This document shows positions 1 through 64,000 of a stretch of 64,000 bases of DNA, one piece after another. Where the stretch lies: assembly GCA_032622095.1 (NCBI GenBank), contig CP136067.1, positions 57,019,899 to 57,083,898 of the forward strand. The letters are read 5' to 3'. Both the position numbers and the translations under genes were made by a program. Each line of letters begins with the position of its first letter. The stretch's first letter is position 1. Origin of the DNA: Siphonodentalium dalli. Taxonomy: Eukaryota; Mollusca; Scaphopoda; Gadilida; Siphonodentaliidae. The notes beneath the pieces are model-generated. The model made no database searches and had not been told where the DNA came from. It saw only the letters and a program-made list of their open reading frames with translations.

Positions 1-29
1 CATGACTACTAAAATAAATTAACCCTGTA

Positions 30-2296
30 TTGCAGAGAGTAGACAGGCTTGAGGAGATGCGTTTGCTACTAGCCGATAGAAAGAAATAGCTGGGTATTAA
101 AACCAAAACATTCCACACAAAACATGGATATTTGACTACTACAGAGGTTGTAGACGCAAATTTTTCAAAGAACTTAAGCTTGATATCTCCCGAAGTTATT
201 ATGCAATTTGAACAGCAAATCGTTGAATCAATTAACTCGTCGAGTGATGACGCCAGGAAGGCGCTTGATCACTTATGTACAGATGTATCTCGACTGGGAG
301 TGGAAGTGAGTAAAATACTTGTCGGCTTAGAGAACATCAACAAAGTTGGAACAAGAGCTACGCTGGGCGTGCAAAATACGCCCTCTCTGGGGAAAATTGA
401 CGGATGGAACCCAAATTCTAACTTGAGCTGTCTTTTCTCCTAATAAACCCACATACCAAATATGATTGAAATCGGTTCACTCTAACTAAAGTTATCATCC
501 GGAATTGCGTCAAATAAGGGGCATAACACCGGTGGAAATTGGCGGACGTAACCCAAATTCGAACTTGAGCTGTCTTTTCTCCTAATAAACCCACGTACCA
601 AACTTGATTGAAATCGGTTCACTCTAACTAAAGTTATCATCCGGACAACAAATTTCAGGGATTTTCTAAGTCAAATTACGTCAAAAAAGGGGCCATAACT
701 CTCGCAAAAATTATCTGATTAAAACGAAATTCGGACTTGAGCTGTATTTCGATATATGTAATCCACGAAAAAACGGGTTTTGCATATAAACATTCCAAAA
801 TCGAGTTATCATCCGGAAACCAAAAAACATAAGAAAAACTGAATTTTCTGAGTCGAAAAAGGGGCATAACTCTGCCAAAACTCGGACAGAAGCCAAGTTC
901 GAACTTGACCTGTGTTTTTGTGGGAGAAAGTAATATACCAAATTTGGATTCATTCCGATAAACTATACTAAAGTTATCATCCGGACAACAAATTTCAAGG
1001 ATTTTCTAAGTCAAAAAACGTCAAATAAGGGGCATAACTCCGGTGAAAATTGGCGGGCGGAACCCAAATTCGAAATTGAACTTACTTTTCGGCTAATAAA
1101 CCCATATACCAAATTTTAATACCTGTACAGGACCACAATAAATACAAGATCGCTCTAAACCAGGCTTTATTAGATATTGAACTACTACTGAAGAGCAAAA
1201 AACATAGTAACGAGGAAATACTGAAAGTACGACTGGAGGAGCAGAATAAGGAAACAGAATATTTGAAGAAAAGGATAGGTATTCTTGAGAATGAAAGCAA
1301 TCACCGCTCAACTGAACTTGAGGAATTGAACGCTAAATGTGGGGCTTACAGATTACAAATTGGGCAGCTTGTGAATCGTGATTTATCCCTTAAAACAAAT
1401 TCAGGAAAAGTGGCAGAAAGTCAAATGACAGTTACGCGTAATCAACAGGGAGAACAACAAAACATTAGCAGTTATACAGATTATAGTATATGCACAGGTT
1501 CAGAGGAGAAGGAGACTCAATTATTGCCATACATTGACTTATTGTTAATGGGAAGTTCACAGTTAAAATATGTTGATGCCAATAAGATTTCTAAGGAGAT
1601 GGTTTGTAAAAAAAACAACAACATGCACCATTAAGGAGGTAAAGGACCAGATACTTTCCATTCCACGACTTGAAGCTCCAACGTGCTTATCAGTGCATGT
1701 GATGTCCAATGATATTAAAACCAAATCGCCTAGTCCTGTTCGGAGGAATTCAACCAGGTTATTAAGGAATCAGTCGAACATTGGCCCGATACTAAATTCA
1801 TCATATCACAACCAACAGTCCTGACTAACAAAAGAATTGACCTCGATATGGCCAATCTACAAGTATAATATGTGTGTGGGTCTATTCCTAATGTGGAGAT
1901 TATATATAACAAAGGCCTGAAAAACATAAAAGAGTTATTTGACAGCGACCTGAAGCACCCAAACTTTAATGGTTCTAGGATTATTGCTGGTGGGACCAAA
2001 TCAGCAACCCTTAAATTACTGGGGCTTATACATATACAACAAGATTTTCAGCCAAGAGGTTACCAAGGCGGAAATGACGACTACAGGTTCTCGCACCGCA
2101 GCAATGGTCAAAGTAGCAGACGACCCAATAACAGTTTCCGCCATAAATTTTATCCAAGGAACAATAACAATCGCCCTTTCCAGAACAATAATAAGTACAA
2201 CAGTTCCGATTATCATGGGCTCTCTTTTTCCAATGGTACTTATGTCGGGCATCGGTTTGGTCGAAATTCCACTTATTGGTCTAATAAATACTAAAG
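30..2296 (+). pseudogene. LINE-A ORF1 remnant (coiled-coil, basic tail)
   Basis: The reading frame is open upstream of position 87, where a TAG interrupts it, and it continues from about 90 to 360. It is then broken by the inserted repeat and resumes in the same frame at about 1120. The stretch at 1140-1420 is rich in K, E, L and Q with heptad-like spacing (QALLDIELLLKSKK, LEEQNKETEYLKKR), which fits a coiled coil. A frameshift near 1600 and another near 1870 lead to a C-terminal part (1872-2294) rich in Asn, Arg, Gly and Tyr (for example RRPNNSFRHKFYPRNNNNR), a likely nucleic-acid-binding tail. Such proteins coat LINE RNA in the cytoplasmic RNP. The family is not recognisable by sequence; the assignment rests on position before ORF2. 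Confidence 0.7.
360..1118 (+). repeat. Tandem repeat, unit about 146-171 bp, inserted in LINE-A ORF1
   Basis: Four to five diverged units, each with 'ggcataactc', 'ggcggacggaacccaaattcg', 'aataaacccacatacca' and 'aaagttatcatccgg'. The last motif recurs at about 488, 634, 805 and 971. The same family recurs at 24.92-25.26 kb, where it ends in a GGACGGACGG tail. ORF1 is in the same frame on both sides, so the array arrived as an insertion or replaced a stretch of ORF1. Confidence 0.88.
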
Positions 2297-2374
2297 TCAT
2301 TAAGTTAGATATATATTTGATCTAATCGTGTATCTATCTTGTGTGAATTGGTTTAATTAATATTTCTATCGAGA

Positions 2375-3235
2375 ATGTTTAACTTAAAGGTTGGATCGTG
2401 GAACATTCATGGTCTGGTTGAAAATGTTGCCGGTGATCGGAACTCTAAAATTTGTCATTCTGAAGTTGTCAATTTGATAAAGGATCACGACATATTTGCA
2501 ATGATTGAGACACATTTAACTCCGCAATTGGCCAATTTAGTGAACTGTAATGGATATTCTTGTAATAACAAATTTAGACCGAAAAGGTATAAAAAGTGTC
2601 GGTACTCCGGTGGAATATCAATTTCCATTAATAAAAAGATTAGAGCAGGTGTTCAATATATGCCAAATAAATGCTGTGATTACCAATGGATTAAACTAAC
2701 CAAATCTGTTTTCCATACTGACAAAGACATTTTCATTTGTTTTGTATATGACAGCGCCGAAAAGTCAACACATTCTTCAGAAATTGACATATTAACTGCA
2801 ATTGAAAATGATCTGGCTGATTTTTCACAGAAGGGTAGCTGTTTATTAATGGGCGATTTTAATGGACACACAGGAAATCTTCCTGATTTCAGCTTAGACA
2901 GTGAAAAAGATGTTAACTATATTTCTTTGCCAAATAATTATTCCTGTGCCGTACATTCTTATAGAAACAATTCAGATACTCGTCCCCAGATGAAGGGGGG
3001 AAACGTTTGCTTCAATTATGCATATCAAGTAAATTAAAAATATTAAATGGTAGAAAACTTGGAGACATTCTCGAAAAAGTAAGATGCTATCAAATGAATG
3101 CAAACTCATCCTCAACAGTCGATTATTGTTTAGCTGACCAAGACTTATTTAATATAATTACTAGTTTTAATGTAGGCAATTTCACAATTTACTGAGACCA
3201 TTGCCCTCTGTCGTGGACAATGACGATTAATAAAC
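2375..3235 (+). pseudogene. LINE-A ORF2 N-terminal AP-endonuclease domain (broken)
   Basis: The ATG at 2375 opens the domain that nicks target DNA to prime reverse transcription. Motifs in order are GSWNIHGL near the N-terminus, AMIETHL with the catalytic Glu, SGGISISINKKI, and GDFNGHTG with the catalytic Asp/Asn (2852-2875). After a frameshift at a G6 run (2995-3000) come VDYCLADQDLFN and the final S-D-H-x-P motif, seen here as stop-D-H-C-P-L because the Ser codon is now TGA (3193-3195). The catalytic His is therefore retained in the code but lies beyond a stop. This is standard for APE-type LINEs and shows inactivity. Confidence 0.92.
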
Positions 3236-3518
3236 TTCGCTTTAATACTTCTGATGATAGAGAGTATAAACTCTCTCTCTGTTAGCAGGAAAAATTATCT
3301 GGGATATTAAGAATGAAAACAAATTCAAAAGAGCCTTGGATTGCCACAAAATAAATACATGAATGAATGATTCATACACAGCTGACCAATTTGGTGTCGA
3401 CCAAGCAGTTGATTCATTCAATACTATTTTAATGTCAGCAGCTAAATCAACCATGAAATACAAATTACCTTAAAAACACAGTGCATCTCGTGATAAAATA
3501 TCATCTTAAAATCACCAT

Positions 3519-5660
3519 ATGAAGAAAACTAAGCAAGAGATTGTAGATAAAATTCTCTGCATGGCGGGAAAAGACCCAAAAACTTATTGGGATCTCATTT
3601 CAAAACTACAAAATAAGGCATCACAAGAAACTCTTTATAACATTGATGGACCCACTTGGGTAGAGTTCTTTAAACAATTACTTAATCCATCGAACAATAA
3701 ATGTACTGAACAAAACAAATCCAGCTTAGAACAGAGTGCTAAAATATTCAATGAATTTGCTATTAAAAATGAAGAAATCAGTGTGATCATAAAAAAAACT
3801 ATCAAATAATAAAAGTAGTGGTTTGGACTGTATTTTAAACGAAATGCTAAAGTGTGGCTCTAGTGTTTTTTTGTTACCACTCTTGAATAAATTATTTAAC
3901 CTTATCCTCAATACATGTGTTTATCCAAAACTATGGAGTTCCAGTGTACTACATAATTTTTTTAAGTGGAGATTGTGAGGGTCCAGGAAATTATAGAGGT
4001 ATATCAATAATTAGTTGTGTAGGGAAGTTATTTGGATCTATATTAAATGAGAGATTAATGAGATTCAGGGGAAAAGTAAATCAGTATATCAAATTGGATT
4101 TGAAAAGGTAACCGACCTTCTGATCACGTGTTTACTCTTAAATCACTTATAGATAAGTATGTGATGGAAAAAAAGAGTATAAAATCTGAGCCTCTATTTG
4201 TTTGTTTTATTGACTTAAAAAAACCATTTGACAGTGTTTGGCGTGATGGACTTTGTAGAAAGGTGTACAGCAACAACATCAGTTCTCAAGTAATCAATAT
4301 GATCAAAAGTATGCATAGTAACACTCAAACAGCTATAAAACTACCAAAGGGCTTAATATAATTCATACCATCTTCTACTGGTGTGAGGCAGGGCTATAAT
4401 CTGAGTCCTACGTTATTTAATCTGTATGTAGATGGTGATATTGCAGACATATTCAGTGGTCAATCTAAATTTGATGGCCTTGCCTCTTAAAAAAAACAAG
4501 TTAGTTGTCTAATGTATGCCGATGATATGATCTTAATTAGTAGATCTCCTAAAGGTCTGAAACATTGTTTAGCGTCATTCGTCATTCGTGGTGTCTTGAC
4601 GTTAACCCCAAGAAATCAAAAGTAATGCAAATTTCTAAAGGGGGTCAATTAATTAAGGAATCATTTATGATAAACGGAAGAGTTCTTGACTGTTCATGAA
4701 TACAATTACCTCGGTCTAACTATTTCCTCCTCCGGCACTTATTCAAAAGCAATTTATAGTCTTAAAAACAAGGCCAATAAGGCAATATTTGCTTTAAAAC
4801 AGTGTGTTTTCAGTAATAACTTACCTCCAAAATTAAGCTTAGAGCTTTTTGACAAACTATTATACCTATTTTAACTTATGGTTGTGAAGTTTGGGGGGGT
4901 CTTACTGTGACAATATTGGTGACAGGTTAAATCCTACTTCCTTAACTAATCACTATGATAAAGATGTATATGAAAAATTAGCATTAAGATTCTACAAAAA
5001 TGTATTGGGTATTAATTTAAAAGCATGCAACCTGGCGGCTAGGGGTGAACTAGGCCGGTTTCCAATTACATTTGACATTTTCAGACGTGTAATACGGTAT
5101 TTTTTCCGTTTATGTAGTAGTTCACATGACAGCCTCATTCATGAGGCATATTTATGTAATAATACTATAAATAAAGGGCATATTACCGGTTTAAAAACAA
5201 TCCTAATCAATTGTAATCTGGATGAAGTATGGCATAACCAATATTCTAAAATGCCCCCAAAAAACGGAGAATGACATTATAAAGAATTTTAAATCATGTT
5301 TTGTTAAGCAGTGGCAATGCCAAACAGCTAACTCAGACAAACTCAACAGAACATATGGTGTAATAAAAAAAAGAATTTAAATTAGAAAATTATCTATCTC
5401 AAATGAAACCGCAATGTAGACGGTCATTGTCCAAAATAAGGACAATTGCTCACTCATTACATATTGAAACTGGAAGAAATAAGAGGCCAAATAAAACTGC
5501 GGAAGATAAAAGGACATGTGATTTATGTACAAATGACATTGAAGATGAACAACATCAAATTTTGTCTTGTAAAAAATATTCATATGACAGGAACATTATG
5601 TTCAACTCATTAAATGATTTTATACCTGATTTAATAGCATGTCTTATATTGAAAAGATGA
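3519..5660 (+). pseudogene. LINE-A ORF2 reverse transcriptase and C-terminal zinc-knuckle region (broken)
   Basis: Fragments in several frames give the RT fingers and palm: GNYRGISIISCVGKLFGS (3990-4040), motif A FIDLKKPFDSVW (4207-4242), motif B TGVRQGYNLSPTLFNLY (4378-4430), and motif C YADD at 4515-4526. The thumb follows with YLGLTISSSGTY and ILTYGCEVWGG, split by a frameshift near 4870. The C-terminal part (4891-5660) contains GELGRFPI and a CxxC-x8-H-x4-C knuckle (CDLC...HQILSC, about 5516-5570). At least five frameshifts or stops interrupt it. The span from 2375 corresponds to about 1,095 codons, normal for such an ORF2. Close relatives of this C-terminal part are the fragments at 13.6 and 47.1 kb. 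Confidence 0.93.
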
Positions 5661-6149
5661 TATTAATCTTATCAAGTAATGATGCTGATATATGTATCAT
5701 TGTTGAAAAATTGATTGAAAAGATAATAGATCTCAGAGGTCATATTTGAAGCCCATTGCATGTACATGTAATTAATGTGACAATTGGATAATTATTACTT
5801 ATACACGTTCACATTTCAATGACTTTGTTTTATTTTTGTTTTTGTTTTTTGTTTGTGTGCACATGTGTTTATCACCAAAAAAAAGGGAAAAAAGAGAAGT
5901 TGATATGACATTTATCAATCTAGATTTCCGATCACCTGTCACTCGCATGTTGTATTTACATTTAATTACGATTTCATCATCATTGTTATTATTATAATTT
6001 ATAGCCAAATATGATATGTATGTTTCGTCATGAGCTATTAATAAAATTTCAAACTTTAAACTTCAAAACAAACAGAAACCTGACCCTTCAACACGGAGTA
6101 ACCAATTCACTACGTAGACGCCAAAAGCCAGCCTAGAATGGGCACTCAA

Positions 6150-6440
6150 TCACCTTGAGTTCCACTCAGCGCCACATTGAGTTCCACATGGTCCACATGG
6201 TCCACAGTGTTGAGTGGGTCCACAGTGTTGAGTGGGTCCACAGTGTTGAGTGGGTCCACAGTTCCACTCAGCGCCACGTTGAGTTCCATTACCATGCCAC
6301 TGTAAGCAGCCACAGCCACATGGTCCACAGTGTTGACCTTCTCCGTGCCCGGAAGAATTGCCTGTTGCCGACACAACACTTCCAGGAATAAAATCCGTCG
6401 CAACTGACAAGAATGTAGACCCTCCAAATATTAAGGAACG
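6150..6440 (+). repeat. 18-bp minisatellite (CACAGTGTTGAGTGGGTC) with flanking variants
   Basis: Three consecutive copies at about 6206-6262, flanked by shorter variants of GGTCCACATGGTCCACAG and GTTCCACTCAGCGCCAC. On the minus strand the whole block stays open (6150-6530) and would read as repeated QHCGPT/CGPCGP. No start context, signal peptide or homologue is recognisable, so I treat it as a repeat rather than a gene. Confidence 0.75.
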
Positions 6441-7262
6441 AAAAACATCCAGAGCAGAATCATTTGCCAGATCATTGCCGCATGATCGGGGGGGGGGGTT
6501 CCGACACGAATGCTGGGGTGGTGGTGTCAAAATAAGCCCAAAGCAATTTTTTTTTCCTTCACAACTTTTATTGGATTTTTACTAGTTTGTACTGGTTTGT
6601 AACACTAAGAAATCAATAATAAGGAACTGTAGCAACACTAAATACGCTAGGGCCATTGGATGTTGGTTTGTGCCTCTTTAGGACAAGGGAGAGTATTCTT
6701 AATGCAGCTGAATCGCCCATGCAGTATTCTATGTAAGGATAACTCCAAAGAAATAAATTTAATGCCAAATCTGGTCAAACATGGACATTAAACACTGATG
6801 TATACACTGATGTATAAAGAAAAAAACATGTAACATACCTAGACTTGTGAGTGGATAACACAATTATCTCATATGTGACAAAAGAGATAGAAATGGTAAT
6901 AATTCACAATCTCTTGTAGTCATGAATGAGTTAATACAGGTTTCTACTAAAAGTGTAGGTTTGTTTTTTAGTATATGCTTTACTCTCACATGCTACACTT
7001 GAGCAGTCCAATAGAAATAATGCCTTTTCTGAACTCATACAAGATTCCTGATTTTCATACAAGATAAACTGTGAACGTTACAAAATTCCTAACCAATCCT
7101 AAATCAATTGGAATCAATCGTAACATTAACTTTCTTTGATTTCCCATTGTGCTTCTGGGTGCTCTAGTGTATTGCTATATGTGCGATAAACATGTTTTAG
7201 TAATGTCTAATGAGTCTGGGTGGCACGTAGCATATAATAAGTCAACCTATCTGATATAATAC

Positions 7263-7353
7263 AATCACCTATCTGGTGTAAAACAATATCACCTATCTGG
7301 TGTAAAACAAAATCACCTATCTGGTGTAGAGCAATATCACCTACCTGGTGTAT
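7263..7353 (+). repeat. Minisatellite, about 25-bp unit CACCTATCTGGTGTAAAACA
   Basis: Four tandem copies (three full and a fourth diverged, CACCTACCTGGTGTATAG) spaced 24-26 bp. Each unit contains the dyad CACCtatctGGTG, so every unit could form a small hairpin. No gene lies nearby. Confidence 0.85.
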
Positions 7354-7684
7354 AGACATAATATCTTTATAAATTTCCATAAAAAGTAACAAAACACAAA
7401 AACTAAAAAGGTCTCTAAAAAGGACTACCACACATATTTTGGCACTAAAACAGTGACCATCAATTAAGATTAACCATGCGCGCTGTGTCAGTGGCCGGTT
7501 ACCCACTCAGGCATAGCTGCTATTCACAATAGCAAGAAAGCTGCTTTATAGGTTTTGTGACGATAAGGAAATTGAATGCAACCTGGACACAATACAATGA
7601 CTTCAGTTTAGCAATAAAATGTTCGATGGTATATAAATATTAGAACGTCAGTTTGTCTATAAATGTTCGATATAATATAATGAT

Positions 7685-7818
7685 TAGAGCATATCTTGTC
7701 GTTGACTACGCGAATGTAGTGGCCAGTGGAATTGTGTAGTTCACTCGCCTTCGGCTCGTGAACTACACCCTTCCCACTGGCCACTACATTCGCGTAGTCA
7801 ACTCCAAGCCATGCTCTA
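7685..7818. mobile_element. Foldback/palindromic MITE
   Basis: Arms of about 60 bp pair almost completely: TAGAGCAT at the outer ends, GACTACGCGAATGTAGTGGC against GCCACTACATTCGCGTAGTC inside, and TGTAGTTCAC/GTGAACTACA at the loop. The loop TCGCCTTCGGCTCG is itself self-complementary. No coding capacity. No target duplication is obvious. Confidence 0.85.
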
Positions 7819-8039
7819 TTCATATACTAAGCTTTAAAATAAATTGACTGCAGAGCTGTGGAAATATGATATTTAACAAAAACGATTAAAAATCCACTGC
7901 AGTCAAGAATATACTGCTAGAGACCAGTCCTGCTGTTCATTACTAGATTCACTGAATCTCAATGTAGGAGGTTTGGTCCTGGTTTCTCTGTATGTTTGTG
8001 TTTTGCGTACCACAAGTGGGTGGGTGTCAAAACATGGCT

Positions 8040-8165
8040 GGAAAAAATTCTATGAAATTGAAAAAAAATTGGGGTCGGGGGTGGGTGGGTCCAAAAAGTG
8101 GTCATCGGCAAAAAAGTAGCATACGTGTCTGGAAATTTTTTCCGACCCCCCCCCCCCCCCCCTGG
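8040..8165 (+). repeat. G-rich then C17 tract
   Basis: GGGGTCGGGGGTGGGTGGG at about 8072-8090 could form a G-quadruplex. A run of 17 C follows at 8146-8162. No associated gene. Confidence 0.6.
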
Positions 8166-8944
8166 CATGATAAGCAAAATATGCGGCCGAAAATCACCAA
8201 TCCGCGAATGTGGCGAGTAATGCTACGAACACAAAAACCTGACACTCAACAACGAACGATCACACCAGTGTTGTCTAATCCCAGAGCTTTCGGAGAAAAA
8301 AAATATATATAACTGTATGTCCGTCCCAAATGACACGAAAATAAGCTAAACACCGCTCGAAGGATATAAACAACTTAAGATATTCAGAAAACTGCCATAA
8401 CAAATTAGTAAAACGTCACTGAAATCGTAACCATAGGTGTTAAAACCTTTATTTGTCCGGAAATTCACGATGAATGTCACAAGCGGAAAATTTATGAAAA
8501 TCGAAAAATTATTATTAAAATGAAAAATTTACTTTGTTGTGGCCAACAGAATTATCCGCGTGACAACTCCCACTGTATGGTTGATCATTCGTCATATATC
8601 CGTTTCCCAAAACATTGCATATAGGACGGGAAACGGATATTTTTGGCGTCACGTGGGGGTCCTGTGCGCAATTCGTGACGTCATTGTTCCAAAATGGCGG
8701 CGCCCATGCAGTAAGCCGCAGACACGTAGACAATTTTTTCGGTTGGCACTCACTCTTATTGCTGCACATTCTATCGCTGGGCTTGATTACCCAGAAATAC
8801 GGCGCCATTTGACCGCATGCACTCGGGAAGTAAATATAAATTTATGAATCACACAAACGCAGCCATAGTATGTGCTTAGTTAATTTAGAGTTACTTCCCA
8901 CTGAGTGCATGTGACCAAATGGCGCCGAAGGTTACGTAGCGTTT

Positions 8945-9176
8945 TTCCGAAGACCCATAACTCCGAAGGTCCGATTCTCCGAAGGTCAGATTCTCCGACG
9001 CCCCGATTCTCCGAAAGCCCATAACTCCGAAGTCCCGATTCTCCGAAATCCCATAACTCCGAAGACCCATAACTCCGAAAGCCCATAACTCCGAAGGCCT
9101 ATAACTCCGAACGCCCATAACTCCGAACGCCCATAACTCCGAAGGTCTATAACTCCGAAGGGCCGATTCTCCGAAG
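8945..9176 (+). repeat. Left minisatellite array, 15-bp units in two alternating types
   Basis: About 15 copies of a unit ending TCCGAAGNCC. The five bases before TCCGAAG are either ATAAC or GATTC, giving two unit types that mix along the array (CATAACTCCGAAG and GATTCTCCGAAG). Confidence 0.92.
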
Positions 9177-9212
9177 ATAATGTTTTATCGCTTATTAAAT
9201 AGCGTACAGTCC

Positions 9213-9499
9213 AGTGGCGGAGTCAATTGGGCCCTAGGGGAGACCGCCCCCAAAAAACATGTCAAATGTCATGTAAACGTCCGGAAATCCCTCCTAGGCA
9301 TTCAAATATTCACAGTGTTCCTGCCCAGGGGAGCCCCCGGACCAACGATTGGGGGCGACCCCTCCCATGCATGCGCTCCCCAAATCAGGCCTTCGTGATA
9401 TGCTTTCGGCATATCATATGCATGATATATCCCCCACATATCCCCCACATATGCTAATTAATGTGCACCCCTAACTGGGTACCCTGGCTCCGCCACTGG
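9213..9499 (+). mobile_element. hAT-like non-autonomous element, left copy
   Basis: Begins CAGTGGCGGAG and ends CTCCGCCACTG, an 11-bp inverted terminus of the CAGTGGCGG type common in hAT MITEs. It holds ATGTCATGTAAACGTCCGGA, shared with the opposed copy at 9671-9859. I see no clear 8-bp target duplication because the flanks belong to the palindrome. Confidence 0.6.
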
Positions 9500-9670
9500 T
9501 GTGCACCGGGTATATTATAACGAAACGCTGCAAGAATGTCAGAGTAGCCTAACATGCACATGGGCGAACGGGGGCCAAAGGGGCAGAACTCGCCCTTTTT
9601 TCTCGCCCCTGTACATTTTACTCTGGCATCTCATGGGCCAACGTAACGTTATAGTATCTGGTGTATAGTC

Positions 9671-9859
9671 AGTGGCGTGCCAGGATTCCCATTTAGGTGG
9701 GGGCAGTAGAAAAGGTTTGAATATTTTGATGCCCCATGAACGATTTCCGGGCGTTTACATGACATTGGATATGTTTTGGTAGGGGCCCATATTGTCTGAA
9801 ATAGCAAGTAGAGGTTTAATGGGGGCAGTAGGAATTTTGGGACCCCTTGGTTTCGCCAC
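9671..9859 (-). mobile_element. hAT-like non-autonomous element, right copy (inverted)
   Basis: Reads CAGTGGCGTG ... TTTCGCCACTG and contains TCCGGGCGTTTACATGACAT, the reverse complement of the left copy's core. It is shorter, and its middle differs. Confidence 0.6.
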
Positions 9860-9904
9860 TGGACTGTACACTATTTAGTAAACGATAATACCCCGATAAA
9901 ACAA

Positions 9905-10165
9905 AATCTTCGGAGAATCGGACCTTCGGAGAATCGGACCTTCTGAGTTATGGGCCGTCGGAGAATCGGGCCTTCGGAGTCATAGGTCTTCGGAGAATCG
10001 GCCCTTCGGAGTTATAGATCTTCGGAGTTATGGGCCGTCGGAGAATCGGATCTTCGGAGTTATGGGCCGTCGGAGAATCGGGTCTTCGGAGTTGTGGGCC
10101 GTCGGATAATCGGGTCTTCGGAGTTGTGGGCCTTCGTAGTAATAGGTCTTCGGAAAATCGGTCTG
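9905..10165 (-). repeat. Right minisatellite array, inverse orientation
   Basis: About 17 units of CTTCGGAGAATCGG or CTTCGGAGTTATGGG, the complement of the left array. It uses the same two unit types, with point variants such as CGTCGG. Confidence 0.92.
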
Positions 10166-10497
10166 ACACCGGCGCCGAATGCCCTCGAATTGCTGGGTAA
10201 TCAAACCAAATGGCTCCGACCTGAGTAACGCATTTGCTTTGTGTTTACTAGTATTACATCTTATCTAGCGTTGCACGTCGTTTCTTTGCTTTGTTACAAT
10301 GTCATGGGCATTGGTTGTTAACCACCACATTCAAAGAACACGCGCGCCAGACTACACGCCTGTAATCAACTTGTACGCGCCAGGACAATAAATATAAGCG
10401 CCAATTGTACGTTGGCGACTTTCTAGTTTGATCCATGGCAGGTATATATTGACCCCTTCAGCGGAAGGAACCAGAAACGAGAACAATTTAAATATTT

Positions 10498-11115
10498 CCT
10501 GAATCATATTACTTTGGAAATTAATTACGTTTGATTCAAAATGTAGCAAACATCTCGTAACATGGCGAATTTACAGCGCCCAAACGCATAATTTTCCGAA
10601 ATCGGCTGCTATGGCAACCGGTCGCAATTTGTTGGTATCTACCCAAAATTTCTGGAAGATTTATAGACCACGAATGATCAACCATACAGTAGGAGTTGTC
10701 TGACCCAGCATTAAATAAACGCATAAATTCCTATACAATGATATAAAAGTAACCATTTTTACGAAAGAAAACGGGGGTTTGGCGGTCATTTTATATGGCG
10801 CCCACTGTCGGTGATGGGTGATTTTCGAGCAAGGCTGATTCTAGATGTTGGCAAAATATTCCTGGATCATTTAACTTTGGAAACAATTTATATTTGATTC
10901 AAAATGTCGTAAACATCTCGTCATGTAGGGAAATTACAGCCCCAAACGCATACATTTCCGAAAGTCGGTTGCGATGGCAACCGGTCGCAATTTGGTGGTA
11001 TCTACCCAAAATCTACCACAACTTGTAATCGATTGCGGGGCACGCTGGGGCAATATCTAGAAGATATTAGTGAAAAAATAGTCATATTTTCCACTTCCGG
11101 CGGCCATTTTGGTGG
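10498..11115 (+). repeat. Tandem dimer, period about 363 bp
   Basis: Segments such as TTTGATTCAAAATGT, AAACATCTCGT and ATGGCAACCGGTCGCAATTT occur in unit 1 (from 10498) and again in unit 2 (from 10861). The second copy ends near GGCGGCCATTTTGGTGGCCA (about 11099), the motif that recurs in the other arrays of about 360 bp. Confidence 0.85.
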
Positions 11116-11119
11116 CCAT

Positions 11120-12055
11120 CTTAGATGAGAAGTTCCAATTTTGCCCTAGAAAGGTAGCATTGTGTCTTGTCTTCGCGATAATATATACATTTATATACAC
11201 AAACGTGACAAGATTTTATCTCTATAATTTGCATCAAACTAACTTATAGTGCCTCATGGTCATCTAAAGAACGGCGACCATGTTGGGCGCCATCTTGTCT
11301 AGTGTCTATACGGTCACATTTCTTCGTGTTAACATTGCTTGAAAGTTTTTGATGGACGTAATAAGGAAAACAATTAGAGGGATGGTTAAGGCCTGGGGAT
11401 GGATGCAGACTATTATATTTGTGTTTGCCGCCGTTGCGTGACCTTTTTACCTCTGGTAACGTCACCAATGCCAAGGTCATATTTTTTATACAAGTGGATA
11501 GAGTAATCAGATACCTACAAAATGATACATCAACAGTTAAAATCAAATCTCAGAGACATCCCTCATATGGTATTACCATTTCCTCCACCCCATCATGTTT
11601 GGGAAAAATGGAAACTGTCGCTAAACTTTGACCCAGTAGGTATGCTAGGACTCAAAATATTTGCTGTTAACATCATATTTCCTGAACACATTAGGGTACA
11701 TGAAAATACCAAAGAGTTGAGTAGTGGGGGCATGAGGGGTCATACCAGCCCATGGACTCAATTGATATCCGTGCAATATTATTTTGAACATTTGGGCGAG
11801 AAATAACTTCCAGTGCGGGTTACAGAATTATCGCATGCTTGAACTGTCAATTTGTGAATTTGTCAACCATTTTAATATGTTTGCCAAGCTCCTTGAAACC
11901 TCTGAGATATGTGCGCTATACAAATATATGATATATAATATCATATACATATATTGAATGCTTTAATAACTGTATCATGAATTAACATGAAATAAGAGAT
12001 GAAGAAGAAAATTATACACGTATGCATGCACTATTTACAACATATATAGTCATCT
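11120..12055. other. No identifiable feature
   Basis: Unique-looking AT-rich DNA. The only motif noted is CGGCGACCATGTTGGGCGCC followed by ATCTTG near 11274-11297. Open frames here are short and lack recognisable domains. Confidence 0.5.
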
Positions 12056-12059
12056 TCAA

Positions 12060-12200
12060 TTTGTCCTCATCGTCATCATCATCGTCGACTTCGTCATCAT
12101 TACAACCGTCAGCTTTATTATGATAATCATCGTTATCATTATCATGATCACAACAATTATCATCACCATCATCATTATCATCATCATCACCATCAGCATT
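12060..12200 (+). repeat. Imperfect (ATC)n/(ATT)n microsatellite
   Basis: Interrupted runs of CATCATCAT, ATTATCATC and GTCATCATC. The acidic and Ile-rich frames that cross it are artefacts of the repeat. Confidence 0.9.
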
Positions 12201-12239
12201 GCCCTCCGCATTGAATCTCGGAAAGAGACGCACATTGTT

Positions 12240-13560
12240 ACCTTATGGTTCTATATAAGCGATAGCTGCATTTGGGTCAATGACATCTCCACGAGTAAGG
12301 TATATATGCTATCTCAATAGCATAGATATGGTGATTTTAAAATCAAGACATACTTAAATATATCACATGGCTTACATATGGGGTTTTAAAGTTGTTTAAA
12401 AAACATGAAGGTGTAAAATTTTGTCTGCTATTTTCATGTCGTTTTTGTTTTTGATCGTCTATTTTGCTGAACATTGGAGGACTAACGTACACGCTCACAT
12501 GCACACCTAATTCCTGCATAATTTTATCCCCAGAAAAGTGGGTCAAACGCTCTTTATTATTCACTATATCGGGAATTTAGTAACATGACACTCTCTTTTG
12601 TGCTCCATTCGAGACCTGTTAACTTCTAAATTCTATGACATACATAAGTCTTTCCGTGACATATGAAGTACTCTACGTGTAGACATAGCTCCCCAGAACT
12701 GGGCCGGTTATGAAAAAGCGAGCATGATAATTTCAGGCTTCATACTGCCACGAGGCTTCGTAAAATACAAATACCTTGAGGAAACAGAGCAACTAACATC
12801 GGTACCAAGCTCAACAAGATATTCTCCGAATGTCCCCCAATAATCATCGCTGGAGAACGTTATGTTCACGAATATGAACCATCCCAGACGTATAATTATC
12901 GTGTATCTCCTGAATACAGTCTACGCTTCTTTAAATAAATTACTACACCAAGAAACAAGAGCGGAACGTCCTGCATCGCGAAGGGATGTGTGTCTCATCT
13001 CGATGTATTGTTCGTTGCCTGTGTCACAGTGGTTATGTTTTTGATGGACTCAGACTTTATTGGCATGGTCTTGAGGTTTATCATCTCTATTGGCATAGCC
13101 TTCGATCAGCTGGTTACAAGATATTATTTACACTAGCACGGGGATTGTGGCATTTTACATTATCAGTCCTGGTAGAGATATCGTGTGGTCATCTCCCTTG
13201 AGTAAACCGTGATCTTAGTCGTTCCTGTGAGTATTAAATTCCCGCGCACGTTAATGGTATGTACACCAATAAGGACGCTGCGCAAACACTTCGTGGAATT
13301 TCCTCTAATTGAAGTATTGGAAAACACGAGGACCTTGCATTATTGTTTCCTTCCCAGGTAGTTTTTTTTTATTGGGGACATGCTCGGATATCACGTCAGC
13401 ATCACGCTGCTTCACAATATTCATAAAGCGTGTCGACTCGTGCCGAGTCAAATTCGTGGTTAAAATCGATGTGTGTCTCTCAGACACATATGTATGCGTG
13501 TACTTCTGGCGTGTTGCAATATTGTATGACAAACTCCGCACTTGGGTCGATAGAAAATAT
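12240..13560. other. No identifiable feature
   Basis: Short open frames only, with no motif I recognise. The stretch just before 13570 may hold further decayed LINE sequence upstream of the YADD motif, but I cannot support it. Confidence 0.4.
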
Positions 13561-13569
13561 GATTGAAGA

Positions 13570-14330
13570 CGAGTTAGGTATCTATATGAAATTGCTTGTG
13601 CTTCTATATGCTGATGATACGTTATATTTTCCGATTCTATGCAACAAATGAGACGAAATCTTAATTATTTTTTTCAGATTATTGTTCGTTTTGGAAACTT
13701 ACTGTTAATATAACAAAAATGAAATTATGGTACTCGGTTCTGGGCCCAAAACCAAATCTCATCTTTCCCTAAATGGTAACTCAATAGAAGCAGTAGATGA
13801 ATATACATATCTGGAAATACCTTTAACGAACGCGAAATTTTTTAGTAAAGCTCGAAAACACATACTCGCCAAAGCAACTCATGCCATGATTGTATAGCTT
13901 GATTTATAAATCACGGGAAATGAATAACGCAATGGCACAACAGATTTAATTGTTTTGGGAAGGTAGTTAAACCTATTACAGTGTACGGCTGTGAAATATG
14001 GGATTATCAAAATATTCGGGATTTCGACAAAATCCAATTGAAATTTTTGAAATACGTTTAAATTTAAAACCGGAGTACACCATATGTTGCGGTATATGGT
14101 AAAACTGGAATTTATCCAACAAGAATAGATATGGATGTTCATATGATTGCATACTGGGTGAGTGTTACCAATTCCTGAAGTGTGAATATTAATGCTATTG
14201 TTTATAGATTGTTACTACAGTTGTATACGACGAACCAGTATATATGGACCCATGGCTGAAGCATGTCGAAAATATGTTTATAGAACACATATTAATACTA
14301 TATATGGATTATAAAAGGCACTTTGCAAAT
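13570..14330 (+). pseudogene. LINE-B reverse transcriptase C-terminal fragment
   Basis: ELGIYMKLLVLLYADDT gives RT motif C (YADD at 13607-13618). Out-of-frame pieces then follow in the expected order: MVLGSGPKTKSHLSLNG, EYTYL.IPLTN (the Y-x-Y-L-G thumb motif), KARKHILAKATHAM, NLKPEYTICCG and GIYPTRIDMDVHMIAYW, and finally IVYRLLLQLY and PWLKHVENM. This is the same ORF2 type as LINE-A, truncated at the 5' side and broken by many small indels. No 3' tail is evident. Confidence 0.88.
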
Positions 14331-14730
14331 TGGCCCCACGTGGGTCAAAACATATGTTAAACAAGACAGTAATGGGGTTGATCACCAGACTGTAAAGACT
14401 GAGATGACTGGAACTCTGAAGACTACAATGGTCAGTACCTGTCAAACAGTAGAGAGTCTTCGTTGAAGGGTGGTAGGGCATATGGGGGTGTTCACCTTGT
14501 AATTTCTAACTGCACACCCGACCCCTCCCCCAATAGATCATTGCCCATTACCTCCCAAATGGACCAAACTAAATTACAACTGGTACTTCAAGCTATCCAA
14601 CTGTTGGAAATTTATCAAAACCTTATTATTATATGTAATATAGGAATATGTATACAAGTACCAGACATGAATTCATAGTATAGATAGGGTGGCTGCGGGA
14701 GTGTTAAATCTCATATATCTGCCCTTATTT

Positions 14731-15150
14731 AACATAACATAACATAACATAACATAACATCAAGATACACAGAACGAGTCGAATGTCTCTTAGTTCCGGA
14801 TTATGTCAAAAGTTATTTTACTGCATGGCAATCCATCCCTTCTGTATCATATTCGTACCGTATTGGGCGGAAGTGATTGTCCAATAGAGGTTTTAATTCT
14901 GCTAGCGTTTGCGATTGTACAATATAATCAGGCAGGGCATTCCAGCTGGAAACAATTCGGTTGCAGAAGAAGAACATCCCGATATCCTTCGACGATCTCG
15001 AATATGCCAATTTCATAGTGTTACCTCTTGTTCGTGTGTACACTGCTCGCTTGAACAGTTTACTCTCGTCCACGTTGTATAACTCACTCTGGTATTGGAA
15101 CCAAATGTAAATCCCAATCTATGAGATTCATAGATCTAGTAATTTCAAAG
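14731..15150 (-). pseudogene. LINE-C ORF2 C-terminus with (TGTTA)n 3' tail
   Basis: The minus-strand frame 15073-14813 reads DESKLFKRAVYTRTRGN, SRSSKDIGMFFFCNRIVSSW and NALPDYIVQSQTLAELK. This is the conserved end of CR1/L2/Rex-type ORF2 proteins (typically RTRGH...K..FF.NRV...WN.LP). The stop is followed by about 50 bp of 3' UTR and then the pentamer tail at 14731-14761, as expected for LINEs with microsatellite tails. The sequence upstream (15074-15150) is frameshifted. It is a 5'-truncated copy. Confidence 0.87.
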
Positions 15151-15730
15151 GGTATATTATAGAAGTTGAAGTGAGTTCATTTTCCTTAAAATAAGTTACA
15201 CAATTTAGGGAAGGGTTATAAATAAAACACATCATTATCACAGATGAAAATGAGTTAATAGTCTATATAAACATAATATTGTAACACCTGCCTCTACAAC
15301 TGCATAGAACACAGTACATTTAAATTGAAATGAGTGACACAAATAAACATTATTCAGGCGTTATTTGTTTATCAAACACTGTCAGATAAGATACGATCTC
15401 ATTGCATACACACGAAACATTAGATAGAATGGCTGGCAGACAAGCTTTATGTTGTTGTCAATGAAATAGATGACTTCTCAAATAATATTCTGGCATTAGG
15501 AATGTGAAAGAACAGCATTCGTGACAGGGGTACACGCACTTACTTGACCCTTCTATTGGCAAAGGTAACGGTCTGTCTGTTCACGGTTTCTCTCCCAGAC
15601 CCCTTGACCGATTTCAACTAAATTTGGTGAGGTGAGTCGGTGTACACTGGTGGATTTTATAACGTGGTCAGTTTTTCTAAATTTAAATTTAAAATTTGAA
15701 ATTACATTATCATGAAAAAACAAATTGAGC
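15150..15730. other. No identifiable feature
   Basis: AT-rich spacer between LINE-C and the left inverted arm. Contains no motif I recognise. Confidence 0.4.
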
Positions 15731-15732
15731 AA

Positions 15733-16860
15733 GTAGTAGAGGCTCTTATGTACTCCCGTGTGCACTTTGTGAAGAAATATAGCGACTATGCCAATGACGC
15801 TGCTTGATATCTCAGGCACCAGAAAAAAAATGTTAGACACCTTGGGGTCGCGACTGGGTGGATTTATGACGTCATCAAGATGGCCGCCATACACAATTTC
15901 ACAGTATGCACTTAGTCAGTTTGATTAATATCTACTTGTAAATTTATTATAGAAATTTGATTATCTCACCACTGACGTGAAACTAATACCCCATACTTCC
16001 ATATGACAGAAAAAGTGGCCACCAAAAAACCAAGATGGCCGCCAAAATGGCGACCGAAATTCGGAAAATTGATGATTTTTTCTCACTTTCCTCTTGAATC
16101 ATTAACCGATGTTTGAAATTTGTAACGAATAAAGACCTAAATTTGAATAAATTCTAGTATCCAACCATTTCTACAACATAATATGTCATATTTCGGATCT
16201 CATTCCTGCCAGCTATCTTTAAAATGTGAATTCAAAAATGTGCTATGAAAGTTAACCAAAATTCAATTATATGATTCTAGCCAAGAGTTGAACAGAAAAT
16301 AACTGAATTTGATGAAGATAATGTAAAAATGTTTTAAATATGTAAATTGCCATATAGTTACACTGAAAATAATGCATTTTCGTTTAAGATGGAGAAATCA
16401 CCAAAATGGAGAAATCACCAAAATCTGTCCAATTTTTATTAATATCACTCATGTGTTGGGGAAAAGTAAATATATGTGAATATGTGCTACTTTTTCGCGG
16501 ACATCCATGGACTTATGGAATGATTTGTAAATTTGGTGAACCATACAGCTGCTTATACCCGAGAATTCAACAGAATTATACCACGAAAATTAAGTCAAAC
16601 CATCTTCATGGCAGCCACACAAATTTGCAGAATGGGCACTGAGTGAGGAAGAAAATTTAACACAGAAAATGAAAAATATTTCTACGGCAATGATAAAATT
16701 GCACCAAGCTTTCTTTTGAAAGAACAAGATTGATAAAAAAAAACCCAGAAGGCTGTCAAAATGGCGACCGAAATATAGAAATATAGAAATGTGTTGAATT
16801 ATTACACATGCCACTTACATCATTTTCGGTTATTACGTGCGCTCGCGCAACAGTATGGCG
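15733..16860 (+). repeat. Left arm of a 6.8-kb inverted repeat; internal period about 360 bp
   Basis: Reverse-complementary to 21300-22575 over most of its length. Shared landmarks include TAGAGGCTCTTATGT, TTGTGAAGAAATATAGC, GGGGTCGCGACTGGGTGG and ATGACGTCATCAAGATGG. AAGATGGC-type motifs at about 16032, 16388 and 16760 give a spacing of 354-370 bp, so each arm is itself a short tandem array. Confidence 0.85.
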
Positions 16861-19800
16861 ATCAGACAGATTCGTAGGTTGGTGTCACTCTGCTCCGTTT
16901 CACTCCATGACGTCACCAAAAACGACGTAAAACCTCGTGGCGTTCTGACATTTTTACTGTGCCGCGTTTTTGGTATGTTTATTTTATGTGTTGTTTTCGA
17001 TTATTTGTTTGTCGCCAATATCGCCATTTGTCGGGATTACCTGTTTCCATATTTAAAACTGGCATGCTCGTAGTGAGCCTCGATTTCGATTTTTTCTCCC
17101 AGGTCAAAATACGTCAGAGTTATGACAAAAATAGATCGACCTACATTTTCTCCATCATAACTCTACATCAAAGAGTCTATAGACTCCGTCGGGACCTACA
17201 TAGACTCCTTCATTGTTGGGTATTTTTACTTATAATTGGGAAGTTTTATCATTTTTGGTTTGTGCGAAGACCTCTTTTTATCGTGCGGGAAAAGAGAGAC
17301 ATTCAAAACGCGATTTCGTAATTCGACGCAATAGGCTGAATAGCCTAACCTTCAGCCGAGTTCCGGGTCAAATACGACGAATGACGTAACACAAAACAAA
17401 ACGCATTTGTTGACACAAACACCGTTTGAAGAGTTTATTATTACATAAAATGATCGTTATTGATTAATTATTGATTAATTATTTATATGTATTGTTGCAT
17501 ATTGGCTGCTATCAATATTTACACACAATCATGGTATCTTATAATTGCTCCTTTGGTCAACTTTGACTATCGGAAAATGAAAATGAAAATATGCCGCTGA
17601 AAAAATTGTAATCGATATTAAAGTCTCATCCTTTCGGCAACATGGAATTGGTTTTAATTACTTAAATGATTAATATAGTAATTAGCCTTTTATCTGTGAT
17701 GAAATGAGAAATGTCTTTTGCTAACATTAAATAAAATAAAATAAATTAAGTAAAATACAGTGAAATTATTTTTTTAATTATTTTTTATTACATTTTTGCG
17801 CACGTTGGCATCTCTCTGAGTGCATTCTAGTTTGTAAACTGTGGCGAGTAGGAATTGTCTTTGTTTTTATCAGTCATGACACCAAGTACTTTGGAAAACA
17901 TATTATGCTGTAATTTGTGTCTAATTGTTGTCCATACTCCGAAAAAAGCAAATTAAATAATTCGCTATGTAATTTCACAAATAAACTTGCTTCTCGAGGT
18001 TCTAGATTAACATTGGACATAAATAGCCATAATAAAACAAACAAAAGTGTACACAGTTTTAAATATCGTTAGTGTCATTCAATTACACTCGACATTGATC
18101 TATTTGACCCAAGATGGTCGCCAGAATGGCCGCCAAAACTCACAGTTATAAAATGTGACAAATGTTTATATTCTCAAACGGCATTTAGCAAAGGAGTTGG
18201 ATATATTCGCCCAATCTAAATTAGATACTATCATGTTAAGGTATATTGTGACTATGTTTGACCAAACATAGTTTGTTTATAATCGAGAATATATCAGAAT
18301 GGACTCTTAGAAACCTAACATGAAATTGCCCAATATAATTTAAACGATCCTGCCCGTTTCCTGGGAAGGAAGTCAAACCAGATATGTGCTGACTATCATT
18401 ATAAGGTCATAACGAGTACTCGAACGCAAAAGAATCCCTGCAGTCATAATACAGACAGAAATCCAACTTTATGGCTATATTATTTCGTTTGGGGCAGATC
18501 TGCTTTATTCGTTGCCTATTCTTGATTAATTGTTGACCACGTTGATTTCGCACGGCCGCAAAAATTTAGAAGATTCAGGAAAAATATCACACCTTGACTT
18601 CATCGAAGTCGAAGTTGCATTGCTATCATACCGCCACCGGGAAATATAATTGCTCAACTTAGAAATACACAGGCATTACATGTTAGTGCAAATATTATTT
18701 CGTATCTAATTATGAAACAGTTGTGTCTAATAAGATACAATAAGGGGAGATTGCATTGTTCAGTTTCTTGTTTTTGGCATCTCTGTGTTCATCACCCGAA
18801 ATTCGTTTGAATGGTTGAGACATTGTCACACTTCTCAAGACGTGAGTCAGCACATGTACCAATCTTGTTACTTCGTCCAATAGATGGTCACATTGATGGT
18901 AGCCTAACTACAACCAACTCACCCCAGCAACTACAGTTGAATTACAAACTCATCTCGCAAGCTAACAGAGCTCACCACAAAACTCTCCGACTGCATATCA
19001 GAGACTCCATATAGAATGTTTTTTTCGGTTGTGGAATGGAGAGTCCATAATACAGATTTAATAAATAAATGTCAATACGGCCGCTGACCTCATAGCAGAT
19101 ACATTGCATATTCACTTCGATGTAGTCTAACAGAACTGTGCACCTAACCGAGTTAATGCTTGTCAGTTTATTTTAGAATATGTCAAAACATCAGTATCGG
19201 GCAAAAATAGCCTAAGGTTTGTCATTCTCCATGTCGAGTCCAGCAAGTGACAATAACGGCACCTCAACTTCTTCCTGGTTGTCAACGAAACAATATCGTG
19301 AAATCAAAATGCCTATGCATAGTGCCTGGATATTTAGTGATGAAATACCTCATCGAAACACCAGAAGCTCATCTTTGGTACATGCCATATGATGGTGAAT
19401 CGAACTAATGAATACATTGACGGGTCATCAAGATAATTTAATGGAACGTTTATTAAGATTTCTTGCAAAACGTCCACATGGGGACATTCATTAGCATTAT
19501 ACATCAACTGTTAGTTCACAGAAAGTAAAGATCTTCGAATCACAGAAACCCCGCAATCTCGAACGAAATCCTTTAATTGTCCATCGAACAAATGTAGTTT
19601 ATAGAATTTGTTGGCAAACCGTACAACCATAATAGTCGGATCCACAAGTAGGCCAATAACAAGCTTGGAATATAGATACTGCGCAAAAGTTGGAAGTAAT
19701 AGATAACAATGTTATTCTTGAATTGAGAGAATATTGTGGATTGTTAGCTATTTGAAGAGTCCATAACTGAAATATACTTCAACTATTGCTCAGGAAGGTA

Positions 19801-21300
19801 TAATATTACAACGTTTAACGACCTGAGTTTTCTGCAGACCTGATTTCATTGTAGTGGGATATCAAATGTTCCTGTATAAAACATCTGGAAAGAATACTAC
19901 AAACTTTCCACCCAATAATAATACATGTACCCCAACATGTCGGTGAGTTGAATTGCCTCTACAGCCAAGTCGAACTGTGCATTGGTGCGAAAATTATTAT
20001 CAATTTTATCTGGAACATTGCCGATAGCCGATACAATTACAGAAATGCAGGCATTTAAAGAAAATTTGGTGTGAATATATTTCTTGTATGACATTTTGAT
20101 GAGACCGCATAACGCAAGCATGAAAGAACTTCGATAACACATGTGACAAATATGACATAAGTGCATAAGTTCTGCACAGGAAGACGGGGATCATACACGG
20201 AACGAACTTGTAGTATATGCGATATCCAGAAAACTATCTCTGTGGAACTCAATACACATGTATACCAATTGAACTCATTATATGAGGCTATCTTCCTATC
20301 ATAGCTCGATCAAAATCAGCCACGCTTTCGCAAATCTTGGGTCTGGAGTCAGTGAGTTGACATATGAGCTGTCCAGAGCTCCACAACAGTTTCTGTTTTG
20401 GTACGAACCTGAACATAATTTATCACTAGTCGCTACATATCGCATGTAATAAGCAGAGGTCTGGTAGAAATCCGCCGATGCGATTCTTCTTCGCAGAAGA
20501 CAGATATAGCTCACATCTGAACGCTCTCGTTTGGTAGTCTGCGACAAAGCAATTACTGTCATATAATCCCCTGATGCACACACAATATGAACTAGATGTT
20601 ATTCAAGGACGAGCAATTGTAAAAAAAATTCAGTTTCACAAAAGTATACCCTGTGTTTTCGTATATGTATATTAATAAGAACGAATCACACAAATATTAG
20701 CTCCTATTCTTATATTTGGACTTAGTATACACTAATTGTTAAGCTTGTTAACATGGAAGATGTCTGTAATGTCAACGCATTATATGCCGCTACTGTTTTG
20801 GGGTACTGCATTGTGTGATGTCCATTCAATTAATTTCCGTGAGCAGCTGAATTTCGGTAGAATTGACTTAGTACGATGGCATTACATGAGCAATACGGGA
20901 GTCAAGTGAAAAATTGTTAGCCAAGCCCCATAATGGGGGCGATATCAAGGGGAAGTAATTAAAGTATTGCTCAATACCGACAGCCTTATAGTTGAGGTAG
21001 GGATTTTTCTCCAGTCGAGTCACCCAAATCAGGACATTTCCGCTGTACATGTAATGATGGATGTAATCAGCATATATTCAGATTTGGATATTTTCAAATA
21101 GGTCAACATCAGATGAATTTATCTACTTTTCATGGTTTCTGTTTCCATTCTCATGAAATCTCGGATATAAACAGCTACTGTTCGCAAAATATTCATATTG
21201 TATCAGATTGTATCAGCATTCCTGGCACTTTTGTCAACAGGGGAACAAATGTGTTTACCAGTAGTCACTGAAACCCACATTATGAGCGTTATCAATGAAA
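16860..21300. other. Interior between the inverted arms; no recognisable gene
   Basis: The sequence holds a lone CAAGATGGTCGCC motif with GAATGGCCGCC (about 18110-18130). On the minus strand, an open frame (20583-20299) shows no recognisable domain and starts with GTG. A possible hairpin lies at ATAGGCTGAATAGCCTA (about 17328). If the arms belong to one large foldback element, this is its cargo. Confidence 0.45.
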
Positions 21301-22575
21301 ACTAGCAAATTTGGATGATTTCTCCATTTTGGTAACCATCTGAGTCACCATCCTGAATTTAGATTCATGTGGATAATAATATCTTAATCTAACATATCAT
21401 GGTTGTCGAATGATTAGATAGTATAATTCATTCAAAATAAGGTTGCTAGTAGCCACCGATTTCAAACCGCTGTGAATAATTTAAGAGGCGAGTGTGAAAA
21501 ATCATCAATTATTAGAATTTCGGTCGCCGTTTTTGGAGCCATCTTGGATTTTTAGGTCCAAATTGCACCGTCAAGAGGAAGTGTGATCCAATGGTATTAT
21601 TGGTCGCGAAACATAATCATTTCACTATCTAAATTTTCCTCCCAGACTCAATGCCAACTCTGAAATTGTTCATGGTTGCCATTTTGATGATTTCATCTCA
21701 TTTTCGTCGTTTCATTCTCTCGAATTCTTGAGTATAAACAGCCATTGTTCACAAACTATTCATATTGTTTCATATCTCCATGTTATTACGCCAACACGGA
21801 GCAAATATATTCACCTATATTAACTAAATCGCACATTAGGAGTGATATCAAAGAAAAATTGACAAATTTTAGTGATTTATCAATATTGGCAACCATTTTG
21901 GTCGCCATCTTGAATACAGATGCACTTTTTTGGTTGTAATTATATGGCAATCTATATGTTCAAACCTGTTGCAAATGTTTGTCATCAAAATCAGCTATTT
22001 TCTGGGTAACACTTGGCTTGAATTACAAAATCGATATTTGGTAAAATTTCATAGCATATTTATGAATTCACATTTTGACGACATTTTGTAGGAATAAGAC
22101 ACAAACTATGACATATTATCATGTCCAAATGGTTAGGTGTTCAAATGTATTTTAAATTAAGTTGCTATTAGCCACAGATTTCAAACAACCGTGAATGTTT
22201 TAAGAGAAATGTGTGAAAATTCATCATTTTCCCGAACTTCGGTCGCCATTTTGGCGGCCATCTTGGTTAAATGTGGTCAATTTTTCTGTCAAAGAGAAGC
22301 CTGTTATCATAGTATCACAACAGTAGATAAATATTATATTTCCTACCATAAATTCACTACCAGCTATTAATCAAACTGATTCAGTGCCTACTCTGAAATG
22401 CTGGATGGCGGTCATCTTGATGACGTCATAAAACCACCCAGTCGCGACCCCCAGGTGTCTAACATTTGTTTTCTGGTGCCCCAGATATCAAGCAACATCA
22501 TGAGCATAGTGGCTATATTTCTTCACAAAATGCACACGGTAGCCAAAAAATGGACATAAGAGCCTCTACTAAAGG
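21300..22575 (-). repeat. Right arm of the 6.8-kb inverted repeat
   Basis: Mirror image of 15733-16860, ending at ACATAAGAGCCTCTAC (about 22555). GCCATCTTG-type motifs lie at about 21540, 21905, 22258 and 22408, so most are spaced 345-365 bp. Divergence from the left arm by eye is around 20-25%. Confidence 0.85.
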
Positions 22576-22599
22576 AGTAAAATGTAAAATCTAAAAAAA

Positions 22600-24910
22600 A
22601 AAAATCCATTTCATTTTGTTTATGTGATATGAAACACTCCGGTAGGATGATCAAATATAATTGAAGAATAATCTTACTCAACGTATTTATTTTAACAATT
22701 ACTATATCCAAATTGACAACACACACCGTCATTCTTATATATTCGGTGACTCAATTCAATGTTTATTTCGCATTAAACTGTAATTACAGTATTTGAGAGT
22801 ATTTGAGAGTAGTACACACTATATCATGCAGACGCAGATAATTATGTATAAGTTTGGGGGAAATCCGCGACAAATTGTGTTCTTGTCCCTTCCCTTTTCT
22901 GCCCCTGACAACAACAGCGTCGTTTTAGAAAATTCTAACCCGCACCATTATCTTCCTCGTAAAAAGTTACCCTCGTGAATAGAACACAGACAGACATACA
23001 GACCGACAGACACACATTCGCAAATATAGATATAGATGTCACCATAAGCGATTATGCCACTATACAACAGAATCTAATTCTTTAAAATATTGAAATGTGT
23101 GCCACCTCATTGAGTTAGTTTGATAGTGCATGTTTATATGAGTATTAACATGTTCATATTTTGCAAACATAAATCTTCCTTTTGTGTCGAATGTTGGGGT
23201 ATTCCAATACACTTGTCATAAATGGAGTTACACCGCCTTCCATGCTAGGATCTATATTCGCACTCCATTTCTGTGTCGGTTATGGAAGTTGCAATTTTAA
23301 TGCACCCATCATAAGGTGCCTTCTCCGCTGGTGATCTCTACCCGAAAATGATTTGACGCGGAGAGTATATCCACGTGGTTCTCGCATTCACGCAGTGCAT
23401 AGCTTGAGCTGCATGTAGACCCCCCCCCTATGCGGATTTTTGGTGGTTATTATATCTTTGTAGAACTATATCGGTCCTTCAATTTGCCGGTTGTTTGCCA
23501 TCTGGCGATGGGGGCTTTATAGAGTTATCGGTCTTTGAATCCAAGATGGCCGCCAATGTTGAATATCTATAGGAATCACGGAACTAAATGGTTTCCCATA
23601 GGCGACAGTGTTAACGTTTCGGCCAAATTCACTGAATTGAAGCCTGCATGCCATATCAGTGATGTTTACCCGGCTAGATTGACACCAGTTGATCACGAAA
23701 ATGGTAGAAAAATCATAGGTCATGTGTTTACTTTTTAAAATAAATCCCCAAGTGTACGACAGGGCTATCCCACAGCCAAATTTGATCTGGACAAATCCAG
23801 AACTACAGCAGCTAATTAAATAAATTTCCCGCTCACAAAAATCCATTCCCCCATGCATTCACCAGTTTAAATTATTTAGATATGATGTACAAATCAAATA
23901 AACGCGATGTCATCCTTTAATAACGTGTCGCATGTATCATGATGCAGGTGAAGGTCATTCTTCAGTTACCTTCACCTTTAGAACACATTTAGCTCCCTGA
24001 TTCCTAACCAGGTAAATTTCAATTCGCAATTACTCAGGAAGTTTATGAGGTATTACGTCGTGCAATATGCCATTCTATTGATAATTAAGTAGTCCTTATT
24101 TGTAGCTATTTTGAGAGAAATATTTCCCCTACCCCCAATAAGGATTTTATCGCAAAAAATCACAGTAGTTTTATAAAAATCGCTATAAAATGAAAAAGCC
24201 CCCACGCCCGAGTGGCAAACAAGCAGATACATGTGTGAAATACATCCCTCTATCTGAAAAAACATAGTCGGCAAAAATCCGCACAGGGGGAGGGTGGCCA
24301 TATGGTAGCTCAAGGTCTAGTGTGCTTCCAACCCAACTACAACAGACGTAATTGGGGAAATTGGTTTTGACGACCCTTTGTCAGTCTCAAAACCCAGTCC
24401 GTTTCTTCTACCTTCCACAAGAGCACTTTGCGCTTCTGACGAATCTACACTCCAGCATGTTCACACCAAGAACATTTATCTAGAGCTTTAATGAACAAAG
24501 TACGCAATTGTTTTACTTAACGGTGCGTGCAAGTCACGTGCACGCCAGCGTGTAACACATATTGTGCACGCTAACCTGTAAGAGTACATGTGCTGCAGCA
24601 ATAGAGTTACTGTTCTTCTGCTAGAGTTGCAACGTGCGTTGTTCGAATATTTTTATACGCAAATAATTGCCCAAAATATACAGATAAGCGCGCCCAGTGT
24701 ATAAATTACCTATATAAATATACAAATGTATTGTATACAGCGCAAAACTAATGTTTTATGTTTGTTTTTAACAGAGTTGTTTAGGAATACACGCATATGT
24801 GTTAACGGCGAAGTGTACAAACCCCAATAACTTGAACCGTGTCATGGGGTGTGGTTTCGTTGTAATATTTTTTTTAACAGAACAAAAGCATCGCTAGGGC
24901 GTGCCAAAAT
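22600..24910. other. No identifiable gene; minor repeats only
   Basis: A GACAGACA-type tract lies at 22988-23013, a lone CCAAGATGGCCGCC motif at about 23542, and a C7 tract at about 23422. Nothing else recognisable. Confidence 0.45.
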
Positions 24911-24919
24911 ACCCAAGTG

Positions 24920-25262
24920 GTAATTCCGACAAAGGGCAATAACTCTGGTTACAATTCGAACTTGACCTGTAAGTTGGGCTATAGTATAAACTCACATATA
25001 GAATACAAAATGTCATGCCATTCAGTAAGATTTACTAAATTAGTTATCATCCTGAAACGAAAATTGAGTGCAAATTCCAACAAAAAGAGTCATAACTCTA
25101 GTGAAATTGGCGGGTGGAACTCGAATTATAACTTGACATATTTTGTGCTATAGTAAACCCACATACCAAATTTCATTCCATTGAGTTGCGAATAACTAAA
25201 GTTATCATTCGTAAACCAAAAGCGAACGGACGGACGGGGGAGAGATGGATGGATGGACAGGC
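24920..25262 (+). repeat. Two-unit copy of the 'AAAGTTATCAT' tandem family with GGACGGACGG tail
   Basis: Shares GGCAATAACTCT, GAACTTGACCTGT, AAACCCACATACCAAATTTC and ACTAAAGTTATCATYCG with the array at 360-1118. It ends in GGACGGACGGGGGAGAG and (ATGG)n, which suggests the 3' tail of a retroposed element. Confidence 0.85.
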
Positions 25263-25289
25263 CAATAACATAAGACGTCCAGTTTTTTT

Positions 25290-25970
25290 ATTTACAAACA
25301 TTAGTACGTATATATATGTGTATACATGTAATAACTATGTCTCATTTATCGAGATATATGTAATTTTCATCTGCATAAAAGTAGTTTTTACCTCTATATT
25401 TTAAAATTGTGTTTATGTCAATGAATGGCCTCGTGACTGGGCATTCGGCACTCGCTCATTATCCCTGACTTAATTAATGGACAAGCTTTAATAAGGCAGT
25501 GTGAAAATATTGGAATTGCTGCCTCCAACTTTAAGTTCCTGGAAGATTTCCAATCTGTTAAATTCGAAGCGAATGAAGTATTACAGAAAAAATAGTCAGA
25601 CGACTATATTTAATATTAACAACTGGAAAACCTCGTCCTGAGATGTTAACACATCTGACTCTTATGCAGTATTTATGGAGCAACAAACAGGTGTAGTACG
25701 GTCGATTTGTTTTTGATTTGTTTTTTGGCGTTCTTTTCGTCGTACGAGTACTTTAATAATATATATGAATTGTGATATTTGTGTGTAGTATTGTTGTGTT
25801 AGCATTCGCTTGGTTCCTTGCACAACTATTGTAACTGCATGTGTAAATGGGATAAACCTCCACATTGTTATATTTCAATCTGAGCACTAACTCCCACGCT
25901 TGTCATCATTACTAAATATGATAACGAATTTGATGTATGGTTGTGTTTTATTGTCTAAAATGTGATATCT
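25290..25970. other. No identifiable feature
   Basis: AT-rich spacer with short frames only. Confidence 0.45.
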
Positions 25971-25974
25971 ATTT

Positions 25975-26205
25975 TTATTGGATGATCCAAACTTTATTCC
26001 ATTCAATAAACCCATTAAATAAATTGTGATATTAAACGCTCGTTTAATAACAGAAAATAGTGCCAGGTGACATTTGACTTTCGGTTTGTCGTCTGTTTAC
26101 ATTTCGTTAGATACGTCTCAAAATACGGTGGCTTCCAATATTTTTCCAATAATAACTATTCCAACTATAATGAATGAAGAGTTTGAAAATTTGTGTCATT
26201 GCAAA
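25975..26205 (-). repeat. Dispersed repeat, inverted relative to the copy at 56.81-57.04 kb
   Basis: Shares TATTCCATTCAATAAACCCA, AATTGTGATATTAAACG, AGTGCCAGGTGAC and GAATGAAGAGTTTGAAAA with the reverse complement of 56812-57042. The distal copy has end repeats ATTTATTACATGATCC, suggesting a short DNA element. Confidence 0.85.
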
Positions 26206-26830
26206 TAATAACTGAAATCCACGATTCAGAAAGACAATTTTAGAGTCATGTCTGACCTAACTAAATAACACAGGTCTTGTTGGGCCGTCGAGTTATATGG
26301 TCTGGGTGTCGTTTCGTTGTTATTTATTGCTCAAATTATGGTATTATCGCCATTATCAGCTGTTCGCTGTCGATAGAACGCGCTGGTTCGCATTTTGCAT
26401 GAACGATTTTTTTAGACGATATAGAGATGCTAGTGCTGAACCTGGTCTGTGGTTTTACCTATACGCTAACACCGAAGATGCCGAATCTCACTCAGACCAT
26501 ATACTCGCGTGTATATGTGCGAACAATTGAAAACTGGCTGAAAAGATGATGAGACTTGGACAAGTTTGTCCCAGTATGGACGTAAAGTAAAGACTAGATT
26601 ACGGAAACATAATTTGTTTCGTACAGGTAGGTACGCTCTCACAAAAGTACATGTGCTCTCAAACAATGACAAATGAGCCGTTAATTGTGCGACATGCTAA
26701 AACAGATTCATTTACGACGTAAACGTTTTGATTCAGACATGTGAATTATACGAGGTGATCACCACGTAAATCAATCAAATCCTCCTCTCAATTGACCCCG
26801 CTAGTTGCATGGCACGCGCTATATAAACAA
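26205..26830. other. No identifiable feature
   Basis: A plus-strand open frame at 26297-26527 carries no recognisable domain, and nothing else stands out. Confidence 0.4.
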
Positions 26831-27101
26831 AATATATCATGCCACGAATCTCTACTCTTAGGTACGTACGTAGAGATCATATTCCACAAGTGCAAAACAA
26901 TTGAAGTTTTTGAAGTTTTGACAGGGAACCTTATAAAGTCGAAAACATAAAGCCGCTTACACATGGAATCGGCGCGGCCGGCGCGGTTATCTAGCGAATA
27001 AACTTGTTGTCATCGCCGCGAGAGTGTGTCGCTTTCACATGGCCGCGGCAGAATTATTATAAACGCCCGAAGTATTGTGTTTCATAACATTAGTTTCTAG
27101 A

Positions 27102-27441
27102 ATGGAGGCAGTGTCTGATGACACACTTGTTATAATAGCACTGGCATATTTGTATCGACAACGAAAAAAGAAGAGAAATAGAAGGTTTTGGGTACACCCA
27201 ATTAATAAGAAGAGAGATTTACATGGTGTATTTAATCATTTATACCGTGCATGAACTCTATTCAGATGAGGACAAATTTATACAATTTAGAACGTCAAGG
27301 GAACAGTTCGCACGGACACTTTTCTTCATCGAAGATGATATAAAGAAAGAATACAGGTCGCGGAAGCCAATCAGCCCACAACAAAGACTTGCGATATGCT
27401 TGAGGTGGGATGACCCGATGAATATGTGTGGAATTCTTTGA
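27102..27441 (+). pseudogene. Harbinger transposase N-terminal fragment
   Basis: The ATG at 27102 starts a frame with a basic region (RQRKKKRNRR) and then RFWVHPINKKRDLHGVFNHL. After one frameshift near 27250, ELYSDEDKFIQF.RTSREQF and KPISPQQRLAICLRW follow. This order (W-V-H/R-P, then a D/E-rich FR.S...F segment, then ISP..RLA..LR) is the N-terminal signature of the PIF/Harbinger nuclease family. The DDE catalytic core is missing: the frame ends at 27441 and the right terminus follows within about 120 bp. Not functional. Confidence 0.85.
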
Positions 27442-28744
27442 TCTGACAGTGATTCGTCGATCGATCGCTCTGCAAAATGGCTCACGGTTCCATTGAAAAT
27501 AATCGCGCCACTCATTAAAAATGTCGCCGCGCGTCGATTGGCCGCGCCGCACCAATCTGTAAAGCCCCTGTCACACTCAGGCCGGCGCTCTCATTGCGGT
27601 GCAAAAGTACCAAAGCGGCCACCTAAACGCACTAAGGTCTCCAAGAACCGATTGGTGACGCAGTGGACACTGGCTACAACGGGCGAGGATCTCCATGGTC
27701 GCCCATAGGTGCCAGAGCGCCCCGCTTGTTTTATGCATGCACAAAACAAGCGCAGAGGCTCGGCGTTCTGGCCAGGACGTAGAACTGTCGCCGTGACAGC
27801 GCAAAGCAAAGCGCCAAGCGAGCGACGTGAGCGTTGTGTGAACGTAGCAAGAGCGCATATTAGCTTCTCGTGATCGCAGCAAGAAATTAATCTTGTCTTT
27901 TTTGACTACAGTAAGCTTAATCAAATTCTCACTACGTGCCTTTCCCGTCTTTAATACGCGCAATGAGGCTCTGTCCAAAACTTATTGCGCTGTCATGGGG
28001 TGTTATGGACTGGTTCCCGCTCATCTAACGTCCACATTGTGCTGCCACTGCGACTCTGGCGCTAGCTTTACGCCCAAGCGTTATACATGGCGTTCTTCCG
28101 GCGTTTACAGCAGGTTTACAGTACAATCCCACTTTGAAATGCGGTCTGCTCATACCACTGTCACACTCCGCTGCGATCAGGCTGGCTTTTGCTTTGAGTT
28201 GAAAAAGTATCAAAATACGAGTAACGCACAGTGGAAGCGCTGAAAATTGTCAGAAATTTTCAATCTGTTAAAACAAGAGAACAAATGTCAGAAATGGTAA
28301 CGCGCTCAAGATCATATATTATAAACCCAAGAATGTAAATGTAAAATATAAAATATACTGGTTTTTGCGAACCAGAATTCCGTTAAATAACAATAACAAC
28401 CAGCACCTAATTAACGAACCGGTGGCCGACTCGATCGTCTCCGCCCACAACCCCCAGTGGGCTGCATGAATTTCTTTCATTTGTAATTGACATATAGTTT
28501 ATCACAAACCAAAAATATACATTACTCAACGTTGATTAACACAATGTTGAATTTCCCCAACTACATGCACCTTTTACGGGACTCGGCCTCCAGCTCGCAG
28601 TTTGACTTTTAATCATCCCAAAAATTCCCATTCTATAAATCAAACTAATAAAACACCCATTGATAATGTCAGCCCGCACGCGAAAGAGAAACTCCCCACC
28701 AGTTATACATGCAGCGCGCGTGAAAAGCTATGCTCCTATCCCGC

Positions 28745-28870
28745 TTATCACGTTCATCGCGCTCTGTGTACGCAGAGACGTGGCGACGTGGGGGGGGGGG
28801 GGTTGGGGTGTACCACCCCCCCCCCCAACTTTGGTCAAAATTTTCAACAGTTGGAAATTTCATACCTGCA
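28745..28870. repeat. G13/C11 opposed homopolymers in a hairpin
   Basis: G13 at 28790-28802 is followed by GTTGGGGTGTACC-type sequence and C11 at 28816-28826, so the two can pair. The flank GTACGCAGAGACGTGGC is repeated in inverse at about 34062-34092. Confidence 0.75.
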
Positions 28871-29465
28871 AAAACATTAGTTGGAAATTTCACACCAACA
28901 ATAGGTTGAAATGTTCTTGTAGTTTGATTTTCAAACAATTTATTGGGGGGAATTAATTGTTTTTGGACCAATATTTGCATATTTTCCTATTTTTGTCAAA
29001 ATTTTGGAATGAAATGGTCATCAGTTGGAAATTTTCCAACCTCAGGGAGGTGACAGGTTGGAAATTTCCAACACTTGGAAATCTTGTGTCGTGGTCCCTC
29101 CCCCCGTGGCCAGTCAAAAACTGCTAGTTAATTTAAGAAAACAATATTCTCATACATTTGGTCAACATTGTCATTGGAATTGTCATCAGTTGTAAATTTT
29201 CCAACCTAAGTGGGGTGTCAGGTTTGAAATTTCCAACTCTAAGAATGCTTGACGCTAGTCTAGATGCTAGGATTTTGCGATTTTCTTGTTCAGATTACAA
29301 AATTTTCGCACACCGGACCGAACCATGATCGGCCTGGTGTGTCATTGCCTCTCCCCTGTGGCCAATACAAAAATGCTAATAAGTTTAACAATATTTTACT
29401 TCATTTGGTCAAACTTGTGGTCATCAGTTGGAGAATTTTACAACCTGAGGGGGGTATGAGGTTTG
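28830..29465 (+). repeat. Tandem repeat with palindromic GTTGGAAATTTCCAAC core
   Basis: Units share TCATCAGTTGG.AATTTTCCAACCT, GGGGTGTCAGGTT and GGCCAATACAAAAATGCTA, starting at about 29020, 29187 and 29412. Spacing is 167-225 bp. Confidence 0.78.
29259..29350 (+). repeat. Direct repeat copy 1 (with 30036-30130)
   Basis: Both copies contain GATGCTAGGATT, GCGATTTTCTTGTTC and AAAATTTT.TCACACCGG. They lie about 777 bp apart and bracket the 514-bp inverted-repeat element. Confidence 0.85.
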
Positions 29466-29469
29466 ATGT

Positions 29470-29983
29470 TTGGCATCGCGATGACCCAATAAGAGCATCG
29501 AAAATGGGCATTAACTCATTTTAGCTCTTCAATATTGACCGTAAACATATGCAGGGTCTTTATCATAAGCAATCGTTTGACATGTTGTAGGCGCCCGACC
29601 AATATTCAAAACCTGGTTGTTTTTTTTTAAACCAACAAACAATTTTTTCCGCAACTCAAACCTTTCCCTGCAAGTCTTTTTGACTGTTTTTGAAATGAGT
29701 TTGGCTTAAAACACCTTAGAATGTCAATATTAACATAAATGAAAAAATTCATGATGATCAGACAAACAGTATAGCATGTAGCCCATGCTAATGGATTGAA
29801 TTTTGAAATCCAAGATGGCCGCTGGCAGCCATGTTTTTTTGGCCGAATGACCCCAAAATGACTTGTTCCTATTTACATGTCAATGTTAACATCCATGACA
29901 AATAGTATGCACATAAATTCATATACAGCTGTTTACAGTGAACCCCCATTTTCGATGCTCTTATTGGGTCATCGCGATGCCAA
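29470..29983. mobile_element. 514-bp element with perfect 39-bp terminal inverted repeats
   Basis: 29470-29508 is the exact reverse complement of 29945-29983. The termini start TTGGCATCGCGATGACCC. No coding capacity, so MITE-like. No convincing target duplication is visible. The interior has one CCAAGATGGCCGC motif at about 29811. Confidence 0.85.
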
Positions 29984-31144
29984 TTAATGTGTCACGAATG
30001 ACAAACACTATATAGAAAAGCTTTAGTTGAGGCCAGTCTGGATGCTAGGATTTGCGATTTTCTTGTTCGAATTTCAAAATTTTCTCACACCGGCCGAACA
30101 ACGATGGTCAGCTCAGTGGTGTCGTGGTCTCTTGTCCGTAGCCGTGTGCAATTGTATGGAGTTAGACCACTAGATATTAGGATTTATGCAATGTTTCAGG
30201 TTAAAATATCTGAATGTTCTCATACCCACGCTGGTCATCCGTGTAACGAGGACCCGGATAAGTAACGACGGACGCGACTAGTCCCTCGTGATTTCCATGA
30301 GCGATGACTTCAGGTAGGTACACACATATCGTTATTATAATACCTTGTCGGTTTAAGCAGACGATTTTGTTCTATTATTATCGTTAACAATAGTTGGTTC
30401 TCCAATTACAACTTGTTATGTCATGCTGGATTAGATATTTTAGCATCATTGGTGACACTAAACTATGAGGTTTCGATTTATCGAAGAAAATATGTTCAAA
30501 TAACTAATGAAAATTCAGAAATACGAAACCTCCTCTCTAATATATGTTGTCATGCCGGATGATGTGTGTATATATACCGTTCACATATATAACATACCGT
30601 AGAAATTTCAGGATTGCTATAGATGCAAGTAAAATGGACTTTTATTCGCGTTTCCAGCAACTTTGGAAAGTAACGAGGACCCGTTGAATTTTCTGTGGGA
30701 AAGTAACTGGACGCGAAAATTTGTAACGACGGACGCGTTTTTGTTTCTCAGAAATATCTACCTTCACATGATATGTCATGGGCATATATGGTAATGTTTG
30801 AAAAACAATAAAGGTAAAATATTTAGGATATGTCCAATTAATAATCAGATTTTATTTTTGCACAACATATTGAGAAATATACTATAACACACCGGGGCGT
30901 GTCCTTATCGTCTCCTTTCGGGCGGGTGATGCATGTCGATCTGGATTTTTCCAACTGTACCCCCTTGAAACAAACCAAACACTCCTAAAAGTTCTCAAAA
31001 TTACATTTGCACCCATTACATAAACAATAGCCATGAATGAGACGGCGCGTCTTGTTATTTATAAATTCCTATTTTTCATTTGCAGGCGGAGAAATATTAG
31101 TGCCTATTGAAGGCGAATTCCTGGAAGTCGATGACAGGGGTGCA

Positions 31145-31205
31145 TGACGTTTCGGCACCTGGACGTTTCGGCACCTGGTTTTCTGGACGTTTCGGCACCT
31201 GAATT
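31145..31205 (+). repeat. 16-bp minisatellite GACGTTTCGGCACCTG
   Basis: Three copies, two adjacent (from 31147 and 31163) and a third after TTTTCTG. Located inside the 52-bp-TIR element. Confidence 0.9.
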
Positions 31206-31996
31206 TTCTGCACTTGTTTGTGTCGGCCCAGGTTTTTGGACGGTTTGGCCTTTCTAGAGGCCAACGCCCATGAATTCTCTCAGATCGACGTCCACTGCAC
31301 CGAGACAAGCAGACGAGACGACTGCTATTCAGTGCTCCGAGCCACAGACAAACGATGTACCATCCAACATCAGACTCGATCGATTTGTCTTAGACTTCGA
31401 TCGAGGCTGGAATGTGGCAGGCCATTCGACAGCGTTTTCCGGGGTACCCGATTCAAGGTTGTTCCTTCCACTGGTCATAAGCTGTGTTCAAGATGATTGA
31501 CAATAATTGTTCAAAGAATACCAAACAAAACAGAGAAGAAAACTCATGTATTCGCTCTGACAAATACTGTTTTCAAATAAACGCTCTTTATTTATACCAT
31601 ATCAGGAATAGACTAACATGGAACGCTCTTTTCCTGAAAGCTTCTGTTGGCTTGTATATCCACACCTGGAGACAGTGCTACATGCATGTTCATGACATGT
31701 TGTGATAACAGTGCTATTCCGTTGAGTATTCGTTCCTTGTACGACTTGTGCATTTTATACGTTCACAATCGCTACCATCCATTCCACCCAGTGTTTGATT
31801 TTGTTACCATGTTACATGTTTATCACATTTTATTGAAATAAAGAATACAAAAAAAAATTTAGTCTTTAATTTCGTTGGTCCGATAATTAGCAGCCTAGCT
31901 TCCCGGTGACACCGCCTTCTTGTGCTGGTAACCATCAGTGCCACGAATGTGGAAGAAATATATAAACCTGCAATAATTACGGCAACATTCACTTTC

Positions 31997-32966
31997 TCAT
32001 ATAAAAGACAAGCCAATGTCGTGTATAACTATCTTGTCATAAACGTTTCCGGTCGAGTGACGAATACAGGGCTCACAGATCTGGCCACCACCATAATGTT
32101 CTCTGCGAGAAGTGTGTGATACAGATCCTCTATCGTCAGGGTTGTCTAAAATGCACCGAGACCCCCTACACCCAGACATCAACCTCAGAAATTTGCCACG
32201 AAAAAGGCGATATGCAGTCTGCCAGAATATCCGGATATCTCATCTGAGATGTATTGGAGCACTGGAACCAACGGACAACGTCAAGTAGAAGGTTGTATGC
32301 TACGCTGCTCGTTGGAAATGTTCCCCATGCTATTAGTTGACAAACAACTTTAAATATATGTGTGTGTCCACACTCAGTCAGTCGGCGATATAATGTTTGT
32401 AATACGTTATCAAGCTGCATACGGAAGGTGTCGAAATCCAGTGACTCTGGTTCTTTATCAGGGCTGGTGTTGTTGCCACTGTTGATGTTAGTGATCTCGG
32501 CACTGTCCGAGTTGCAGCTGCTGCAGTGTACATGACTAACGACGTTGTCGATGTTGTTGTTGCTGTTTGTGTTGCTATTATTGGTGGTCTTATGGTCGTA
32601 GGTGTTGTTTATTTCATACTGATGGTCCTGTTTGTTCGTTGTAATTTTTCTTTTCTTTATGGCATTTGTATGTCGGTGAATGATGTTATTGTCGCTGGAT
32701 AATATTATTTCTTTGCTGTTGTCCGATGGAATTATTCCTGGGTGGCTTATTTTTTTATATACAAACTTTCCTGTTTTATTGTTGAGATTGAATTCCGTGT
32801 TCGGGTGTGATGTGGTGGCATGGTCAACCGTATCAGCCAAAGTGGTGAATGTCAGTTTGCAGGTGTAACATCGGAATGGGGTAGCTGTTGTGTTGTCCAT
32901 TCCTGTAGAATAAGAGAATGCAAGCGTTAGACTGTATTTCATTTGCGACCCCTTGGAATTTTCCAT
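31997..32966 (-). pseudogene. C2H2-finger protein encoded by the 52-bp-TIR transposon
   Basis: A frame of 266 codons starts with ATG at 32966. A possible splice acceptor, CTCTTATTCTACAG, just before a second Met (32899) offers an alternative start. Residues C33, C36, H49 and H54 form one C2H2 finger (CYTC ... HATTSH). An Asn-rich linker and an HCSSC follow. The next block (CQLIAWGTFPTSSVAYNLLL, DVVRWFQCSNTSQMRY) leads, after a frameshift near 32225, into FWQTAYRLFRGKFLRLMSG. From memory, uncharacterised bivalve, coral and lancelet proteins combine an N-terminal finger with a segment like this last block. They are not characterised biochemically to my knowledge. The frameshift and early stop suggest decay despite the perfect TIRs, so the element may be mobilised in trans. 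Confidence 0.75.
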
Positions 32967-34846
32967 CTAATCTCTCAAATCTCACACTGGTTATAATAAA
33001 TCGATAACTTAACAAGTCTTATATGGTTTGGACATTCTATAAGGCCTGAAATGTTCAACAACACATTTACTGTTTCAGTATCACAACATGCCTGCTGGCA
33101 TGGTTAGTTATCTCCACACACGTGTAAATTGCATCAGGGTCCCATATTAGCTTGAGTGATAATATGTCGCCGACGGCTAGGGTCCGAAATCCACCCAGCC
33201 ACGTGTCTATCGATAGAAAACATTCATATACACTCTTAGTTGTGCAACGAGAAACAGAATAATGGTGAGAGGAAGCACCAAAGTCTCCTGAAAACGTTTC
33301 GTCTGTTTAAAATTTGCTGCGAAACAGATGGTTAACAATGTGACAAATAATGGTAAAACACATAAACATGTGATTCCTTATACATTCAAAACATTCATGT
33401 TTCTAAATAAATTGTTTGTCGGAATATTCGCGTCTGCGGTTACTCAATGTGATTTCTAAAGCGCGTCCAACGTTACAGGATAACGGGTCCTCGTTACTCG
33501 TTGATAATGTTAAATAGTCGAATTGCTAGAAACTGGTTGCTTGGCGATGGTTGTGTTGCTTATATTTCAATGACAGGGATCCCGGCGATACCTGAACGTC
33601 ATGAATTGTTCAGATTTGCACGTGATAACATTATATATTGGGTCAATTTGCGTGCAATTTCAGGATTTTGCAATAACTTTCCTCTTTATACATTAATTGT
33701 GGACACGTTGACATCAATTTAGCACGCACCGATTTAGACTAATATTGTCCCAAAACACTACGCACACTAACACATAGGTAGATTAATTTTAAAGGCATTT
33801 AATCACCGTTTTTCTTGACCAGCCCGAGACCATTTCTTCACATGGAAGTCGCGTCCGTCGTTACTTATCCGGGTCCTCGTTACACGGATGACCAGCGTGA
33901 TACCGGGAATATAGAACCATGGTTTATGAAGATATAGGATATTAGGCCTAAACACTAAGGTGCAAGGGGGTGCAAATGGAAGAATGCAAAACTTGTGGTC
34001 GGTCTGATTCTAACTCAAGGGGGTGCAGTTGGAATTTCCCAAGGTTGACACCCCCAACGGAAACCCTCTAGCCACGTCTCTGTGTGTACGACCCATTTCG
34101 TTCCTGCTTTGTCAGGTCTCACGCTCTCACACGCTCTCACTGCGTTTCCTCCACGCCGTACACGCTCTTAACGCGTTCAAGTCGTTGTCATTGCGTTGTT
34201 AGTACGCTTTGCGCTGTCATGGCGACGGTAATACGCCTGGTCAGAACGCCGAACCTCTGCGCTTGTTTTGTGCCCCTCTCCCGTCCTATCCAGTGTCCAC
34301 TGCGTCACCAATACGTTCTTGGATACCTTACTGCGCTTTGCTTGGCGCTTTGATTATTTTTCAGCGCAATGCAAGCGCCGGCCTGATCGCAGCGGAGTGT
34401 GACAGTAGTTTAATCGGACAGGTAATTTATTGCGGAGTGTTGGGTATTTTCCCCACAACCTAAAAACTGACTATGACTGGAGAACGCAGGAGGCGCTATC
34501 TATACTCTCCGCGCCCGCGCAGAGAGCGTTTTACGAACTTATTGAGAACGTACTAGCATCACAATGACAGCGACTTGACCGCACTAAGAGCGTGAGACTT
34601 GACAAAGTAGGAACGCAATAGGAGCATACTTTGTTTTAAAAGTTTGACAATTTTCTACAGTTTTCGGCGCTCCTCCTGCGTGTTAGTCATATGTTGGTAC
34701 TTTTGCAGCGCAATGAGAGCGCCGGCCTGAGTGTGACAGGGGTTTAAGGTCCCGTGCTTCATGACTGTACAAACTCGATCGTCCGGCCGCATCCGCCGCG
34801 CCGCGTTGGCCGCGCCGCGCCCATGTATAAGCAGCTTAATTATAAC

Positions 34847-35095
34847 ACAGGGAATATATTTCTTAGTTAGTATCTGTTCCTTAGTAATGTACTTCACTGT
34901 AGGTGAAGGTTCAAACTCGAAATTTTGCGTCGCTAACAGTTATGGAATTTATCATGGGTAATTAATTCAATGTGTATTGCGATATCGGCTCACAAAAGTA
35001 ATAGAAAAACATGCAATTTTGAGTTGGGACCTTCACTTACAGTGAAATACACTATTAAGGAACAGATAATAACTAAGAAATATATTCCCCGAGTT
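34847..35095. mobile_element. Hairpin MITE, about 249 bp
   Basis: Arms of about 83 bp: GGGAATATATTTCTTAGTTA and CTGTTCCTTA on the left, TAAGGAACAG and AACTAAGAAATATATTCCCC on the right. CACTGTA, GTGAAGGT and AACTC also mirror. It lies between the right Harbinger end and the outer MITE arm, so it inserted there. Confidence 0.85.
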
Positions 35096-35204
35096 ATTTT
35101 TTCGACTTTATATACAGAACTTCAAAAAGTTCTCAGGTGGAATATTATCTCTACTGGCGGTAGTCAGAGTAGAGATTCCTGGCATGATCTATAAACTAAA
35201 GTAC

Positions 35205-35262
35205 CCTCAGTGGATAAGCGGACGCTTTAATAAACCGGAAATTGCGGAACGCGAGGCTGTGA
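35205..35262 (+). repeat. Short dispersed repeat (also at 37586-37640)
   Basis: CAGTGGATAAGCGGACGCTT, CAATAAAC.GGAA.TTGCG: direct copies 2.4 kb apart with about 85% identity by eye. Confidence 0.75.
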
Positions 35263-35639
35263 ATTCTATGTTTAGACAAATGTTTTTACTGCACTCGCTT
35301 TGGAAGGTCAGATGTTAAAACTCGAATCGAATAACCATGCAGTTTCAATTGCAGACACGTAATTGTGTGACATTTGACTTATTAGCAAAGCATAGCATGT
35401 CACAACTGTTCAGTATTCATGATTTAAAGACGAAAACGCCATCTGATCCTCGATGGAATTACATTTCTGCCGACCTATATAACGCGGCTTCAGATGTAAT
35501 TTTTATACCCGATGGACTTCTTTTTTATTATTACTGGGGATGTTTTCCCGAATGTCACTCTCTTGGATGTATATAAATGTTGTACTGACGGCTGAGCCAC
35601 AGCCATAGCAATACTCATTAGTCAGTATATATATATATA

Positions 35640-36592
35640 CTAGCCGATGAGCCCGACGTTGTCCGGGCTATTCAAACCAAATTTCAAATCGATAGCTTCA
35701 CCCGTTTCCGAGATCTGGTCAAAAACCAAATTTCAAGTCGATAGCTCTACCCGTTTCCGAGATCTCGTCTGCGCATGCGCGAAGCTGGCGTCGCACGGGC
35801 TCGGCGACCCGATGAAATTCCTATCCGGGGCAAGATACATTCACATAGCAAATTTCAAGTCGATAGCTCCACCCGTTTCCGAGATATCGTCTGCTAATGC
35901 GCGAAGCGGGCTCCGCACGGGATCGCCAATACGACAACGTCGACCGCCTGGTCAAACTACACACAAGTACCAAGTTTCGTCCCGATCGGTCGAGAATCGT
36001 AGATTTGTATTAATGACAGACAGACAAACAAACAGACAGACAGACAGACAGAGGTCTTCAAAATATATATGAGACTAGCCGATGAGCCCGACGTTGTCCG
36101 GGCTATTCAAAAACCAAATTTCCAAGTCGATAGCTCCACCCGTTTCCGATATCTGGTCTGCGCATGCGCGAAGCTCGCGTCGCACGGGCTCGGCGACCCG
36201 ATAAAATTCGTATCCGGGGCAAGATACATTCACATAGCAAATTTCAAGTCGATAGCTCCACCCGTTTCCGAGATCTCGTCTGCGCATGCGCGAAGCTGGC
36301 GTCGCACGGGCTCGGCGACCCGATAAAATTCGTATCCGGGGCAAGATACATTCACATAGCAAATTTCAAGTCGATAGCTCCACCCGTTTCCGAGATCTCG
36401 TCTGCGCATGCGCTGCACGGGCGTCGCACGGGCTCGCCAATACGACAACGACCACCGCTTGGTCAAACTACACACACGTACCAAGTTTCGTCCCGATCGG
36501 TCGAGAATCGTAGATTTGTATTAAGGACAGACAGACAGACAGACAGACATACAAACAGACAGACAGAGGTCTTCAAAATATATATGAGATAT
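35640..36592 (+). repeat. Tandem dimer of a 435/516-bp element with about 121-bp subunits and GACA tails
   Basis: Both copies begin CTAGCCGATGAGCCCGACG (35640 and 36075) and end with TCGAGAATCGTAGATTTG, (GACA)n, and GAGGTCTTCAAAATATATAT. Internally, ATAGCTCCACCCGTTTCC-type subunits repeat every 120-122 bp, two or three per copy. Long plus-strand frames through it arise from the periodicity. The GACA tail suggests retroposition. The first 30 bases form a small GAGCCCG/CGGGCT hairpin. Confidence 0.9.
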
Positions 36593-36719
36593 GTATTTTG
36601 CGCAGTATTCTGGCAGTGCCAAGAAGTGCAATTTTCTATAGGTGAGCACTTATATAGGGCTAACCATTTACCAATGGCGTTGCGCACTATACCCAGTTGC
36701 ACCAATCATTATAGGTATG

Positions 36720-37035
36720 ATTGAAGTTTTTTTCGTTTGCCACATACAACTCACCTCTATGTGTAAATCAGTATACTTCCGTACCTTTTCTGTTTATTTT
36801 TGGAAGACATTATAGTCACTTGGGATCGAAACCTCCATGAGCAGACACGCGTTATCGCCCCTGTTCTGTGCGATTATGTCTGGTCTGCTACAGTGTGAAC
36901 CTGGTTGCCCATGCAAATGACTGTAATGTTGTCTCTATACATTCTGAGGAGAGTGTTAATATTGCATGGTTATAATGCTAATAGACGGACCAATGAACAT
37001 ATCGCCCAACGTTATTGTGGCGTTTAAGGTAATCT
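36720..37035. other. No identifiable feature
   Basis: Short frames only. Confidence 0.4.
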
Positions 37036-37039
37036 GAAC

Positions 37040-37442
37040 TACACTGTAAAAACAAGTGTTTAGATTTGTGACAAATTATAAACACCTTTAAATAATTCTG
37101 TTAAGAGTTCAAATACGCGTGCTGACTTTTAAAACCTGAACACATGTATTAAGGATAAAGCCAGCGTTTAGGTTACAAACACGTTGACATGTTTAAAACA
37201 TAAACACAACGTTTATATTACAAACGCATCCATGTGTTTAGCTAATTTAATACATGCACGCGGTTTTGGGCCTGTAACAGATCAGTAACGCATTGATATG
37301 CTTATAATATAACACAAACCGTTCATAATCATGTCAATGTGTATAGTTAAACGTGTTAAGGTAAATGTGTTTAGACAAATGTGTTTAGGCGTAATTGTTT
37401 TTGACAAATGTGGTTAGGTAAATGTGTTTATAACTATATAAC
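37040..37442 (+). repeat. Region dense in GTGTTTA motifs; possible MITE
   Basis: Begins ACACTGTAAAAACAAGTGTTT, a start seen in hAT-type MITEs. It carries a dozen or so GTGTTTA/TAAACAC-like motifs up to about 37440. No matching right terminus could be fixed. Confidence 0.4.
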
Positions 37443-37639
37443 CCGCTGCAGTGGAATTATTTGCAATAATGGTATAACGCGACATATATTATAGCTAGTA
37501 TATATACATACACGGTCACGGGATGCGATCAGTTTTAGTCGATGGGTAACGGAACGTGTTTAAACTACGAGTATAGGGCCTATATAATACCACAGTGGAT
37601 AAACGGACGCTTCAATAAACAGGAAGTTGCGAGGCAGCG

Positions 37640-40125
37640 GTTGATCTTAATATCAGGAATAGCAGTGATGCGTACATAAAATGCTTCAAATACATGAACA
37701 AATAACAAAAAAGAAATATTCCATAACTAAACAGGCAATATATAGTTCAGAACAGAATTAGGTATCGAGACACGAGTATCGGGAATGAACAAGAAACTGA
37801 GGAGGCAAACAAGTTGAAACAAGAACTGAAGAAAAATATGGAAGACAAATGGACAGAGCGAGACGAACTGAAACAAAATCTAATGCACGGGCAACATGCC
37901 AGAAAAATAAAAGAACAAGAGTCTATGATAGCACTGCGACATTCAGATGGTTGCGGTATGCAGGCTTGAAGTCTCAAACCGAGTCCCTTCTTATCGCAGC
38001 TCAAGATCAGGCCATTAGTATCCGTTACTACCAGAACAAGATCATTCGGAAGAATATTGACCCTATTGACGACAGCTAAACTGTGGTCTGGGTGGACCGG
38101 ATGCTATTAAACCAGATATGACCAATGCGTCGCGTAGACTTGACATGTGGTGTCGGATTTAAACTATATATATAGATTTAAACTGGTCTTAGCTGTCAAT
38201 TGCGGCGGTTTAAACCTAGAGCTTTACGCATTCCAGAGATGACGAATCCGGCCACAGTGATGTCAGTGATCAATACTCGTAACTAACGTGTAAAGTATGT
38301 ATCGCCTATATACATGCGCTCATATGGATGTCTGGTATAAACGTCGATATATATAGCGGCGTCTACTCCAATTATTTAGTCATGAGTCCTTATCGTGGAA
38401 TTTCAGGGAGTATAACACCCACAAATTTCAACAAGGATCCTGGTGCATGATATTAATTCGAAGTCAAATATGAAACTGTTTATGTATGGGTACCACCTAT
38501 ACGACGTATCGCATTTGTGCATTGAAGTCATACACCCAGTGAACCGCTGGCGAACAGAAGCCATACCTCATATGTACACGATTCATAAACATGCTTTAAA
38601 AAAATTCACATTAAATCAACACTACACAGAGCTATTCAGTTCCTCATTGAAGATATATTTAATGTATAGGTGACGGTCGGTGTTTTTGGTCGCAGTTGCG
38701 AATAAAGCCAACTCTATATAGATACCCGTAATGCTAAATCGTGTACTTTACTTGGTTATGTGTCTGGGTTTCCAGTAATGAGATATAATACATTATGCAA
38801 ATGTTGTGTCATGTCACGCAGAGGCTGAACGAAACATCCACCTGACATCGAATACAACACATTTTACTACGCTCGTTAAACATACACTGAGCGCGCACAT
38901 GTGCTGGCGGAGTAACAAAGTGGTTGCGTGTATTTTTACTTTATTTGGAGAAAACTGGATAAATTTTACCCGCCACTCACCTGCGGATACCTGTTAGTGG
39001 ATATAGATTTTTTTCTACCTGCGGATAATCGTGTTAACAATATTGCTGATTGACTGATATACTCGTGATGGCGACCAGAAAAATACCGTAAGTTCTCTTC
39101 GATGGTATGTCCATATATATAGATGTAGATAATGCATATCTCCTATAAATTGTGCGTGATGGGAAATAAATTACTCTGCGAGAGGCTTGGAGCGGTATAT
39201 AATAGTCAAGCTACAAATTAAAGGGACCCATGGCCCTCGCAGGTGGTAAATGTACAAAACAAAATATATAAGTCTGTAAAAATATCACCACTAAGAGGAA
39301 CATGGAGAAATAGAAACTTTGTTCTTATATTCAATATTACGGAAGCCCATTGTGGTCACATATAACCCTATAGAAAAATATTGTATTGCGTATATTGTGG
39401 TGGACAATTATGAACAATGCATGTTCTCACCTTTCAGCATGGAACCTGAGCCCAATCAACTTTGAAAACAGGCGGTGTCAGCATACTTTGACCATTGTCG
39501 GAGTCCAAAATTTCATATATCTGCTGTTTCTAAAATAAAATATACGGTGTTGCTTATTTTTGGCATGCTATTTTTGGATGTTCTTACAGTTTGTCCTGAT
39601 GTTGACATCAATTAAATTCAAGTTGTATTCGAAAGTTGTAAGCGAAAATTTGGCTTGGTGCTGTTTGGCTAATATTGGTGTTAATTGGTTGCGATACATT
39701 TAATAGGTTTAATTTGTAGTATGAGATGTCACAAAATCGTCGATATTCCATGTGTTACGTTTCCGCTTAAATTGCATTCAGAGTTCCAGACCTATATTGT
39801 CATGACAGTATACGCAATCCGAATCTAGTATTATAGTATGTGCTCCGTTCCACTGAAAATAGACGACCTACATACATATATGGCCCAAAATTCCTTATAG
39901 CGAAAAAATGGCAAATACGTGTCCGAGGGGTGTATCTCATGCATGTCTCGACCGCCATCTCAATGGCAACACATCATTAAACAGTGGTCTTATGGCGAAT
40001 ATATATCACATAGAAAAATCCGGTTGGCTTCCTTATATTTCACAAATGGGAGGTTTGAGTGACAAAATTGGCTGTTTTTGGGATGTCCGTTATTGGGTAT
40101 CCAATTTCATGAGCTCAGAAACTTG
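37640..40125. other. No identifiable feature
   Basis: AT-rich DNA with short frames and no recognisable domain or repeat. Confidence 0.4.
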
Positions 40126-40744
40126 AGTAATCCGTTACTATATTATACAAGTCCTATGTAATTATCTCACTTGTATGACCGATTCTCGCATTAAAAACCG
40201 ATTATTCTATAACGTTACTATATTTGGAAGCAGTCCACCATGGTATGTTGTCCGTGAAAACGGTGTTTTCTCCGTTACCATCAATTTAAATCGTCATAAC
40301 TGACAGATACAACTTGCTGTACGTGCCTAATTTTATACAATGAAACGCAGTATCACGTGTAACCTGGGGAACATATAGCTCTAAATGCAAATGAATCATA
40401 TGTAGAAATAACGAGAGATGAGTTGCCGCTCCCAAAACAGTTTATTTAAGGATGTTTTCTCCGTTACCACCATAAAACATAGAAAATCGACGAGTTAACT
40501 CCAACTGCTAAACTCATCTGACGGAACGTCTATCAAGCCCAAGATATCACGTGAGCATGTTGAAATTAATACCACAAGACTTTTGTATATGGTTGTAAAC
40601 AATATGCGGTTTTCTCCGTTACCGTTTTCTCCGTTACCAGCGAACACCAGAAGGTCATTCTTTAGGCACATATGAACCCCTTTGGCGATACTATATCGGC
40701 AGTCTGGGTTTGTTTGACTCAGATCAACACAAAAAACTAACCAG

Positions 40745-41060
40745 GTTAATTACAAATAGGGGACAAATAGGGCAAAGCGGGACACCAAATGTTTTCAAGG
40801 AATTTTAGATAGGATTTTCGCCGGAAAAAAATGGAAAGCCGTTGATTTGTATATACTTCATCGGCGCATATAATCGGCTGATTATTGATACCAAACACCA
40901 TCTCGGTATGTCCCTTTTGGAACCTCTTTTTTTGTCCACTTTGCCCGTGCCTTTGGGCAAATCGGGACACCGCACTGGGCAAAGTGGTACAATGTGCCAT
41001 GCTATCCGGGCAAAATTGGACAGCAAAATCAAAGAGACAGTGCGGGTTGCCATTGCTCAT
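40745..41060 (+). repeat. Block with GGGCAAAGYGG motifs
   Basis: AGGGCAAAGCGGGACACC, CCACTTTGCCC, GGGCAAATCGGGACACC and GGGCAAAGTGG occur within 260 bp in both orientations. Perhaps the ends of a small DNA element; not resolved. Confidence 0.45.
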
Positions 41061-41239
41061 ACTGCTACAGACAGACGGGCTCTGATTGGCAGATGAGTTT
41101 CTGTTGGGTTATGTAGGATGGATTTCTTGTCTGGCGACCAGAGTTATCTATCTTAACGATATATTCACCCCGTTACAGTACCGATTAAAACGAAGGTGAC
41201 TTCCATTCCTTATTACTTATTCGAAATGTTTATAATTAT

Positions 41240-41792
41240 GTCAAACAAAGGGTTTTGTATGGTGCCCCCCCCCCCCCCGCCACATATATTCTATCCACGC
41301 ACCCATCCAGATCCAAAGTGGCCGCCGTCCAGAAGGGTTCAAATAGGGCACCATGCCTTTTCTCAGCCGATTTAGGTCAAACAAAAGGTGTGTGTAGGGA
41401 GCCAATCTAAATATCCCCTTCACCACACCACGATATAAAATGGACACCATCCAGAGATGTTCAAATAGGGCACCCATGGCATTTCTCGACCCCTTGGGCG
41501 ATTTAGGTAAAACAAAGGGTGCCCCAAGATAATATAAATATTCACCCCTTTCACACTACCCCGATCCAAAATGGCCGCCGACCAGAAGGGTTCAAATAGG
41601 ACATCCATGCCATTTCTCGCCCTGTTGACCGATTTAGGTCAAACAAAGGGTGTTGTAGGGTGCGCCTCCCCAAGCACTCTTTCCAAACACCTCACACACC
41701 TCAACCTGATCCAAAATTGTCGCTGTCCAGAGGGGTTCAAAATAGGACACCCATGCTATCTCTCAGCCCCTTGGCCGATTTAGGTCAAACAA
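41240..41792 (+). repeat. Four-unit tandem repeat, 128-147 bp units
   Basis: Each unit holds GTCAAACAAAGGGTG, a CCAAAATGGCCGCC-like motif, AGAAGGGTTCAAATAGG and CCATG.CATTTCTC. The unit start recurs at about 41240, 41378, 41510, 41638 and 41785. C14 at 41265-41278 lies in the first unit. Confidence 0.93.
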
Positions 41793-41904
41793 AGGGTGTT
41801 ATATATATTGTTCTTGGTGTCAAATACATCCACTTTACATTTCGGATTCACCCACCAGCCAATATCGAAACAGACATATCTTCAACCTTGTCAGTAATCA
41901 TTCT

Positions 41905-42560
41905 AAGATGGGCGTGAAAGCTACCTGGAAATATTTGGAATCAGGTCATGAAAGGGGCCGTGTGACGAGTTGGAGGGACCTCCAAGAGGTTGGCTGACGT
42001 TGCAGTGAACACCGGTAAATGTGTGATACAGAACGCCGCCGCATTTTGTGATTGGGGCAATCACGCCAATGTTAATGTCGCATTTATTCACCTCAACGAA
42101 AGCGCCATGAAATTGGTTTTCCCGATGTCCTACCCGTTCCAGGAACACTCCAGGTACACGCGGTTATTCCTACCGAACACGCAAACGGCATCGCTACACG
42201 AGAAACGTCATGTTTCTGTGCCAATTGTTTAAAGTTTCTAACTTCAAATGGTGAATCCGACCTGAAATGCAATTGGAAGTTCACAACGATGTCTGCACCA
42301 CATGTTCGCGAGTATAATGGTTCTCGGTCAACGGTCATCAAAGGCAAGCGAGCTTCAAAAAAGAGTGCGGGAAATAACTGTCAAGATGCGTATTCTTGTG
42401 GGAAGTGTGGATGGGTTTATGATGATCCACTCGACCCCAGTAAACGCGACGAATGGGTGTTGTGCTCAGATTGTGGCAAGTGGTTTCATGAAGGTTGCGG
42501 AGAGGATGGTCTTTGACGACGGTGATAATTTCACGTGTTTGTCATGTTTAGACATATAGA
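41905..42560 (+). pseudogene. C-terminal part of a transposase-like protein ending in a PHD finger
   Basis: Pieces in shifting frames give ATWKYLESGHERG, then VGGTSKRLADVAVNTGKCVI (together a W.{3}ESGHGKG..DG.GG..KR-type motif), QNAAAFCDW, then in another frame PVPGTLQVHAVIPTEHANG and TRETSCFCANC. The frame continues to a zinc finger: CGKC, CSDC, WFHEGC, and after one more frameshift FTCLSC, the C4HC3 ligand set of a PHD finger. I know this combination from memory in uncharacterised transposon-encoded proteins of bivalves and cnidarians; the superfamily name is unknown to me. In the complete family the GHGKG..DG block follows a DDE-like core, absent here. Three or more frameshifts plus an in-frame TGA show that it is dead. 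Confidence 0.8.
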
Positions 42561-42724
42561 CTCAATGTGATGACACTAGTAACGATGACATTTATTAAAT
42601 TGATTTATATAGGCAGGAAATTAATTGAAGGTTACTAGCTATTTAAAATTAATTTCGAATTTTAATCATATTGCATACTAGTACCAATCCATGAATAAAA
42701 CAATGCATTTTGTTTTGGTAGTTT

Positions 42725-43350
42725 TTAGCTCACCTGAGACGAAGTCTCCGGTGGAGCTATAGTCATCACTTCTCGTCCGTCGTCCGTCCATCCGTCAGTC
42801 CGTCAATCCGTCAACAATTCTTTAAACATCTTCTCCTCTGGAACCTATAAACCTATGGCTGTTCCCTAGGTGACTCTCATTCAGATTTGTTCAAATGAAG
42901 TCACTGTGTCGAATAGTTGCGAGCCAGGGCCATAACTCTTTCCCTCCATAGTAATTCTTTTAAACATCTTCTCAAATACCAGCAGGCCAAATGGGTTCAT
43001 ATTTGGTGTGGCTGTTCCCTAGGTGACTCACATTCAGATTTGTTCAAATGAGGTCACTGTGTCAAATAGTTGCGAAGCCAGGGCCATAACTCTTTCCCTC
43101 CATAGTATTTCTTAAAACGACTTCTTCTCTTGTACCATCAGGTCAAATGGATTCATATTTGATACGGAGGGACCTTGTGTGCTTGGGGTTCAGATTTGTT
43201 CAAATGGGGGTCACTGGGTCAAATAGGGGCGGGGCCAGGGACATAACTCTAAAAACAAACAATTACATTTTTGCATTTTGACCTTTAATTTTTAGCTCAC
43301 CTGAGACGAAGTCTCCGGTGGAGCGAAAGTCATCACTCCTCGTTCATTAG
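42725..43350 (+). repeat. 'TAGCTCACCTGAGACGAAG' repeat with three internal units
   Basis: The head TTTAGCTCACCTGAGACGAA, a hairpin GAGACgaaGTCTC, then CGTCCGTCCATCCGTC, occurs at 42725 and again, partly, at 43288. Between them, three units of about 135-155 bp share GGCCATAACTCT.TCCCTCCA, TTCAGATTTGTTCAAATG and GGTCACTG.GTCAAATAG. Widely seen in lophotrochozoan genomes. Inserted between the transposase end and the last subterminal motifs. Confidence 0.9.
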
Positions 43351-43804
43351 CAAAATATTCCTCATTCATAAATTTCATACAGGTCGTATATAACTATATA
43401 TAGGTTTTTTTCTCCGTTACCATCATGTCCATGCTAATATTACATCGGGCGTTTGAATTGTCAGGTATTCCTTGTTCGACATATATTAACCCATTCTTAT
43501 ATTTATGTAATCAAATAAAATATTGAATGGCATGATTACGCAGGTCTTATTTTTAGATGTACAGAATTGTGCGCACCAGCATATATCAATGATATGGGTT
43601 TACTGGAAACACATACACATTCAAATTACATGGGACTGCATGTAGTTTCAAATAATAGTTAATACGTTTACAGCGAAGTTATAAATTCAACCAAACACGT
43701 TTGTGTTACATATTATATAAAATTTAGTGTGTATCAACGATTCCCAATATTTAGGAATATAAAGACCCAAAATGTGTTTTCTCCGTTACCACGCCCACTG
43801 TAGT

Positions 43805-44680
43805 ATATGTGTGTCGCATATCACAAACGCCACATCAATATTTTCCACATGTTTTGTTTTCGAAAACGTATATATCCCCACATAAGAAATTGGTCCATTT
43901 CGTCTGTCTATACACCAGATAGAGTGATAGAGAGTGTTCGATTCGGAATGAACTTTTAATTGCACGGTAATCCTAAGATATACGGGTAGCCATTGACCCT
44001 AAACATCTGGCTAGTGACAGCTCGAATCATGAGTATTTTATAAAATTGCATGCATGTGACTATAGCCACCATTGTGTATTGATTGTGACAATATAAAACT
44101 GTTGCCACATGTATGTTTAAATGGACTGTACGTACCCATATGCTACCTTTTCGGGTTGGTAACTGAGAACACATGCATAAAAGTGCCTACCGTTTTCATG
44201 GCAGCTGAAAAATAGGAACATGATCCTCCGGTGCTCATTTTAACGAGACACATTCCACACATACTATATTTTCATATCATAATGATGATAACCGTCATAC
44301 CGAAAATTTATTTTTCGATTTGATTGCAAACTACATGTCGATTTAAGGAATTTTAGGCCATATACCAAACAATATAAAACATACATGGTCTGTGTCATAT
44401 GTGATCATTTGAATTGTTGAAATCCTAACAATATTCAAAACATGGGGAAACGTTGATGTATACCTCCCACGTATGAGTGGGCGCTCATACATGTATGCAA
44501 GGTTGTATCTAACAATGTTATGCTATACGAATTGATACGAAACCTACATACATCAGTTTTATTTGTCCAATCATTAAATGTGTAGTACATATAGATGCAT
44601 GTAATCTCTATGCTGTACAGATCATGAACATAAGATGTGCTAGTATATAATGTATAATCTATAATCTCGAACCTCCTCAA
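43805..44680. other. No identifiable feature
   Basis: AT-rich spacer with short frames only. Confidence 0.4.
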
Positions 44681-44683
44681 CAT

Positions 44684-44935
44684 TAACATCATCGTCACCA
44701 TCAGCATCTTTAGCATCATCATCTATATATGATGATGATGATGATCATCATCATTATCACCATCATCATCTTCTTCTTCTTCTTCACCATCATCACCATC
44801 ATCATCGTCATAATCATCATCACCATAATCATAATCATCGTCATTATCATCATCATCATCATCATCATCACCACCATCATCATCATCATCATCACCATAA
44901 CCATATAATCATCATCATCATCATCATCATCGCAC
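44684..44935 (+). repeat. (ATC)n microsatellite
   Basis: About 250 bp of mostly ATC triplets with ATT, CTT and ACC interruptions. Met-rich or Asp-rich frames across it are artefacts. Confidence 0.97.
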
Positions 44936-45164
44936 GTGTAATATATATACAAGCTTCCGTCGCTTCGTGTAAAAAGATAACATGACACTGTTTATTTGCA
45001 CTGGATCAATCTATGAGGGTGCCACCCACTCCCCCTGAATCCTGAATACCAGTACAAAGAGGGTGTACTGAATGATAGTTAACATGCATGCATGGGGTGA
45101 ATTCTGGATAACAGTTAAGAACATATAATATGCGACGAAGGATCCAGACTTCATACTTCAACAA

Positions 45165-45537
45165 TCTTAGAACAAATGTGTATAAATTCTACACAATATG
45201 TGTTACATTTTATCTTAAACAATTTATGAGAATGTGAGTGCATGTATCATAGTTATTAGAAGAGATTTGTTCTATTTGAGACACAAAACTCGTAAAGGCT
45301 ACCACAGAACACCAAAAAATGGCAGCAGCCTTAAAGTGTGTGTCACACTGCATGTTTGTGTCAAAACTAAACAGCACATAATTGTGTAGCACAAAGTTTT
45401 AAATACTCACATAATCCCTCGTATTCAATGTTGAGAAAATTCCATCGACACGCATGTCATGTGTCATTCCTGCACAATTTTGTTTAAGACAAATTGTAAC
45501 ACATATTGTGAAGAATTTATACACATTTGAACTAAGG
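45165..45537. mobile_element. MITE, about 373 bp, with arms of about 58 bp
   Basis: CTTAGAACAAATGTGTATAAA, ACAATATGTGTTACA and CTTAAACAA on the left are mirrored by TTGTTTAAG, TGTAACACATATTGTG and TTTATACACATTTGAACTAAG on the right. The interior also mirrors weakly. Confidence 0.82.
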
Positions 45538-45539
45538 GT

Positions 45540-46800
45540 GCATGCCATCTATTTGCATCACTTTTCTCAATATTAATCTGCCAAACTGTACCACATCAAG
45601 AGAAAAAGTCCTGATAGCTACATATTATTAGGCCCTCTAGGGTGTATACTGCGAAGCTGATCTGGCGATGTCAAAGGAGCTATGAGGTAACTTTGATTAA
45701 TAATGTACTCGATATAGTGCGTACCGGTTCGACTTTTTTTCAGGATGCATGTATTCGTGGATGTGTCTTTGCGGATGTTTCATTGTTGCAGTATGTAACT
45801 TTTATGACCGCGTTAAATTGCGGTTAATTGCTTTCGATATTTAGGTGTGAACAATGGCCACGCTTGAAGATTTTATTGCGGGAACACAATGCATAATACA
45901 ACAGCTAACATTGATAAAGTATGTCACAGTTGGAATGTATACTAAATGTCGTATAGCGAAGAATCGGGGGTGTATTTAATCCGATTAGTAGCATTTTAGT
46001 CCGCGTGCAGTTAGAGGTTTCTGGTGTGGTGAATGAGAAACATGCAGTGATAAGCCGTAGTTGTTGTAATCATTTGAAGGATTAGTTGTTTTTACTGGAA
46101 TTCTGAGGTGGTGCATTCATGAAACCCGTATATTTTATATTTTGTATATTGCTAATAATATGATCTTGAAGGCGTTACCATTTCTGACTATGGTTTTCTT
46201 GGTCCATAGCGTACGGCACAATGATGACAGAGATGGGATCGGTTGAACTGTGAATCGCGAGCAAACGAGCGATTGATTAACACAACGAGACCCGAAAAGG
46301 GAAAACAACGGATAAAAATGTCCACTCTAGCCATCAAATACTACAATCTGTCGCCATCAAAGTCGCATACCACATGATACCAGGCTTTTATTTGAACCCC
46401 GAACACCATTAAATTTTAAGACGGTGATTTGAATCCCGCGTACCGTTTTAATTTGGCGTCACAGTGAATCCCGCGTACCAAAGGGGCTGTTGAGACCCCC
46501 ATATACAGCAGACATGTGACATGAACGACACAAGCTATAGTTTTTATGTTAGATACTCTTATCTTAGTGACATCCCGGGACAATGTGCAGGAAAACAAAC
46601 ATAAGTAATCACATAATGTGTCTACATGTTATTCTGACACACCTTTCTGCGTGACGTATCGCTTGCTAACTATCAGTGTATTGCCCAGTTCTCTGTTTAT
46701 AGATAAGTCTGATAAGTCAAACAAGGATTTCACAAATATTTATAAAAAGTATTAATGCGATAATAGATTTACTTCGCATCTCTCCCGAGTCTGTTAACGT
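45540..46800. other. No identifiable gene
   Basis: GAATCCCGCGTACC occurs twice (about 46432 and 46468), 36 bp apart. Otherwise short frames only. Confidence 0.4.
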
Positions 46801-47059
46801 GATCTTCAACTCGTTATGTTGGGATATAAGATTTTATGAAACTCGTTTCATAAAATCTTATATCCCAACATAACTCGTTGCAGATCCTCTATATATCAGG
46901 GATAATCTAAAAATAAAATTATCTTTATTGGTTCGTGCTGAAGGAAAATCGGGACCGGATTTTTTGTAAATGCGATATGCCATATAAAATCCGTATACAA
47001 GTTGTTCACCTATTTATCGGCCTGTTTTGATCATCGTGACCTGGCCGAAGTGTGACATA
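46801..47059 (+). repeat. Palindromic repeat copy A
   Basis: Nearly identical to 48623-48880 (by eye about six differences). It opens with a perfect 30-bp hairpin (46813-46842 against 46845-46874, 2-bp loop) whose start, centre and end each carry ACTCGT. The remaining 180 bp (GATCCTCTATATATCAGGG to GACCTGGCCGAAGTGTGAC) is not palindromic. Copy A ends at an (AT)n tract that is the tail of LINE-D. Confidence 0.95.
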
Positions 47060-48330
47060 TATATATATATATATATATATATCTTTATTGCCTCCATTAA
47101 GGAGAGTGGTTGTTTATACAATTCTATTTACATTTGGATAATCAAAATACTACACAATACAGTTATATACATTTGAGACGATGGATATGACTAATGCGCT
47201 AATTGCAGACAGTCGACGATAAAGTTTTATACCCTCACAAGTTGGCACAAGTGATACAAAAACAAGGCAGTGTCGATGATAACGCTGTCCAGTGACACTG
47301 CTATTTCTGTGTGAATGGGCACAGGTTGACCTCCCAGTATGAGGGCCATCAGTTGCTGCATAGATAATGAGTCCAGGACGAGGTATGATGCCATATTTAT
47401 CAATAATCAGATGCCAGTAACAGTTTCGAATTTGGACTATAACATCAGCTTGGCAGGACCAAAGTACATGCGAAAGCTCATAGTCAAACCGTGAATCGCA
47501 CAATCTGCATACAGAGTTGTTGTCGTAGGTTGGCTTGTTAAGTAGCCAGGCAAGATTTCTTAGCGACATCGATAGAAGTCGGTTTGATTTTAATATCCGC
47601 CATATGTTCCACATATCGTTAGGGTAAGGATGACATCGAAGAACAAGAGCGAAATTTGGATTGTCTCTAGCTGATTGATGCCAGAAAGCACAATAGTCCG
47701 CCTCGACACTGGAATGGACGAGTTTCTTCCAGACATCATTCCAGATATCCACATATAAGCGCATATGGTCAAACAGTTTATATTTCTCCAACAGGGGAAT
47801 TATATCAGAGACGAATCCGGACATTACATTTCCGTACAAAAGATGCTGGTATACCCTGCAGAGGAAGAGCTTGAGAGGCACCTGATGGTGTGTCGGTAGA
47901 TGGATGAGTTTTTCCAAGAAGCACAACTTGCGAATGTGGATTTGTCGTTCGATTGGTAACACTCCTAAGAGGCCAAGTGACATATTAGTTGAAGCACGGG
48001 AATGTAAAGACTGTGCGTGTTTTACACAGTTCCGGAATGAACGCTCTAGATTGAGAAGAGCAGTGTTGTTGTTCATGGGAAGTAACTCGCATCCATATAG
48101 TGCCTTTGGTAGCACAACACATTTTAACAGTTTTGATATGACTGCTGGGGAACACGACTTGACAGCTTCCTTTCCTGCTATCGCGAAATATGTGTTCCTA
48201 AGTTTGTTCGACATAGCTGCGACCTGACTGTGGCACCGTTGAGTTTGCTTTGAAGGATTCCTAGGTGCATGCATTCCTGCTCCTCGGATAGAACGTTTTT
48301 TCCAATGGTCCATACCATAGGCGGATTAAT
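47060..48330 (-). pseudogene. LINE-D ORF2 3' fragment with (AT)n tail
   Basis: A 387-codon frame (48313-47150) is the longest in the window. It contains SKLLKCVVLPKALYGCELL (the thumb 'LYGCE' motif), LLGVLPIERQIHIRKLCFLE, and a C-terminal CRLCDSRFDYELSHVLWSC knuckle (CxxC ... H-x4-C). The frame just upstream gives PPMVWTIGKNVLSEEQECMHLGI, joined by one frameshift near 48240. On the minus strand AATAAAG precedes the (AT)n tail at 47057-47082. The copy is 5'-truncated after the palm domain. It is the least decayed LINE here. No target duplication is visible because both junctions abut other repeats. Confidence 0.9.
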
Positions 48331-48622
48331 ACTATTTTGAAAAGCCACACATGACACCAAAGCCAGATAATATAAAATGATTGATTTGTTCATTAAAGTA
48401 AAATTCTTGTCCAACTTCGTTGCCCTAACGAAAAATAGACACAAAAACAAAGAGGCAAATTGGGGGACTCTATTTTTCGTTGCAATCCTGAGTGCGCAAT
48501 ACTGTCATATACGCATGTGAAGCGCCTCGGCCAACGATTTAAATGTGTGCATATTGGCTTCTTTTAAGGATTTTGTTTTGTTAAAAAGGCATAAAGCTCT
48601 AGTTTTTTCATGTGATATACAA
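48318..48622 (+). repeat. Dispersed repeat (copy at 56148-56470)
   Basis: Shares GCGGATTAATACTATTT, TTGTTCATTAAAGTAAAATT, CTTGTCCAACTTCGTTGC, CAAAAACAAAGAGGCA and GTTAAAAAGGCATAAA with 56148-56470, in the same orientation. At both places it runs directly into an ACTCGT-type module, so the two belong to one element. Confidence 0.9.
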
Positions 48623-48880
48623 GATCTTCAACTTGTTATGTTGGGATATAAGATTTGATGAAACTCGTTTCATAAAATCTTATATCCCAACATAACTCGT
48701 TGCAGATCCTCTATATATCAGGGATAATCTAAAAATAAAATTATCTTATTGGTTCGTGCTGAAGGAAAGTCGGGACCGGATTTTTTGTAAATGCGATATG
48801 CCATATAAAATCCGTATACAAGTAGTTCACCTATTTATCGGCCTGTTTTGATCATCGTGACCTGGCCGAAGTGTGACATA
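48623..48880 (+). repeat. Palindromic repeat copy B
   Basis: Second copy of 46801-47059. The hairpin here has two substitutions in the left arm (ACTTGTTATG at the start, AGATTTGATG). It ends at GTGTGACATA and passes into unique DNA. Confidence 0.95.
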
Positions 48881-48884
48881 AGCT

Positions 48885-49900
48885 AGCATTACTATAGGTG
48901 TAGCCTCTCTTATTGCGGGTATTTCGGAGGCATACCTGATAAGTTATAGATATATGTAACACATCCGCCTATTAATTATATGCCTCCGTATGGTAAGGCA
49001 GGCTGATACGGCTATATATGGCAAAATAGTCACACATAGCATTTCCAACAGCCCCATTGTGGTGTCATTGTGGTGTCATAATTATGCGTATTATGAAAGT
49101 TATTGTTTGACATTTTATTTCGGTTTGACACAATTAAACTAAACATTTTACGTTTCTATAACATAAAATGATCGGTTGCAAGTCCATTCAAATGACCATT
49201 TGCAATGCGTGACGAAGAGCGTTTATTGTGTTCTTGTCCATTGACGGCGAATAATAAAGAACATTCATTCAATGGGTTTATAATCGTATTGTTTTAATGT
49301 TAGAGTGGGTCTTCGCTCGTGTGAATGGCAATGATTGTAATTATTGTTCGATTATATGTGCTTGTATACATGTAGTATGGTGGAACCTGACTAGGAAATT
49401 TCAACTAATTTATTGTAAAGTTGGATGTTGTATCTTTGCATATTTGAACCATTCGTACTCTGTAAACAGTTGATAATTTATCCCTTGTTCACCCATGCAT
49501 GCGTGTAACTCAATATGCCACTCACTCTTATCTTGAGTGCGGTTGAAAACTATTTCCCGCGGAAACTGTTCTGCATAATAAACGACCATATATCGATCGA
49601 CATGCAGGCATTATATATGGCGCAGCATGAAACATACTGTATAAATGTAAACGAAATGCCACTTGGCGGTTTCAATCAAGTGTTTGACATCGCGTGTTTA
49701 AAACATATCATTCACAATCAACAATATTGAATTATCGACCCCTCGATATCAAACGAAACAAGAATGGATATTGATTCTGCATGTTAATTGATTGTGTACG
49801 TTCAAACATACCGTAACTTTGATACAAGTCAATTCTGACCAGACCTTTAAACCTTTCTTTACTACATGTAATTACTAAGTGACGCGTATAGATCCCTTAT
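48885..49900. other. No identifiable feature
   Basis: Short frames only; nothing recognised. Confidence 0.4.
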
Positions 49901-49904
49901 GAAG

Positions 49905-49957
49905 TGTTCAGATAATAAGTTCAACAAACGGCCGTTGTTGAACTTATTATCTGAACA
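49905..49957. repeat. Perfect 23-bp hairpin
   Basis: TGTTCAGATAATAAGTTCAA plus CAA (49905-49927) mirrors 49935-49957 exactly, with a 7-base loop ACGGCCG. A related stretch ACAAGTTCAACATAAGG lies at about 52745. Confidence 0.95.
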
Positions 49958-49959
49958 TA

Positions 49960-51235
49960 GACTCTTTCTGTATTTGTACTATCATATATTAATATTCTAT
50001 CTATCGTCTGCTCATATTTCACGGATATACAGAGAGATTATCACTACAGTGAAGTGATCTGAGTCGTGAATCAAGTGACTGTCTATTAAATAACCTTTTC
50101 GCCAACTAAAAAAAACAAATGTCCGGTAATACACTTCGTAGCATAATACCTGGCGTCCACAAGCAGTATATTATTGATACTATTACCAGATTAGTGCGAC
50201 AATATATGTTTTAGAAGTAAAATTAATCTCCACTTCTGTGGCACTTTTTGACGCATAGAACTCTCACCAGCGCAAACCTTTCATTACACGTGTGATAAGG
50301 ACTCTATTACTCATCAATTACAAGAACCACACCCGCTTGATCTCTTAGGATAATGCCGAAGAAATTCAATTTCCATTTTAATAATTATCTCAACAAAAAG
50401 GATAACATAGTTGTTGTGGATACCATGATTGTGCCCATGGAACGATAATATTGTGCGCAGTTCGATAACATGTGCGCAGATTAATGTATAATATTTTACA
50501 CAATTCAGGATTGATATTGAGACGTCTCTGGTCTCGTGGATGAACATCCATTCTAGAATCAACACGAGAGGAGTACACAACTATGCAAAATAAGTGCCTC
50601 TCATTGTAGCTGTTCAATGAGATTTGACAATCCAGATTCAGATTTACATGTAGACTATTTTTCAACTCATTCAGTCGCACCCTCCATCGAAATGAATTGG
50701 ACTGCATGTGGTACGAACCCAAACATTAACTGCATATTAATGAATAGGCTGCACATTATAGTTGGGTCAAATTCTTCGCACTAAACTTCAGCCAAGCTAT
50801 AGGCAATTTGCATGACAAGGTAAAATTTGAAAAATGATTTCAGGAAAGCCGTTATCTTTTCCTGTCTGTATTTTTCTGTGCGAACAGAATTAATGAATAA
50901 TCGTTGTGAACAACTTTACTAAATTGCATACTTTACTTAATGTTCTGCTATATCTATATCACAATTCAAAACCCTCAATGTAAGCACATTTGAGACACAT
51001 ACTTGTACCCGGGACTTTATTTAGCTAACAATATGTAAAAAGTTCAAAATGGTATTAACCCTCTCTATACTAAATACTCATTGGCAAGTAGTTCTCATAA
51101 AAAATGTACATATAGTGGGGGGGATAATTACAGGAAAACATAAAAATCGTTCACTTTGTGATAGAAGCGCCAAACTTTCAGAATTTGTTAAGTGGTTGGT
51201 GAGTATCACTAAACTGGCTGGTTCCAGATTTTGGA
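49960..51235. other. No identifiable feature
   Basis: AT-rich spacer with short frames only. Confidence 0.4.
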
Positions 51236-51239
51236 GGTC

Positions 51240-52400
51240 ACCTTGACCTTCAATTTGACCTTGACCTTTTTGAAAATCTCAGTTTTTGGGTTGGGTGGTT
51301 TATGCTATCCTTTTCTTGTGAAAATCGCATCTTCTCACAGATTTCTCAATACAATTATAGTTGGGAGGTGACCACGGTTCATTTGGGCCAAAACATATCT
51401 AAATTATCATAAGATGGCCGCCAATATGGCCGCCGGAAGTTGAAAATATGACATTTTTTCACAAATATCTTCTAGTTCATTTCCTGCTGTTTGGAACTGG
51501 TTGAGTAATGCAACTTTATTTTCTGTTTTGTATATTAACCGATCATTGGAGCAATTAAATATGCAATTATTGGGGCCCTAACCCCTTCCAATCCGTCAAA
51601 AATTCGATTTTACAGAACGCGGTACAAAATTTTACAAAAATATCACAATTGGGATTCTAGTCATATTTCAACTAGAAATGAAAAGAAAATTGTAATGCAA
51701 GTGAGGCATATCATTACCTATGAATATTCCAATTCTCTGGAACCAAAAATCTTACCTTGGCTCAAAATGGCTGCCAAAATGGCCGCCAAAATATGGAAAA
51801 TTGTAAATATTGCACCAGGGTGTCATGCAATTGCTTACAAGTTGTGGTTGATGTATAACATTGGCTAATCTGTATTCTATATATTGAATACTAACATGTC
51901 TGATACACCATGTGTCATTGTTACTATTGTCACCACTGACATCACCAGGTATATTGGATTTTTCTCTCACAAACTTGACATATATATCGGCAAAAAAATC
52001 ACTTTTCAAGGTTCGACCATTTTTTCAAATAAAATGCAACTACCTTTGGTATCAAATGTGTTTATTGTTTTGACCTATCTTAAATGTGTCACACTATGGT
52101 GTTTATAGACTAAATTGCTCAAGATGGCTTCCAAAATGGCAACCAAATTTGTAAAAAGTAAATTTTTTACACATATCCAGAAAATTATTCTCTGCGTTAT
52201 CCGAAAAGGTAGCAAATTGTGACTCACTTGGTTATTATACCTGTTAGTTAATTAACTGACAACTATGTTCTATTATGTTTATCCTAGTTCCGTATGGGGC
52301 ATGACAAATTCATTTTAAAGTTGCAGTATGGAATTTTGCGGATAACCTCTTTTGTGATTATGGCCATATTATTGAAAGGAAATGGGCAGAACTTTGAGAC
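51240..52400 (+). repeat. Array of units of about 355 bp with AAGATGGC-type motif
   Basis: The motifs AAGATGGCCGCCAATATGGC (51411), AATGGCTGCCAAAATGGC (51767) and AAGATGGCTTCCAAAATGGC (52121) are 353-356 bp apart. Each is followed by a short A/T-rich stretch and TTTTTTCACA or TTACACATAT. The spacers are too diverged to align with confidence. Confidence 0.7.
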
Positions 52401-53300
52401 GGAACTGAGATGAACCATGAGATGTGGGTATAGTCTGGCCCATTATGATAAACATTTATCAACTGGATACAGGGTGGAAGCCAAGATGACAGCCAGGGAG
52501 TTACTCTATGATCGTTGATGAGGATAATAGGTATACCGCGAGTTATTGTATGGTCATGGATGATGTGTGGGTATATGGGGAGTGCCCTGTTGGCAACGGT
52601 GGGTTGTATATTTATATATGTTGTGGATGTGTTATCATTGATGGTGTATGGGTAGTAGATGCATGATCATGAGTATGGCAAGTGTGGAACTTATGAGATG
52701 TTGTATGTGCGGGTATTGGTATATCTGGAAGGGCTCACCATATAACAAGTTCAACATAAGGTTGAACTTTTTATTTGAAAATTTCCCACAAATAAATAAC
52801 AATCCTTCTACACTTGTATTATCTTTTTGTTTGTCTGTCTTTTTTAACTGACTGGGAGTATCCAGTTACTATTGAAAGGGTTAAATCCGCATTGTGTGTG
52901 TCGCTTTATGAAGGCAATTATATTTCTAAATTGAATCATGTCGCAGAAAACTAAGAGTAATATAAAGTTATTATACAATGTTGTGTACAGTATGTGTTTT
53001 TCTTGTACGAGTCCAGGTTGTGGTGAAAACATTGTATAATGACATTTTTATTATCCATCTGTATGTTTATCCAAATTTTGGAAATAAAACTTTTGTGGTT
53101 ATTTTTGGTATTTGTCGGCACTTTATTCTCTATAAAAGCCTGTACCGTATATTGATCATCAGAAAGCATGATTTGGAAAAGTAAACACGGAAGTGAGAAA
53201 AAAAACTCAATGCGGAAGTGAAACGTCTGCTAAAATCCATCAATGTTGCGCGCGCATCACAATTTCACCAATTCATTTCGCAATAGAGTTAATTCGTGAC
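52400..53300. other. No identifiable feature
   Basis: G/T-rich and A/T-rich spacer with no recognisable motif. Confidence 0.4.
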
Positions 53301-53305
53301 GTCAC

Positions 53306-53375
53306 GGAGTCCTATATGAAAAGTCATATTGTACAGTCGGGAGTCCAATATGACTTTCGGGAGTCCAATATGACT
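53306..53375. repeat. Short repeat/hairpin GGGAGTCCAATATGACTTT
   Basis: Two tandem copies (about 53338 and 53357), preceded by an inverse AAAGTCATATTG. Possibly the end of a small DNA element. Confidence 0.6.
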
Positions 53376-53858
53376 TTTTCCAGGACTATCACGTGGCGGC
53401 TTTTGCCCAATCGGAAATGGTGTTAGTTAAGTGATGGATAATAATATTATATACAAAGTGTTTGTTCGGTTGTATGTCAGCCTTATGTGAGGAATATATA
53501 AACTTAGTTAGCTGTAGCAAGAAACAGATTTTTTGTCAGCTGAGATTTAGGGGAAAAATTTGTAAATAAAATCAGTGAAATGGAATCCAGATTTTGTTGT
53601 CCCATTTGATAAATGGGGAATCAATTGAATGTATAGTATATGGTCACTTTCATATGTTGTAATTTGTGTGGTAATAACAGGTTCTGTGGTTAATTTATTG
53701 TGACCACCATCACATCTTTGGTGAAAGTTTAACGGATCTAAAGTTTTGATACGCCCACGGACAGAAAGGTACTCAAAACTATAAAGCCAACTATATTTCA
53801 CAAACTAGACTTTCAGTCAGCATATCGATTGAAAATCTAAACCGTAAATTGCCGTTGG

Positions 53859-54009
53859 TACAGTAATGCTCTAAGTAATCGACTTCTTAACCACAGCACC
53901 CCGAGAGCTTTCCGATGAATGGCAACAAGCCATATTTCCGACTAAATCCTGAAAAATTACCCATAATTCTGCGGTGGTTAAGAAGTCGATTACTCAGAGC
54001 ATTACTGTA
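53859..54009. mobile_element. 151-bp MITE with about 38-bp TIRs and TA target, mariner-like
   Basis: The left arm starts CAGTAATGCTCTAAGTAATC. The right arm, reversed, starts CAGTAATGCTCTGAGTAATC. The match continues through GACTTCTTAACCAC with only two mismatches. TA stands outside each end (53859-53860, 54008-54009), the Tc1/mariner target duplication. Confidence 0.9.
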
Positions 54010-54681
54010 TTTGCTTTCCTCAATTATGTACAGGTCGTGTGCAATTTCGCTTATCGGTATTGTTCCAGGTCATTTTGAACTTCCGAACATTGCAGTTCAT
54101 TCGTACTAAGATACTGTTTTATTTACTGATCTCATTCACATTATTAATGCATATGTTTTCCTCTTTTAAATCGGCATACCTGGATGTCAGTTCGCCGCCC
54201 TAATTTGCATGCCCGGTAACAAATGGGTATAATTTATAACTTCCTGAACGAATAGGTCTGTCTATGTTTGTGAAATGGCGGTCGTGAATGAAGGTCGCCC
54301 GTTGAACATAATAATGATTCGCCTGCTTCGTTCGCGCGTAAATTAATCTGAATTGATTCGAAATAATCTACTAGATTTTACAATCACTGTCATCATCGCC
54401 GAATGGAGATTAGGTCTCCAGAACGTTTACTCCGTTATACAAAATGTCCTCAGGCTTCGTATATACATGTAACAGTTAGTTAATGATAGCAATTAGCCAT
54501 GGCCAATATATATTTATCGCGATTATCATGGTCGCTCTACTGCCAGTGTCATAGGTATACGTGGCGGCAGGGGAGTGGGCCATCTCGGATCACTGGAACA
54601 TTTCATACTTAAAGCCGAGCTCTCACAGCGTCGGTAACGTCTCTCACGTCATCATAAGAGACACCATTAGTAGAGATTGAC

Positions 54682-54930
54682 TTAAAGGGGGACTGTACAC
54701 AAATCCGGCCATTTATGGGACCATCTCCTTTAATACTCAACATAATATATGCAACAAATCTATGAACGATGCTAACGACATGGTAGTTATAATGAAATTA
54801 ATTTTCATTATAATTACCATGACTATATTTTGCACTAACCAATGGCTCAATTCATTCCTTTGTTGAATAGGCCTATATTCCATTGAGATGGTCCCATACA
54901 TGGTCGATTTAGTGTACAGTCCACTTTTAA
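54682..54930. mobile_element. 249-bp Kolobok/T2-like MITE, TTAA target
   Basis: The left end TTAAAGGGGGACTGTACAC matches the TTAAAGGRR terminus known from T2/Kolobok MITEs. The right end reversed is TTAAAAGTGGACTGTACAC. TTAA lies at 54682-54685 and 54927-54930. ATGGGACCATCTC mirrors further in. The centre has a second dyad, CATGGTAGTTATAATGAAA against TTTCATTATAATTACCATG with TTAA between (about 54779-54820). Confidence 0.88.
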
Positions 54931-55009
54931 AACAACTGCAGTTGGGCAATTGAGACAGTTAAAGTGGCACACGTCGTTCGCGGTGGTACAGCTGGATAAA
55001 CTAGAGGTG

Positions 55010-55300
55010 GGGTGTCACAATAGGATTAAGGATATATATAGCCCCATGCCAGCCCGTCTTCTGCATGTTGTGAACATTTTAAAGTCGAGATATGGTGATA
55101 ACTCCACACAAAAAGTCGGACGGACCTCATTATCGCAGGTGCACAAGTTCCCATGGTAAAAATTTAGGAATAAAAGCTCTGACAATATTATGCATCTTTG
55201 GAAAAACACTCGGACAAAGTTACGTCTACGCCCCGACGGACAGACGGACGGATAAGCTTATTTCTGTATCCCCACATAACTCGTTACGGGGGTATAATAA
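55010..55300 (+). repeat. Dispersed repeat with GACGGACAGACGGACGG tail
   Basis: Contains TAGGATTAAGGATATATATA and CGACGGACAGACGGACGGAT near its end, the tail type also seen at 25.2 kb. Probably a retroposed element; family not identified. Confidence 0.55.
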
Positions 55301-55792
55301 CACAATGTTCTTTAAATAATTATCACAAAGAAAAACGTCAACATACAGAGAATGAACTTGTTCTTAAGTTCAGTATCATAAATGATCCAGTGACGAGATT
55401 GTTCACGTTAAAACCATTGTTTGTAAACCTTTACTATAACAGTGCAGTCAGTGTTATGTTTTCCGCACACGAACTCAAAAATGCATGCAAACAATGTTGA
55501 TTATCCTCAGTTACGGGGCGCGTATTATTTTCTCAAAATGGAATAAGCAGCAATAACAAAGGAAAACATGACATGTAACTCTTTGTATAAATTTCTGGCA
55601 AATTACTGTAATGAGTAATGTTGATACGTTGAGAAGCAGATATGTTTCAGTGATATACACTAATATGGCACTCTGACAGGCTGATAATTATTGTTAGGTC
55701 TTCGGAAATTCATAGATCAGTATATGTTGATAGAAATTCAATAACATTGAAGTCACCTTGCGAGTGCCTTGATGGCTTTTAAGAAGTCCAAG

Positions 55793-56043
55793 GGGCCTCG
55801 GTGGCTGAGTCGTTTAGGGGTACAAATCCAGATGTTTTCATCTCGAAATCGTTATCTGGTGTAGTTGCCAGTTACTTGCCGATGGCCGGTGGTTTGTCGC
55901 ACATAGTCGACGAGTTTATCAGCCTTTGAAATCACTGTTAGATTAGCCGTAAGTGTGCGAATTTCTTCCATCACCAAAACTGGCAATGTCATGATATGGC
56001 CTTAGTTGCTGATAGCGACATTAAACCCCAGTCAATCAATCGA
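55793..56043 (+). mobile_element. tRNA-derived SINE with 15-bp target duplication
   Basis: The head GGCCTCGGTGGCTGAGTCG carries a pol III A box (TGGCTGAGTCG). The body includes GATGGCCGGTGGTTTGTCGC, and the element ends TAGCGACATTAAACCCCAG followed by (TCAA)n. TTTAAGAAGTCCAAG (55778-55792) and TTTAAGAAGTTCAAG (56044-56058) are target duplications with one mismatch. The tail suggests mobilisation by a LINE with a short repeated 3' end. Confidence 0.93.
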
Positions 56044-56147
56044 TTTAAGAAGTTCAAGAATGAACTACAAACCTCCTTATATCTCACTAGTGGTGAATAG
56101 GCGCGTGTTTCCCGGGATACTTGGCATCGCGCCAACAAAATGACTGC

Positions 56148-56470
56148 GCGGATTAATACTATTTCGACACTTACGCCAGACATTGCAAAATGATTGCTTT
56201 GTTCATTAAAGTAAAATTCTTGTCCAACTTCGTTGCACTAACGAAAATAGATACAAAAACAAAGAGGCATAAAGGGGGGCTATACCTTTCGGTGCCAGCC
56301 AGAGCGCGCAATACCGTCGTATACGGTTGAGAAGCGTATCAGCCAACGCCGTAAATGTATGCATTTTGCATGCATTTTTTCAGCTTCTTTTAAGGATTTT
56401 GATTTGTTAAAAAGGCATAAAACTCTAGATATTTCCATCTGATATACAATATCTTCAACTCGTTATATTA
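56148..56470 (+). repeat. Second copy of the 48318-48622 repeat
   Basis: Same orientation as the first copy, about 80% identical by eye, and again followed by CTTCAACTCGTTATATT. The palindrome after it is truncated here (ATCAAACTCGTTTCATAAATAGAGG). Confidence 0.9.
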
Positions 56471-56486
56471 TCAAACTCGTTTCATA

Positions 56487-56646
56487 AATAGAGGATCTAC
56501 AACGAGTCCCCAGTTTATAGCGGAATTTACAAAACGATTCCAGTAAATTAGGTCTGGATCGAGCCTTTGGCGAGGACCAGACCTAATTTACTGGACGAGT
56601 TTTGTAATTGCCGCTATAAACTGGGGACGAGTTGTAGATTCTATTT
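56487..56646. repeat. Hairpin with about 72-bp arms, ACGAGT-punctuated
   Basis: CCCCAGTTTATAGCGG, CCAGTAAATTAGGTCTGG and their complements mirror around a short loop at about 56560-56570. ACGAGT occurs at the outer and inner boundaries of the modules. Confidence 0.93.
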
Positions 56647-57045
56647 ATTACATGATCCAAAACATCGACAAAACATACTTAAATTAACAAATGGGACGCG
56701 AAACTAACATCGACTTCTATAAGGCATACGATGACGTTTCACGTAACTATTCCTTGTTTGACCGCGTAAAGAAATAGTCCCATATAAATAAAGACTCTTT
56801 GGCGCATTTAATAGCGTATATTTAATGACATAACTTTTCAAACTCTTCATTCATGCTAGATTGTTGGAAAAGTATTGGAATCCGTAGTATTTTGAGACGT
56901 AGCGTACGGAATGTTAACAGACGAGAAACCGGAAGTCAAAGGTCACCTGGCACTATTTCCTGTTATTAAACGAACGTTTAATATCACAATTTATAGAATG
57001 GGTTTATTGAATGGAATAAGAGTAGGATCATGTAATAAATTGTAT
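56640..57045 (+). mobile_element. Short DNA element with ATTTATTACATGATCC ends
   Basis: The termini mirror at 56643-56658 and about 57028-57043. The right half matches the reverse complement of 25975-26205. No coding capacity. Confidence 0.65.
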
Positions 57046-57150
57046 TCACAACTCGTCTACGACTCGTGGTGAATCAAATTTATCAAAACTCGTTTCATAA
57101 AATCTTATTTCCCAACATAACTCGTTGGAAGTCCTCTATATATCCAGGTA
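57046..57150 (+). repeat. Truncated palindromic module with four ACTCGT boxes
   Basis: CAACTCGTCTACGACTCGTG, AAAACTCGTTTCATAAAATC, CCCAACATAACTCGTTGGA and GTCCTCTATATATC: the right half of the copy A/B hairpin plus its GATCCTCTATATA-like flank, without the left hairpin arm. Confidence 0.88.
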
Positions 57151-57600
57151 TATGTTTTGCAGCTAAGACCGCCATATATACACTGAGGCTTATCCATGTG
57201 TATCCATGAGCTCCGCATTTCGGGGAATATAATGAACTTAGACTAAGACTTACAATAGACTAAGTTAGTTAGAAGTTATCGGTGAATTTAGGGGGTTGTA
57301 TTCAAAGCTTCTTCCTTTCTTCCTTTGAGAGATCGCTGTCGTTTACTATACGAAAGCTCATTAGGGCCATCCGAAACACCACCGCACCCAAGACAACTAT
57401 TTTTATTGAATGTTTTGAAATCTTCTTTTCTGTATTTTTGCAAAAATAAACCAATGGTTGAGCAATAACGTTTTTTATTTTTGTTTTTATGATTGATTTT
57501 GTTTGTATTTCATGGTATTAAAAAAGATAAAACATATTCAAAGCTGTAGTGACTATTTATCTTCTCTTTTTTGGGTCTATATGAGAGCCGTCACTTGAAT
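57150..57600. other. No identifiable feature
   Basis: AT-rich spacer. Confidence 0.4.
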
Positions 57601-58190
57601 GTTTTATTTATCTTCACCCGTGCTTGTGGGGGTGGTTAGCTCGGTATGTAGATAGTTGATTGTTTATAATTGTATGGAAAACTGCTAACCTGGTATTAAC
57701 GGCATTCTTATAACATTCTTGCCTGAAGCATGTCATTTGTCGAGCTGATGAAGCTGTTCATAACATAACACTCATCTCGTCTTTGTACTGCGTCAAGCTG
57801 CCTGAATTGTGTATCTGTATGTTGGTCCCAGATAGAGGTACATTAATCTAGGGTGGGTCTTACTAGAGATTGGTATGCCCTCTTGTTGATTTTCGGTTGG
57901 CACGGTGACCTTGAGGTTGTGTTTGAGAAGAGAATAATATTTCCCCCAAAATGTTCACTCAGTTTAAACTGACATAACTCATATGAACGTCCATATAATT
58001 GTACGCGGATGGATAGGAGATGTAGATGTTTCTCAAAATGTTCACTCAATTTAAACAGACATGCATGACTCATATGAACCTCCACATGAACATGAAAGGG
58101 TGGATAAGAAATGTCGAGGGTTTGGTTTGATTTGCAAGTGTTGTTGTCAATGTGTTCATCCCAATTGAGATCGTGCTGTAGTGTTACAGT
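57601..58190 (-). pseudogene. LINE-E ORF2 thumb/C-terminal fragment, CR1/L2-like
   Basis: Read on the minus strand: VTLQHDLNWDEHIDN, then KINKRAYQSLVRPTLD, a stop, CTSIWDQHTDTQFRQLDAVQ, RRDECYVMNSFISS, and out of frame NTRLAVFHTIINNQL. This matches the order GV..S.DL.W..H, AY..LVRP.LEY, WDP, LE.VQRRAARYV, and RRA..RL...YKI of CR1/L2/Rex-type ORF2. A segment of about 90 bp with AAAATGTTCACTCARTTTAA is duplicated in tandem inside it (57949-58085). No catalytic RT motifs remain. Confidence 0.85.
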
Positions 58191-58194
58191 TTTA

Positions 58195-60375
58195 ACAATA
58201 TTTTAGCGTCTTTATTGCAATGGTTTGAGTGACTCTTTTTGTTAAAAAGCTCTAAGATGTCGGGCGAGTCTTTATGAGAAGTACTTACTTGGCTTTTGTT
58301 TAGATCTGGGTATGGTAAACATAAAGAGCGTCATTTGTTACTGTTTTCCTGATATGGAAATAATAAAGAGCGTTTATATCATTTGTGGGTGATTACAACT
58401 TCTGTAACACGACCAGGCTCTTGTTTATGTACACCATCGTACGTCTTGACGACAATATACTATTTACGCGCTGATTATGTTTGGCAAATGAACAAAACTA
58501 AACATATTTTAATATTCCTTCTGTTGATGGCGATTTGAACAAATATGAAAATTAATGTAATATTGGATTATGTCTGATTATTCTTTTCATTATTTATGTA
58601 CATGTATACATTTAATGATTGTATAAGTTGAAATATTCTGAACAAACAACTGGAGCGTTCTCATTTGTGAATAATGTATTATTATACATTTTCTCATATC
58701 CCGTGAATAATGGCTGATAATAAAGCACCATTCACTTATACTTACATCCACGGACATACGATCATGGTCATTAACGTCGTTTTTCGATTGATCTATGAGC
58801 GTATAGATAGCTCAGTGGGCGAACTACATACTGCATCATTGCCATACAATTCCGTTTAGTCTTGATTCTGTGACCGTGCTATTTCAAATGTGAATACTAT
58901 ATATATTTTGATACGTACACACGAATGTATAAATATTATGTATCATATTTATGGAGGCACGAATCAGTGCGAGTATTCATTGCTTCAAATCTGCTTGCTT
59001 CAGTGAGCGCGAACAAATTTTCATTTCTTATCGAAATGGCCATGTATCGATCGGAATGTCGTATTGCATAATTTATGTTGACTTTTTCGAACTATGACGG
59101 CATGTGTATTTTGATCCTCGGCGCGTCTTCGCTCGGACTGTTAATGAGTGTATGTAAATGATAGGTGTATTTAGGCGATGAGATCGTCATAGCTTTGTCG
59201 TGTCGGCATACTTCGGCGCCCCGCACTTTGGTACATACTCATTATAAGGTACAGAAAACTTGTCTCATAGTCAACATGTTTACCTCCGATGTAGGGCAAG
59301 ACATTTTTGAAAGAAACATGAGTGAAATGGTGTTTTCTTTCTCGAATGGCATTTACATGTCAGAAAGCATAGCTCATCGCTTCTTTAATGGTCAGGGGAC
59401 ATCAACTGCTATAAAACTGGGGAAAAGTTTCTGTCCATCTACAATTTACATTTAATTGCACACAAGTTGACCCATCTTTGAGAGACGCAGAAAAACATTG
59501 TAGATGGCAATTGTATAACAAACAAAAAACAAAAAATTTACCTTGAAAATTTGTCAGCAGAATTTCTTGTTTCTTGATTCCATGTATAAACATGTGCTCG
59601 TGCAGACTAAAATTTCAAATAATTATCAAATGTTCTATTCTTAAACTAAAATTATTACCCCATTCAGCAAATAAAAGTGATGATAAGGTAAGTGAATCTT
59701 CTAAAAAAAATACATATTTTGCAGCAAATAATTTCAAGTTGCCGATGCCCATGGTCAACATGTGGTTCTGGCCATGTCAAGTGAGGTCCCGTGATCCTCA
59801 ACCCTTCCATGACTGGAGCTTCCTGAAAATATTGGAATACCCTGTCTCTTAGATATGCGAGTATCACATATAGAGGAGCGGCCAAACGCCAAAAGTGGTC
59901 GGATACCCCTACCCTCGGTAGAACAAGTTGAAACCAACCTTTTCTGGAAGGTAAATATATATCATTTATGGAAATGATTCTTGGCCTTGCCGGAATTGGT
60001 GGCAGCTATGTATGGTAAGACTATTTGTGGAGGTACCCTACCGAAAAATTAGCCTGTTTTCAGCGGTTGGCCAGCTATACACAATTGGTTAAAAGTTAAG
60101 CACATCACAAAAAAACAGAACGTTTTATTTGTTATTATGTGGTACATGGTGATACTAGATTGGAACGTTCTTATTTTTTCTGGTTTGTTTGAGATTTCAC
60201 GACGTCATGGTAGAGAATGTAACGTTATGCGTCAAAAAATCATGACGATTCAGAGAAACTGTCGCCCGTCATCTCTGTACAAAACTAGCACGCTGGATTG
60301 AGCTTATCTTCTCATATATGTTTGGTAGGAATGGAGTATTTTCTACCCGAAGGTATTAATTGTATTACCCTATCC
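58195..60375. other. No identifiable gene
   Basis: ATAAAGAGCGT occurs twice near 58320-58372. ATAGATAGCTCAGTGGGCGA at about 58804 resembles a tRNA A box but no tRNA folds around it. Otherwise short frames only. Confidence 0.4.
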
Positions 60376-60379
60376 CTAC

Positions 60380-61440
60380 AAATATTGTAATTAATTGAAA
60401 AATACTTACCCCTCCCCCACTGTCATAAAATGCTGAGTATAGCCATCGCCTAGGATTGGATCCCAGAATGATAGAATAGTGCGTAGTATTTCCTTTTATT
60501 TCGTGTAGAACACACATAACAAATGTAAAATTCGAATTTCCAACCATACTCACCATTAGAAGAGTATCAAAATCCAAGATGGCGTCCAATATGGCCTTCA
60601 GTTTTTATTTTAAGATTCTGTGGAGCGACATACGAAAAATCCCGAAAAGGAAAGTCCCCAGTGGTAAAATCTATATTATTGTAGTGACTACATAGAATAA
60701 CATTTCATATCAAACATTAATTTGACCATTAATACATCTTTTCAATTGGTAAGCTAATAGGTAGAACTGTATCCCTCCATCCAATGTCATAAAATTTGAA
60801 ATAAAGTTATCGACTGGGATTGGAACCACGGGTGATAGCATTATGCACAGTATGTTGTTTTATTTAATGTACAACACACATAAGAAGTGAGAGGTATGAA
60901 TTTCCATCCATATTCACTATTAGAAGAGTATGATACAACAAAATGGCGTCCAATGTGGCGTCCAATTTTAATTGTACCACTTAGCGAACGCACATACAAA
61001 CGAACTAAATGGAACGTCCCATGTGGCATATTGTATATCATTGAAGTGACTACATAGACGATATCTCATAGGGTATACAGTAGTTTCACCGTTAGTCTAT
61101 CTTATCAGTTGGAGAATTAGTAAACAAAAACGTAATCAACACCCAGTCACAAACGTCCACATAATGGCGGCACTTGTGACTATAGTCCAGAATGCAAAGT
61201 ATTAAGCAAATCGTTCGGAATTACTTTGTGTTGAATACAACGAAGAAACATAAAATGTAAAATTTGCATCCACATCTGGTCTTAGTAGACAATCAAAATC
61301 CAAGATGACGCCCAATATGACGGCTAATTTTAATGCCAACACGCTGCGAACAATGAATACGGAAGTCGGTCAAAATGTATCATACGGCAGTTTGAAGCGA
61401 TATATTGTTTAGATTGTGTGATTATATTAGACGTCGATAT
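60380..61440 (+). repeat. Three-unit tandem repeat, period about 360 bp, with AAGATGGCG motif
   Basis: Units start near 60380, 60745 and 61105 and share TGTCATAAAAT, GGATTGGA, ACACACATAA, CCATA.TCACYATTAGAAGAG, and CAAGATGGCGTCCAATATGG (60574, about 60940, 61300). Diverged, especially unit 3. Confidence 0.88.
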
Positions 61441-63890
61441 GTTGCGTTTGAGTGATGTTGGTAAGACAACATTTTTTTCAGATAAAGCTTTGACGTGATT
61501 GTCTCAAATTAACTTCCATAATTGGTCGATCAGCTCCGTAAGGGCGGGTAAGCCGTGTCTTTCCATTGGTTTGGTGGTATCCTACATCAGGTTCCAAATG
61601 TCACACCCTTAGCTATGACGCAGGCGTGACGCCAGGATTAATACTGGATGGAAATTTGAATTTGTTGAATGTTTAGGGTGTTTTGTTTAACAATTATCAG
61701 GAACTTTATATCAAATATTTGGAGAAAGACAAACCTACCAAAAATAAAAAACACTTAGTGAAATTCCGAGAATGACTTAAATAGTTTAATTTGCCTAATC
61801 GTGTATCGTGTATTGATCTCCAATGCACATTTGACTATAATAGTTTGACACATTTGATGTCATTTTGGGACGTTAAGTAAGTAAAGAATAAACAATATGT
61901 AGACAACTGGTAATAATAGATGATGGCCATTGACCGTTACAAATAATCATGCACTCTATGTGGTACGAAGTGATGTTGTGATGTTCAATACTAACATATT
62001 GCTATCATTAATATATTGTGATAATCTTGAATGTGCAGTCCTCCTTAACGTGTCCTTTTGAATTTTGACCAACATTTTCAGAGAGCCTTGCAACAGTTTT
62101 GGCCACATGAAACATTAAATAACAGAATCACCATCTGTTGTTTTATGCAGTAACGCAAAAAACAAAAATGGCATACATTTTGAAATCCAGTAAATAAGAT
62201 ATCTTATCGATCTCTGGTTTTGCCAAAGTTGGATATGAGTCCACGAGCAATCAAAGTTCACACATCATAGTAACTACCTATTAACGATACACGAAATTCA
62301 TCATCGCACAAACAAAATGCTCTTTAGTGACATAACATGGGACCACAATGTCCATATAATGCAATCAGCGTATAATGGTTTATAAATAGGCGTTATAGTG
62401 ATCGAGAGGTTGCTGCTTTGTATAATCGTTCGAGTTTCGGCTCAGCGTCAAACAAGAAAGCAACACCGCATACCTATGAATATAAGTTGTTCTCGCCATA
62501 TGTTGCTTGATGTGCATGTTTTTCCGTACATTGATATTTAGGTCCCGACTAATTTGTGAGTTAAATGGTTGTGAATGTCAATCGGATTCACATATGTTAC
62601 AAACAGAAGATATTGAGTTTCCGGGCAAGACTAATTAAAATTCAATATTCTATATCTCCGGCGGATATCATATCTGTATTAGTTCTTAGGGACGTGAGTC
62701 CTGACTATACATGTATAGCAATCTCTCATGCTAATACATTTTATTGATACATAGGTCATAGTGCGATAATCTCCATTGAACATGCACATTGGTGTTGCAT
62801 TTATGATTGCGGTTAGATTCTAATCATAATAATGCAACTCACAAGAAAACCAGAATGTCACTAAAACGTTTGTTTTACCCACGGTTCTTTTGAGTCTGGT
62901 GGCATTTGAAATGGATAAAATGGTAAGTAATGAAAATCAGTAGGCTATTAACACAATTGAAATGGCGACAGGCATAAGGCAATTCACAATAGACACTCGT
63001 CATTAGTCTTGATATATAGATATCCAAATTGTGTTTACGGTTTGGTCTATGGCGACTAGGCCATATCACGACATACATTGTATTCTTATGGGTGACGGAA
63101 AGACAGCGCCGATCTTACCGCGGAAGCAATATACTCAGTCCATACATAAGCCACCTACCCCCAAACTGGCAGATATTCGAAAGTTGTTTTCACTTAACAT
63201 GGACCTCATATCAGTGTTACTGATCGGGATTTATAACACCTTCGTCGTCGATCTGGTGTGTTATGGGGATACACGTAACTGAGTGTAAGTCAATGTGATG
63301 TAATCAACTAAAAATCACTGGTGTATAGTGTTGTGTTCTTGTTCACCAAGAATAGTCATTTTTGTTTCTCAAGAAAACCTGGACATGCCATGCTCAAGTG
63401 CCCATTGCTGTGAATGCATAGAATCACATTGTATGACTCATTAAATGAAAATATGGGAATAATAATTGTATTTCTCAGATCCATCTGTCTCTATAAACAT
63501 GTCGTCACTGGAGTCATGGTTAACCTTTAGTCACTGAACGTTAATTGAATGGTAAGCCATCAGAGCCATGTAATTTTTATGATTGATAAAAGCAAATGTT
63601 GCTCATCTTTATGAAGATAACATATATGTTAATGTTATTCTATTCCAAAATAGTATTATTGAAAAGTTAACTTATCGACTATCGGCACCAGAGCAAACCA
63701 TTTGAATGGTTGTTGAAAACAACTGGCACTTCAACAACAAATCCAGCGCAAAGCATCACAAAAGGAAGTCTTTTTTCTGGCTGTTGTACTTCTTCGCAAA
63801 ATTGAAATGACATCTAAATTATGGGATGCCATCTTGTATTTTGAGATCCATCTTATAGCGAGTGTGGTTCTAACATAATTATGTCGCACT
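61440..63890. other. No identifiable feature
   Basis: AT-rich DNA. ATGCCATCTTGTATTTTGAG at about 63826 is the only echo of the AAGATGGC motif. Confidence 0.4.
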
Positions 63891-63892
63891 AA

Positions 63893-64000
63893 ACGATACG
63901 ATACGATTTATTTGCATAAACACCATTATGTTAACAATACAATTCATAATAAAACAATAACAATTAATAGTAAAAAAAATACATGTGAACACTAAATGAC
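63893..64000 (-). mobile_element. Probable LINE 3' end (LINE-F), running out of the window
   Basis: On the minus strand GCAAATAAATCGTATCGTAT gives AATAAA followed by a (CGTAT)n pentamer tail. The sequence from 63908 to the window end would be its A/T-rich 3' UTR. No coding part is visible. Confidence 0.5.

Follow-up and report, generated by a model that had tools for sequence, protein, structure and literature searches.

The question raised by this locus is which enzyme moves a transposon whose visible gene encodes a C2H2 protein, and whether that protein belongs to the transposition machinery. The window, a 64,000-nucleotide stretch of the Siphonodentalium dalli genome, contains a DNA transposon of 3,673 bp at 30227-33899 with perfect inverted repeats and an ATACC duplication (Table 1). 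The first-pass annotation had proposed a recently moved DNA transposon here, with perfect 52-bp ends and ATACC as its target duplication. The transposon was borne out by its terminal inverted repeats (TIRs), its duplication and its genomic copies, and ATACC is indeed present on both sides. The perfect identity of the ends also held, but their length is 53 bp rather than 52 bp. We conclude, with considerable confidence, that the window copy is a non-autonomous deletion derivative of a two-gene transposon, in which gene 1 encodes a P-like transposase with a YqaJ domain and gene 2 encodes a C2H2 protein.

Table 1. Features of the element and its flanks, in window positions.
Feature	Position	Strand	Basis
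Left target duplication, ATACC	30222..30226		sequence
Left TIR, 53 bp, begins CACGCTGGTCATCC	30227..30279	+	100% complementary to right arm
First motif pair, within TIR (m1 30243-30255, m2 30262-30276)	30243..30276	+	motif scan
Second, subterminal motif pair (m1 30670-30682, m2 30723-30737)	30670..30737	+	motif scan
Segment of ~750 bp ending in AATAAAGAATACAAAAAAAAA	31138..31890		alignment gaps, sequence
Gene-2 (multi-C2H2 protein) remnant with stops/frameshifts, QCHECG.. to SSDEYRAHRSGHHHNVLCEKC	31924..32115	+	tblastn
Approximate deletion junction, gene-2 and gene-1 stumps head-on	32116..32123		homology ends
Gene-1 remnant continued, shifted frame, FWQTAYRLFRGKFLRLMSG...LDNPDDRGS	32123..32239	-	53% to L034 over 36 aa, 41% to L024 over 46 aa
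Gene-1 N-terminal ORF, 266 aa: C2H2-like finger and start of GKFxRFMxG domain	32166..32966	-	ORF, homology
Right-end subterminal motif pair (m2 with 2 mismatches, m1 exact)	33462..33497	-	motif scan
Right TIR, 53 bp	33847..33899	-	53/53 complementary to left arm
Right target duplication, ATACC	33900..33904		sequence

Two motifs, m1 (GTAACGAGGACCC; starts 30243, 30670, 33485, and 33871) and m2 (GTAACGACGGACGCG; starts 30262, 30723, and 33850, and 33462 with two mismatches), each occur twice per end, as had been noted. Their layout was identical in all eight copies scanned, the window copy included, with up to two mismatches allowed. These pairs are predicted binding sites for the transposase or the gene-2 protein.

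The first 29 bp of the TIR were searched against the genome with at most three mismatches, which gave 151 forward and 137 reverse matches (288 ends). The reversed-sequence control gave no match in either orientation; hence, the ends are not chance matches. One hundred of the 288 ends were listed individually, and 21 copies (20 fetched copies and the window copy) were read at both ends; end pairs 14.3 and 19.1 kb apart lay outside these copies. An exact 5-bp duplication was present at 20 of the 21 copies, in 18 different sequences, and one copy (L017) had no target duplication. G or C occupied 30 of the 100 duplication bases at the 20 sites, so the duplications are AT-rich. The recent movement proposed for the element, with 5-bp duplications, was upheld. 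A Transib, CACTA, or Chapaev transposase, which the first-pass annotation had named as a possible refutation, was not seen in the copies read, and the transposase of the relatives is P-like. Gene 1 past the GKF block was not seen in any of the 21 copies. The five longer copies (L016-L020, 5.9-9.7 kb) contain added DNA without gene 1; the extra DNA is a nested element in L016 and, as read by eye, reverse-transcriptase-like frames in L020.

Within the window copy, the 266-aa ORF is homologous to the N-termini of the L023, L021, and L027 proteins (E values of 2e-18, 7e-17, and 8e-15, respectively) and has at least 150 genome matches among those listed (144 of 877 candidates scored). It had been described as a C2H2-protein gene with a FWQTAYRLFRGKFLRLMSG block. 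The ORF is real, but the block is in a shifted frame that overlaps the C2H2 ORF (31997-32239, minus strand). A tblastn search of the window with the gene-2 protein of L016 gave E values of 2e-10 and 2e-9 for the gene-2 remnant, which has a longer counterpart in L027; this homology rests on C2H2 arrays, which generally resemble one another. A Pfam scan of the window frames alone returned nothing significant. An internal deletion has joined the stumps of two genes in the window copy, which encodes no enzyme and is therefore mobilised in trans by an enzyme encoded elsewhere. The ~750-bp segment occurs, whole or in part, in the window-like copies L011, L013, and L018, and is missing from the copies of type B and of the 2.6-kb class included in the comparison. 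It is perhaps a retroposed insertion, given the sequence in which it ends.

KP, a truncated product of the P element, is a repressor. The truncated C2H2 protein could similarly be retained to repress the transposon that encodes it, which is compatible with a deletion derivative. The 2.6-kb class, in which the 265-aa frame is whole in five of eight copies, is young and uniform (pairwise divergence, 0.46-0.85%), which would fit a retained repressor; however, omega for the window ORF was 0.82 against this class and 1.58 against L011, which gives no indication of strong constraint, and youth alone explains the open frames. Retention as a repressor is thus rather unlikely.

The longer relatives show what the stumps were derived from. 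The L027 and window families have terminal CACGCTGGTCATCC, both genes, and the gene orientation in common, and the gene-bearing L027 family has the terminal 14 bp of the left TIR without a mismatch at one end and with a single mismatch at its other end. In L027, gene 1 and gene 2 are arranged tail to tail, with gene 2 encoding an array of C2H2 fingers. The order in gene 1 is C2H2, GKFxRFMxG, first D, YqaJ, second D, "DxxHLxxxIR", and E (ENFF). The GKF block was found at no fewer than 150 places in the genome (150 of 487 candidates scored). Five-bp duplications flank 10 of 10 chosen pairs in the L027 family (10 of 11 counting L027 itself, which is without a matching duplication) and 7 of 9 pairs, 6 independent, in the L023 family (7 of 10 counting L023 itself). 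L021 and L022 had no duplication of their own, and an exact-seed end search in L021-L028 yielded mostly internal repeats. No uninterrupted gene 1 was found within a duplication-flanked element. L084 (9.2 kb, duplication ATACT) has gene 1 over four frames and gene 2 over two, and gene 1 of L027 consists of frames of 580 and 906 aa. YqaJ and the RNase H motifs share a single frame in L029 (1173 aa; D, D, and E), and YqaJ and both D residues share one in L042 (1004 aa) and L045 (1013 aa). Third codon positions were the most divergent in all four gene-1 comparisons, made on three pairs of loci.

The first-pass annotation had offered two readings of the C2H2 protein. In one of them, the element is mobilised in trans and carries the protein as cargo; capture of a host gene would come to the same, with an unrelated transposase moving the element. 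Mobilisation in trans stands. Cargo would fit the lack of a complete transposase in the 21 window-family copies read and the near-neutral omega against the 2.6-kb class. Against it, related N-termini occur in elements (window, L021, L023, and L027) that have CAC ends and 5-bp duplications in common (the latter unclear for L021); the N-terminus runs on into YqaJ and RNase H motifs in the longer relatives; and the gene-2 and gene-1 remnants retain the L027 orientation. The cargo reading is therefore highly unlikely, and the window protein is very likely the N-terminal stump of a transposase of ~1,500 aa. The other reading, that the protein is part of an undescribed transposition machinery, was upheld, in that no description of such machinery was found among the papers listed.

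Transib and ProtoRAG elements have CAC termini. Termini also begin with CAC in the window, L027, L021, and L023 families, and membership in the Transib/RAG lineage would bring together these termini, the 5-bp duplications, and the tail-to-tail genes of L027; in the excerpt of PMC8289069, ProtoRAG has TIRs, 5-bp duplications, and tail-to-tail RAG1-like and RAG2-like genes. However, no RAG1-like or RAG2-like protein was found here: no RAG1-type Pfam family was reported in the gene-1 and gene-2 frames scanned, and the sole transposase family reported was PF21787. Furthermore, the ProtoRAG/Transib duplications are GC-biased according to the same excerpt, whereas those of the window family are AT-rich. 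This lineage was already disfavoured and is very improbable.

Profile searches on the proteins of the longer relatives, as suggested by the first-pass annotation, revealed both a YqaJ domain and a P-like RNase H core. YqaJ (PF09588) scored over the Pfam cut-off in seven loci (L026, L029, L030, L034, L042, L044, and L045; best E value, 2.3e-10) and under it in L021, L027, and L031; none was reported for the L084 frame. Of ten loci spanning the YqaJ motif, nine have SPDG and L084 has YPDG. ExK was found by script in L027, L030, L031, L034, and L084, and read by eye in L026, L029, L044, and L045. In L042, ExK is lost (T for K) and DGQ has A for Q. Judged from sequence order, YqaJ would sit between the strands bearing the first and second catalytic aspartates, and it is predicted to cut DNA strands.

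PF21787 exceeded its curated cut-off in L030 (E value of 5e-6; 27.3 versus 24.6 bits), was weaker in L042 (1.7e-4), L031 (3.9e-4), and L026 (0.045), and was unreported for the other 6 of 10 loci (L027, L029, L043, L044, L045, and L084). In a profile comparison with a template of four P/THAP9-type proteins from the same genome, three gene-1 segments aligned in order to template columns 224-310, 302-364, and 382-408. The joined gene-1 profile minus the YqaJ stretch scored 53.9, against a maximum of 25.5 in 60 column shuffles. For single segments, the hhalign probability was 74.0 for N, 8.1 for G (before YqaJ), and 5.8 for C (C-terminal), and 1 of 100 shuffles of segment C alone scored above the real one. 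In the sequence alignment, the first D is present in 12 of 13 rows reaching it (V in L021), the second D in 8 of 9 N segments (Y in L043), and E in all 8 C segments reaching it. The region of the GTP-binding insertion, before the catalytic E, exists in gene 1 and could be aligned in part (second local match, with a probability of 1.0); on its own, segment C is weak. The C2H2-like finger at the N-terminus gave weak scores only (E value of 0.061 in L021), and no THAP domain was reported in the gene-1 frames scanned with Pfam. A solved-structure sequence search with two gene-1 frames returned nothing better than an E value of 0.84, and an alignment of six gene-1 proteins, scanned against viral contigs, gave 42 pattern hits, none of which was confirmed as a relative. 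The P-type copies L085-L087, the in-genome control for 8-bp duplications, had no TIRs and lay amid tandem repeats. The gene-1 product is very likely an RNase H transposase that resembles the P-element enzyme and carries a YqaJ insertion, as predicted from these alignments and visible only in the longer relatives.

The family is predicted to resemble P/THAP9 in its split RNase H core, where D, D, and E fall at matching places, and in "D..H(L/I)...(I/L)R" where the insertion region begins. Subterminal repeats well inside the ends and many internally deleted copies are also shared features, described for P and in zebrafish in the excerpt of PMC7776569. The family differs from P in its 5-bp duplications (8 bp for the P element in that excerpt), CAC termini, C2H2 in place of THAP, a YqaJ nuclease that interrupts the RNase H region, and a second gene encoding C2H2 fingers. 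ISL2EU (PHIS), the group of eukaryotic transposons known to encode a YqaJ protein, likewise combines a DDE transposase and a YqaJ nuclease in one two-gene transposon, as excerpted from PMC4482050. In that excerpt, however, the nuclease forms a protein of its own, the DDE domain is related to that of PIF/Harbinger, the duplications are AT dinucleotides, and the TIRs usually start with GG. The family studied here has 5-bp duplications and CAC ends, its YqaJ and RNase H motifs share one frame (L029, L042, and L045), and no Harbinger/IS5-type Pfam family was reported in the frames scanned. An ISL2EU relative is therefore extremely improbable.

For the preferred reading, a P-like transposase with an inserted nuclease, the gene layout, sequence homologies, duplications, and deletion were observed directly, and a mechanism can be proposed from them. 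The longer relatives encode a large DDE transposase (gene 1) and a C2H2 DNA-binding protein (gene 2), tail to tail between CAC inverted repeats. C2H2 fingers from the product of gene 1, of gene 2, or of both would most likely bind the paired motifs in each end and ~400 bp inside. At the RNase H site, 3' ends would be joined to the target at positions staggered by 5 bp, which would give rise to the 5-bp duplications. Tn7 of bacteria, which also makes 5-bp duplications, uses a PD-(D/E)XK nuclease (TnsA) and a DDE transposase (TnsB) as separate proteins, and TnsA acts on the other strand beside TnsB. By this working analogy, the probable task of YqaJ at the transposon ends is to cut or trim the other strand. 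Binding, catalysis, the division of labour, and the inserted position in the fold are inferred. We tentatively suggest a distinct superfamily that is sister to P and whose transposase may carry two nucleases in a single polypeptide, DDE for the transferred strand and an inserted PD-(D/E)XK for the other, with the gene-2 finger protein as an obligate end-binding partner. If true, eukaryotes would have a one-chain counterpart of TnsA/TnsB; altered nuclease geometry would account for duplications of 5 bp instead of 8 bp, and the gene-1/gene-2 pair would parallel the RAG1/RAG2-like pair in layout only.

Among the papers listed in a literature search, with Repbase and named animal genomes outside its scope, none was found that combines a P-like transposase with either YqaJ or 5-bp duplications; neither a large transposon family with the two domains nor the wider set of differences from P given above was found described. 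The finding ties at least 150 anonymous GKF-block places in one genome to a single mobile family. It places a P-type catalytic core in a new setting, with an inserted nuclease, different fingers, and a different cut spacing, so that what sets the target stagger in P-like transposases, and how they cut the second strand, can be tested by comparing them. Some of the changes in bivalve YqaJ gene number reported in the excerpts of PMC10225492 and PMC7826175 could reflect this P-like/YqaJ family.

The first 29 bp of the terminal repeat of the window element had 151 forward and 137 reverse matches (at most three mismatches) in the 2.23-Gb genome of S. dalli, and a reversed 29-bp control had none in the same genome. 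Twenty copies with both ends, picked among 100 listed ends, were read together with the window copy, which has ATACC on either side. The 5-bp target duplication proposed in the first-pass annotation was borne out across insertions: it was exact in 20 of these 21 copies, the sole exception being L017, with 18 different sequences across the 20 sites. In the pair of copies with the closest left flanks, 35 of 100 flank positions are identical. Two motifs within each terminal repeat occur a second time further in, roughly 400-500 bp from the element's end; this layout is present in all eight copies scanned (at most two mismatches).

Features of the window-family copies and of the longer L027 element
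Feature	Location	Strand	Size	Remarks
Window element	window 30227-33899		3,673 bp	53-bp perfect inverted repeats
Gene-2 remnant	window 31924-32115	plus		tblastn
Gene-1 remnant	window 32123-32966	minus		tblastn
2.6-kb class	L001-L008; L015		2.6 kb	L015 with insertion
Window-like class	window, L011, L013; L018			L018 with insertions
Type B	L009, L010, L012, L014; L016, L017, L019, L020		about 3.7-3.9 kb	last four with insertions
L027 and left neighbour L036, element	G000:C4:259159692-259169855		10,164 bp	
L027 gene 2	L027	plus	245 aa	C2H2 array; tail to tail with gene 1
L027 gene 1	L027	minus	580 + 906 aa frames	tail to tail with gene 2

The copies form three structural classes with common ends. 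The 2.6-kb class is young, in relative terms and with no absolute date, as eight of its copies differ by 0.46-0.85% (mean 0.66%). About 750 bp (window 31138-31890) are limited to window-like copies, have an AATAAA signal and an A-run at the end, and look like a retroposed insertion. Type-B copies carry a repetitive frame (L014:1465-2757, minus strand, 431 aa, SDEENSEAP... VAELEQRFGLLESLSRLNKPRAN; no Pfam match), with similar frames in L010, L016, and L017. A separate transposon-like insertion lies within the type-B copy L016 (2065-6406). Its ends read T(G/A)TGGCAAGCCGTTTTCACATTTT, and it is apparently flanked by a 6-bp duplication, GTGATG. The large protein that it encodes is broken, has VDQQLF..QIQW, GGLHTE, and MHEQNN blocks, and gave no significant Pfam match; the insertion represents another uncharacterised transposase-like family. 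Elsewhere in the window, frames at 2357-3037 (+) and 47150-48325 (-) resemble by eye the endonuclease and reverse-transcriptase ends of non-LTR retrotransposons.

Longer relatives carry two genes. The repeats of the L027 element (about 64 bp, 86% alike) start CAC[CG]CTGGTCATCC, and the terminal 14 bp of the window element are exact at one side and have one mismatch at the other. The flanks of L027 itself differ (TTTAA/TTGGT), without duplication; the other pairs read in this family had 5-bp duplications in 10 of 10 cases. Two of these ten, of 8-9 kb, overlie gene-1 matches, and one of the two, L084, holds both genes with broken frames. A third family, represented by L023, starts CACCCTATGTG; seven of nine pairs had a 5-bp duplication, one had 4 bp and one none, two pairs with common flanks counting as one event. 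L023 itself has just three matching flank bases. L021 and L022 start CACGCCCG at their whole ends, and neither has its own duplication. They lie 28 kb apart on C6. GTCCG flanks one of them on its right and the other on its left, which suggests exchange between the two copies.

The 266-aa window ORF, the N-terminal part of gene 1, had at least 150 genome matches listed (144 of 877 candidates scored). Its GKFxRFMxG (GKF) block also had at least 150 (150 of 487 candidates scored), some in frames of up to 804 aa. In longer relatives, a similar N-terminus is followed by a YqaJ nuclease domain and then by a long C-terminal stretch. YqaJ exceeded the Pfam cut-off in L026, L029, L030, L034, L042, L044, and L045, fell under it in the split or partial loci L021, L027, and L031, and was not reported by the Pfam scan in the L084 frame. 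Third-position change was in excess in all four gene-1 comparisons (three pairs of loci). In L025, frames at 4498-5677, mariner-like by eye, lie directly upstream of a gene-1 remnant.

In the window copy, the gene-2 and gene-1 remnants meet head-on, as would be expected from internal deletion of a tail-to-tail pair. Type-B copies retain more of gene 2. L027 gene 2 shares 29-32% identity with L010, L016, and L020 (best E 6e-21, L016) and 38% over 52 aa with L014; this link is weaker than that of gene 1, because C2H2 arrays resemble one another generally. The omega of the window ORF was 0.82 against the 2.6-kb class and 1.58 against L011, values that give no evidence of selection on the gene-1 stump.

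PF21787, the P/THAP9-type RNase H family, was over cut-off in L030, weaker in L042, L031, and L026, and not reported by the Pfam scan in six other loci that hold the segment. Gene-1 profiles were compared with four THAP9/P-type proteins of the same genome, located through PF21789. VDGK of segment G (before YqaJ) aligned to the P first-D strand, DGQ of segment N (after YqaJ) to the second D, and 'D..H...IR' of C-terminal segment C to 'DPPHL.K..RN'. The matches were in correct order, with a G/N overlap of nine template columns. Single-segment probabilities were 8.1 (G), 74.0 (N), and 5.8 (C); with 100 column shuffles per segment, the real score was reached by none for G or N and by one outlier for C. 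A joined profile without YqaJ gave a best local score of 53.9, spanning G and N, against a 60-shuffle maximum of 25.5. Because this segment order places YqaJ between G and N, YqaJ would sit inside the RNase H domain, a placement deduced from order rather than structure. Ordinary P/THAP9-type transposase frames occur at 75 places in the genome alongside the YqaJ-bearing relatives, and the P-type copies L085-L087 adjoin tandem repeats.

Since the core fits P while duplication length and THAP do not, the family is, as judged from sequence, better named P-like than P. Literature searches gave no description of it among the papers listed; Repbase and named animal genomes lay outside the search, so the family may already be catalogued under a different name. 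The ends, duplications, gene content, catalytic-core sequence homology, and nuclease motif are established here. In the mechanism we propose, the repeated motifs would be binding sites for the fingers, strand transfer with a 5-bp stagger would fall to the RNase H site, and YqaJ may handle the other strand. In P elements, according to PMC7776569, each end is cut with a 17-nt stagger and insertion produces 8-bp duplications, whereas the present family has 5-bp duplications and a second nuclease. If confirmed, the second nuclease and 5-bp stagger would be a genuine mechanistic difference from P.
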